From assembly GCA_903900025.1 (NCBI GenBank), contig CAIULN010000018.1, forward strand, positions 1 through 42,863: DNA of 42,863 nt, given 5' to 3'. Origin of the DNA: an uncultured Methanomicrobiales archaeon (GTDB lineage Archaea > Halobacteriota > Methanomicrobia > Methanomicrobiales > Methanospirillaceae). Below, piece by piece: positions 1 to 42,863 of the stretch. Position numbers and translations under genes: made by a program. Under the pieces are notes generated by a model. The model made no database searches, was not told the origin of the DNA, and was given only the letters and a program-made list of their open reading frames with translations. How positions within the stretch are numbered: the first letter of the stretch is position 1; each line of letters opens with the position of its first letter.

Positions 1-1321
1 CGGATCGAATCAAACGGCAGCTCGCGGAGACGGGGCGTACAGCGGACTTCTGCCTCCAGATCAATACCCGCCTTCAGTGCCGCAACCTTCATGGCTGCCT
101 CAGTGCGGTCGCCAAGAACGGTCCAGTGGGGGGAGTTTATATCCGGCGGGATCACCCGTGAATTGTTGCAAAGTCCTCCGGCAATGAGCAGCAGCCGGAG
201 ATCGCCATCCACCGGAACCGGCTCTCCGCCCTCGATGATCAGGCCTTCGGGTCTGTACCCGACGCCGGTGACGGTCAACCCGCGGTGAAGGAGCCACAGG
301 TCCCGGACGGTCATCTCGTTCTGGGTGAGTGTCCCGGTCTTGTCCGTGCAGATCACGGTCGTGCAGCCAAGGGTTTCAACCGCTGACAGCCTTTTTATCA
401 GCGCGTTGCGCCGTGCCATACGCTGCGTGCTCCGTGCAAGCGACAGCGTAACAAGCGGCAGCATCCCCTCCGGCACAAACGCCACGACCATGCCCATGGC
501 AAAGATGAAACTTTCGGCAAGGCTCACCCCGACCAGCACTGCGGCAAGCAGGAAAAAAATGATGCCGATACTGCAGGCAATGATGGTCACCACTTTTGTC
601 GCAAATGCCATTTCCCTCTGCAGCGGGCTGAGCTCTTCTTCAACCTGCTGGGTCATGTTGGCAATCTTTCCAAATTCGGTTGCCATCCCGGTGGCAACAA
701 CAACCGCCTTTCCTGTGCCGGATGTGACACTCGTGCCAGCGAACACCAGATTGGGCATTTCGGCATAGGCAAGGTCAGACTGCAGGATGCCGTCACGTGT
801 CTTTCGTACCGCGTGTGATTCTCCGGTAAGGGTCGACTGGTCAATCCGCAGTTCGGAGACCTCGACTAGACGGCCATCCGCTGAGATGCGGTCACCTTCG
901 GACAGCAGCAGCACGTCCCCCACAACAAGTTCTTCTGCAAAGATGCGCCGATCCTCACCGTCACGCAGGACGCGTGCATACGAAGGCAGGAGTTTTCTTA
1001 AGGCTTCGGTTGCCTTTTCAGCACGGTACTCCTGCCAGAACGAGAAGACCCCGTTGATGACGTTGACCATCCAGATAGCGATGCCGAGCTGGGGCATCTG
1101 GGCGATGAAGCCGACCGCACCGCCCACCCAGAGCAGGATCGCCATCAGGTGCGTGAAATTTGCAAAAAACTTTACAATGAGGGGTTTTCCCCTGACCTCA
1201 CGGATGACATTGCGTCCAAACCGCCCGAGGCGTATCTCAGCTTCTGCCTGGGTCAGCCCGGACGAACCCGTTGAAACAGTCCGGTAGACTTCCGGGACCG
1301 TGAGTGCGTGGAGGGAATCAT
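1..1321 (-). CDS. P-type cation-transporting ATPase, N-terminal half (cut by window edge)
   Basis: ATP-driven cation pump of the inner membrane, P2-type. Reading leftwards the frame gives an N-terminal cation-ATPase segment (GLTQAEAEIRLGRFGRN), a first membrane pair, the actuator motif LTGES, the membrane motif VPEGMLP, and the phosphorylation motif DKTGTLT at about 344-324, then PFDS at the left edge. About 440 residues are present; the nucleotide-binding and C-terminal membrane parts lie outside. The ion cannot be read from this half (Ca, Na/K-like or other). No in-frame ATG, GTG or TTG exists between the upstream stop near 1368 and the first membrane segment. An ATG at 1321-1319 is in another frame, and one extra base just after it would give M-D-S-L-H-A-L in the pump frame. 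That suggests a frameshift or sequence error at the start. Confidence 0.9.
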
Positions 1322-1659
1322 TTTTTTCTGTTTTGCGGGGTTTATCTGATCGTCCCTTCGTACACGGTCACCTGCTTTGTTCAAGGGGATGATTCTTTTA
1401 AAGCGTTGAAGCAGTTTGAAATGTTCCGGCTGCTCCTATTTAACCCATCGTGCCGGTTCACAGGAAGCAGCGTGCATGTATGGTTGATTCACCCACTTGT
1501 TATTGTAGCAGGACTTCAAGTCCACGGTTAAATACTTTCCACCTCACTGAGCACCGCAGCATCGTTGAAAAAGTCTACAGTCACCTACCCAAAGGCAAGA
1601 ACATATATTCTGAAAAAAAAGACTGAAAGAATTAATTATTACCAAGGGGTTTTCCACAA
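1322..1659. promoter_or_regulatory. Divergent intergenic region, ATPase / rubrerythrin
   Basis: No gene is seen in these 338 bases. A TATA-like stretch (acatatattc) at 1601-1610 lies about 50 bases before the rubrerythrin ATG and is its likely promoter. A weak Shine-Dalgarno-like aagggg lies near 1644-1649. On the minus strand, TTAAA-rich stretches at about 1397-1403 and 1438-1443 could serve the ATPase. The assignments rest on position and base content only. Confidence 0.4.
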
Positions 1660-2232
1660 ATGGAACTAAAAGGAAGCAAAACGGAAAAGAACGTGCTCGC
1701 CGCATTCGCCGGCGAGTCGCAGGCACGGAACCGGTACAGCTTCTTTGCGAGCGCGGCAAAGAAGGAGGGCTACGAGCAGATCGGCGCGATCTTTGCGCAG
1801 ACCGCAGAAGAGGAGCGGGAGCACGCGAAGCTCTTCTTCAAACTGCTCAAAGGCGGCGAGGTGGAGATCACCGCAGCGTACCCCGCGGGCGTGATCGGGA
1901 TAACGAAGCAGAACCTCAAAGCCGCCGCTGATGGGGAGAAGATGGAGTGGGGCACGCTCTACCCGACCTTTGCAAAGACGGCGGACGAGGAGGGGTTTGC
2001 TGAGATTGCCCGCCTCTTTAAGCAGATCGCAAAGGTGGAAGCCCACCATGAGAAGCGGTACGCAACGCTCTTTGCCAACATGGAGAAGGGCGAGGTCTTC
2101 AAAAAGGATGTCCCCTCACAATGGTACTGCCGGAACTGCGGGTACGTCCATGACGGGAAATCCGCACCAATGAAATGCCCTGTCTGCGATCACCCGCAGA
2201 GCTACTTCGAGCTCTCCTGCGAGAACTATTAA
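1660..2232 (+). CDS. rbr: Rubrerythrin
   Basis: Non-heme diiron peroxidase that reduces hydrogen peroxide in the cytoplasm of anaerobes, taking electrons through rubredoxin-type iron. The 190 residues have the normal family layout. The ferritin-like four-helix part runs from about 1 to 145, with the diiron ligands in GESQARNRY, EEEREHAKLF, ADEEGF and KVEAHHEKRY. The C-terminal rubredoxin-like domain (about 150-188) has WYCRNCGYVH and CPVCDHP, giving four Fe-binding cysteines. It is a single gene with its own TATA-like box. Its likely role is oxidative-stress defence. Confidence 0.96.
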   Translation: MELKGSKTEKNVLAAFAGESQARNRYSFFASAAKKEGYEQIGAIFAQTAEEEREHAKLFFKLLKGGEVEITAAYPAGVIGITKQNLKAAADGEKMEWGTLYPTFAKTADEEGFAEIARLFKQIAKVEAHHEKRYATLFANMEKGEVFKKDVPSQWYCRNCGYVHDGKSAPMKCPVCDHPQSYFELSCENY

Positions 2233-2366
2233 TCCCCTTTTTTTCCCGCCGGCACGAAAATGTCCTCCGGTTCGTGTGTGAAACCCGCGCCGGGGCACAT
2301 GATAACGCCGGAAGGTCAAAGGATAACCCGCGGGAAATTCAAAATCAAAAAAAAAGTGTTTCTTAT

Positions 2367-2558
2367 TTATTTCTTCTTTGCCGGTTTGTCATCGTGATGG
2401 ATGAGCCGGCACATGTTGACGCATTCCCAGTTCTCGGGCAGGAATTTTCCGTCCGGGCCTGGCTTCATGACCGCGTGGCGCTTCTCCCCGCACACGAGGC
2501 ATTCCATGAGCCCTGTCTTTTCATCCACCAGTTTCATCACGCGCTCTTTTTTTTGCAT
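2367..2558 (-). CDS. Small zinc-ribbon-like protein, 63 aa
   Basis: Function unknown. The sequence shows a charged N-terminus (MQKKERVMKLVDEKTG), a CLVCG pair at about residues 20-24, a second cysteine pair in ECVNMC, and a Lys-rich end (KPAKKK). Two spaced cysteine pairs suggest a small metal-binding fold, possibly a nucleic-acid-binding zinc ribbon. It is convergent with rubrerythrin, and codon use looks native. It could also start at the internal Met 8. The reality of the gene is likely but not proven. Confidence 0.6.
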   Translation of the reverse strand: MQKKERVMKLVDEKTGLMECLVCGEKRHAVMKPGPDGKFLPENWECVNMCRLIHHDDKPAKKK

Positions 2559-2795
2559 CTTTTCATTGTCGGACTGCTGGAGTCATAAAGGCATGGAATG
2601 GAGATGCTGGCAGGCAGGATGACCTTTCGCATCACATCTCCCGCGGTGCCGGATCAAAATCCCGTCACATGGGACCCTCTTTTTTCCGTCCATCAGCAAA
2701 AGAGAGCCTGCCGGGGTTTTCATCGTGATGGTGCACCTCCTGTTCCCACCCCAAATACCTGGTCCTGCGGCACCAGAGTCCCCCGACACCTCCCT

Positions 2796-3002
2796 TCATC
2801 TCGCTTTCTTTTCACGCGTCCACAGGAAGGCAATGAACGCACCCTCAATGACCAGCACCATGAGGATGATGAGAGGCGGTTTTTCCCGCTGGTATTCCGG
2901 CCCGATCATGAATCCCTCGAAGAGAAGGCCTAACGAGAACCCGATGAGGATGGCGGTGAGGACAACTCCTGGCGTGAGATAGTTCCGCAGCACGGGGACC
3001 AT
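2796..3002 (-). CDS. Small two-helix membrane protein
   Basis: Unknown function, about 68 residues. Two hydrophobic helices are visible: one after NYLTPG (VVLTAILIGFSLGLLF) and one after QREKPP (LIILMVLVIEGAFIAFLW). They are joined by a short polar loop, and the protein ends in a basic tail (TREKKAR), which suggests a cytoplasmic C-terminus. The ATG at 3002 is preferred over the upstream GTG at 3023 because a GGTGG Shine-Dalgarno-like site lies just before it. It is divergent from the methyltransferase gene at 3123. Confidence 0.6.
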   Translation of the reverse strand: MVPVLRNYLTPGVVLTAILIGFSLGLLFEGFMIGPEYQREKPPLIILMVLVIEGAFIAFLWTREKKAR

Positions 3003-3122
3003 CGTTCCACCATATGCGTACACTGATACAATAATTCACGCAAAGGTACTTCCAGATCTGGTTTAAGAATATTAATACCCTGTTCCACCACCCTTATCCT
3101 CCCCGACACAAATACACTCTCA

Positions 3123-5693
3123 ATGCCAGCTGAGGCACCCGGCCACGCCATATCGGTTACCCCTGCTTTGTTTCTCCAGTCAGAGACGCTCCTCGCTGAA
3201 CTGGAATGCTGGCGGGAGCTGGTTGCCCGGCACCTTGTGGAACAATATCACGCAATCACCGAACCTGAACTCAACCATACCGCGCTGAGAACGATCCTGC
3301 AGGTGCTTTTTGTACAAATCGGGGAAGAACGCGGGTTCGTGGAACATGGCACGCTGCAGCGCCTGTCTGGTCCTGACCATATCCATGACGGTCTTATGAG
3401 TGTGGCGGGGGATGGGGGGAGGGGAGCGCCTGCCGGTGTATTCCGGGAGGATGACAGCAGTCGCCCGCCACCGACAGTCGATGACGAAACACTGCGCACG
3501 ATCATCGGGCGGACTGGATCATCTGAATTTCCTTTGCCGGTATCCGCAATCCCGCTGCCGCACCTTGCGGCTGTGTTCGAGCGGTACCTTGGATCGAAAA
3601 TGCGGATCGCCGAAGGGTACCGGGTCATGCGGGATGCCAAGTCGGCGGTCAGGGAGGCGGGGGGCATCCATATCACCCCGCAACCGGTCGTCACTTACAT
3701 GGTAGGGGAGACGATCGGGAATCTTGTAAAAGGGAAAACCCCCCGTGACGTTTCAGAGATCCATATCCTCGACCCTGTCTGCGGTCCGGGGACCTTTCTG
3801 CTCGCGGTGTACTCATATCTGCTGGACTGGCACCTGAAATGGTATCGCACCCACCTGGTATCCGTCCTTGCGAGCAACGAGCCCATCACCTCTGCCGGGA
3901 TCCATGTGCTGGCATCCAGCCTGCCGGTACCGGATAAACAGAGGGGATCAGAAGAGCCCGACCTGCCCGTCCGGTACTGCGGAAAGGGGGATCCGATACA
4001 CCCTGATTCGTGGACACTCTCATTGTTCGAAAGGCAGCGGATCCTCCTGACTTCAATCTCCGGCGCCGATATCGACAGGGATGCAGTTGAAATTGCCCGG
4101 TTCCTCCTGCTGCTCGCAACACTGGATGAATTGACACCCCCCGCGTTGGATCCAACCGGCATCTCCTTTTTGTGCATGACCGCTGAACGGTTGCAAGATA
4201 CGATCCGCTGCGGGAACACCCTGATCGGGCCGGATTATTTCACCCACAAGCAGGAGCACCCGTTCAATGCTGAAGAGAGGCAGCGGGTGAACGCATTTGA
4301 CTGGCAGGTGGCATATCCGCATATCCTCATGGGAGGCGGTTTCGATGCGGTCATCGGTGCCCCTCCTGCCCAACGCCCGTTTCCGATGAAGTCGCGCGAG
4401 GAGTACTTCCAGATGCATTACGATGTTTATGCGAAGACCGCCGGGCTGTACGGGTATTTCATCGAAATGGGGATGGAGCTGCTGAAAGAGGGCGGGCTCC
4501 TTTCATTCATTGTGCCGGACATGTTCCTGCGGGCGCACCATGCCCGTCCCCTGCGAAGGTTCCTGCTCGGATACCGGATCGAAGAGATTGCCGATGCCGG
4601 GGAATGCGAGGTCCTTCAGACCGCAAAGATGCGGGCGTGCATCCTGCGTATCGCAAAGCACGGGCCCGGCCATGCGTTCCTTGTATCACGGGTTGTCCGT
4701 TCCGGATCGTTCCCTGCTGATGAATGCACCATCGCCCACCGTTTTGCAGTCGACCAGCAATCGCTCGATGACGGGGGGTGGACGCTGGAGGACCGCCGCG
4801 TGGAGAGGCTTGTAGAAAAGATCCGTGCAGCCGGTGCACCGCTTGAGGATTGTGTCATGGGACAGATCGAGCGGGGCACTCTTCAGATCAAAAACAACCC
4901 GTTTGTTGTCGATGGAGCCGCCCGCGCCCGGTGTATCAGGAAAGACTGGCGCTGTAAAAAATTCTTCCGCCCGCTGTTACGGCCGGCAGACATCCGGCGC
5001 TACCGGCCGGAAAAACCGGACCGGTTTGTGATTTCTGGAAAGAATATCCGGGATCTCAAACGGTGCCGGGCAGTCTGGAAGTATCTGCAACCGGTCATGA
5101 GCCCGGCACCGGAACCGGCCGGGAATGGACCGGATCAGAAGGTGAATTGTAAGGAACCCCTTCCAAAAGAAACATTGGTACGGGATCTGCCGCCTTCCCC
5201 TCCGCTTGTTCTGCCGGTGCCGATTCCAAAGACGCCAAGGATTATCTACGCACCGGTCCAGGAACATCCGGTTTTTTCCTATGATCCCAAGGGATCGAAC
5301 GTGACCTCACGGATGCTCTGGGAGCTTCCCTGCAGGGACCCGATGCTCGCTGCGATCCTGAACTCAAAACTCGGGCAGTTCTTCATCACGCGGACGTGCC
5401 CCAGGACTGAACGCGGGTATCAGCTTAATCCGGAAAAACTCGGTAAATTTCCGGTGTTTACTCCTGATTTCGATAAACCGGTTGACACTGCCCGTCACGA
5501 TCGCATGGGTGCACACGTCTCCCTGATGCTCGAACTCCAGAAACGGTTCCGTGATGCAAAGCCCGGTGATGAGAAGATCGCTGTGCAGAGGGAGATTGAA
5601 GTGACCGATGCCCGCATCGACACGCTGGTGTACGAGATCTACGGGCTGACAGAAGAGGAGATCCGGATTGTTGAAGAGACAACCGGGACATAA
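3123..5693 (+). CDS. Eco57I/TaqI-like DNA adenine methyltransferase with degenerate catalytic motif
   Basis: Homologue of gamma-class N6-adenine DNA methyltransferases found in type IIG and BREX-like systems, 856 residues. Residues 45-85 carry the helical pre-domain (LRTILQVLF...EERGF). Motif X is ITPQPVVTYMV (about 184-194). The SAM-binding motif I is ILDPVCGPGTFL (215-226). Motif IV, normally NPPY, reads GAPPA (412-416). The fold continues with GYFIEMGMELL and LLSFIVPDMFL, then a TaqI-type target-recognition region with KLGQFF and QLNPEKLGKFPVF near the end. No PD-(D/E)XK nuclease domain is evident at the N-terminus, and no restriction partner is nearby. Loss of the catalytic Asn and Tyr suggests that it binds DNA and perhaps SAM but does not methylate. 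Role unknown. Confidence 0.8.
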   Translation: MPAEAPGHAISVTPALFLQSETLLAELECWRELVARHLVEQYHAITEPELNHTALRTILQVLFVQIGEERGFVEHGTLQRLSGPDHIHDGLMSVAGDGGRGAPAGVFREDDSSRPPPTVDDETLRTIIGRTGSSEFPLPVSAIPLPHLAAVFERYLGSKMRIAEGYRVMRDAKSAVREAGGIHITPQPVVTYMVGETIGNLVKGKTPRDVSEIHILDPVCGPGTFLLAVYSYLLDWHLKWYRTHLVSVLASNEPITSAGIHVLASSLPVPDKQRGSEEPDLPVRYCGKGDPIHPDSWTLSLFERQRILLTSISGADIDRDAVEIARFLLLLATLDELTPPALDPTGISFLCMTAERLQDTIRCGNTLIGPDYFTHKQEHPFNAEERQRVNAFDWQVAYPHILMGGGFDAVIGAPPAQRPFPMKSREEYFQMHYDVYAKTAGLYGYFIEMGMELLKEGGLLSFIVPDMFLRAHHARPLRRFLLGYRIEEIADAGECEVLQTAKMRACILRIAKHGPGHAFLVSRVVRSGSFPADECTIAHRFAVDQQSLDDGGWTLEDRRVERLVEKIRAAGAPLEDCVMGQIERGTLQIKNNPFVVDGAARARCIRKDWRCKKFFRPLLRPADIRRYRPEKPDRFVISGKNIRDLKRCRAVWKYLQPVMSPAPEPAGNGPDQKVNCKEPLPKETLVRDLPPSPPLVLPVPIPKTPRIIYAPVQEHPVFSYDPKGSNVTSRMLWELPCRDPMLAAILNSKLGQFFITRTCPRTERGYQLNPEKLGKFPVFTPDFDKPVDTARHDRMGAHVSLMLELQKRFRDAKPGDEKIAVQREIEVTDARIDTLVYEIYGLTEEEIRIVEETTGT

Positions 5694-6032
5694 ATCATCG
5701 GAATGTAGCCCATTCTTCCAAAAAATCTCAATAAACCGTTATTTACCCAAAATACCAATTTTAAACCCCATTTTCGGGACGCTCCATTTTCGGGCAACAG
5801 ATGCATCCGGTCGCAGTGAAAATCGCAAAACGGGTTACAGTATGCGTTGGTTCCCGGGCCTGTTTCCAGCCCGCTAAATTGCACGGTTTTTTCCTGATTT
5901 AATTGCTTCATTTGCAAAAAGAGACGATTATAAAGATAATTTTGTCAGGCGTTGGCACCATTTCCACTGGAGATTTTTTACCATTTTCAAATCTTCATCC
6001 GTTTGCCAAACGGAGCCCGTATTTCGCTTATT
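5694..6032. other. AT-rich intergenic region
   Basis: No convincing gene is seen. The stretch is richer in A and T than its surroundings. It contains an 11-base direct repeat (CCATTTTCGGG) at 5768-5778 and 5784-5794, and several TTTAA or TATAAAG-like sites. It follows the methyltransferase stop and lies beyond the frameshifted tail of the leftward gene at 6033-6571. Confidence 0.4.
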
Positions 6033-6199
6033 TTATCGAACCTCCGACCGGGAGTGGGGAGGTACGATCGACCCGATGCAAGAGGTATCTTTGGCTTTCG
6101 TTTCCCTGACCGAAAAGCTGGAGACGGGACTGGGAAGATACTCAAAGGCGTCCTTGAGTCCCTGGACCTTGGCGGGAATGAACTTGTATGACAGCGGGC

Positions 6200-6571
6200 T
6201 CACCTTGCGTGGGGATTCGTGTACCCGTCAGCCTTCCACCAGTCGATCTCTCCAACTGACAGTTCATGGACGACAAGCCGACGCCAGACCCGCTCGTGCT
6301 GGGTGCGGAGCCAGAGCTCCCTCAAAATAAACTCAGGGAACGGGAGCGATCGCAATCCCCTGATCTCATCAGGGAACATCTCTTCGTAAAACCCGTTCGG
6401 GTCGATTCGGTACCGGGTCTGCCGCACTTTCACCACACGGGCAGACTCAGGCTTGAAGATCAGGAGATCAAATGGCAGTTCCGCTTTCTCATTTTCCATC
6501 CAGTGGTAGCCCATCCGTTCCGCAAATCCCTTCGCCTCAAGTATCGTGGCTGTGGGTCGTTGCCCTCTCAT
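6200..6571 (-). CDS. Hypothetical protein, probably frameshifted at its C-terminus
   Basis: Unrecognised protein of 123 residues from the ATG at 6571, which has a GAGG site 7 bases upstream; a GTG at 6601 is the longer choice. It has a charged, soluble composition with FDLLIFKP and ARVVKVRQTRYRID, a pattern slightly reminiscent of small nuclease-like folds but not enough for a call. The frame stops at 6200 after DWWKADGYTNPHAR. Immediately beyond, another minus-strand frame continues with protein-like sequence (SPLSYKFIPAKVQGLKDAF and more) down to a stop at 6033-6035. A one-base slip near 6212 would join the two into a protein of about 180 residues. Confidence 0.6.
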   Translation of the reverse strand: MRGQRPTATILEAKGFAERMGYHWMENEKAELPFDLLIFKPESARVVKVRQTRYRIDPNGFYEEMFPDEIRGLRSLPFPEFILRELWLRTQHERVWRRLVVHELSVGEIDWWKADGYTNPHAR

Positions 6572-6754
6572 GTGTTTCCTCAGCGCGTTTCGGTTCTTCA
6601 CCGCTCAATTGATTCAGAAGAAAAGGCGCCGGCAGATATTAAGCATGACGCTTGGGCGGACAGGGGATGGCTAAGCGTGATAACAATCGCTTACATAAGG
6701 ATAGGTGGGGCGGAATACTATTCCGGCAAAAAAAATTTTTTAAGTCCGGAAAAA

Positions 6755-7354
6755 TTAAAAGATGATCTCCTCTGTTGCAAACCGTACTTTTGGCATCGGT
6801 TTATCAGCCGCATACCCTACAGGACAGAGCATCACCGGAACAAGCGGCGGGGGGATGTTGAGGATGCGGGTAAACTCTTTTGGATCGAACCCTCCCATCG
6901 GGCAGGAGTCAAAACCGAGTGCCTTTGCACCGTTCAGGGCGTTTCCCAGCGCAAGATAGGTCTGGGCCTGCGACCAGGCAAATTTCTGGTCAGGCGACAT
7001 ACCTCCGGTAAACTGAACCGCCATGCCCGTAACCATCGTATGCACCTCCTCCGGCACGCCATGGGTTTTCAAGAGCACCCCCAGCCTGCGGATCAGGCGG
7101 TCGTAATCAGGATCTGCGCAGAAGACGAGCAGGTGCGAGCAGGTGGTGATCTGCTCCTGACCAAACGCCGCAGGTTTCAGCTGCTCCTTTACCTTCTGGT
7201 CCGTGATCACCTTGATCTTCCACGGCTGCAGGTTCATTGCTGAGGGGGCGAACCTGACCAGCTCGAGGAGTTCGCGGATCTTTGTTTCGGGGACCTTTCT
7301 TGTGTCAAACTTTTTTGTCGCATACCGCGACATCACGATGTCTGCAAATTCCAT
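6755..7354 (-). CDS. Nitroreductase-family FMN oxidoreductase
   Basis: Flavin-dependent NAD(P)H oxidoreductase of the nitroreductase fold, 199 residues, cytoplasmic and normally a homodimer. The family signature is visible at the N-terminus (SRYATKKFD), followed by FAPSAMNLQPWKI, the FMN-binding segment, and by ALGNALNGAKALGFDSCPMGGF, the C-terminal flavin-contact region, with PVMLCPVGYAADKP near the end. The physiological substrate cannot be told from sequence. It is a single gene on the minus strand, divergent from the beta-RFAP synthase fusion at 7440, with a TATATATA stretch between them that could serve either. Confidence 0.92.
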   Translation of the reverse strand: MEFADIVMSRYATKKFDTRKVPETKIRELLELVRFAPSAMNLQPWKIKVITDQKVKEQLKPAAFGQEQITTCSHLLVFCADPDYDRLIRRLGVLLKTHGVPEEVHTMVTGMAVQFTGGMSPDQKFAWSQAQTYLALGNALNGAKALGFDSCPMGGFDPKEFTRILNIPPPLVPVMLCPVGYAADKPMPKVRFATEEIIF

Positions 7355-7439
7355 ACTGTCAGCACATCCTTTGCTGTGCGGTTGATCTCTGGATTCCGGT
7401 ATATATATAGGTAGAGCAGGTTACAAATCGGGGGATGCG

Positions 7440-9044
7440 ATGAACGGTGACGGCAATGAAAAAAGAGGGGAAACAGCATCCTTAATATCCTTTGCACAAG
7501 AGTTGATGTCGATGGATATTGTGCACAGCCTCAAGGAGATCGAAGAGTGCGTGGGCAGGCTCTCGGCTGTCCAGAAAATTCTTCTCGGGACCGACGGGTC
7601 TGTCACCCAGCTGCTGGAGTCGATCACGGGAAGCCCGATAACGATCACCACCCGGGTACAGGAGATTGTTCAGGCAGATGCCGCTACCGCAGAGAGCCTG
7701 AACATCCGGCCGGGCGAACCCGTGAACCACCGGATCGTCGAGCTCAAAGACACGGGGACCGGCAGCGTGCTGATCTATGCGGTCTCAGACACACCCCTCT
7801 CCCGCCTGCCGCCATCATTCAGGGAAGACCTGATGAAGGCAGATATTCCCATCGGGAAAATTATCAGGCGACATCGGATCGAAGCGCGGCGGGAGATCCT
7901 CAATGCCCGTGTTGACCCTGCCGGTGAGGAGGCGAGCAGGACATTTGCCATCTGCAGGAACGAACCCCTCCTCTGCCGCCAGTACCGGATCATCCACAAC
8001 AACGAGCCCCTGATCTTTATCGAAGAGCAGTTCCCCTACAACAGGTTCCTTGACGAGCGCCGGGTCATTGTCGAGACCCCGTCGCGCATCCACGTCAGCC
8101 TGATCGACCTCCACGGCGGTTCGGGCAGGGTCGACGGCGGGATCGGGATTGCCCTTGACGATCCCCGTATCCTTCTGGAAGCGCGGCAGAGTCCGGAGCT
8201 TGACGTGAAAGGCTGCGACAGCCGGACGGCGGAGCGTGTCCGGCAGGTCGCAACCGATGTCCTCACAAGGATACGGGCGGGTGCAAGCGCATCGATCACG
8301 GTACGGGCGATCTATCCCTCGCATGTCGGGCTGGGGAGCGGGTCGCAGCTCGCACTCGCCACGGCCCGTGCGATCTGTGAACTCTACGGGCGTTCCATGA
8401 CCATACAGGATCTCGCCCTGCTTGCCGGGCGCGGCGGGACCTCCGGCATCGGCACGGCTGCATTCGGACATGGCGGGTTCATCATTGACGGGGGGCACCG
8501 GTTCGGGCCCGGTGGCGACAAGACCGGGTTCGCGCCTTCGTCGGCGTCACGGGGCGTCCCCCCGCCGCCCGTCATCGTACGCCATGATTTTCCTTCGGAC
8601 TGGCGCATCCTGCTCGCCACCCCGGACCTGCCGGTGGGTGCGAGCGGAAACCGGGAAGTGGATATTTTCAGACAGTATTGTCCGGTCCCTCTTGATGAGG
8701 TACGGGCGCTCTGCCACGAGGTGCTGATGCGGATGCTCCCCGCGATCGTGGAGCGCGACCTTGATCAGTTCGGTGCAAGTATCGATGCAGTCCAGAAGAT
8801 CGGGTTCAAAAAGATCGAACACCAGCTCCAGCCACCGCAGATTGCCGGACTCCTTGAAACGATGCGGAGTGCCGGCGCTGCCGGTGCCGGAATGAGCTCG
8901 TTCGGGCCCGCGCTCTACGCAGTGGGCGACACGGGCGTAAAGGAGATCGAGCGGGCGGCACAGTCGTTCATGCAGGATCGGGGCGGGGGGACAACCCTCA
9001 TTACGTCCGCCCGCAACTGCGGGGCGGCGGTCAGGGTGGCATGA
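7440..9044 (+). CDS. Chorismate-lyase-like domain fused to beta-RFAP synthase
   Basis: Probably catalyses two early steps of tetrahydromethanopterin synthesis. Residues about 30-195 resemble the chorismate pyruvate-lyase-like (DUF98/UTRA fold) family: LLGTDGSVTQLLESITG, RIVELKD, IPIGKIIRRHRI, EARREI. Such enzymes form 4-hydroxybenzoate. Residues about 205-534 form a GHMP-kinase-fold beta-ribofuranosylaminobenzene 5'-phosphate synthase: TPSRIHVSLIDLHG, then PSHVGLGSGSQLALATA at about 293, GRGGTSGIGTAAFGHGGF, and a Gly-rich AAGAGMSSFGPALY near the end. The second enzyme condenses 4-hydroxybenzoate (or pABA) with PRPP. The fusion therefore joins the producer and consumer of one intermediate. The start at 7440 has a good GGGGGATG leader. 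The catalytic roles are inferred from family knowledge. Confidence 0.9.
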   Translation: MNGDGNEKRGETASLISFAQELMSMDIVHSLKEIEECVGRLSAVQKILLGTDGSVTQLLESITGSPITITTRVQEIVQADAATAESLNIRPGEPVNHRIVELKDTGTGSVLIYAVSDTPLSRLPPSFREDLMKADIPIGKIIRRHRIEARREILNARVDPAGEEASRTFAICRNEPLLCRQYRIIHNNEPLIFIEEQFPYNRFLDERRVIVETPSRIHVSLIDLHGGSGRVDGGIGIALDDPRILLEARQSPELDVKGCDSRTAERVRQVATDVLTRIRAGASASITVRAIYPSHVGLGSGSQLALATARAICELYGRSMTIQDLALLAGRGGTSGIGTAAFGHGGFIIDGGHRFGPGGDKTGFAPSSASRGVPPPPVIVRHDFPSDWRILLATPDLPVGASGNREVDIFRQYCPVPLDEVRALCHEVLMRMLPAIVERDLDQFGASIDAVQKIGFKKIEHQLQPPQIAGLLETMRSAGAAGAGMSSFGPALYAVGDTGVKEIERAAQSFMQDRGGGTTLITSARNCGAAVRVA

Positions 9045-9097
9045 ACAAACATACCGGGGACAAAAGAGGACAATTCCCCACCGCAACAGGAGCGGTG

Positions 9098-9988
9098 CTA
9101 TTTCCCGATCTTCACCAGCATCTCTTCGAGCGAGGGGTAACGGGACTCGATCTTCTCCACGGTACCTCCCGCCTCGGTGATGAGTGCCGTCGTCTCGTTG
9201 AGGTCCTGCATGCTCTCTGCGGAACAGACAAAGCTCCCACCTTCCTGGGCATAGGTCTTTGAATGCCCCAGCAGCCTGCCAGGGTCGGCAATCGAGAAGA
9301 AGATCGTGTAGGTAAGCGAACCGAACTGGTCACGCAGCTGGGACATGCTGCCAAACGCGACCATCTTTCCCCGCCGAAGGATCATCACCTTGTCACAGAT
9401 CGCCTCGACCTGGTACAGGTTGTGGGCGGAAAGGATAACCGTTTTTTTCTCGCGCCTGAGGGTCCGCAGATAATCGGCGATGAACCTTGATGTCATGGGG
9501 TCGAGCCCGCTCGTCGCCTCATCGTAGATCAGCAGGTCCGGGTCATGGATGAGCGAGCGTGCGATCGCCGCCTTGCGTTTCATCCCCTTTGAAAATTCCC
9601 CGATCTTTTTGCCGTTCGGTTCGAGCGAGAGCACGGCAAGCAGCTGCCGGCAGCGCTCGCGGATCACCGGTGGCGGGAGCCCGTAGATCTCGCCAAAGAA
9701 GGAAAGGTAGTTCTCGACTGTCATGGTCTCGTAGAGCCGTGATTCCTCGGGAAGGTACCCGAGCATCCCTTTCAACGCGACCGGGTCTTTCACCACATCG
9801 ATCCCGTTGATGGAGAGGGATCCCGAGGTCGGTGCAATCAGTCCCGACATGATCTTTAACAGTGTCGTTTTGCCTGCACCATTGTGCCCGATGATCCCGA
9901 AGATCTCCCCGTCCCAGAACTCAAAACTGACGCCGTCGAGTGCAGTAAAGCCATCGAACTTCTTGACAAGGTCGGTCGCGGTGATCAT
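9098..9988 (-). CDS. ABC transporter ATP-binding protein
   Basis: ATPase subunit of an ABC-2 type exporter (NatA-like), 296 residues. It has Walker A GHNGAGKTT, a Q-loop region (LGYLPEESRLYETM), the signature FSKGMKRKAAIARSLI, Walker B LLIYDEATSGLD and the switch histidine in ILSAHNLYQ. A C-terminal extension after residue 215 is typical of this subfamily. The gene lies 61 bases downstream of the metallo-beta-lactamase gene on the same strand. The likely permeases are encoded divergently at 11084-13968, an unusual split arrangement, so the pairing is inferred from proximity. Confidence 0.95.
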   Translation of the reverse strand: MITATDLVKKFDGFTALDGVSFEFWDGEIFGIIGHNGAGKTTLLKIMSGLIAPTSGSLSINGIDVVKDPVALKGMLGYLPEESRLYETMTVENYLSFFGEIYGLPPPVIRERCRQLLAVLSLEPNGKKIGEFSKGMKRKAAIARSLIHDPDLLIYDEATSGLDPMTSRFIADYLRTLRREKKTVILSAHNLYQVEAICDKVMILRRGKMVAFGSMSQLRDQFGSLTYTIFFSIADPGRLLGHSKTYAQEGGSFVCSAESMQDLNETTALITEAGGTVEKIESRYPSLEEMLVKIGK

Positions 9989-10049
9989 GGTTTATAATGA
10001 GGTATTTGCGAATCCAGATTAAGGTTCGGATAGTCACATGCGGATCGTC

Positions 10050-10901
10050 TCAATATCCGAGCGTTAACCCGACACCGACCTCTCCCACCGGTGCGATACC
10101 CGCGAGCGCGATCTTTGCCGCAAGCGAGGTGCAGTGGCAGGGGTGGAGAGCACCCGGCCTGACACCGTTCAGGTACGCACGCGTTGCACCGAGCGTTTCT
10201 TTGTCGGATTCTTTCAGGTGGAGCCCGCCGATCACGTCACGGACCCGCGGCTCGCCGCAGACCTTTTTTGCATATTCAATGATGTTACAGATACCGGAGT
10301 GGGAGCAACCGGTGATAATCACGAGCCCTGCGGGGGAACGGTACGCAAGCGCGGTATCGTCCAGCACCCGATCGGGCTCCATGCCATCGGGCGTGATGAT
10401 CGTGCGCTTCTTGTGCCGGTCCGGGACCACGTCATCCACCGTCCGTTCAACCTCGCCAAGGAACACGAGGTCGCCTGTCAGCCATACGGGCGTACGGCTG
10501 GTCGTGACAGGGAACTGCCGGGCGAGCCTCGCCTCGTCAACGGGTGAACCGACATCTGCGAGCCGGGGCATCGGGCGGGGGTAGAAACAGTGCGGGTGGG
10601 CAACGACCATCGGGATGCGGTGAGGGCGCTCCTCGATTGCTGCTTCCAGAAACAGGCGCATGAGGGACGACAGCCCGCCCGTGTGGTCGATATGCCCATG
10701 CGAGAGCACAATGTAATCGAGGTCGAGGAGGTCGATGCCCATCTTTCCCGCGTTTACAAGGAACAGATCGGAATACCCCGTATCAAACAGGATGCGTTTA
10801 TTGCCGCATTCAAGGTACAGCGATAGCGCCGGTTCGCCGCTGAAATAGCGGTCCACAAGCGTCGCATTGTCCACGAGTACCCGCAGACTGAGACCCTGCA
10901 T
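10050..10901 (-). CDS. MBL-fold hydrolase, MJ0301-like (methanopterin pathway candidate)
   Basis: Metallo-beta-lactamase superfamily protein of 283 residues, COG1237 type. It shows the metal motif SHGHIDHTGG, ITGCSHSGICNII, IGGLHL and a final HPCHCTS. Members such as M. jannaschii MJ0301 have been assigned as the dihydropteroate-synthase-like enzyme that joins the pterin to beta-RFA-phosphate in methanopterin synthesis. The nearby RFAP synthase fits that role, but a general hydrolase is also possible. The ATG at 10901 (MQGLSLRVLVDN) is chosen because the family domain starts there; a longer open frame to 11093 would overlap the divergent permease gene and encodes no recognisable sequence. Confidence 0.85.
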   Translation of the reverse strand: MQGLSLRVLVDNATLVDRYFSGEPALSLYLECGNKRILFDTGYSDLFLVNAGKMGIDLLDLDYIVLSHGHIDHTGGLSSLMRLFLEAAIEERPHRIPMVVAHPHCFYPRPMPRLADVGSPVDEARLARQFPVTTSRTPVWLTGDLVFLGEVERTVDDVVPDRHKKRTIITPDGMEPDRVLDDTALAYRSPAGLVIITGCSHSGICNIIEYAKKVCGEPRVRDVIGGLHLKESDKETLGATRAYLNGVRPGALHPCHCTSLAAKIALAGIAPVGEVGVGLTLGY

Positions 10902-11083
10902 AGAGAAAAAGAGGTGGTACCGGCAGATAGACTGATCGTTTTTTTGGTGTGCTCCATGCTCCTGTAAGAATGCGTGAATATTTGAGGAATCCGCGTGAGT
11001 ATTGTATAACCCAACGGGAGCGCTGATCAGGAAAGGGGATCCCTTTCCCCTGCACCTGTCACGATCCCACAAAAAGGACGCGT

Positions 11084-12892
11084 ATGGGCGCAATCGCAGA
11101 TATCACCACCATCGCGCGATGGGAAGTAAAGCGGACAGTCACCCAGATGAGCAGGGCTACGCTCCCGCTCGCCATCGTCCTCTTTTTACTCCTCATTCTC
11201 GTCACCGGCTTTGCCGCAAAAAGCGGCATGCACCTGCAGGACGGGATGTATGAGGCGGGGGTTGACGACCCTGCCATCGCCCGGCTCCTCGCGTCCGACA
11301 ACCGGTTCTCGGTGTACCTGCTTGACACAGAAACCCTCGGGCAGAACCGGCAGGCATTCGACATTGTCATCATAGAGGGACAGGTGCTGGGGAGCGGATC
11401 CGAGCGCGGCAAATCGGCGATAAAGACCGTCGAACGCGATTATGCGAAGTACACAAACCGGGTGTACAACCAGCAGGACGACCTCTTCGCCGCCTATCCC
11501 CTCTGGATCGATCTCCAGAGCGTCAAATCCGAGCTGGACTTTCTTGCCACCCAGAGCGGGCAGTATATCTCCGCCCGCCCCGGCGCGATGGCACCTGTCC
11601 CGGAAGGGGAAGTCCGCACCATCCCCACACCATCCGCGACACTCGCGATCAGCAGAGAGGAACTGAGGAAGGAACTTGCGAAGTCCGAGGCCGCAAATTC
11701 CCAGATATCCCGCTATACCGAGATGCTCTCGTCATCTGATTCCCCGACGGGCAGGTTCAAGACGCCGTCCCAGCTCTCGCCGCCGCTGCCTTTTGACTCC
11801 ATCATCCTGATCTTCGTCTTCATCTTCCCGCTCTACTTCACCTCGCAGTTCTTCATGATGAGCATCATGAACGAGCGCATCGAAAGGAAAGGGGAGGTGC
11901 TCCTCTCCACGCCGGTACGTGCCGGCTCAATTATCACCGGCAAGGCGCTCCCGTACCTTGCCGGCATGCTCGCGATCTCCGCAGCGCTCACCGTGTACCT
12001 CAGGGCATCCCTGCTGATCATGCTGCCGCTGATCCCCGTCATCTTCTTCTTTCTTGCTAATGCGCTGATCATCGGCATGGTCTCGCGCAGTTTCAAGGAA
12101 CTCTCGTTCATCTCGATTTTCTTCTCCACAGTCGCCACCTCCTATCTCTTCTTCCCCAGCATCTTTGCCAACGTCCACGTGATCAGCCTCATCTCCCCGC
12201 TCACCCTCATCATCCTCACCCTGCAGGGCACGGCATACACCGCGGGCGACTACCTCTTCTCCACGTCGCTCTTCTGGATCACGTCCGCGGTGCTCTTCTT
12301 TGTCGCCGTCACAAATTTCAAGGATGAGCGCCTCTTTTCCGAGAGCAGCCTCATCCCCCGGATCCTCGGGTTCATCGAAGAGAGCATGAGCAAAAAGCAC
12401 CCGTTCTTCTCCACCTTCCTGCTGAACGGTTTTGCAATCCCGTTTGTCTTCATGGTGCAGCTGATGTGCCTTGTGCTCTTTTTTAACCTGCCCATGCCGT
12501 ACTCGCTCATCCTTCTCTTGGTCTTTGCTGCCGGGATCGAGGAGCTGGTAAAATCGATCGGGATCTTTGTGCTCTATGCACAGGATCCCGCATTCCTCTC
12601 GTGGAAGAACCTCGTTTTCGCGTGCGCTGCGACCGCCGTCGGCTTTCTTGCCGGGGAGAAGCTCCTGCTCCTCATCACGTTATCCCAGATCACCGAGTCT
12701 GTCTTTGGCAGCATCCTGTTCCTCTCGCTCGGCATGCTGTATCTCCCGCTGCTCCTGCACTTTGCAGGGGTCTTTGTCGTTGCCTGTGCCCTGAAGTTTG
12801 GCGGCAGAAAATGGTTTGTCCCCGGTATCTTTGCGGCAACCGCAATCCACTGCCTGTATAACCTCTACTTTATCTTGGGGTGGCTGCGATGA
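11084..12892 (+). CDS. ABC-2 permease fused to a PrsW-like intramembrane protease domain
   Basis: Membrane protein of 602 residues. Residues 1-420 look like an ABC-2 exporter permease: one N-terminal helix (AIVLFLLLILVTGF), a long external loop with a coiled segment, then FVFIFPLYFTSQFFMMS, the cytoplasmic NERIERKGEVLLSTPV motif typical of these permeases, and four or more helices. Residues 430-602 add a second membrane domain with GIEELVK (Glu486, Glu487, Lys490), GFLAGE (520-525), His559 and HCLYN (His589, Asn593). This matches the order of PrsW-type glutamic intramembrane protease motifs (EExxK, GFxxxE, H, HxxxN). The stop overlaps the next start as ATGA. The protease activity is an inference from motifs. 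Confidence 0.82.
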   Translation: MGAIADITTIARWEVKRTVTQMSRATLPLAIVLFLLLILVTGFAAKSGMHLQDGMYEAGVDDPAIARLLASDNRFSVYLLDTETLGQNRQAFDIVIIEGQVLGSGSERGKSAIKTVERDYAKYTNRVYNQQDDLFAAYPLWIDLQSVKSELDFLATQSGQYISARPGAMAPVPEGEVRTIPTPSATLAISREELRKELAKSEAANSQISRYTEMLSSSDSPTGRFKTPSQLSPPLPFDSIILIFVFIFPLYFTSQFFMMSIMNERIERKGEVLLSTPVRAGSIITGKALPYLAGMLAISAALTVYLRASLLIMLPLIPVIFFFLANALIIGMVSRSFKELSFISIFFSTVATSYLFFPSIFANVHVISLISPLTLIILTLQGTAYTAGDYLFSTSLFWITSAVLFFVAVTNFKDERLFSESSLIPRILGFIEESMSKKHPFFSTFLLNGFAIPFVFMVQLMCLVLFFNLPMPYSLILLLVFAAGIEELVKSIGIFVLYAQDPAFLSWKNLVFACAATAVGFLAGEKLLLLITLSQITESVFGSILFLSLGMLYLPLLLHFAGVFVVACALKFGGRKWFVPGIFAATAIHCLYNLYFILGWLR

Positions 12893-13968
12893 ACCCGCGC
12901 CACCTGTCCATCATCGCAAAGAAGGAATTCCGTGGGTTGCTCAACGAGCGGACGATCCTGCTCGCCGTGCTCCTCCAGCTCTTCATCGCGATGTTCTCGT
13001 CATTCCTGATGGTCGGGCTCACATCGATGTACGACCCCTCCTCCCTCTCGAAATACTCCAGGTTCCGGTACAGCATCGCCTATACCGGCAACGATTCGGC
13101 GCTTCTGGAATATCTGGAAAATAGCCCTGACTTCAATGTGTACGGCATGGAGCTCTCCCCTGCGGTTGCCGCCCTTAAGGAGCGCAAGCTTGCCGCCGTC
13201 ATATACATGCCGGATACCGCACCGGACGCGGTTGATCCGGTCAAGATCACGCTGTATACGCTGCAAAATGACCTCCAGAGTGCGATTGTCAACGTAAAAC
13301 TCAGGGATATTTTCCTGAACTATGAAAAAGACCTGCGCACCATCCGGGGAGCCCGCCTGACCGAACAGCCTCTCCCACTCCAGGTGCCGGCGCGGCGCAG
13401 TGGTGGTGACTTCTACGAGTTCGTGTACGGGCTTTTAATCCCGCTTCTTGTCTTCATGCCGGCAATCATCGCATCAGCACTTGTGATCGACCTTATCACA
13501 GAGGAATACCAGCACGAAACACTCGAAACGCTCATCTCGACACCAATCACCTTTTCTGAGATGGTATGGGGCAAGGTGCTGGCCTGCGAGCTGCTCGTCC
13601 CCGTCCAGGCGGGCGCGTGGCTCTTTTTGCTCATGGTCAATGGGATCGCGATCGAGAATGTTCCATCCATCCTCCTTCAGGTCACGCTCACCTCTTTCCT
13701 CCTGATCCTGCTCGGGGCACTGACCGCGCTTCACTACCGCGAGCGCACCGCGGCGCAGTTCATCTTCTCGACGGCACTCGTGGTCGTGATCCTCTTTACG
13801 CTCGCCCTGCCGGCAAACCCGCTCAACCTGCTGACCCGGCTTGCCGTCGGAACAGCAGGAATGGAGCAATGGATTGTGCTCGCGGGAGTTATTGGCAGCG
13901 GAGCATTGCTCTCGGTTGCCACCCAGCACTACGCGGAGAAGATCGGGCGGGAGCACCACACCGGATAA
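12889..13968 (+). CDS. ABC-2 type transporter permease
   Basis: Second permease of the exporter, 359 residues. After the motif AKKEFRGLLNERTILL a first helix (AVLLQLFIAMFSSFLMVGL) is followed by a large external domain (about 45-180) and five or six C-terminal helices starting at LLIPLLVFMPAIIASALVI. The cytoplasmic EEYQHETLETLISTPIT motif matches the coupling segment of NatB-like permeases. The ATG at 12889 overlaps the previous stop (ATGA), which gives translational coupling, and GGGGTGG upstream is a good ribosome site. A GTG at 12880 is the alternative. It probably pairs with the fused permease and the ATPase at 9098-9988. The substrate is unknown. Confidence 0.9.
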   Translation: MNPRHLSIIAKKEFRGLLNERTILLAVLLQLFIAMFSSFLMVGLTSMYDPSSLSKYSRFRYSIAYTGNDSALLEYLENSPDFNVYGMELSPAVAALKERKLAAVIYMPDTAPDAVDPVKITLYTLQNDLQSAIVNVKLRDIFLNYEKDLRTIRGARLTEQPLPLQVPARRSGGDFYEFVYGLLIPLLVFMPAIIASALVIDLITEEYQHETLETLISTPITFSEMVWGKVLACELLVPVQAGAWLFLLMVNGIAIENVPSILLQVTLTSFLLILLGALTALHYRERTAAQFIFSTALVVVILFTLALPANPLNLLTRLAVGTAGMEQWIVLAGVIGSGALLSVATQHYAEKIGREHHTG

Positions 13969-13978
13969 AAAAAGGGAT

Positions 13979-14464
13979 TCAGTTTCCCTGGTACGCCCCG
14001 CCAATCATCAGGGATTCGTCCTTTACCTTATAGGTAATACCGGATGTGGTGGTTACGTAGACCTCGCAGCGGTCGCTCCCCCGGGTACCACGGATAACAA
14101 TTTCATCCCCCTGCCGGGGCTTCTGGCCGTCACGCATATATTGCACTTCCTGGGTGCCATCAGAACGAGTGACCCGCATCATGATCTTCTGGACAAACAA
14201 CAGTCCCTTTCCGCCATTATAGTGCAGGATGAGATCCGAGTATGTCCGGTCTTTTGAGAGCTGGAGATCGACCTGCTGCGCATCCGGCAGGGTACGGAGC
14301 GGTTCGGGCGTGGACGTGGGAACCGGCGGTGCGGTGGTCGGGGGGGGCGGGGTGGCGGTAGGCAGGGGCGTTGCCGGAGGAGCCTGCGGCGCGTTCGTGC
14401 ACCCGCTGCAGGATATGAGCAGTACAAGCGTGATCGCCATGGCCGCGGTGATGAGGGGTTTCAT
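13979..14464 (-). CDS. Proline-rich lipoprotein with a small beta domain
   Basis: Predicted exported lipoprotein of 161 residues. The signal peptide (MKPLITAAMAITLVLLISC) has a lipobox LIS-Cys19; Cys22 is an alternative. A Pro/Thr-rich linker covers about 25-60. The folded part (about 65-150) is beta-rich, with RSDGTQEVQ and IRGTRGSDRCEVYV. The same domain occurs at the C-terminus of the TIR protein at 30428-31645 (RSDGTVTQG, LQGSRGTDRLQVIV). AAGGAGATC before the ATG is a strong ribosome site. It is convergent with the permease gene, 10 bases away. The function of the domain is not known. Confidence 0.8.
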   Translation of the reverse strand: MKPLITAAMAITLVLLISCSGCTNAPQAPPATPLPTATPPPPTTAPPVPTSTPEPLRTLPDAQQVDLQLSKDRTYSDLILHYNGGKGLLFVQKIMMRVTRSDGTQEVQYMRDGQKPRQGDEIVIRGTRGSDRCEVYVTTTSGITYKVKDESLMIGGAYQGN

Positions 14465-14655
14465 GTACGATGATCTCCTTTTGTGCTATAACTCGTTTGT
14501 GCCCGGATCCCATTGCGGCGCGGTTCTTTTTATGAACGGAGACTTTTTGGTCAGGACAATACTCAAAGAATCCCCAAAAATCGCACCAAATCCGTACCAG
14601 AACCGTTAAATTAAAAAGGACATCGGGTTTAATGTTAGTTATCAGGAGAGAGGGA

Positions 14656-15276
14656 ATGTTCTGTCCGAAATGTGGAAAAGAGACTGACGCTTCCGGAAAA
14701 TTCTGCCAATGGTGCGGGTCGGACATCGAAGCTGTCGCACCAAGGGCGGTTATGAAGACCGAACCAGAGGAGGAGGAGGAAGAGACCCCCCTGACCGGCA
14801 ATTACGCCGGTCTTGGCAGGAGGTTCTTTGCATTCATCATCGATGCGATCATCCTGCTTATCTTCATCGCGGTTGCTGCCACGTTCTTCAACCTTGTGCA
14901 GGGTATCAAGTATTTCTATTACATCACCGTCCAGAGAGCACCGATCTATTCCCTGACCGAGGCAGGCACGACTGATGCTGCCATCAACCCGATCATCGCG
15001 TCGCTGGGGGTGCTCTTCATCATCATCCCGTGGCTTTACTTTGCCGGGTTTGAATGTTCGCGGGGCCAGGCAACCCCGGGAAAAACGCTCTTGGGCATCG
15101 TGGTTACCGACCGGGAGGGAAACCGCATCAGCTTCGCCCGCGCCACGCTCCGGCACGTAGCCAAGTTTATCTCCACGGTCATCATCTTCATCGGATTCAT
15201 CATGATCGGACTCACCAGGAAGCGCCAGGGACTGCACGACCGCATCGCAGGGTGCCTTGTGCTCATTCTGGAATAA
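14656..15276 (+). CDS. Zinc-ribbon RDD-family membrane protein
   Basis: Membrane protein of 206 residues. It begins with a zinc ribbon (MFCPKCGKETDASGKFCQWCG, four cysteines), followed by an acidic linker (EPEEEEEE) and an RDD domain. The domain has RRFFAFIIDAIILLIFI with the Arg-Asp signature, a middle helix ASLGVLFIIIPWLYF, the conserved GQATPGKTLLGIVV, and a last helix before RKRQGLHDRIAG. RDD proteins are uncharacterised or transport-linked, so the role is open. The ATG at 14656 is preferred over 14632, since AGGAGAGAG lies directly upstream and the protein then starts at the ribbon. Confidence 0.88.
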   Translation: MFCPKCGKETDASGKFCQWCGSDIEAVAPRAVMKTEPEEEEEETPLTGNYAGLGRRFFAFIIDAIILLIFIAVAATFFNLVQGIKYFYYITVQRAPIYSLTEAGTTDAAINPIIASLGVLFIIIPWLYFAGFECSRGQATPGKTLLGIVVTDREGNRISFARATLRHVAKFISTVIIFIGFIMIGLTRKRQGLHDRIAGCLVLILE

Positions 15277-15312
15277 CTTTTTTAAACCGGTTACCCATCA
15301 AAAAAAAGATTG

Positions 15313-15567
15313 TTATTTGTATCTGACTTTCATTGCCACAAGGACGACGACCAGCGCAAACGTGATGGTGTTGGCAAGGATGATGGGCAGGGACCCGATA
15401 TGAAACCCGTAGACTGCCCAGAGCAGCATGCCCAGGCCAAATAAGGTGAGCATAATAAATGAGATGTCATGAGTCGAGCGGGTCCTCCAGCTCCGGATCA
15501 CCTGCGGGAGAAACGAAATAGTGGTGAGAGTCCCTGCCATGTACCCGATAAGAATTGTTGTCTCCAT
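15313..15567 (-). CDS. SemiSWEET-type (PQ-loop) sugar transporter
   Basis: Small three-helix membrane protein of 84 residues, the usual size of bacterial and archaeal SemiSWEETs, which act as homodimers to move sugars passively. The PQ-loop motif is seen in TTISFLPQVIRSWRTRS in helix 1. Helix 2 is ISFIMLTLFGLGMLLWAVYG, with the conserved Ser, Trp and Tyr-Gly. Helix 3 (LPIILANTITFALVVVLVAM) carries the substrate-pocket Asn. AGGAGA precedes the ATG. It is convergent with the RDD gene. The substrate cannot be told. Confidence 0.9.
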   Translation of the reverse strand: METTILIGYMAGTLTTISFLPQVIRSWRTRSTHDISFIMLTLFGLGMLLWAVYGFHIGSLPIILANTITFALVVVLVAMKVRYK

Positions 15568-15721
15568 GAAAATCTCCTGAAGTATAGGCTCCGCACACCA
15601 TTAAACCAGCGGGACAAAAGAAGGGTGCCGGGGCGGGGGGCGAAAGTGGGTGACGGAAACCCCCGTTTTGCATAAGAGTAGTATTATTAAACCTGATACA
15701 AATCATCTTTACAGGTTACGT

Positions 15722-16633
15722 ATGGAGGGCATTCCGGTGAACGGGCGGCTGATACGGGCGGCTATGGTTTCCTGTACCGTGCTGCTTGTCCTCCTGCTGT
15801 TCCAGCCGGTTTTTGCAGCAACATCGGGCAAGGTCGAGATCACGGCTGATGTCGTCCTGCCCCCCCCCATCGCAGATTTTACGGCAGATATCACCGAAGG
15901 GACGGCCCCGCTTGCCGTGAAATTCACCGACACCTCCACCGGAAGCACGATATCGTGGGCATGGGAGTTTGGTGACGGTACAACGTCATCCGAGAAGAAC
16001 CCGGTGCATGTCTACACAGCAAAGGGCAAGTACACGGTCGCCCTGACGGCAGCCAACGGTGCGGGCAGCTCCACAAAGACCGGGCACAACTTCATTTCGG
16101 TGAAAAAACCAAAGCCCCAGCACAAGCCCCATGCGGATTTTACCGCAGCACCGCGTACCGGCACCGCACCGCTGGCCGTGCAGTTCACCGACGCCTCGGC
16201 AAACGATCCCGACTCGTGGAGCTGGCACTTTGGCGACCTCTCGGAGCCATCTTCTGATCAGAACCCGTCGCACACGTACACAAGGCCCGGCAGGTACACT
16301 GTCACGCTCCATATCTCCAACGAGCGGGGCGATGATATCGCGATCAAACCGAATTACATCGAGATCCCCGAACCGGCGCTGAAAGCGGCCTTTACCGGAA
16401 CACCGCTCACCGGCACCGCACCGCTCACCGTCCGGTTCACCGACACCTCAACCGGCAGCCCCGGCCTCTGGATCTGGCGCTTTGGCGACGACCCGTTCGA
16501 TTTCTCGTTCCAGCAGAACCCCGTCCATGTATACCGCCATGCCGGCAGCTACACGGTGCGGCTGACTGTCTTCCGGATGGGCGAAGCTGACACGGAGATC
16601 AAAGACAGGTACATCACGGTCGCCAAGAAATAA
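15722..16633 (+). CDS. Secreted protein with three PKD domains
   Basis: Exported surface protein of 303 residues. The ATG at 15722 starts a signal peptide (core VSCTVLLVLLLFQPVFA). The mature part begins GKVEITADVVLPPP and then has three PKD repeats. Their FGD cores are WAWEFGDGTTS, WSWHFGDLSEPS and WIWRFGDDPFD. Each repeat starts with a GTAPL(A/T)V segment and ends with YTV(A/T/R)L. PKD repeats mediate protein or carbohydrate contacts on methanogen surfaces. There is no membrane anchor, so it is secreted or bound to another surface protein. The GK-x5-DV-xx-PP start recurs in the next two genes. Confidence 0.92.
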   Translation: MEGIPVNGRLIRAAMVSCTVLLVLLLFQPVFAATSGKVEITADVVLPPPIADFTADITEGTAPLAVKFTDTSTGSTISWAWEFGDGTTSSEKNPVHVYTAKGKYTVALTAANGAGSSTKTGHNFISVKKPKPQHKPHADFTAAPRTGTAPLAVQFTDASANDPDSWSWHFGDLSEPSSDQNPSHTYTRPGRYTVTLHISNERGDDIAIKPNYIEIPEPALKAAFTGTPLTGTAPLTVRFTDTSTGSPGLWIWRFGDDPFDFSFQQNPVHVYRHAGSYTVRLTVFRMGEADTEIKDRYITVAKK

Positions 16634-16731
16634 CCTCCTCCTCCTTTTTTTTACAGGCGTTCTTTCGATTCCTGCCGGCGCGAACGCCGTTATTTCCTCC
16701 ATCGCCTGATTCCGGAAGTATCTCACAAGTC

Positions 16732-16764
16732 TTATTATCCGGTTTGTTGTATGCTCTGGTATTC
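16732..16764 (+). promoter_or_regulatory. Duplicated upstream element, copy 1
   Basis: The stretch TTATTATCCGGTTT followed by GTATGCTCTGGTAT just before the first paralogue recurs almost unchanged before the second at 17481-17509. TTATTAT lies in the region where an archaeal TATA box could be, 45-50 bases before the ATG. It was probably copied with the gene and may place both under the same control. Confidence 0.5.
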
Positions 16765-16779
16765 AAACAGGAAGTCTGA

Positions 16780-17364
16780 ATGATGAATAGCAAACTGGTT
16801 CTTGGAATTGTCCTGCTGGCGCTCCTCACGCTGACGGGTGTGGTGAGTGCGGATATGGTAGGGAAAGCAACTGTAAGCGGGGATGTTCCACCGACTCTTG
16901 AACTGACAGTAAGGGGTGATGTTTCAAACTGGCAACTGAAACAGTCCTGTAGTGAACCTTCAATTGGTGTGTTTTTAGACGTCACGGACATTGGGAACGT
17001 GAACGGTTATCATATAATGGTGGCGGATAAAATGGACCCAGATCTCTGTAAAAATCCAAAACCCGCGGGATCAGAAGGTTATATGACGGTATATAAGGAT
17101 AGTTCCTGTGCTGCTGGCTGGGGTTATGCAACTCCAACTCATCAGCTAGCGATGCCATTATGGATCCTCGATTATGGTGGTCAATGGGGTTATCTTGAAT
17201 TAAGTGGAACAGATCATCTATTATTGACAAGTACTGAATGGCCTGATTATAACTCCTACCCAATTCGGTTTCAACAGTGCCTCGCTGTTGGTGAGAAGCC
17301 CGCCAGTGTTTATGGCGGTAATGGATACCGCATCATCGTAACCTTCACTGCAGTGCCGAACTGA
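16780..17364 (+). CDS. WxL-like secreted protein, paralogue 1
   Basis: Exported protein of 194 residues with a signal peptide (MMNSKLVLGIVLLALLTLTG, cleavage near VSA-D). The mature chain is predicted beta-rich: PPTLELTVRG, NWQLK (Trp51-x-Leu53), GYHIMVAD, and a C-terminal strand GYRIIVTFTAVPN. This order matches the two halves of the WxL surface domain of Gram-positive bacteria, the distal motif there being close to Y-xxx-L-T-W-x-L-xx-P. The match is by eye. It has four cysteines that may form disulfides. It is 35-40% identical by eye to the next gene. The coding region is more AT-rich than its neighbours, which suggests fast change or transfer. Confidence 0.75.
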   Translation: MMNSKLVLGIVLLALLTLTGVVSADMVGKATVSGDVPPTLELTVRGDVSNWQLKQSCSEPSIGVFLDVTDIGNVNGYHIMVADKMDPDLCKNPKPAGSEGYMTVYKDSSCAAGWGYATPTHQLAMPLWILDYGGQWGYLELSGTDHLLLTSTEWPDYNSYPIRFQQCLAVGEKPASVYGGNGYRIIVTFTAVPN

Positions 17365-17378
17365 TCGAGATCCATCGC

Positions 17379-17407
17379 GCCGGATCGTCCCGGCATCCCA
17401 ACCTTTT
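17379..17407 (+). terminator. Hairpin and T-run after paralogue 1
   Basis: The arms GCCGG (17379-17383) and CCGGC (17390-17394) enclose six bases. A shared tail CCCAACC and a run of five T follow. The same design follows paralogue 2, so gene and terminator were duplicated together. Confidence 0.5.
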
Positions 17408-17480
17408 TCCTGTTCTTCCCGCCATCACCGGGACTTCATAATGGTGCACCGGGCCGTCGCATGTCAATTTCAGTAGTATT

Positions 17481-17509
17481 ATTATCCCGTTTGCGGTATG
17501 CTCTGGTAT
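17481..17509 (+). promoter_or_regulatory. Duplicated upstream element, copy 2
   Basis: It repeats copy 1 (TTATTATCC...GTATGCTCTGGTAT) and is followed by a strong AAGGAGGGG ribosome site before the ATG at 17531. Confidence 0.5.
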
Positions 17510-17530
17510 CCCCAAGGAGGGGTATGAACG

Positions 17531-18127
17531 ATGAATGCCAATCTGGTTCTTGGAATTGTCCTGCTGGCGCTGACAGGCATCGTGAGCGCGGAAACAGCAG
17601 GAAAAGCGGACCTGAGCGGGGACGTGCATATTCCGCCGACTCTTGAACTGACAACATCAGGAAGTATTACCAACTGGGTATTAGAACCTGATAGTTTGAG
17701 CTATAACGCAAAAACAGGGGTTACAATTACGGTCACAAGTAATGGAAATGTCGATGGCTATCATGTATCCGTGGCTGATAAACTGGATCCACTTCAAACA
17801 GGTGGTGTCTCAAAACCAGCGGGAACAGCAGGTCACATGAGTACGTATTGTGGTTCAGATCCCACGGATTACTGTGGAGTTGGCAAACTCACAAACCCTG
17901 TTGAAATTGATGACTTTTCCTTTGATCCTGAGGGGTCATATTTTGTTCATGTGTGGGTAAGCGGTGCAGATCAGGAATTATATCATAATAATTATGAACA
18001 ATATGGAGTACCGGTCAACTATACTCCAACGTTCGAGCAAATCGTCGGACCTGATGATAAACCTGCACGCTGGTATGGGTCGACCGGTTACCGGATAATC
18101 CTGACCTTCACCGCCACACCGAACTAA
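17531..18127 (+). CDS. WxL-like secreted protein, paralogue 2
   Basis: Exported protein of 198 residues, tandem copy of the preceding gene. The signal peptide is MNANLVLGIVLLALTGIVSA. The mature start GKADLSGDVHIPPTLELTTS is followed by TNWVLEP (Trp49-x-Leu51), VTITVTSNGNVDGYHVSVAD, and the last strand GYRIILTFTATPN. Layout and final motif resemble the WxL domain, with Tyr or Phe where the second Trp would be. Two cysteines lie close together in the middle. Tandem copies with separate promoters and terminators suggest high or alternative expression. The surface location is inferred from the signal peptide, and the partner may be the anchored protein encoded next. Confidence 0.75.
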   Translation: MNANLVLGIVLLALTGIVSAETAGKADLSGDVHIPPTLELTTSGSITNWVLEPDSLSYNAKTGVTITVTSNGNVDGYHVSVADKLDPLQTGGVSKPAGTAGHMSTYCGSDPTDYCGVGKLTNPVEIDDFSFDPEGSYFVHVWVSGADQELYHNNYEQYGVPVNYTPTFEQIVGPDDKPARWYGSTGYRIILTFTATPN

Positions 18128-18140
18128 ACACAATGAGTAT

Positions 18141-18175
18141 GCCGGGATCCATGCCGGCACCCCAACCTTTTTCCT
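18141..18175 (+). terminator. Hairpin and T-run after paralogue 2
   Basis: The arms GCCGG (18141-18145) and CCGGC (18154-18158) are followed by CCCAACC and TTTTT, matching the site after paralogue 1. Confidence 0.5.
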
Positions 18176-18200
18176 CATCCTGAACAGAGCAATCCTCAGG

Positions 18201-19238
18201 ATGATGACGATGCGTTCCGTTCTTATACGCTACAACCGGATTCTGCCCTGTACTGCCCTCCTTGTCATGCTCGCCGCCCTTCTCTGCACCCCGGCAAGCG
18301 CCGGGATCGCGGTTGCAGGAGCGAAGTACATGGGCGAGATCGCACCGGGCGAGACGTATGTCCACACTATAACCGTCAGCACCAAACCGACCGATGCTGC
18401 CATGGATATCGTGATCGACGTCATGGGGTTTGGTCAGGGGGCTGATCGGGGCTATACAACACTCCCTGCCATCCAGGACACCGGGCAGTACAGCGCCCGC
18501 CCGTTCATCACGCTCGATGCCAGCTCGTTCACACTCAAGCCGGGCGAATCAAAGACTGTGAAGGCAACGATAGCGGTACCGAAGAACGCGGGTGCCGGCG
18601 GGCGGTACGCGATGATCTATATCCACACCAAGCCCGGCGGCGGGGGGACGACCGGCGTAGCCGCTGCGATTGGGGTGCCGGTGATGGTGACCATCAAGGG
18701 GCAGCCGGTCACCGAGACGGGATCAATCACGGATATCAAAGCGGTGACGAGATCTGACGGGAAGACAGCAATCGTCACGAAGTTCCGGCATACCGGCAAC
18801 CATCACTATTACGGGGCGACGAATGCCGTAACGGTGACCGACGCTGCCGGCAAAGAGGTCGCGACGGTAACGCTCGATCCATCGGCAACCGCGATCATCC
18901 CGGGAGCGACGGTCACGTTCGAAGCGGTAACGCCAACCCCGCTTGTGCCGGGCACGTACACCGCGGAATCGAAAGTCACGCTCCCGTCCGGAACCGTGCT
19001 TGACACAAAAAAGATGCCCGTTGAGGTTGCCGCCGCTCCTGCCGGGGAAGCACCCGCAGGAACTGCCTCACTGGCAACTCCAGGCACCGGCACCGGAAAA
19101 GGTTCCGGCGGGGCGGATATCGTGCAGGGTACCGTTGCAGCGCCAGGCGCAAATGCGACGTATTCTCCGGGTCCCTCACCGCTGATCATCTGCGGGATGC
19201 TTGCGGCAGCTCTCCTGCTGTGGTGCAGGAAACAATAA
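18201..19238 (+). CDS. DUF916/DUF3324-like anchored surface protein
   Basis: Exported, C-terminally anchored protein of 345 residues. A signal peptide ends near CTPASA-G (about 34). Domain 1 (about 35-175) is Ig-like: GEIAPGETYVHTITVSTKPTDA, FTLKPGESKTVKATI, GRYAMIYIHTKPG. Domain 2 (about 177-275) has GSITDIKAV, TKFRHTGNHHYYG, a strand with TDAAGKEVATV, IIPGATVTFEA and LVPGTYTAE. This order follows the DUF916-DUF3324 pair of Gram-positive WxL-interacting proteins. A Gly/Pro-rich linker and one final helix (PLIICGMLAAALLLWCRKQ) anchor it. It lies directly after the two WxL-like genes. The domain match is by eye and moderate. Confidence 0.78.
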   Translation: MMTMRSVLIRYNRILPCTALLVMLAALLCTPASAGIAVAGAKYMGEIAPGETYVHTITVSTKPTDAAMDIVIDVMGFGQGADRGYTTLPAIQDTGQYSARPFITLDASSFTLKPGESKTVKATIAVPKNAGAGGRYAMIYIHTKPGGGGTTGVAAAIGVPVMVTIKGQPVTETGSITDIKAVTRSDGKTAIVTKFRHTGNHHYYGATNAVTVTDAAGKEVATVTLDPSATAIIPGATVTFEAVTPTPLVPGTYTAESKVTLPSGTVLDTKKMPVEVAAAPAGEAPAGTASLATPGTGTGKGSGGADIVQGTVAAPGANATYSPGPSPLIICGMLAAALLLWCRKQ

Positions 19239-19252
19239 CCAATACCTTCTTT

Positions 19253-19825
19253 TCAGAACTTTTCCCGGGGGGCCTGATCCTCGCGCATGTTATTCTCCAT
19301 CGTCCAGAACCATGCCTCGCCGTGAGCGACGCGGAAGATCGCAAGCTTCGCATCCTTCGGGACTGCTTTCATAAGGTCTGCAACCCATGGCCGGTCCTTA
19401 AAGAGATGCTCTTCGAGCGCCTTATCCTCCAGAAACTCGACCTTTCCGGTGACCCGCATCATCCTTCCGGCACCCCGTTCCCCCAATTGCATAGAAGCAG
19501 AGCTCGACTTTCGGGTTTTTCTTCAGGAAACTCGATGATCACATCCACAAACGTGGTGAGCTGGGAGAGGATCTGCGGGTCGAGCCCTTTCTCGACCGCA
19601 GGGAAGATCCCTGAAATATCCATCAGGCGGAGCTTGTTGGTCACAAAATGGATGAACTTGCTGATATTTGGCGACGAGGTAGACCAGCATGGTGCTGATC
19701 GAGTCATAGAGGATGCAGACCTTTTTGCCGGACAGCTGTTTGAAGAGTTCAGTCACCGCGATTCCCATGTCGGTTACGTTCGCAGGATTGTTCACGTACC
19801 GCACGACGCCCGGCTGACATGGCAT
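19253..19825 (-). pseudogene. Chimeric gene remnant: RecA-like piece joined to a PNPOx-like piece
   Basis: Protein-like sequence jumps between frames. From 19825 leftward, GVVRYVNNPANVTDMGIAV and ILYDSISTMLVYL resemble the middle of archaeal RAD55/KaiC-like ATPases. The frame then changes near 19665 to SKFIHFVTNKLRLMDISGIF and QLTTFVDVIIEF, the end of the same family. At about 19530 a third frame gives KKNPKVELCFYAIG, and near 19490 a fourth segment continues with RMMRVTGKVEFLED and FWTMENN, the C-terminal half of a pyridoxamine-phosphate-oxidase-like flavin protein. Both parents lack their N-termini. Two broken genes fused by a deletion, with further frameshifts, explain it best. No function is expected. 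Confidence 0.7.
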
Positions 19826-19841
19826 GAAAGAGCCCGTACCA

Positions 19842-20732
19842 CTATCCTGCCTCTTTCATTGAAAGTACTATCCGCCTGAACGCAGGGGGATACGAGAGGT
19901 ATCCTTTCTCGCGGAGGGGATCGCAGAAGATGAGGGATGACCCGACCTTCTCCACGGTCATGATAGAGGAATAAAACCTGACCCGCCGCACCTCAGCGAT
20001 GCCAAGGTACGGTGCAACTTCACGGGCATTTGTATTCCTGAACTTTTCAATCACCTCGCCCCCGGAAAATCCACAAAAGACCGTGTAGTACCTGACCGTG
20101 AAGGCAGCATCATCTTCCGTGATCACCAGCCACCGGAACGGGTTGATTGTCGGCACCCTCCGCCCCGGAACCATGACCCTGACATACAGGAACGCACCTG
20201 TCCGGCAGGCAAGGTAGAGGACAATGATCGCGGCATAGAGCGTGAGTCCGGAGATGATTGGTACGCGGTTGACAACAATCGGCACCGAAATACCGACGGC
20301 AGCGCCCATCACAAGCAGGCTGGGCCCGGGGAGGATACCCGGCGTGTATTTCCTGTCAGAGAACGGGGCGAGGATTGGAATACCCGGGCAGGCCAAAATG
20401 TCGAGGAACAGGTGCAGGAGAGCGCCACCAAGGACGAGGGCGAATGCTGCAATGACGGAGCCGTAATTGAATGAGGAAGGGACGATACCGGCGATGCTGA
20501 TCCCAAGGATTGAGAGGCACGCGAGCGCTGACATGACGACAGCCCCTGCGATGCTATGCGCAATGCCGCCATGCGTACAGAGGTAGAAGCGGGGGGATCG
20601 GTCGGAAACCAACGAAAAGAAGATGTCTGCATCGGGGATGACCGCACCGATGACGGCGAACGGGATGAAATTCGGCAGCCCGAGTGCAAGGAGGATGATG
20701 GCGGCGATGAGTGCATGGGAGAGGGCATCCAC
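19842..20732 (-). CDS. YdjM-like membrane-bound metal-dependent hydrolase
   Basis: Membrane protein of the LexA-binding, inner-membrane metal-dependent hydrolase family, 296 residues. The diagnostic start is VDALSHALIAAIILLALG; the first residue is a GTG here. Then come IPDADIFFS, HGGIAHSIAGAV and a second histidine-rich helix, GALLHLFLDIL. These His and Asp residues are the presumed metal site. Several more helices follow, then a soluble C-terminal part of about 110 residues. The GTG at 20732 matches the usual family start. The longer open frame would run through the tRNA-His gene. The substrate is unknown. Confidence 0.8.
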   Translation of the reverse strand: MDALSHALIAAIILLALGLPNFIPFAVIGAVIPDADIFFSLVSDRSPRFYLCTHGGIAHSIAGAVVMSALACLSILGISIAGIVPSSFNYGSVIAAFALVLGGALLHLFLDILACPGIPILAPFSDRKYTPGILPGPSLLVMGAAVGISVPIVVNRVPIISGLTLYAAIIVLYLACRTGAFLYVRVMVPGRRVPTINPFRWLVITEDDAAFTVRYYTVFCGFSGGEVIEKFRNTNAREVAPYLGIAEVRRVRFYSSIMTVEKVGSSLIFCDPLREKGYLSYPPAFRRIVLSMKEAG

Positions 20733-20815
20733 AGGAGAGGGTTGCAGGTGAGGAGAGAAAAGGATTGGGGATGACGCAGTCAGGCAGACTTTTTTTTTTA
20801 AAAAGAGACAAAGAA

Positions 20816-20888
20816 GGCCAGGGCCGAGATTCGAACCCGGGTCGGGGGATCCACAGTCCCCTAGGATAACCAACTACCCCACCCTGGC
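20816..20888 (-). tRNA. tRNA-His (GTG anticodon)
   Basis: Cloverleaf on the minus strand. The acceptor is GCCAGGG paired with CCCTGGC, the anticodon stem GGGGA/TCCCC closes the loop CTGTGGA with GTG at 34-36, and the T-arm has GGTTCGAATC. The discriminator is C (20816), as in histidine tRNAs. The base before position 1 is T, so the essential G-1 is not in the DNA and must be added after transcription, presumably by a Thg1-type enzyme. CCA is not encoded. A TATA-like CCTTAAAG lies about 35 bases upstream, and a T-run lies downstream near 20795-20805. Confidence 0.93.
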
Positions 20889-21179
20889 AAATTCCTTTTT
20901 ACATTGGCAGTGGTCGCACTTTAAGGTATCCTTGTGAAAAACGGGAAAAATTCACGCCGTATGTGATCTTCCCCTCCGCTCCCCTTTGCCAGGGAGGAAA
21001 AAACACCGGGCGTTGACCCCTTTCGGTGACTATTAATATCCGCACTTGTCCAGTAATGATCAGGTTGGCATGGACGGTTTATCCGTAGTATCATAACGTC
21101 ACAGGACTGCACCTTTTTTTGTGCGGCGACGGAGGTTTCGCGCCGGCGATGCGTGTCCTGCGATGGACCGGTGTTGGCA
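20889..21179. promoter_or_regulatory. tRNA-His / infB intergenic region
   Basis: Divergent promoter region of 291 bases without a gene. The minus strand carries the tRNA-His TATA-like site at about 20920-20930. On the plus strand, ACTATTAATATCC near 21029-21041 may be the infB TATA box, giving a leader of about 110 bases. In-frame GTG and TTG codons at 21153-21176 are alternative infB starts. Confidence 0.4.
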
Positions 21180-22958
21180 ATGGCGCAGAATCCAAAAATC
21201 CGTACACCCATCGTCTGCGTGATGGGGCACGTAGACCACGGCAAGACATCGCTTTTGGACCGGATCCGCGGCTCATCGGTGGTTTCGTCCGAGGAAGGGT
21301 CGATCACCCAGCACATCGGTGCCACGGTCGTCCCCATTGAGGCAATCCGGGCGATGAGCGGCAGCATGGAAAAAGTGCGGATCAATATTCCCGGTCTTTT
21401 GTTCATCGATACACCGGGCCACCACGCCTTCACCACGCTGCGGGCACGCGGCGGAGCGCTTGCCGACATGGCGATCCTTGTCGTGGATATCACGCAGGGG
21501 TTCCAGCCGCAGACCATCGAGGCACTCCAGATCCTGCGGAACTGCAAAACACCGTTTGTAATCGCAGCGACAAAGATCGACAGGATCCATGGCTGGAGGG
21601 TGAACACCGGCGAGACCTTTGTATCTTCGTTTGCCAAGCAGAACGAGCGGGTCAAAGGTGATGTGGAGCACAAGACCTACGAGATCGTGGGCAGGCTCGG
21701 CGAACTCGGGTTCTCTGCTGACCGGTTCGACAGGGTCGCCGACTTCCAGCGCAACCTCGCGATTGTGCCGGTCAGCGCCCATACCGGTGAGGGCATCCCT
21801 GACCTGCTCCTTGTCATGATCGGGCTTGCCCAGCGCTACATGGGGGAGGAACTTACCTTGGTTGTCGAAGGCCCTGGCGCCGGTACTGTTCTTGAGGTAA
21901 AAGAGGAGCGTGGGCTCGGGATGACGCTGGACGTGATCCTGTTTGACGGCACACTCTCCATCGGCGACGAGATCGCGGTCGCTGCAAAAGATGATGTGGT
22001 TGTGACCAAAGTGCGGTCGCTGTTACAGCCCCGCCCGATGAAGGAGATCCTTGTTGAGGACCGGTTCGAACGCGTGAAGTCAGTCGTTGCAGCAGCGGGA
22101 ATCAAGGTCACGGCGCCGAACCTTGAAGGGGTACTCGCAGGTTCCCCGCTCTTTGTCATCCGCGGCAACCGGGACGAGGTCGAATCAAGGATCAAAAAGG
22201 AGATGAGCGAGATCCATGTCAACCTCGCCGATGAGGGGCTCGTGATCAAGGCAGACACGATCGGGGCGCTGGAAGCGCTCTGCAAGGAACTGGAAGCAAA
22301 AGAGATCGGTGTGATGCGGGCAGAGGTCGGGGCGGTGAGCCGGCACGACCTGATCGAGACCGAGACGATCAAAAACCCGTACTACCGCGCCCTGCTCTGC
22401 TTCAACACCCCGATCCTCCCTGACGCTGCAGAGATGATTAAAAATCCGCTCTACACGCAGGTCCGGGTCTTTGACGGAAAGGTGATCTACCAGCTGATCG
22501 ACCAGTATGTTGCATGGCGGGACGAACAGAAGCGCCTTGCCGAACAAAAAAAATTCGAACATATCGTCATGCCGGCAAAGATCCGCCTGCTTCCTGACTG
22601 CGTTTTCCGGCAGAGCAATCCTGCCGTTGTCGGGGTACGGGTGCTCGGCGGCAAGCTGCGCAGCGATGTCGGTCTGGTCAAACTGGACGGCAAAAAAATC
22701 GGGCACCTAAAGACCATGCAGATGCGCAGCGAGACCATCCGCGAAGCGGACGCGGGACAGGAAGTGGCGATCTCGATTGAGGGGGCAACAGTCGGGCGTC
22801 AGGTAAGCGTGGGAGATGACCTCTTTGTGGACATCCCCGAACGGCACGTAAAAGTGCTCGAGCGGGAAATGATGAAAACGTTAAACCCCGCGGCACAGGA
22901 TGTGCTCGCCGAGTTCACGAAGATGCGGCGCAAGGCGGATCCCTTCTGGGGTAAATAA
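21180..22958 (+). CDS. infB: Translation initiation factor aIF5B
   Basis: GTPase that promotes ribosomal subunit joining; archaeal homologue of IF2 and eIF5B, 592 residues from the ATG at 21180 (MAQNPKIRTPIV). G1 GHVDHGKT, G2 GSITQHIGAT, G3 DTPGHHAF, G4 ATKIDRIHGW and the G5 region PVSAHTGEG are intact. Domains II, III and IV follow, with the end FTKMRRKADPFWGK. No intein is present, although this gene hosts inteins in some archaea. In-frame upstream GTG and TTG codons from 21153 are less likely starts. It is followed 138 bases later by rps6e, the usual archaeal neighbour. Confidence 0.97.
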   Translation: MAQNPKIRTPIVCVMGHVDHGKTSLLDRIRGSSVVSSEEGSITQHIGATVVPIEAIRAMSGSMEKVRINIPGLLFIDTPGHHAFTTLRARGGALADMAILVVDITQGFQPQTIEALQILRNCKTPFVIAATKIDRIHGWRVNTGETFVSSFAKQNERVKGDVEHKTYEIVGRLGELGFSADRFDRVADFQRNLAIVPVSAHTGEGIPDLLLVMIGLAQRYMGEELTLVVEGPGAGTVLEVKEERGLGMTLDVILFDGTLSIGDEIAVAAKDDVVVTKVRSLLQPRPMKEILVEDRFERVKSVVAAAGIKVTAPNLEGVLAGSPLFVIRGNRDEVESRIKKEMSEIHVNLADEGLVIKADTIGALEALCKELEAKEIGVMRAEVGAVSRHDLIETETIKNPYYRALLCFNTPILPDAAEMIKNPLYTQVRVFDGKVIYQLIDQYVAWRDEQKRLAEQKKFEHIVMPAKIRLLPDCVFRQSNPAVVGVRVLGGKLRSDVGLVKLDGKKIGHLKTMQMRSETIREADAGQEVAISIEGATVGRQVSVGDDLFVDIPERHVKVLEREMMKTLNPAAQDVLAEFTKMRRKADPFWGK

Positions 22959-23096
22959 GGATTTTTTTTACGCGAGGATTTAATAGAGTATCCAGCGTAG
23001 TAGATGGGTACTTCTCATGAGTGAGCGGCAGCGCCGATAACCAAGAGATGACCCATGTCCCGGACGAGGGGCACGGGAATTTACAGGAGTTTTCAC

Positions 23097-23561
23097 ATGG
23101 TGGAGTTCAAGGTCGTTGTTTCAGACCCAAAGACAGGACGCGCCTATAACGTCGATGCAAGCGGAGGGGCGGCGGGTGCAATTGTTGGTAAAAAGATCGG
23201 GGACGAAGTGGACGCCGGTCCGCTGGGACTTTCAGGCTATAAACTAAAGATTACCGGCGGGTCTGACCGGACCGGCACGCCGGCAAACAAGAGCCTTCCC
23301 GGTGCAGGCAGAAAGAAGCTCCTTGTCGCCAAAGGCACCACGGGGTTCCACCCGAAGATGGAGGGGCAGCGCAGGAGAAAGACGCTGCGCTCAAAGGAGA
23401 TCACTTCGGACTTTGTACAGGTGAATGCCAAGATCACTGCTTATGGCGACAAAGCTCTCGAGGAGATATTCCCGGCAAAACCTGCCGATGACAAGAAGGC
23501 AGGTGCAGAAAAACCAGCTGAGAAAGCTCCCGCAAAGAAAGCTGCTGAAAAGAAGGCGTAA
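23097..23561 (+). CDS. rps6e: Ribosomal protein S6e
   Basis: Small-subunit ribosomal protein of 154 residues. The family core MVEFKVVVSDPKTGRAYNV is followed by GKKIGDEVDAG, KITGGSDRTGTPANKSLPG and RRRKTLRSKEI. The ATG at 23097 follows CAGGAG by seven bases. The last 30 residues form a Lys/Ala/Pro-rich tail (AEKPAEKAPAKKAAEKKA) that is longer than the compact archaeal S6e and probably disordered and RNA-binding. It lies downstream of infB on the same strand. Confidence 0.97.
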   Translation: MVEFKVVVSDPKTGRAYNVDASGGAAGAIVGKKIGDEVDAGPLGLSGYKLKITGGSDRTGTPANKSLPGAGRKKLLVAKGTTGFHPKMEGQRRRKTLRSKEITSDFVQVNAKITAYGDKALEEIFPAKPADDKKAGAEKPAEKAPAKKAAEKKA

Positions 23562-23565
23562 TACA

Positions 23566-24030
23566 TTATTTATTCTTTTTTACACTGGTTTTCAGCGCCT
23601 CAAGTTTGTCTGCAAAGGGGACATTGTGCCGCTTTGCGATGACCACAACTGCTGCTTCTGGCAGCAGGTTGCCATCAAAACCCTGCCTGATGAGGCGGTT
23701 CATTTCGGCGACAACCTCGGTCTCCTCTTTTTTTTGTTCCCGTGCGATCCGCCCGATCAACTCCTGCAAAGGATCTCTTGTCTCAAAAATTGCCGAGGTG
23801 GGTTTGAACCCGACCGGGATGGTGACGCCGGATATATCGAATTTCGGTGAAAAAACGCCATTGTCCTGTACAAGAAGCCCCTCCTCCTCCGCGTTCTTTA
23901 ACAGGAGGTTCGCCTGTTCTGTGCTCATCCACTTGCGGTCTAGAGCAAAGTAGTAGACAAGCTCGTTCTTCCGCATCGCTGCCTTTCTCGAATGCCGGAA
24001 CGGTGCCGCAATGGTGATTTTCAGGGTCAC
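23566..24030 (-). CDS. DUF2240 family protein
   Basis: Archaeal conserved protein of 154 residues, function unknown. It begins MTLKITIAAPFRHSRKAAM, the typical DUF2240 start. LDRKWMSTEQANLLLKNAEEEGLL resembles a winged-helix-like segment, and FDISGVTIPVGFKPTSA is the most conserved part. The C-terminal half is helical (IGRIAREQKKEETEVVAEMNRL) and ends in Lys-rich sequence. It starts two bases after the stop of the upstream minus-strand gene, so it is co-transcribed with rps8e and an orphan. The context suggests a translation-linked role. Confidence 0.85.
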   Translation of the reverse strand: MTLKITIAAPFRHSRKAAMRKNELVYYFALDRKWMSTEQANLLLKNAEEEGLLVQDNGVFSPKFDISGVTIPVGFKPTSAIFETRDPLQELIGRIAREQKKEETEVVAEMNRLIRQGFDGNLLPEAAVVVIAKRHNVPFADKLEALKTSVKKNK

Positions 24031-24032
24031 GT

Positions 24033-24449
24033 CTATTTCCCAAGAAGGATATTCTTCATGTCAAGCGCGTCAAGCCCGGCAGGGTTTCCTTCCTTTGCGA
24101 TATCCACATCAGTGTACTTGATGCGATCGGTGAGCCGGACAAAAAACGCGTCGTTTGCGATCGGCACCCTGCCGCCACCCCGGAGAGCGATCGCCAGCAC
24201 CGAAATGTGCAGGTCAAGTGCTTCTGTTATTGTTCCAGGACGCAGCACTTCCGGTGTGATATCTCCGAATGTTGCACGGTCGATCGCCACTTCCACCCTT
24301 GTCTTAACCCTGACCAGCTCCTTGCCGGAGGTCTTGGTTGTTTCGGTGCCATCGAGCGATGCAATATGTTTGATGGCATCCGGAAACGACAAACCCATGG
24401 CAAACGAGAGGTCCACCTTCTGCGGGAACCGGTAATAGATCCTTCGCAT
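24033..24449 (-). CDS. Conserved hypothetical protein in the rps8e operon
   Basis: Not recognised; 138 residues. The start MRRIYYRFPQKVDLSFAMGL is followed by a segment rich in charged strands (ELVRVKTRVEVAIDRATFG), then GTITEALDLHISVLAIALRGGG and FFVRLTDRIKYTDVDIAKEG. It has no signal, membrane helix or cysteine cluster. It looks soluble, alpha/beta, and under protein-coding constraint. It lies 55 bases after rps8e and two bases before the DUF2240 gene. Confidence 0.75.
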   Translation of the reverse strand: MRRIYYRFPQKVDLSFAMGLSFPDAIKHIASLDGTETTKTSGKELVRVKTRVEVAIDRATFGDITPEVLRPGTITEALDLHISVLAIALRGGGRVPIANDAFFVRLTDRIKYTDVDIAKEGNPAGLDALDMKNILLGK

Positions 24450-24504
24450 AGCTTCAATGTGGGAAATACAAGAGAAAAAAGGTGCTGGTTGAAAGTGGTA
24501 TTAC

Positions 24505-24882
24505 TTACGCCAGCAGCACCGCGTTGATGACGCCGTCCTGTCCGGGGCGGCTTAGAATTCGGGCGCGTCCGATCTCGGTCTTGATGATGGCGCCCTTGGT
24601 GAGAAGGTTTCTCCTGACATAGTTCGGGTTTGCACTGTTCTCATCAACTTTCTCGATCTTTGCTCTCTTTGTCTCGCCGTTTGACGGATTTGTTACATTT
24701 GCGTACAATAAACGCAGGGCACGCACCTTCTCGTTGGCTCCAGTGGTACGCATAATCTTTCTCTTGTCGTCACCGATATGGGTATCAGCGGGGGACAGGC
24801 CGATCTCGGTCTTCTTCTTTCCCTGCGCCGGGCGGATGCGACCGCCGGTTACCTTCCGAACTGATCTTCCTTGCCAGAGCAT
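24505..24882 (-). CDS. rps8e: Ribosomal protein S8e
   Basis: Archaeal small-subunit ribosomal protein of 125 residues. The start MLWQGRSVRKVTGGRIRPA matches the family, followed by KKKTEIGLSPADTHIG, an ANVTNPSNGETKRAKI core, ANPNYVRRNLLTKGAII, and an end with ARILSRPGQDGVINAVLL. The ATG at 24882 is used; the open frame runs on to 24948 but the extra residues are not family-like. It is the first gene of a three-gene leftward operon. Confidence 0.96.
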   Translation of the reverse strand: MLWQGRSVRKVTGGRIRPAQGKKKTEIGLSPADTHIGDDKRKIMRTTGANEKVRALRLLYANVTNPSNGETKRAKIEKVDENSANPNYVRRNLLTKGAIIKTEIGRARILSRPGQDGVINAVLLA

Positions 24883-25037
24883 GAATGAACCCCGTTGTAT
24901 CATGTGTCTTCGGGTATCGAGCACGAAAATCCCACGGGGGATGTTCATACAACCCTCCTCTGACCATCGGCCACGGGGGTGTTTATCCCGAAGAGCGTGC
25001 TGTATATATTCCCTTTCCAGTTATTTAACAGCTGCGT

Positions 25038-25685
25038 TCAGCGGAGGATCTCGTCGAGCAGGGGTGCGACGCCGTCACCGGTCTTTAAGTTTGTCCTGAA
25101 AACTTTCATGGCAGGGTTGTACCGGTGCATGTCCGATTCCATCCGGTCGAGGTTGGCGCCGACCAGCGGTGCTAGGTCGACCTTGTTGATCACGCCTATC
25201 GTGCAGTCACGGAACATCATCGGGTGCTTATTCACGACATCATCACCTTCCGTTGAACTGACGATCACGATCCGTTTTTCCGCGCCCAGTTTGAAGTCCG
25301 TGGGGCAGACCATGTTGCCGACATTCTCGATGAACAGCACGTCAATCTCATCGAGCGGCAGGTGGTCGATCGCATGTTCCACAAGGTGTGCATCGAGATG
25401 GCATTCCCTGCCGGTATTTGCATTATAGGCAGGGATTCCAAGGGATTTGATCCGTTTGAAGTCATCATCGCCGTACACGTCCCCTGCAATCGCCCCCGCC
25501 CGGCTCCCTTTTTTGACCAGCAGCGGCACGATACGTTCGATGAGGGCGGTCTTGCCCGAACCAATCGCCCCCAAAAGGTCAAATGCCCGTACCCCATGCT
25601 CCCTGAGGTGTTCCGCATTATGATCCGCGATCTTCGTGTTGACGTCGTAGACATCCTTCTCGATCCTGACGTCGATATGGTGCAT
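25038..25685 (-). CDS. hypB: Hydrogenase nickel incorporation GTPase HypB
   Basis: Nickel-delivering GTPase for [NiFe] hydrogenase maturation, acting with HypA in the cytoplasm, 215 residues. The P-loop is GAIGSGKT. Other landmarks are GDVYGDDDF, the metal-site region TGRECHLDAHLVEHAI (Cys-His pair), IENVGNMVCP, STEGDDVVNKHP and the base-specifying NKVDL. There is no N-terminal His-rich nickel store. The ATG at 25685 (MHHIDVRIEKD) is the family start. It is divergent from srp19 with only 54 bases between, and their promoters overlap. Confidence 0.95.
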   Translation of the reverse strand: MHHIDVRIEKDVYDVNTKIADHNAEHLREHGVRAFDLLGAIGSGKTALIERIVPLLVKKGSRAGAIAGDVYGDDDFKRIKSLGIPAYNANTGRECHLDAHLVEHAIDHLPLDEIDVLFIENVGNMVCPTDFKLGAEKRIVIVSSTEGDDVVNKHPMMFRDCTIGVINKVDLAPLVGANLDRMESDMHRYNPAMKVFRTNLKTGDGVAPLLDEILR

Positions 25686-25699
25686 GCACTCAGGTAGGA

Positions 25700-25722
25700 G
25701 CGTGCAGTGTTTATACCTTAAC
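25700..25722. promoter_or_regulatory. Overlapping divergent promoters of hypB and srp19
   Basis: GTGTTTATACCTTAACAC contains a TATA-like core readable on both strands. It lies about 25-30 bases before the srp19 ATG, which fits a leaderless mRNA, and at a similar distance from hypB on the other side. Confidence 0.5.
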
Positions 25723-25739
25723 ACACAAACCCTCCTGCA

Positions 25740-26012
25740 ATGGCTGATGCATCCATTCTGTACCCCTGCTACTTCAACGCCGCGCTGAAACGCAGGCAGG
25801 GACGGCGGGTTCCCCGCCAGGGCGGGGCAAAGGCACCCTCGCTTGCCGAACTCGAGCGGGCACTGAAGCGTTCCGGGATCGGGTTCCATGCCGAAGACCA
25901 CCACCACCCGGCCCACTGGGAGCGTCACGAAGGGCGGGTTGTCGTTGAGTGGAAGAAAGGCAAGGAGGCACTCATCAGAAAAGTGGCGCAGCAGCTGGGA
26001 GGCAGGCGATGA
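25740..26012 (+). CDS. srp19: Signal recognition particle protein SRP19
   Basis: RNA-binding subunit that organises archaeal 7S RNA so that SRP54 can bind, 90 residues. ILYPCYFNAALKRRQGRRVP is the family start; KAPSLAELERALKRSG follows, then HPAHWERHEGRVVVEW. The Arg-rich first segment contacts the RNA. The stop overlaps the next gene's ATG (ATGA), so the two are co-translated. Confidence 0.95.
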   Translation: MADASILYPCYFNAALKRRQGRRVPRQGGAKAPSLAELERALKRSGIGFHAEDHHHPAHWERHEGRVVVEWKKGKEALIRKVAQQLGGRR

Positions 26013-26662
26013 GCGGTATGTACGACCTGCACACGCATACAATCCACTCGGACGGCGAGATGCTGCCGATCGAGCTGGTACGGCGGATGGCGGTGCTCGG
26101 GTACACAACCGTCGCAGTCACCGATCATGCGGACACCTCCAATGCAATAACGATCGTTGCATCCCTCATGCCGGTCAGGGAATCGGCCTGGATGTTCGGC
26201 GTGAAACTCCTCTGCGGGATCGAAATCACGCATGTCCCGCCACAGCAGATCGCGGACCTTGCGCGGCAGGCAAAAGCAGCGGGGGCAGATATCGTGATCG
26301 TGCATGGCGAAACGCCGGTGGAACCGGTGGCGCCGGGCACGAACCATGCCGCTTGTACCTGCAGGGATGTGGACGTGCTCGCTCACCCCGGCATCCTCAG
26401 CATTGAGGACGCCCTGCACGCAGCTGAATACAATATCGCCCTTGAGATCACCGCACGGGCCGGGCACAACCGGACCAACGGGTACGTGGTGCTGGTTGCC
26501 CGCGAGGCAAGCTGCCAGATGGTGGTGAATTCGGATGCCCATTCCCCGCACGATCTGCTGGACGAGCGCGCGAGATTTCTGGTTGCAAAGGGTGCCGGGC
26601 TCACGGACGCGGAGTGCCGCGACGTATTATCTTTAAATATCGACCGGTTCCTCTCTTCCTGA
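26009..26662 (+). CDS. PHP-domain phosphoesterase (histidinol-phosphatase-like)
   Basis: Metal-dependent hydrolase of the PHP superfamily, 217 residues. It shows the motifs DLHTHTIHSDG, VAVTDHAD, GIEITHV, IVHGET, VDVLAHPG and VNSDAHSPHDL, which carry the metal-binding His and Asp residues in order. Related archaeal genes are annotated as histidinol phosphatase or RNase P-associated PHP proteins, and the true substrate is open. Translationally coupled to srp19. Confidence 0.9.
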   Translation: MSGMYDLHTHTIHSDGEMLPIELVRRMAVLGYTTVAVTDHADTSNAITIVASLMPVRESAWMFGVKLLCGIEITHVPPQQIADLARQAKAAGADIVIVHGETPVEPVAPGTNHAACTCRDVDVLAHPGILSIEDALHAAEYNIALEITARAGHNRTNGYVVLVAREASCQMVVNSDAHSPHDLLDERARFLVAKGAGLTDAECRDVLSLNIDRFLSS

Positions 26663-26689
26663 AATTATTATTTATACTTTCACGAAATC

Positions 26690-26719
26690 TTTAAATACTG
26701 AACACGCATTGATATATAG
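26690..26719 (+). promoter_or_regulatory. TATA-like sites before gar1-tfb
   Basis: TTTAAATAC (26690-26698) and GATATATAG (26711-26719) are both good archaeal TATA matches upstream of the gar1 GTG at 26766. Which of them is used cannot be told. Confidence 0.45.
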
Positions 26720-26765
26720 ATTGCTAATTTAATTGGCACATCTCTATCCCCCGGAAGGTTGTTGT

Positions 26766-27035
26766 GTGAAAGTTGTTGGACGAGCGATGAGCACCCTCGG
26801 CAGCCGGATGCTCATAATCCAGTGCGAAGCCTCCCAACTCCCCGGATTGTACAGCGATGTCACAGACCGTAAAATGCAGACGGTCGGTAAGATCGTCGAT
26901 ATCTTCGGGAGCATAAAAAATCCCTACGCCACTGTCATCTGCCGCGGGCGGTGCGATATCCAGCCTGATGATAAACTGTATGCAAAGGGAGCACCCGAGC
27001 CGAAGGGGTACCGTCCTGTGCACGGGAAGAAATAA
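26766..27035 (+). CDS. gar1: H/ACA RNP protein Gar1
   Basis: Small beta-barrel protein of the H/ACA guide-RNA machine that makes pseudouridine in rRNA, 89 residues. VKVVGRAMSTLGSRMLIIQC is followed by MQTVGKIVDIFGSIKNPYA, the family core, and DKLYAKG. The GTG start at 26766 is chosen for the GGAAGG site six bases upstream; an earlier TTG at 26733 lacks one. Eight bases separate it from tfb, a pairing conserved in many archaea. Confidence 0.9.
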   Translation: MKVVGRAMSTLGSRMLIIQCEASQLPGLYSDVTDRKMQTVGKIVDIFGSIKNPYATVICRGRCDIQPDDKLYAKGAPEPKGYRPVHGKK

Positions 27036-27043
27036 CGTGGTGA

Positions 27044-28054
27044 ATGTGGATGCAGGAAATTGAAAAACTCAAAATTCTCCAGACTGAGAGGGAAGCCCTC
27101 AAGTCCCGCACGAAGGTCAAGGAGCATGAGAAGAAGGCAGAGAACCATACCGAGACTGTCTGTCCGGAATGCGGTGGCAGGCAGCTCGTCCATGACTATG
27201 AGCGTGCGGAACTGGTCTGCCAGGGCTGCGGGCTTGTGATCGATGATGACTTCATCGACCGCGGTCCTGAGTGGCGGGCGTTTGACCACGACCAGCGGAT
27301 GAAGCGCTCGCGGGTCGGCGCTCCGATGACCTTCACGATCCATGACAAGGGCCTCTCAACGATGATCGACTGGCGCAACCGTGACAGTTACGGCCGGGCG
27401 ATCTCAAGTAAGAACCGGGCCCAGCTCTACCGGCTGCGCAAGTGGCAGCGCCGGATCCGTGTCAGCAATGCAACCGAGCGCAACCTCGCGTTCGCACTCT
27501 CGGAACTTGACCGCATGGCGTCGGCGCTCGGCCTGCCAAGAAATGTCCGCGAGACCGCCGCCGTGGTATACCGCGACGCGGTGGACAAGAACCTGATCCG
27601 GGGGAGGAGCATTGAAGGCGTCGCTGCTGCAGCACTCTATGCCGCATGCAGGCAGTGCAATGTCCCGCGGACGCTTGACGAGATCGCGGAAGTATCGCGT
27701 GTCTCACGAAAGGAGATCGGCAGGACATACCGGTTCATCTCCCGTGAACTGGGCCTCAAGCTCCTCCCGACCTCCCCGATTGACTACGTGCCCAGGTTCT
27801 GCTCCGGGCTTACCTTAAAAGGCGAGGTCCAGTCCCGCGCGGTCGAGATTCTCCGGCAGGCAGGCGAGCGGGAACTAACCAGCGGGCGGGGACCAACCGG
27901 TGTCGCGGCTGCGGCGATCTACATCTCCTCTATCCTCGGGGGCGAGCGCCGCACCCAGCGGGAAGTCGCCGAGGTCGCCGGCGTGACCGAGGTCACCATC
28001 AGGAACCGGTACAAGGAACTCGCAGAGAAGCTGGATATTGAGATTATCCTTTAA
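27044..28054 (+). CDS. tfb: Transcription initiation factor TFB
   Basis: Archaeal TFIIB homologue, 336 residues, which bridges TBP-DNA and RNA polymerase. A zinc ribbon (CPECGG...CQGCG) at about 44-65 is followed by the B-reader/linker ([20 protein letters not shown]) and two cyclin repeats from about 135 to the end ([38 protein letters not shown]). A helix-turn-helix near the end ([22 protein letters not shown]) reads the BRE element. No intein. It is in an operon with gar1. Confidence 0.97.
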
Positions 28055-28139
28055 AACCATCTTTTTAATACGATTCGGTTCGTAGATCAGAGGAAGAAAA
28101 TTTCCGGATCATCTGGCCGGATTAAAAGGAGTATCTGTC

Positions 28140-29291
28140 ATGAGAAGGGATTCCATTGCACGAGGCATATCTCTGTTCATTATTGGGGCACTGCTTATTA
28201 TCGGGCCGGCAGCCGCGGGCTCGATTGCTGTGTATGGAAACACCTCGGGATTTGACCCCGATCTGCACACGGACCGGTTCACGGTTGCATATACAGTTCC
28301 CGCACTCGCCGGGGAAACATTTGACAGGACGGTCACAAATTTCACGGATGCCTCGGTTGAAGTAATATTTATTGGCAGTGATGATGCATTCAGCGCGTCC
28401 ACCGCGTCAGCAATCGAGCAGGCTGTGTGGGATGGCAAAATTCTGGTGATCGGATATCCGGCCACTGAAAAGTTCGGTGACAGCCTGCCCTTTGCAGGAC
28501 GAGGTACTGCCAGGGGAAGCGACAATATCTCCGTCGCAAACCCGGACGACAGCATATCCCAGGCAGTATTTTCTGGGCTCAGAGAGCGGTACAACGCCTC
28601 AGAACCGGTCGAGCAACGGCTGACCGGCAGTATCAAACCCGGTGCGGTATCGCTCCTGAAGTATGATTCCGGGGAACCCGCTCTCCTGTACCGGAACTAT
28701 GGCAATGGGTACGTAGCCGAATGGACCCTTTCCACGCCCTCGTCATACCTTGGAAACGATGATGCAGATACGGTAAATTTCCGTCTCCTATCCGGGCTCC
28801 TTGACCTGCGGCAGAAAGTACCTGTTCCGTCTGTGACCACCACGGTACCGGCACAGACAACCACGGAGGCCCCCACAGCACCAACGCAGGCACCCCGCCC
28901 GACAGGGAATATCACGATTCATTCGAGCCCGCTGGGCGCTGACGTTTTCCTTAACGGGATATATAAGGGAAAGACCCCGCTGGAATTGTCTGGTGTCAGC
29001 ACGGGGTACCATTCCGTGAAAATGACGATGGACGGTCATTATGACTATGATGGCAGCGCGCATGTCGTGAGCGGGGAGAATATTACGGCATTCGGATCCC
29101 TCCCGCTGCAGGCCAGACCCGCGGAAACAGAGAGAACCACCGCTCCGGCAACACCCGTCCCGACTACCACGCAGGTCTCAGACCCGCTTGCCAACCCCAC
29201 CATCATTGCCGCGGTGATTGGTACCATCACCGCAGGCATCGGTGCGTTTGCCACGATCTATTCCCAGAGAACGAAGGGAAAGAAGGAATAG
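28140..29291 (+). CDS. PEGA-domain membrane-anchored surface protein
   Basis: Exported protein of 383 residues. A signal peptide (GISLFIIGALLIIGPAAAG) is followed by an alpha/beta domain to about 225 (IAVYGNTSGFDP, VEVIFIGSDDAF, KILVIGYPATEKF), whose layout resembles a glutamine-amidotransferase or ThuA-like fold. A Thr/Pro linker, a PEGA domain (GNITIHSSPLGADVFLNGIY and GKTPLELSGVSTGYHSVKM, about 262-330), a second Thr/Pro linker and a final helix (IIAAVIGTITAGIGAFATIY) with a Lys-rich end follow. The protein probably stands on the outer face of the membrane. Role unknown. Confidence 0.85.
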   Translation: MRRDSIARGISLFIIGALLIIGPAAAGSIAVYGNTSGFDPDLHTDRFTVAYTVPALAGETFDRTVTNFTDASVEVIFIGSDDAFSASTASAIEQAVWDGKILVIGYPATEKFGDSLPFAGRGTARGSDNISVANPDDSISQAVFSGLRERYNASEPVEQRLTGSIKPGAVSLLKYDSGEPALLYRNYGNGYVAEWTLSTPSSYLGNDDADTVNFRLLSGLLDLRQKVPVPSVTTTVPAQTTTEAPTAPTQAPRPTGNITIHSSPLGADVFLNGIYKGKTPLELSGVSTGYHSVKMTMDGHYDYDGSAHVVSGENITAFGSLPLQARPAETERTTAPATPVPTTTQVSDPLANPTIIAAVIGTITAGIGAFATIYSQRTKGKKE

Positions 29292-29347
29292 CCGGTACCG
29301 CTCCTTTCCCGCATGGCCCCCGTATCTTGCCGGGGACCACCGAAGGA

Positions 29348-29392
29348 CAGCAACAACTATATTGCTCCGGCTGAAAAATTATATGCCACATC
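29348..29392 (+). promoter_or_regulatory. Upstream element of tRNA-Ala(CGC)
   Basis: CAGCAACAACTATAT (29348-29362), a TATA-like site about 38 bases before the tRNA, and TATGCCACATC (29382-29392) recur before the second tRNA-Ala gene. This shows a shared promoter design or a duplication. Confidence 0.6.
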
Positions 29393-29399
29393 GGCAACC

Positions 29400-29471
29400 G
29401 GGCTCGTAGATCAGGGGTAGATCGTTACGTTCGCAACGTAAAGGCCGCGGGTTCAAATCCCGCCGGGTCCA
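29400..29471 (+). tRNA. tRNA-Ala (CGC anticodon)
   Basis: Acceptor GGGCTCG/CGGGTCC with the G3-U70 pair that marks alanine tRNAs. The anticodon stem TTACG/CGTAA closes the loop TTCGCAA, giving CGC. The T-arm is GCGGG TTCAAAT CCCGC and the discriminator A. CCA is not encoded. A T-run near 29500 may end the transcript. Confidence 0.94.
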
Positions 29472-29578
29472 TCCGGGTTTCATCAATGTGTGAGTTCCCC
29501 GTTTTTTTCCCGACACCGTCTCCAATTGTGGTACGGATCAGGCAGCCAAATAAAAAGAGAGAAGAGTTTACTCGGGCT

Positions 29579-29764
29579 TTACTTTTTCTGCATCATCGCT
29601 GCCACTTCGCCCTCCAGCGTCGATTTCAGCTTGTCGACCGCTTCGTTGAGATCGTTTGTGGTCGTGATGGTAAACGAGTTGTCGCTCTTTGGGTCATGGT
29701 AGTTGACGACGTACTCGATCTGACCGTCCTTTGCCTTCTTTGGTTCGATGATCAGCTTTGCCAT
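29579..29764 (-). CDS. Small conserved hypothetical protein, 61 aa
   Basis: Function unknown. The sequence MAKLIIEPKKAKDGQIEYVV, then HDPKSDNSFTITTTNDLNEA and an end in AAMMQKK suggests a beta hairpin followed by an amphipathic helix. There is no signal or membrane helix. It sits between the two tRNA-Ala genes on the opposite strand, and codon use is typical of the genome. Confidence 0.7.
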   Translation of the reverse strand: MAKLIIEPKKAKDGQIEYVVNYHDPKSDNSFTITTTNDLNEAVDKLKSTLEGEVAAMMQKK

Positions 29765-29822
29765 AATGATACGGGAAAAGGTTAGCTCTTGTCCCTCATG
29801 TTTCTTGCGAAAGGACGCCGAT

Positions 29823-29867
29823 CAGCAACAACTATATGGAATCCGCGGAAAAATAGTATGCCACATC
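29823..29867 (+). promoter_or_regulatory. Upstream element of tRNA-Ala(TGC)
   Basis: CAGCAACAACTATAT (29823-29837) and TATGCCACATC (29857-29867) repeat the element before the first tRNA-Ala gene. Confidence 0.6.
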
Positions 29868-29872
29868 TGTTG

Positions 29873-29944
29873 GGGCTCGTAGATCAGGGGTAGATCGTCA
29901 CGTTTGCAACGTGAAGGCCACGGGTTCGAATCCCGTCGAGTCCA
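29873..29944 (+). tRNA. tRNA-Ala (TGC anticodon)
   Basis: Acceptor GGGCTCG/CGAGTCC with G3-U70. The anticodon stem TCACG/CGTGA closes the loop TTTGCAA, giving TGC. The T-loop is TTCGAAT and the discriminator A. CCA is not encoded. It differs from the first tRNA-Ala by only a few compensated bases, which suggests a duplication. Confidence 0.95.
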
Positions 29945-30014
29945 TCCCATTTTGTTAAGTTTCATCCGTAACCGCAAGGTCATGCCGGGTTAAAAAGGGC
30001 AGAGTCCGAGTGGT

Positions 30015-30108
30015 TCATCAGAGCCACGAGGATGAGAAGAACTCGTCAGAGTTCTTCGAGCCCTCGCGAATTGACGGGTTAAAAATCCTGCCAGATCCAT
30101 CGTTTTTT
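30015..30108 (+). ncRNA. Possible small structured RNA
   Basis: In a gene-free stretch of 483 bases (29945-30427), a strong two-part hairpin stands out. The outer arms are CGAGG (30027-30031) and CCTCG (30062-30066). The inner arms are GAAGAACTC (30036-30044) and GAGTTCTTC (30049-30057) around a GTCA loop, with a 4x4 internal loop (ATGA/GAGC) between. A TTAAAAAG TATA-like site lies about 20 bases upstream, and a run of six T at 30103-30108 could end transcription. No convincing protein is encoded here. The rest of the gap shows nothing clear. Confidence 0.3.
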
Positions 30109-30427
30109 ATAGACGATTCGTATGCACACCCGCAGTCATTTCCATACCAACGATCCGGACGTGATAATTCATTCATCTGGCATATGCATGCGTGAAAGGG
30201 GATGATCGAACATTCCTGAATACAGAACACGAGCCTGTCATGGGAAATACTTCCCGACCTGCAGGGGAAAAATGACCACAGCACAGAGTGGAAGCGGCCA
30301 AAAGTCCCAATAAAGGTATATCCGAAAATTGTCCGCTGTGGGTGATCAAAAGGAATAATATCCAAAGACCACCAGAAAACAATGAATAAAGGTTTTTGGG
30401 TTGAATTGAAGCGGTGTCGATGCGAAC

Positions 30428-31645
30428 ATGTCGGGTTCTGATAATTATTTTCGGTCCGGTCACAGCCACCATGATGTTTTCATCAGCTATGCCCAGCAGG
30501 ATAAACCCATAGCTGATGCCGTCTGTTCAAGGCTCGAAGCCCGTCACATCCGCTGCTGGATTGCCCCCCGTGATGTCTCGCCTGCAAAAGAATTTCCTGC
30601 AGCAATCATTGAGGGGATCGATGGGAGCGGGGTAATGGTCCTGATTTTTTCGTCCCATGCGAATAATTCCCCGCACGTCATCAGGGAACTGACAAATGCC
30701 GTAAACAAAGGCCGCATCATCGTCCCGTTCCGGATTGAAGACGTGGTACCTTCCAAATCCATGGAATATCTGATCAGTGTCCCTCACTGGCTTGATGCAA
30801 TCACACCGCCACTCGAGGAGCATATCGATAAACTTGCCGATTCCATTGAGCACATTCTTTCGCCCGGACCTGAAACTGCCGTCTGTTCATCGTGCAAAAC
30901 ACCCCTTTCAGGCAACCCCAGATTCTGTGAAAAATGCGGGACTCCGGTTCTGCCGGCTCCTCCTGACATGAACGTTCCGCTTTCTACGCAACCGGTGTTT
31001 TGCCCGCCGCCACTGCCCGTTTCAGGACCTCCCCCGCCACCACCTCCTGTTCACCCTGTTCAGACTCCAGAACCGGCACCAGCGGTGGTGACGGCACCCC
31101 GCCTCTCCACCCCGGGCAACCGGAAGCTGCTGATCGGCGCAGGAGCGGTCGTCCTTGTACTCGTTGCGCTGTACCTTGCCCTTCCCATAATCACCGGATC
31201 AACGCCAGAACCACTTAGATTCCTGAACGGGGGGAGTGGTGCTGCGCACGTTCCTGCTGTGGCGAATACTACGATGGTAAATTACCGGAGCGAAGACGCC
31301 CCGGTAAACACGGTATTGCTCACTGCCGGCCCGACCCAGGCCCTGCCCGAGGGAACCCAGCTCTTTATCCAGGCTGATAAGAACTCCATCAATGCAGAAG
31401 TGAATGTCCAGTTCACCGGGGGACCCGGGCAGGGACTTGTAAAAGACAACCAGGTGATCCTGATGCGATCTGACGGCACGGTCACTCAGGGAACACTTGA
31501 TTTCAACCAGAGGCTGTCAGAGGTCAGTCTGCAGGGCTCCCGCGGAACGGACCGCCTTCAGGTCATCGTTACCCTTCGTTCCGGTGTAACCTACACGATC
31601 ATGGACAAACTGATGCCGTACCGTGTACGGGGGATTGAAGGATAA
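30428..31645 (+). CDS. Membrane-anchored TIR-domain protein
   Basis: A 405-residue protein in five parts. A TIR domain (about 14-145) has HDVFISYAQQDKPIAD, RCWIAPRDVSP and SSHANNSPHVIREL, with Glu87 at the place of the NADase glutamate. A zinc ribbon has CSSC (153-156) and CEKC (167-170). A Pro-rich linker follows, then one membrane helix (about 234-256). The C-terminal beta domain (312-400) has RSDGTVTQG and GSRGTDRLQVIV and is shared with the lipoprotein at 13979-14464. Topology would put TIR inside the cell and the last domain outside. No defence partner is seen nearby. Whether it cleaves NAD or only signals is unknown. Confidence 0.85.
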   Translation: MSGSDNYFRSGHSHHDVFISYAQQDKPIADAVCSRLEARHIRCWIAPRDVSPAKEFPAAIIEGIDGSGVMVLIFSSHANNSPHVIRELTNAVNKGRIIVPFRIEDVVPSKSMEYLISVPHWLDAITPPLEEHIDKLADSIEHILSPGPETAVCSSCKTPLSGNPRFCEKCGTPVLPAPPDMNVPLSTQPVFCPPPLPVSGPPPPPPPVHPVQTPEPAPAVVTAPRLSTPGNRKLLIGAGAVVLVLVALYLALPIITGSTPEPLRFLNGGSGAAHVPAVANTTMVNYRSEDAPVNTVLLTAGPTQALPEGTQLFIQADKNSINAEVNVQFTGGPGQGLVKDNQVILMRSDGTVTQGTLDFNQRLSEVSLQGSRGTDRLQVIVTLRSGVTYTIMDKLMPYRVRGIEG

Positions 31646-31715
31646 GAGGCTGCTGCGATCCAATGAAAACAGGATTTTTTATGGATCCGGGCCACGTCAG
31701 CGCGGGTGAATACCT

Positions 31716-32144
31716 TCAATCGATCCATTCCAGCAAGTCAGCCGCCCTGTCATTTCGCGGGGCTTTGCGCTGAACCTGCCTTTTCTGGACGTTCGTTCCT
31801 TTCCCCCCTTCAAACTGCCCGTAATCCATGTAATCTTCGGTCATGGAATCGCCCCCATCTGCTGCGATCTCCCGCATAAGAAGGGTGACAGGGTCTTCCT
31901 GTGGCGGTGCCGGGGGGTCCTGCCGGCGGATCAGGTCGTAGACCTTCACCGGCTCTGCTGCAGGAGCCGGCTCCTGAAGAGAGGGCGGGGGTGGTGCAAC
32001 AGCAAGAGGAGGGGGTGTGGCGCCAGGAGTTGACGGGGGGGCAGGTGATGTTTGCGAGCGCTGGAGCAAAAAGTCTGCAAAATCCTCCACTTCCCGCCGC
32101 TGTTCGGGTGATAGCTGGTCCAGTTTGCTTTCAAGAGACTCCAT
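31716..32144 (-). CDS. Proline-rich protein with DUF2281-like N-terminus
   Basis: Unknown function, 142 residues. The first 30 residues (LESKLDQLSPEQRREVEDFA, then DFLLQR) resemble the DUF2281/VapB-like helical motif found in antitoxins and small regulators. A Pro/Ala-rich disordered stretch (about 33-65) follows, then YDLIRRQDPP, TLLMREIAADGG and an acidic-basic C-terminus. No toxin gene is adjacent, so an antitoxin role is not supported. Confidence 0.7.
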   Translation of the reverse strand: MESLESKLDQLSPEQRREVEDFADFLLQRSQTSPAPPSTPGATPPPLAVAPPPPSLQEPAPAAEPVKVYDLIRRQDPPAPPQEDPVTLLMREIAADGGDSMTEDYMDYGQFEGGKGTNVQKRQVQRKAPRNDRAADLLEWID

Positions 32145-32223
32145 CTGCCTGCCCGCTCATTTTGTGTTGATCAATATCTCGTTTCCAGGGTATTAAGGAG
32201 AAGCGGTCGCATAAAAAAAACCA

Positions 32224-33087
32224 TCAGCCCCATGTGTGCTGGTACCCCCGCTTTTCCAGCACATCGCCATCGATGAGCACGCGGCGATCCGCAATAACCT
32301 TCCCGATGACCGTGTACGAAACCCCTTCGATCGGATGCTTCTCTTCAGGACAGGTGAAGATCAGCTCGTAGTCACCACCCCCGTGGAGAGCGAGTTCCCG
32401 TGCCTGTGCTTGTGGTATTCCTGCGGGCAGGGGTACTTTTGTCGATTCAATAGAAAATCCGCAGCCGTTTGCATCGCACAGGTCATAGAGCGAGAGTGCG
32501 ATCCCGTCGCTCACGTCCATCATGCAGGATACCCCGGCTCTCCCGAGGACCTGCCCTTCCAGGACCCGGGGCTGCGGTTCGAACAGCGCGAGCTTGTGCC
32601 GGGGATAGCCCTCGAGGAATGCCTGTGCCTGCCCGCAGGTTCCCGTCACGCAGACGAGATCGCCGGGGTGGGCCCCGCTCCGTTTCACAAGATACTTCTT
32701 TTCGACCATGCCCAGCCCGGTGCTCACGATCGTAAGTTCCGCGTGCCGGTCGATGTCGCCCCCGATGATATCCGCCCCGTACTTCGTGCAGCAGTCCTTT
32801 GCTCCCTGCATGACCCCGGCAAGCTGCTCCCAGCGGTCGAGCCCGACGGCAATCAGCATGAACCGGGGTGCCGCCCCCATGCTGGCGATGTCTGAGAGCG
32901 AGACAGCGGCGCTCATCCACCCGATCTGCCAGTCGGTCATCCCGCCCACAAAGTCCGTTGTGGCGTGGAGCATGTCCGTGGTCGCCACCATCACCTGATC
33001 GTCAAACGGGATGATCGCACAGTCGTCAAGGCAGCGGTCCCTCCCGACAATGTCCATCACCGTTTTTAACAGGGTCCGGTCATCCAC
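32224..33087 (-). CDS. thiL: Thiamine-monophosphate kinase
   Basis: Phosphorylates thiamine monophosphate to thiamine diphosphate; PurM/ThiL superfamily, 287 residues. DDCAIIPF and TTDMLHATTDF carry the metal and phosphate ligands. AAVSLSDIASMGAAP, GGDIDRH, VTGTCGQAQAFLEG, MMDVSDGIALSLYDL and HGGGDYELIF follow the family order. The GTG at 33087 overlaps the end of the DUF460 gene by eight bases and has GGAGGTG upstream. It is the last gene of the rio2-DUF460-thiL operon. Confidence 0.95.
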   Translation of the reverse strand: MDDRTLLKTVMDIVGRDRCLDDCAIIPFDDQVMVATTDMLHATTDFVGGMTDWQIGWMSAAVSLSDIASMGAAPRFMLIAVGLDRWEQLAGVMQGAKDCCTKYGADIIGGDIDRHAELTIVSTGLGMVEKKYLVKRSGAHPGDLVCVTGTCGQAQAFLEGYPRHKLALFEPQPRVLEGQVLGRAGVSCMMDVSDGIALSLYDLCDANGCGFSIESTKVPLPAGIPQAQARELALHGGGDYELIFTCPEEKHPIEGVSYTVIGKVIADRRVLIDGDVLEKRGYQHTWG

Positions 33088-35044
33088 CCCTGCGCACCTC
33101 CTTACCCCGTTCGCTCTTGTACTCCTTGAAGATGTGCTCGACCATGGATAACTTTTTCTCCCGCGCGATCCGGTCCTGCTCTTCCTGCCAGCGGGTGAGC
33201 GCGGCATCAAGGGCATCTTTTGGCACTCGCCCGATCTTTCCCTTTACCTGTGCTTTTGTGTCGGTATCGGAAAGGAGCGGGACACAGAACTCGCGAAATG
33301 CAGGGAGCATCTGCGGATCGCTACCCGCAAGCGTACCGGTGCCGGTAATCACCGCAGCAACTCCGGTATCGGCCAGGTCTTTTACGATACTCCTTCCCCA
33401 CCCGTCGGTACGGTTCACATAGATCACGTCCCCTTCCCCTATCCCTGCTTCGTCGGTGAGCCGGCGCATGCCTTCTCTGGTCAGCGCCACAAGCACCTTA
33501 AGGGGCACTGCTTCACCCCCGGTTGCGATCTCTTCTGACTCTTTCTTTCGTGCGAGCCGCTTTACAAGGTTTTTACCGTGCCGTTCCTCCTTCCTCAGAC
33601 GGTTTTTGAGACTCTGGATGATCGCATCCCTTTTTGCCACCTCGCCGTCTTTCACGAGCTTTGCATCCCTCGTTGTGTGAACCCGCCGCAACCGCGACTG
33701 GAGCCGGTGGATCTCGTAGTCCCGCTCCTTGACTTCCTCCTGCAGCTCGGCAACAAATGTGCGCAGGCGCTTTACCATACCGTCGAGCACCCGTACCCGC
33801 TCGTCGCGCTTTACAAGGATCTCAACGCCGGGCTCTGCGGTTTCCGGTGCTGCCGCTTTCACCTTCAGGTCGCCCAGCACCTGCTCGAGCGCCTGCCCCC
33901 GTATCACCCGCGCCCGCACCTCATCAAGGTCATGCCCGAACGGCACCCGTTTTGCAAGGTTCTGGAACTTGTTGCGATAATGCCGGTACGCCTCAAGTGC
34001 TGCGGAGAGCGCGTCCCGCTCATGGTCGTTAGCGTACGGGAACGGGGATGCGAGCTCCACCTTGGTATCCACACTCATATCCTGCTTCGGGGAATACCCG
34101 ATCGCCGAGAAGGCACGGCGGATCTTCTCTACAGAGTAGGGCATCTGCTGCACATCGGAAGCGATGATCAACGGTTTTCCCACCTTATACAGCGACTCGA
34201 TCACACCGGACATATTCATCTGCCGGGAACTCGTGATATGGAGCAGGTTGCCGTCAAGGTCGATGGCGGCAATCGCCGTGGTGGTGCCGGGGTCTATTCC
34301 CACGATCAGGTACCGCGGGCGTCCGGCAAGCGGGCGGAACCGTATGCGGTCAAGCCGTTTTCCGCTGATCCTGACCTGCACATCAGAACCGCGGTACGTC
34401 GGGACCGGGATCTGGTCCCGGACAGAAAAGACACGGAACGCGACCCGGCTGCACCCGCCGAATGCCCGGGTCTCCTTCTTCTCATACCGCAGCCCGGCGG
34501 AGATGAGTGCCTGTTCGATCTCCCTGCCTTTCTGCTGCACCGCCCCGTGGATCTTGCGCACGTACCGGTTCTGGCTCCACCCGCCCTTGCCGAGCGAACG
34601 GTGCCGGCTTACCACGACGTCGGTCTCGTTCTCGAACGCGATCACTTCGGCTCCGGCGCCGAGCGTGGCGACCTGCGCAGTGGTGCGGGCCTCTGCAAAG
34701 GGATCAAACCGGTCAAAGCTGATATTGAACCGTGCCGCTACCTTGGAAAGCGTCTCCTTCCTCTCGCCTCCGGTCACCTGAACAAGGTGTGTGTGAGGTG
34801 GCAGGTGCTGTAAAAAAAAGAAGAGCTCGTGCTGGTCAGCGGCGATCTCCTGCAAGCTGTCCACCGCAAGGACGTCGGGCTGTTCGCCTGCAAGCAGCCG
34901 GAAGAGGCGGAACATCGAAACCTCGCTCTCGCTTTCGATCACCCCCCCCTCCATGCGGACAAGGGCATACATCGGGCGGCGGGACTTTGACCGCACCGAG
35001 CCCCTGATGATATCGATGGCAAAAACCTTCAACCGGTCACGCAT
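33080..35044 (-). CDS. DUF460 protein (RNase H-fold, coiled coil)
   Basis: Archaeal protein of 654 residues, COG2433 type, function not established. The N-terminal part (to about 240) is followed by an RNase H/RuvC-like core (YLIVGIDPGTTTAIAAIDLD, LIIASDVQQMPYSVEKI, NDHERDALSAALEAY), whose acidic residues suggest a nuclease or resolvase activity. Residues about 410-520 are a long charged coiled coil (LRTFVAELQEEVKERDYEI). The end has VIYVNRTDGWGRSIV. It starts inside the last 16 bases of rio2 and overlaps thiL, so all three are co-translated. Confidence 0.9.
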   Translation of the reverse strand: MRDRLKVFAIDIIRGSVRSKSRRPMYALVRMEGGVIESESEVSMFRLFRLLAGEQPDVLAVDSLQEIAADQHELFFFLQHLPPHTHLVQVTGGERKETLSKVAARFNISFDRFDPFAEARTTAQVATLGAGAEVIAFENETDVVVSRHRSLGKGGWSQNRYVRKIHGAVQQKGREIEQALISAGLRYEKKETRAFGGCSRVAFRVFSVRDQIPVPTYRGSDVQVRISGKRLDRIRFRPLAGRPRYLIVGIDPGTTTAIAAIDLDGNLLHITSSRQMNMSGVIESLYKVGKPLIIASDVQQMPYSVEKIRRAFSAIGYSPKQDMSVDTKVELASPFPYANDHERDALSAALEAYRHYRNKFQNLAKRVPFGHDLDEVRARVIRGQALEQVLGDLKVKAAAPETAEPGVEILVKRDERVRVLDGMVKRLRTFVAELQEEVKERDYEIHRLQSRLRRVHTTRDAKLVKDGEVAKRDAIIQSLKNRLRKEERHGKNLVKRLARKKESEEIATGGEAVPLKVLVALTREGMRRLTDEAGIGEGDVIYVNRTDGWGRSIVKDLADTGVAAVITGTGTLAGSDPQMLPAFREFCVPLLSDTDTKAQVKGKIGRVPKDALDAALTRWQEEQDRIAREKKLSMVEHIFKEYKSERGKEVRRGG

Positions 35045-35886
35045 TGCAGTGCATCCTCAAACTGGTAATTGAGGTGATATTTGCGTTTGAAATAGGCGAG
35101 GATGTTCTCAATATCCCTTTGTACGACCTGCTGTGCATTCGGGTGATCAGCCTCCACCCACTGGGGCCAGTCGATGATAACACACCTGCCCCGTTCGACC
35201 ATGATGTTGAACTCCGACAGGTCCGCATGGATGATCCCTAACCGGTGGGCAGAACGGATATTTTTGAGGATCTCGTCAAGTACCTCAGCCGGTTCATCAA
35301 GCCGGCAGCGGTTCAGGTTCGGGCCGTCGATGAGCGACATGACAACCGCGTGCCGGTTCCGATGAACCGGCAACGGGACGCTTACCTCCGGGTGCAGGGT
35401 GGAGAGGGCAGCAAATTCACGTTCGGCAGAGCGGCTGGATGCAAAGATCCACGGGTAATGCCCCCCTTCCGGCATATACTCGCGGTTTGTACGTGCAGAC
35501 GAAAACGACCGCTGCCCGACGCGGTGGAACTTGATGGCAACAGGGCAGAGCCCGAGCGCTTCATAAACGACTGATTCCTTTCCCTCACCGATCAGCGAAC
35601 CGAGTGCGGAAACCGTCCCTTTTTTTGTGAGTGCCTGAAGGGCAAGCGTGTCGTAACCACCGAACACAAGGGCATAGCCATCGTACGGCACCGGGTTGAA
35701 CCGTACCATCCCCCACCCGATCAGCCGCCCGAGCCGGAACGTTATCTCGGATTCAGACAGCCCGACAGTATCTTTTATCTGCTCCAGCGGCACCCATGAG
35801 TACCTCTTCATCCAGCGCTCGATGGCAGAAAGGATGCGCAATTCGTAGCGGTGGAGGGAGCGGACGTGTTCGGCGGAGACGGGCAT
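35029..35886 (-). CDS. rio2: RIO2 family atypical protein kinase
   Basis: Serine kinase/ATPase needed for late 40S/30S subunit maturation, 285 residues. An N-terminal winged helix (about 1-85) is followed by the kinase fold: GEGKESVVYEA (P-loop), VAIKFHRVG (Lys), IIHADLSEFNIM (catalytic loop) and VIIDWPQWV (metal-binding Asp). The ATG at 35886 is preferred because an ATTTTATAG TATA box lies about 27 bases before it, which points to a leaderless transcript. It is the first gene of the operon. Confidence 0.96.
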   Translation of the reverse strand: MPVSAEHVRSLHRYELRILSAIERWMKRYSWVPLEQIKDTVGLSESEITFRLGRLIGWGMVRFNPVPYDGYALVFGGYDTLALQALTKKGTVSALGSLIGEGKESVVYEALGLCPVAIKFHRVGQRSFSSARTNREYMPEGGHYPWIFASSRSAEREFAALSTLHPEVSVPLPVHRNRHAVVMSLIDGPNLNRCRLDEPAEVLDEILKNIRSAHRLGIIHADLSEFNIMVERGRCVIIDWPQWVEADHPNAQQVVQRDIENILAYFKRKYHLNYQFEDALQCVTG

Positions 35887-35908
35887 GTTAAAAGATTGGT
35901 TATGTGGC

Positions 35909-35921
35909 GGACTATAAAATG
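35909..35921 (-). promoter_or_regulatory. TATA box of the rio2 operon
   Basis: On the minus strand, ATTTTATAGT is centred near 27 bases before the rio2 ATG, which would place the transcript start at or next to the ATG. Confidence 0.5.
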
Positions 35922-36037
35922 CTCTTTGAAGATACGGCAAAACAGGCGGATTGGCGTCTGAGCCGGCAATTGGGCGTTTATGCCTGTGAACACAACCTTA
36001 AACACCTTTAATCATCCAGTTTTGATCGGATACAACG

Positions 36038-36934
36038 ATGCGGTGCGATAAATGCAGGAGCAGTGCAGTGATCTTCCAGCCGTACTCAGGTCTTCACCTC
36101 TGCGAGCAGCACTTTGTTGCTGATGTTGAGGCAAAGGCAAAACGGGCCATCCGCACCCATCGCTGGATGACGAAAAACGACCATATCGCGGTGGCGCTTT
36201 CCGGCAGAACGGACAGCAGCGCCCTGCTCTATTTTTTAACCATGTTGACATCAGGGCGCCCCGATATCACCCTGTCGGCGATCACGATCGATGAAGGCAT
36301 ACAGAAGTACAGTGATCCCGCAAGGGCAGAAAATATCGCAAAATCACTTGGTGTCAACTGTGTAGTTGCATCCTTCAGGGGCGAATACGGTGCCGGCATG
36401 GATGAGATCGCAGTAAGGCTCAAAGATGCCGGTTCATGCTCGTACTGCGGGGTGCTCAGGCGCTTTCTCCTCAACCGGATCGCACGCGAACAGGGGGTGA
36501 CAAAACTCGCGATGGGGGTCAACCTTGACGATGAGGCGCAGTCGGTGCTCCTGCACATGCTCCGTGGGGAAACAGAGCATTTCCTGCGGCCAGAGCGGGG
36601 AGTTGCCGGCACGGTACCGCAGATCCGGCCGTTCATGTACATCCCTGAACGGGAGGTGGGGCTCTATGCCAGCCTCCACCTCAATGAATTCGGTGAAGGG
36701 TGCTACCCGTATGCGGACAACGCCCTGCGGGCAGACGTGCGCACCCTGCTGAACGACTACACCCTCCGGCACCCGTCCACGAAACATTCCCTCGTAAAGA
36801 TCGCAAACCGCATCACGGACACCATCGGTGTAGGGTGTGCAGGGATACGGACCTGTGAACGGTGCGGCGAGCCCGGCGGCGGAATCTGCCAAACCTGCCG
36901 GATCATCGGGGAGGTGCGTGGCGGTGCAACGTAA
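36038..36934 (+). CDS. TtuA/NcsA-like tRNA 2-thiolation protein with altered PP-loop
   Basis: Adenylating tRNA thiolase family (TIGR00269), 298 residues, expected to thiolate U54 or U34. An N-terminal zinc finger (CDKC...CEQH) is followed by the PP-loop domain, cysteines CSYC (about 145-148), NLDDEAQSVLLHMLRG, a Cys in GEGCYPYADN, and a C-terminal zinc finger (CERCG...CQTC). The ATP-binding loop, usually SGGKDS, reads SGRTDS (55-60), so the second Gly and the Lys are replaced. That may weaken ATP use or mark a specialised paralogue. It is divergent from rio2 and overlaps the channel gene by about 11 bases. Confidence 0.87.
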   Translation: MRCDKCRSSAVIFQPYSGLHLCEQHFVADVEAKAKRAIRTHRWMTKNDHIAVALSGRTDSSALLYFLTMLTSGRPDITLSAITIDEGIQKYSDPARAENIAKSLGVNCVVASFRGEYGAGMDEIAVRLKDAGSCSYCGVLRRFLLNRIAREQGVTKLAMGVNLDDEAQSVLLHMLRGETEHFLRPERGVAGTVPQIRPFMYIPEREVGLYASLHLNEFGEGCYPYADNALRADVRTLLNDYTLRHPSTKHSLVKIANRITDTIGVGCAGIRTCERCGEPGGGICQTCRIIGEVRGGAT

Positions 36935-38630
36935 ACGGGGGGCTCTCTGGAGGTTGCTGCGGAATTCCCCCGGCATGCAGATCACCCTTTATTTCTGTGC
37001 TTTTGCCATGCTGATAGGGCTCTATACGTACATATTCCATTCCCTGTATCCCCTGCTCGAGAACAAACCAATCTCATGGACCACCGCCCTACTCTTTGTC
37101 GTCGAATCCATGACCACCGTCGGGTACGGGGATCTCCTCCCGTTCAGCAACGACCTGACAAACCTCCTTGCCATCCAGATCATGATCTCGGGGGTGATCA
37201 TGATCTTCATTGTCGTCCCGCTCCTCCTTGCCCCGTTCCTTACAACATTACTTTCGCCCACCCCACCACGCCGGACACCCCATGCTCTCAAAGGACATAT
37301 CGTCGTCATCGGCTTTGATGAACTCACCCGCTCGCTTCTTGAGACACTCATGGTATCTGAACTCGATATCGTGATGGTGGAAGAGGATAAAGCAGTCGCG
37401 CTCGAGATCGCGGCCCGGCTGCGGAAACGTGCCTACGTGGTCTGGGGAGATTACACGGATCCGGGCACTTTCGCACAGGCCCATATCACACACGCAAGTT
37501 ACGTCGTCATCAACAAGGAAGAGCGGATCACCGCAAACATTGTACTCGGCATCCGGGAGATGACAAAGGGGAGGATCCTTGCAGTCGTGGACAAACTCTC
37601 GTTCGACAGATACCTGCGGTATGCCGGTTCTGAATACGTGGTTTCCCCGAAGCATGCAACGGGCAGGATCCTCGCCCGCCACGCGGTCCTCAACCCGAGC
37701 GGCGATTCCACCCCTGATATCCCGGGGCTTGATCGCCTGAGCATCAACCTCGCCGACCACCACGAGCGTGAACTCCGGCTGATCAATATCCCGGTGTTCG
37801 GCGGATGCCATGCGGCGGGAAATACACTCAAAGAGCTCAACCTGTTTGAGCGTTATGGCATCCTTGTGCCATTCCTGTGGAAGAGCGGTACATTCAACCC
37901 GCTCCCGCATGAATCTGACCTTGTGGACAACACCACCTCGCTCTTTTTGTTTGGCAGGGCGGACGCGATCTCTGCTGCGATACGGGACGAGTTCGAGACT
38001 GACGGGAGTACAGAAGCGTTTGCTGTGATCGCGGGATATGGGGATGTGGGCGCTGCAGCATACCATGAGCTGCAGTCTGCCGGGATCCGCTGCATTGTCG
38101 TTGACGCGAAGCAGCACGGGGTCACTGAGGTGGTTGGCAACGCAGAGAGCGAGGAGGTACTGAAGGAGGCACGGATCACGGAAGCCCAGTTCTGCATTGT
38201 TGCCATCAACAGCGACGATGCCAATATCTTCACCACACTGATTGCACGCAACCTCAACCCCGGCATCCGCATCCTTGCCCGGGCCAACGAACCGTCATCC
38301 GTTGACAAGCTTTATCGTGCCGGCGCAGACTATGTGGCACTGCTCCCCATGATCGGGGGACAGATCATCGGGCGCATCCTCCTGTCAGATACGGTGACCA
38401 TCCTGCTCGACCTGCCCAACGACGAAAAAGTAGTGATGAAACATGTGATGACGCATTCCATGCCGGCAGTCGGGTGGCTCCAGCGCAGGACCGGGGTCAG
38501 GGTCATCGGGATTGAATCGGCAGACCGATCGGTTGTCGCGCCGGGGGACAATGAACTGCTCCTTGAGGGGGACGCAGTGATCGCAATCGGCGAGACAGAA
38601 CAATTGAAACGGTTTATCAACCGACTTTAA
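36924..38630 (+). CDS. Potassium channel with two RCK domains
   Basis: K+ channel of 568 residues. Two membrane helices (ITLYFCAFAMLIGLYTYIF; AIQIMISGVIMIFIVVPLLL) flank a pore loop with the selectivity filter TVGYGD (about 65-70). Two TrkA-like regulatory units follow: IVVIGFDELTRSLLETL with a first TrkA-C part, then FAVIAGYGDVGAAAYHEL with HEPSS-like NEPSSVDKL and LLPMIGGQIIG, and a final TrkA-C domain (DRSVVAPGDNELL). It is close to MthK-like and Kch channels, with both RCK units in one chain. The GTG at 36924 has GAGGTG seven bases upstream. Confidence 0.92.
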   Translation: MQRKRGALWRLLRNSPGMQITLYFCAFAMLIGLYTYIFHSLYPLLENKPISWTTALLFVVESMTTVGYGDLLPFSNDLTNLLAIQIMISGVIMIFIVVPLLLAPFLTTLLSPTPPRRTPHALKGHIVVIGFDELTRSLLETLMVSELDIVMVEEDKAVALEIAARLRKRAYVVWGDYTDPGTFAQAHITHASYVVINKEERITANIVLGIREMTKGRILAVVDKLSFDRYLRYAGSEYVVSPKHATGRILARHAVLNPSGDSTPDIPGLDRLSINLADHHERELRLINIPVFGGCHAAGNTLKELNLFERYGILVPFLWKSGTFNPLPHESDLVDNTTSLFLFGRADAISAAIRDEFETDGSTEAFAVIAGYGDVGAAAYHELQSAGIRCIVVDAKQHGVTEVVGNAESEEVLKEARITEAQFCIVAINSDDANIFTTLIARNLNPGIRILARANEPSSVDKLYRAGADYVALLPMIGGQIIGRILLSDTVTILLDLPNDEKVVMKHVMTHSMPAVGWLQRRTGVRVIGIESADRSVVAPGDNELLLEGDAVIAIGETEQLKRFINRL

Positions 38631-38641
38631 CAGAGGGGCAG

Positions 38642-39400
38642 ATGACGGAAGGACTCGGGTGCAGGGCGGGGCAGATCGAACAGGTGATCCGGTATACGTA
38701 CTGGTTGAGCGGGTGCCAGGGGATTGTCATCGGGATGAGTGGCGGCGTTGACTCTGCGGTGGCAGCAGCGTTCTGCTGCCGTGCGATCGGCCCTGAACGG
38801 GTGCTGGGGCTCTTTTTGCCATCCTCTGTCAGCAGCCCGCACGACCTGCAGGATGCGGCGGCGCTCTGTGCGAAGCTCGGCATGGAGCACCGGACGATCA
38901 GCATCGAACCGATGCTCTCGGCGTTCCGGATGATGCCGGATTTCACCGAATCCCCCTACCTGCTTGGCAACCTGATGGCACGTATCCGGATGGGGGTGAT
39001 TTATTACCATGCAAACCGCGAGCACCGGCTTGTCTGCGGGGCCTCGAACCGGAGTGAGTACCTGTTGGGCTATTGCACCAAGTTCGGCGACAACGCAGCT
39101 GATATCCAGCCCATACTCCACCTGTACAAGACCGAAGTGTATGACATAGCAAAGGAGATTGGCATCCCGGAGCCGATCATAACAAAAGTCCCTTCTGCCG
39201 GGCTCTGGGCGGGGCAGAGCGATGAGGGTGAGATCGGGCTCTCCTATGTGGAGATCGATTCCTCATTAAAGGATCTTGAGGCAAGCGGATGGAGGGCGGC
39301 AACCCCCACCCAGGAGAGAGTGCTTGCACTCGTGCACAAAAACGCCCACAAGCGTCTGCCGGCCCCTAGCCTTTCAGCAGCATTTCAAAGATCGGAATGA
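38642..39400 (+). CDS. nadE: NAD+ synthetase (ammonia-dependent)
   Basis: Makes NAD from nicotinate adenine dinucleotide and ammonia, 252 residues. The ATP-binding PP-loop is intact (GMSGGVDSAVAAAF). Other landmarks are LVCGASNRSEYLLGYCTKFGD, PILHLYKTEVYDIAKEIGIP, PSAGLWAGQSDEGEIG and the Lys/His-rich VHKNAHKRLPAP. There is no glutaminase domain. It starts 11 bases after the channel gene. Its last 35 bases overlap the oppositely oriented pgi gene. Confidence 0.95.
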   Translation: MTEGLGCRAGQIEQVIRYTYWLSGCQGIVIGMSGGVDSAVAAAFCCRAIGPERVLGLFLPSSVSSPHDLQDAAALCAKLGMEHRTISIEPMLSAFRMMPDFTESPYLLGNLMARIRMGVIYYHANREHRLVCGASNRSEYLLGYCTKFGDNAADIQPILHLYKTEVYDIAKEIGIPEPIITKVPSAGLWAGQSDEGEIGLSYVEIDSSLKDLEASGWRAATPTQERVLALVHKNAHKRLPAPSLSAAFQRSE

Positions 39401-40073
39401 AACGTTCGGGATGGTTGAGGAACGAGAGTGCGTCCTCATCCCCGATCAGGTCGTAGATTGGCCGTTTACAGAAACGGTGCGTCCCCCGCCCGCTTGCCGC
39501 ATTCAGGTGCCGTGCGGGGGGTACATGCGGGTAGTGCGGGTTCTTTTTGAGTTCCCCGTCTGTCATCTCGTAGTAGGCACCACCATGCAGTGCCTCGTAC
39601 TCCCCATACTCGCTCTCGAACGCTGTGGAGACGATGTTTGCCATGGCAAGGGCCCGGTCGGGGGACGGGTTGATGGAGACATGCCCGTACCCTGGCGGGA
39701 TAATAACGATATCCCCCGCATCGGCAGAGACCAGTGCCACATCATTGAGCGGGCGTGACTGGAGCAGGTAATGCACGGCCCCTTCCAGCACCTCGTAGAT
39801 CTCCGGATACCCTACCCCATGCGCATTGTTTGGGTGGTAGTGCCCCTTGGTCTTGACGTACTCCCCGCAGAGATCGCAGGGAGGGATCACGGTTAGATCG
39901 TACCTGAGGTGATGGTCGTGCAGCCAGCGCCAGTCCGCATCCGACCGTGCAAGGTCCCGGTACATAAAATAGAGGGGCGCCTCGCAGGCACACCCGGCGT
40001 CGGCAAGAACAGGACGCATCTCATCGATGGTCCGCACCGATGGTACAGGAAGCTCCCCTTCCCACCCCAGCAT
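39366..40073 (-). CDS. pgi: Cupin-type glucose-6-phosphate isomerase
   Basis: Archaeal metal-dependent phosphoglucose isomerase of the cupin fold, 235 residues, interconverting glucose-6-P and fructose-6-P. The metal motif is KGHYHPNNAHGVGYPEIYEV, with GDIVIIPPGYGHVSIN as the second cupin motif. It has an unrelated fold to the bacterial enzyme. The ATG at 40073 touches the previous stop (TGATG), which suggests coupling to the surface-protein gene; GTG at 40076 is possible. The 3' end overlaps nadE by 35 bases. Confidence 0.94.
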   Translation of the reverse strand: MLGWEGELPVPSVRTIDEMRPVLADAGCACEAPLYFMYRDLARSDADWRWLHDHHLRYDLTVIPPCDLCGEYVKTKGHYHPNNAHGVGYPEIYEVLEGAVHYLLQSRPLNDVALVSADAGDIVIIPPGYGHVSINPSPDRALAMANIVSTAFESEYGEYEALHGGAYYEMTDGELKKNPHYPHVPPARHLNAASGRGTHRFCKRPIYDLIGDEDALSFLNHPERFIPIFEMLLKG

Positions 40074-41359
40074 CACTTCTTCTTTCGCATTACAAGCACA
40101 TAATACCCGGCGCCGATAATCACAGCGACAATCAGGAAGACCACAAGCGGATTTGTCAGCGGGTTGTCGGAGCCGGAACGTGCGCCGACCTGAACGTTAA
40201 CCTTGACCGTATCCGAGATCTGGCTGTTGCCAAGGGCGTCGCGGTACCGCACCTCGCTGTCCAGCGCATACTCTTTTTGCATCGCTGCACTGTTCACACT
40301 GATATCGAACCTGGCGGTTGCTGATTCCCCGGGTTTCAGGTCACTGAGGTATGCGGTATTGTCACTGCTCATAAAGGGATCAACGGCGCTGATACGGGCC
40401 TGGGCGTTGTAGACGGTTGTATCGCCCGCGTTCCGGTAATCCACTGCGATCACCGCCCTTGTACCGGCAGTGACCTGTGCAGGGACCGACACAACGACAA
40501 ACCCGGTCTTGCCCCCGACTGGTATGCCAATGGTGGACGGGGCGGATGTGATTATCGCACCCTCGCCATTCTCGTACGTCACCTCCACATCGACAGGGTA
40601 GGTCTGTCTCTCCGCATTGCTGGAGATTGCGACCTTGTACCGGCAGGTGATGATCCCGCCACTCGGGAAATCACCGACAAACACGCTGTTGTCGGTGGGG
40701 ATCACCGGACTCGCGCCGTTCCGAATGATCTTCACGGTGGCCTTTTTCCCGTTTTCTGAACCGGAATTTCTGATCCTGAGGTAGAGGTAGCCTTCTGTCC
40801 CCACGTTCAGGGTCTCGGGAGTTGCTTCCAGCACCTCGATCTTCACCTGCGGTTTGATAGTTATCATCAGGGGGACCGTCTGGTTTACCGTCTTGTACAG
40901 GAACTGCATGGTATCGCTTGCCTCCTGCACCGATTGGTCAAGGTATTTGTATTGTATATGGAGCGGGAGGTCGTACTTCCCAGCCGTCGCATTATTTGAG
41001 ATCCTGGCAGCGATCGTTACCTTCACCGTGCCCGCCCCTTTGATGTCCCCCACCATCTGCGGGTCTGTCTTCACCGTGATCGGGGCAGTACCTGGTGAAA
41101 GCCAGACTGTGACAAGTTTTGCGGTGTTCGGGAGGTCGTCGCGTTCGATAGTCCCCGAATTGACGAATTTGAAGGCATTGATGCCGCTGTTCTGGACGAT
41201 AATGCTGATGGTGGCATCCTGACCCGGTGTGAACTCGTTGGTGGCGGTTATTGCCGCTGACAAAACGGGGCTTGAATCAATATATTTAGTCGCAGCGATT
41301 GCGGGAGCAGCGCAGCATGCGAGCAACAGGACAATGGTAATTGTGGTGCGGGCGTACAT
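40073..41359 (-). CDS. CARDB-like S-layer/COG1361 surface protein
   Basis: Exported protein of 428 residues with a signal peptide (TTITIVLLLACCAAPAIA), repeated Ig-like/CARDB segments (FTPGQDATISIIVQNSG; VGTEGYLYLRIRNSGSENG; VTAGTRAVIAVDYRNAGDT; LKPGESATARFDISV), and a C-terminal helix (LVVFLIVAVIIGAGYYVLVM) with a basic end. Related archaeal genes belong to the S-layer-associated COG1361 group. It is upstream of pgi in one transcript and divergent from a TrmB regulator. The ATG at 41359 is chosen; a TTG two codons upstream is possible. Confidence 0.88.
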   Translation of the reverse strand: MYARTTITIVLLLACCAAPAIAATKYIDSSPVLSAAITATNEFTPGQDATISIIVQNSGINAFKFVNSGTIERDDLPNTAKLVTVWLSPGTAPITVKTDPQMVGDIKGAGTVKVTIAARISNNATAGKYDLPLHIQYKYLDQSVQEASDTMQFLYKTVNQTVPLMITIKPQVKIEVLEATPETLNVGTEGYLYLRIRNSGSENGKKATVKIIRNGASPVIPTDNSVFVGDFPSGGIITCRYKVAISSNAERQTYPVDVEVTYENGEGAIITSAPSTIGIPVGGKTGFVVVSVPAQVTAGTRAVIAVDYRNAGDTTVYNAQARISAVDPFMSSDNTAYLSDLKPGESATARFDISVNSAAMQKEYALDSEVRYRDALGNSQISDTVKVNVQVGARSGSDNPLTNPLVVFLIVAVIIGAGYYVLVMRKKK

Positions 41360-41373
41360 GAACAATCACTTGT

Positions 41374-41392
41374 TGTTGTTGTAATAACAACA
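41374..41392. promoter_or_regulatory. Perfect inverted repeat, likely TrmB operator
   Basis: The arms TGTTGTT and AACAACA around a GTAAT spacer lie in the 65-base gap between the surface-protein/pgi operon and the TrmB gene. The position suits a site bound by the adjacent regulator to control both directions. Binding is inferred. Confidence 0.5.
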
Positions 41393-41424
41393 TTTATTAT
41401 TGACAGATATAAAGGAATGTTCCA

Positions 41425-42210
41425 ATGACCGGACCGGTCGATGCGCCCGCACGGATCGTAGCATACTTAAAATCGCTCGGTATGACAAAATATGAAGCCC
41501 TTGTGTACATTGCACTCCTGCGTGTGAACGGTGCAACAGCAACCGAGATCCACGAGATCTCGGGTGTGCCGCGCGCATCGGTGTACCCGGTGCTGGACCA
41601 GCTCAAGGAAAAGGAACTGGTGACGGTCTCCCAGGCAACGCCGAAACGGTTTGCTGCTCTCCCGCCGGAAGAAGGGATCGGCAACCTGCTCTCCCGTATC
41701 GAGAGGGAGGCAGCACAGGCGCAGGAAGCCCTTGTAACCATCTACCGGGAACAGTTGAACACCGAACGGGGAGAGCAGGAACTTATCTGGAATGTGTACG
41801 GGATCACTGCCGTCCAGAAAAAGCTTGCCGATCTTCTCACCCATGCCCGGCACAGGATCCGTCTTATGGCACACCCCCGGATCTTATCTGACGATATCAA
41901 AAAGGTCCTGGGTCAGAAGGCCCAGCATGTACCTCTCGATATTGTCACCCAGCACTGGGACGGGGAAATTTCCGCTCTCATGCAGGTGTACGTGATAAAG
42001 TCACCAGACATACCCAGAGAGTTGGACGGGGGGAAAGACCTGATGGCGGGCGGCATCTTCATCATCGATGATCGTAGGGTGATGGTGGTGATGGGATCCG
42101 GAGAGGAGGATTCGGTGGCCCTCTATTCGGAATCAGCCGGTTTTGTCAGGTTCTTTACCAGATATTATAACTTCATTATCGAATGGGCAAAAAAACCGAA
42201 TTCCGGTTGA
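41425..42210 (+). CDS. TrmB-family transcriptional regulator
   Basis: Sugar-responsive-type archaeal regulator, 261 residues. An N-terminal winged helix (about 10-80) has LKSLGMTKYEALVYIALLR, ATEIHEISGVPRASVYPVL and LVTVSQATPKRF. A coiled linker (REAAQAQEALVTIY) follows. The C-terminal half resembles the phospholipase-D-like TrmB ligand domain (VYGITAVQKKLADLL, FIIDDRRVMVVM). It is divergent from the CARDB/pgi operon, so it may tie surface-protein and sugar-phosphate genes to a metabolite. Confidence 0.93.
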   Translation: MTGPVDAPARIVAYLKSLGMTKYEALVYIALLRVNGATATEIHEISGVPRASVYPVLDQLKEKELVTVSQATPKRFAALPPEEGIGNLLSRIEREAAQAQEALVTIYREQLNTERGEQELIWNVYGITAVQKKLADLLTHARHRIRLMAHPRILSDDIKKVLGQKAQHVPLDIVTQHWDGEISALMQVYVIKSPDIPRELDGGKDLMAGGIFIIDDRRVMVVMGSGEEDSVALYSESAGFVRFFTRYYNFIIEWAKKPNSG

Positions 42211-42215
42211 TTGGA

Positions 42216-42863
42216 TCAGTAATTCCGGATTTCCGTCATGTCAGAGACGTCCATCAGCCCTTTCATTGAATGGGTCTCCACCCACCGCCCGCCTTCCCTG
42301 ATGGCGGCAACGGCATTCGTGCCGCCGACCGCGGCAATCGCGATGAACTGCGGACTGACGGGGACACCCAGCAGCGAGACATTTGGCATCCCAACCTCGA
42401 GAACCCCGATGAAACTGCTGTCGGTGAGGTCATCAAGGACTTCGCCGACAAGGGGCTCTGCCTCCATGTGGAACTCACGGATGTTTGCAAGGATGGTTCC
42501 GCTGCCGCGGCGCATCACATTCGTGACCGACGTGAGGCGCAGGGAGTTGAGCACCTGCAGGGGATCGATGGTCGTGTATTCGTACAGGATCATATGAGTG
42601 AACCGGATCGGTGTCCGGTTCTCGATCTCCACCAGCCCGCCGCCGATCGGGTTGATCGGGACACCGTGCCGGATGAGCAACCCGTCAAACGTGACACTGC
42701 AGACAGTACAGATCCCGGTCTGCCCTTTCGGTACAACAAAGGAATCCATCTTCTCTCCGGATGAGAGAAATTTTACCAGCCCGCTTGCCGCGACCCGCGT
42801 CTTGTAGGCGTCTTTTAATATGCCGATGGCAAACTCCAGGTCCTCGTTTTTGACCAAAGAGAG
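42216..42863 (-). CDS. NrpR-like DUF128 protein, C-terminal part (cut by window edge)
   Basis: The frame is open through the right edge, so the N-terminus lies outside. The visible 215 residues match a DUF128 domain, the 2-oxoglutarate-responsive module of the nitrogen regulator NrpR: KDAYKTRVAASGLVKFL, GQTGICTVCSVTFDGLLIRHG, PINPIGGGLVEI and FIAIAAVGGTNAVAAI. NrpR has a winged helix and one or two DUF128 units, and this would be the last. It is convergent with the TrmB gene, five bases apart. The assignment to NrpR itself depends on the missing N-terminus. Confidence 0.85.
   Translation of the reverse strand, partial: LSLVKNEDLEFAIGILKDAYKTRVAASGLVKFLSSGEKMDSFVVPKGQTGICTVCSVTFDGLLIRHGVPINPIGGGLVEIENRTPIRFTHMILYEYTTIDPLQVLNSLRLTSVTNVMRRGSGTILANIREFHMEAEPLVGEVLDDLTDSSFIGVLEVGMPNVSLLGVPVSPQFIAIAAVGGTNAVAAIREGGRWVETHSMKGLMDVSDMTEIRNY

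Follow-up and report, generated by a model that had tools for sequence, protein, structure and literature searches.

The locus at positions 15722-19238 of the analyzed DNA (the window, a contig of 42,863 nucleotides from an uncultured Methanomicrobiales archaeon) is best read as a variant of the WxL/WxLIP kind of surface system and not as a separate category. Its membrane-anchored protein (18201-19238) is a true homolog of WxLIP (DUF916-DUF3324), the protein which holds WxL proteins in Gram-positive gut bacteria, based upon structure, profile comparison and Chloroflexota intermediates. Its two small secreted proteins end in a new, previously unnamed domain family, now defined from archaeal sequences and labeled A1 in this analysis. 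We favor, as reasonably probable, a WxL/WxLIP-type system in archaeal form, in which the A1 domain would be held by a strand donated by the anchor.

In published accounts, WxL domains bind peptidoglycan and occur exclusively in bacteria, over 91% of them in Firmicutes (PMC9772566, PMC10599100). Within the literature library that was searched, no paper linked WxL with methanogens. With a WxLIP homolog and its dedicated partner domain present in methanogens and Dehalococcoidia, the system is no longer tied to peptidoglycan, and strand complementation takes the place of wall binding as the core function to consider. Methanogens of this group possess S-layers and, to our knowledge, no peptidoglycan; since they carry a conserved gene set with a WxLIP-related anchor, WxL-type display would need no bacterial peptidoglycan wall.

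Genes of the locus

All four open reading frames of the locus are present, each on the forward strand, as are the motifs originally noted in the small proteins (NW-x-L, GYHxxVAD and a terminal YRIIxTFTAxPN). The first gene (15722-16633, with an alternative GTG start at 15650) encodes a secreted protein with three PKD domains (Pfam PKD_4, E 4e-50) and without an A1 domain. Its mature N-terminus (GKVEITADVVLPPP) resembles that of PKD-only proteins of related loci, and similar PKD-only proteins adjoin the domain/anchor pair elsewhere. It is likely to be a displayed or adhesive partner.

Small secreted proteins 1 (16780-17364) and 2 (17531-18127) each consist of a signal peptide and a C-terminal A1 beta-sandwich domain (profile matches at 16852-17358 and 17594-18124, respectively). 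They share 43% sequence identity from end to end (BLASTP E 6e-42). Since their leaders and approximately 50 bp of upstream DNA are nearly identical, with 16730-16779 aligning as a near-duplicate of 17476-17530, they are tandem duplicates, in agreement with the original description of two secreted paralogs. The copied segment at 16730-16779 is a promoter/5' UTR which was duplicated along with the gene. The GC content of the small-protein genes is 0.47, compared to 0.56 for the window and 0.60-0.62 for the neighboring PKD and anchor genes. A second domain/anchor pair is found in the same genome on another contig (C21).

The fourth gene (18201-19238) encodes the anchor, in which a signal peptide is followed by two Ig-like domains, a low-complexity linker, a transmembrane helix (LIICGMLAAALLLWCRKQ, 19179-19232; helix 294-311 in the model) and a basic tail.

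The anchor as a relative of WxLIP

In the AlphaFold model of the anchor, the linker between the Ig-like domains and the C-terminal helix is of low confidence. When the model was compared with 350,542 PDB chains using Foldseek, WxLIP structures (9i25_C, 9i1y) occupied ranks 1 to 3 (E 5.7e-12 to 6.4e-11), and were followed mostly by PapD-type usher chaperones. The whole anchor aligned with Firmicute WxLIP over most of its length (hhalign E 3.8e-10 locally and 8e-15 globally). The pairing of the domains was specific to their order: the first Ig-like domain (18300-18695), the counterpart of DUF916/PGBD, gave an E value of 2.9e-4 to WxLIP domain 1 versus 0.21 to domain 2, while the second (18720-19028), the counterpart of DUF3324/HBD, gave 3.5e-5 to domain 2 versus 0.22 to domain 1. 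The model, Foldseek and hhalign agree on the WxLIP layout, with signal peptide, tandem PGBD-then-HBD Ig-like domains and C-terminal transmembrane helix; a layout like DUF916-DUF3324 had been noted originally for this protein.

At the level of Pfam the relationship lies below threshold. The window anchor scored 17.2 bits against PF06030 (cut-off 27.3), subthreshold matches to PF06030 and PF11797 were found in 23 and 8 of 36 anchors, respectively, and neither family exceeded its curated cut-off anywhere in 199 Methanomicrobiales genomes. The WxLIP motif NQIDKxxxYFDLK is absent from 14 aligned anchors, and the family has conserved motifs of its own (YSARxFI, GGRYAI and NTGNHHYY). Many Ig-type Pfam families match the anchor weakly, and the generic families fn3_5 and NPCBM_assoc score as well as PF06030, as would be expected if generic methanogen Ig-like adhesins merely resembled WxL and WxLIP proteins by ordinary convergence. 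This explanation is largely refuted and we consider it very improbable, given the order-specific domain pairing and the fact that WxLIPs in particular took the top ranks, both in Foldseek and when the anchor-family profile was run against 177,635 PDB sequences (EfmWxLIP1 first, at an E value of 0.13 which is not significant by itself). Near-perfect co-occurrence of domain and anchor also speaks against convergence, as does a bridge through the Chloroflexota which brought in no false matches among PKD and CARDB proteins.

This bridge was obtained from 301 Chloroflexota genomes, in which two groups were found. The first consists of archaeal-type pairs, with an A1-domain protein beside the anchor (L201-L203, L184). 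The second contains five genuine WxLIPs (L206-L209), all of which exceed the PF06030 cut-off. Some of them have WxL neighbors, and the neighbor in L209 matches PF13731 at 43.5 bits. Searched against 980 proteins, a profile of these five WxLIPs recovered 67 anchors and 12 of 12 Firmicute WxLIPs, and nothing else. The window anchor (E 9.3e-10) and a Firmicute WxLIP (L111, 1e-9) were matched with similar strength. The transitive homology indicated by these sequence profiles is the strongest single result of the analysis. In the anchor tree, which has long branches and was used only to show their placement, Chloroflexota fall on both sides of the split; transfer between domains of life, in either direction, is therefore likely. 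Because the same variant occurs in Chloroflexota, the original designation of the system as archaeal was too narrow. As to whether it was related or convergent, the anchor has proved homologous to WxLIP, while for the small proteins a relationship to WxL domains is at most suggestive.

The A1 domain family and its tie to the anchor

Single-sequence searches with the small proteins found homologs in only 7 of 199 Methanomicrobiales genomes, the family being too divergent. It was consequently assembled from proteins neighboring the anchor genes, and the resulting 51-row profile matched 25 of the 199 genomes (in the window's own genome, E 2.4e-32 for small protein 1 and 1.6e-27 for small protein 2). 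The motifs of the small proteins go beyond chance, since an HMM built from neighboring proteins detects this domain across dozens of genomes. In nearly every member the A1 domain forms the C-terminal end, either of a small protein (signal peptide plus domain, about 150-200 aa) or, in the large form, of proteins of 400-1500 aa which are mostly rich in PKD repeats. The window locus has two small A1 proteins and no large one.

Full-length anchors are encoded in 30 of 199 Methanomicrobiales genomes, including all 25 with an A1 domain (hypergeometric P 4e-27). The domain lies within 5 kb of an anchor in 54 of 55 cases, 29 of them within 200 bp; the last, in a draft genome, is on a different contig. 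The gene set is conserved in other Methanomicrobiales, a point originally proposed as a check, and since essentially every genome with the domain co-encodes the anchor, homologs of the small proteins are not consistently found alone. Anchors without a nearby A1 domain (the subfamily G125, G085, G140 and a second copy in G093) have another fixed gene context. Named genomes were scanned with a 14-row anchor alignment, and 25 of the 26 loci found via the anchor alone also carried an A1 domain, the sole exception being a locus in Methanoculleus. The combination was seen in Methanoregula, Methanolinea, Methanocella, a Methanosarcinaceae genome, Methanothrix and a bacterium, Dehalococcoidia AH-958-E22. 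The layout of WxL clusters, in which a WxLIP stands beside small and large WxL-type proteins, recurs across these loci with A1 in place of WxL.

The motifs of the small proteins had been read as following the order of the WxL domain, which holds in part. The W-x-L noticed first (SNWQLK / TNWVLE) is located in an early strand where many A1 members carry FG-x-M, and it is the counterpart of neither WxL motif. WxL motif 1 (GW-x-L-x-V) corresponds to a later W-x-V-x-x-D strand, at which the window proteins have GYHxxVAD, a strand which the original reading had also suggested; many A1 members have a W-x-V/L-like motif there. The second W-x-L (YxxTLTWxLxxxP) is absent from the A1 family, the terminal motif of which is T-F-T-A/G, without tryptophan.

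Direct Pfam and NCBIfam searches of the small proteins gave no match, and the A1 profile found nothing among PDB sequences. Comparison with PF13731, as originally suggested, was negative: no protein exceeded its cut-off in the 199 Methanomicrobiales genomes and no A1 protein was matched. A bacterial WxL profile gave no significant match to any small A1 protein; the bacterial WxL records were fetched with a self-made consensus, and all later steps were restricted to proteins that were annotated or confirmed by profile. Global hhalign of A1 against a broad WxL profile scored 22.4 (E 2.9e-4, probability 18%), whereas the highest of 60 column shuffles reached 10.8 and none of five real beta-sandwich decoys exceeded 8.4, and it aligned the motif-1 tryptophan and the final strand. 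The local score (23.4) was dropped as evidence of homology, a DUF3324 decoy being nearly equal (20.3).

Were A1 a true WxL-domain homolog, the locus would represent a full archaeal WxL system in which the second tryptophan was lost, and we give this a little less than an even chance. The excess of the global score over shuffles and decoys, together with the aligned tryptophan and last strand, points in this direction, as do the homology of the partner anchor to WxLIP and the Chloroflexota proteins with a WxL-type motif 1, in which the second tryptophan is likewise missing. The low hhalign probability and barely distinct local score argue against it, as do the PF13731 result, cross-matches between A1 and WxL HMMs none of which was better than 0.028, and the solved WxL chain 9i25_A, which was not among the best 50 Foldseek matches of the A1 model, all of them weak. 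Owing to the 18% probability, the near-decoy local score, the negative PF13731 search and the weak fold matches, A1 is termed here a functional counterpart of WxL with a suggestive profile similarity to it.

Strand donation and known systems

The AlphaFold model of small protein 2 is all-beta (pLDDT 87.3). In Foldseek the A1 model came closest to the TasA fibre and next to donor-strand pilins, with E values no better than 8e-3 and TM scores of at most about 0.5; bundling pili of Pyrobaculum and cannulae of Pyrodictium ranked lower. This ranking would suit a filament like TasA or archaeal pili, in which the small proteins polymerize via an N-terminal strand and the anchor acts as a TapA- or PapD-like initiator instead of a holder; TapA gives TasA a strand in a chaperone-like manner (PMC10151520). 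Also consistent with a filament is a short V-x-I-x-G segment which follows the signal peptide in 36 of 70 PKD-only, small and large proteins versus 18 of 173 other ORFs, a pattern which was chosen post hoc and is weaker out of sample, where the set contains a duplicate locus. As a lead only, this segment, which the PKD protein at 15722-16633 has in common with other proteins of such loci, could be a further donor strand. We consider a filament unlikely, since the fold matches are weak, none of the 51 A1 members matched Pfam camelysin/TasA, and many partners are PKD proteins of 600-1500 aa bearing a single terminal domain, an architecture better suited to display than to a filament rod.

Capture by the anchor would rely on a candidate strand-donor hairpin at the end of its first domain (18600-18695), recognized from the strands of the AlphaFold model and from conservation in the A4 alignment. 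It consists of a strand at 18600-18629 (GGRYAMIYIH), a flexible low-pLDDT loop at 18630-18665 and a second strand at 18666-18695 with alternating hydrophobic residues (consensus FxTAVxVPVMLTI), and it occupies the same aligned position as the hairpin region of WxLIP. PapD-type chaperones donate their strand from the same place. In WxLIP, a hairpin strand was found with AF2 to insert into and complete the WxL domain (PMC10599100), and the structure of a WxLIP-WxL complex has been solved (9i25).

We favor donor-strand capture at the membrane because the hairpin is WxLIP-like, the anchor folds are of the PapD type and the partner folds are those of donor-strand subunits. The A1 domain would be an incomplete beta-sandwich which the first Ig-like domain of the anchor completes by donating a strand. 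Proteins bearing A1 would thereby be captured at the archaeal cell surface, and PKD proteins would be displayed there for adhesion or matrix functions. Physical binding, strand donation and the adhesive role are all inferred from genes and models. Counting against this reading are the weak fold matches of the A1 domain and the absence of 9i25_A from its best 50, the anchor subfamily with no A1 partner nearby, the missing NQIDKxxxYFDLK motif and the weak matches of the anchor to many other Ig-type families. More tentatively, and with rather more doubt than belief, a peptidoglycan-independent donor-strand display may span archaea and Chloroflexota. WxLIP and its archaeal relatives would then be membrane-tethered PapD-like donors for incomplete sandwich domains (WxL, A1), with PKD or other large proteins held and perhaps chained on the surface via strand exchange, and the wall-binding WxL system of Firmicutes would be one derived branch.

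Among known systems, WxLIP (PF06030/PF11797; PDB 9i1y, 9i25) is the counterpart of the anchor, which has the same Ig-domain order between signal peptide and transmembrane helix, is of similar size and is encoded directly after its secreted partner. It differs from WxLIP in falling below the Pfam cut-offs, in its approximately 15% identity, in having its own motifs in place of NQIDKxxxYFDLK and in a host without peptidoglycan. A1 shares with the WxL domain (PF13731) a C-terminal beta-domain which ends the protein, small and large forms, a WxLIP-type neighbor, a motif-1-like W-x-V strand and a terminal Y-x-I/T-x-x-T strand, whereas it is shorter (about 140 aa), has neither a PF13731 match nor a second W-x-L, and resembles WxL profiles only suggestively. 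In the chaperone-usher and TasA/TapA systems the likeness is in the A1 fold, which is that of donor-strand subunits, although with weak scores, and for PapD-type chaperones also in the position of the hairpin; unlike these systems, the locus has no usher, its anchor is tethered to the membrane and it is known from genes and models. The bacterial WxL clusters follow the same logic of small and large proteins as the A1 loci.

A shared N-terminal segment and the genes flanking the locus

A short V-x-I-x-G-x-V segment was identified immediately after the signal peptide of the PKD-only, small and large proteins of these loci, which are otherwise unrelated in architecture. In the window it is carried at the mature N-termini of the PKD-only protein (15722-16633) and both small proteins (16780-17364 and 17531-18127), and is a candidate N-terminal donor strand. 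Directly upstream of the locus, an 84-aa ORF on the minus strand (15313-15567) resembles sugar transporters of the SemiSWEET/PQ-loop type. Downstream of the anchor, coding-sequence fragments run on in shifting frames on the minus strand (19237-19830): either a gene here carries frameshifts or the draft assembly is wrong at this point.

Anchor relatives and anchor-like proteins

Relatives of the anchor were found in another archaeal family, f22, at 1244-2065 of locus L212 (G292:C69) and 4731-5531 of L211 (G428:C24). Both have TAG or TGA inside the matched frame, and the transmembrane helix is absent at the end of each; the internal stop codon may be read as pyrrolysine, or may just mark where a shorter protein ends. 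The anchor profile also matched proteins of about 400 aa in families f5/f6 (G116:C67, G124:C62, G063:C37, G012:C19 and others), only over domain 2 and the second half of domain 1. These constitute a second anchor-like family, without an A1 (C-terminal beta-sandwich domain) partner.

WxL/WxLIP clusters of Chloroflexota

Loci L206-L209 of Chloroflexota are genuine WxL/WxLIP clusters. Their WxL-type proteins mostly retain motif 1 (D-x-RG-x-GW) and are missing the second W-x-L; one of them is a Kelch-repeat protein.
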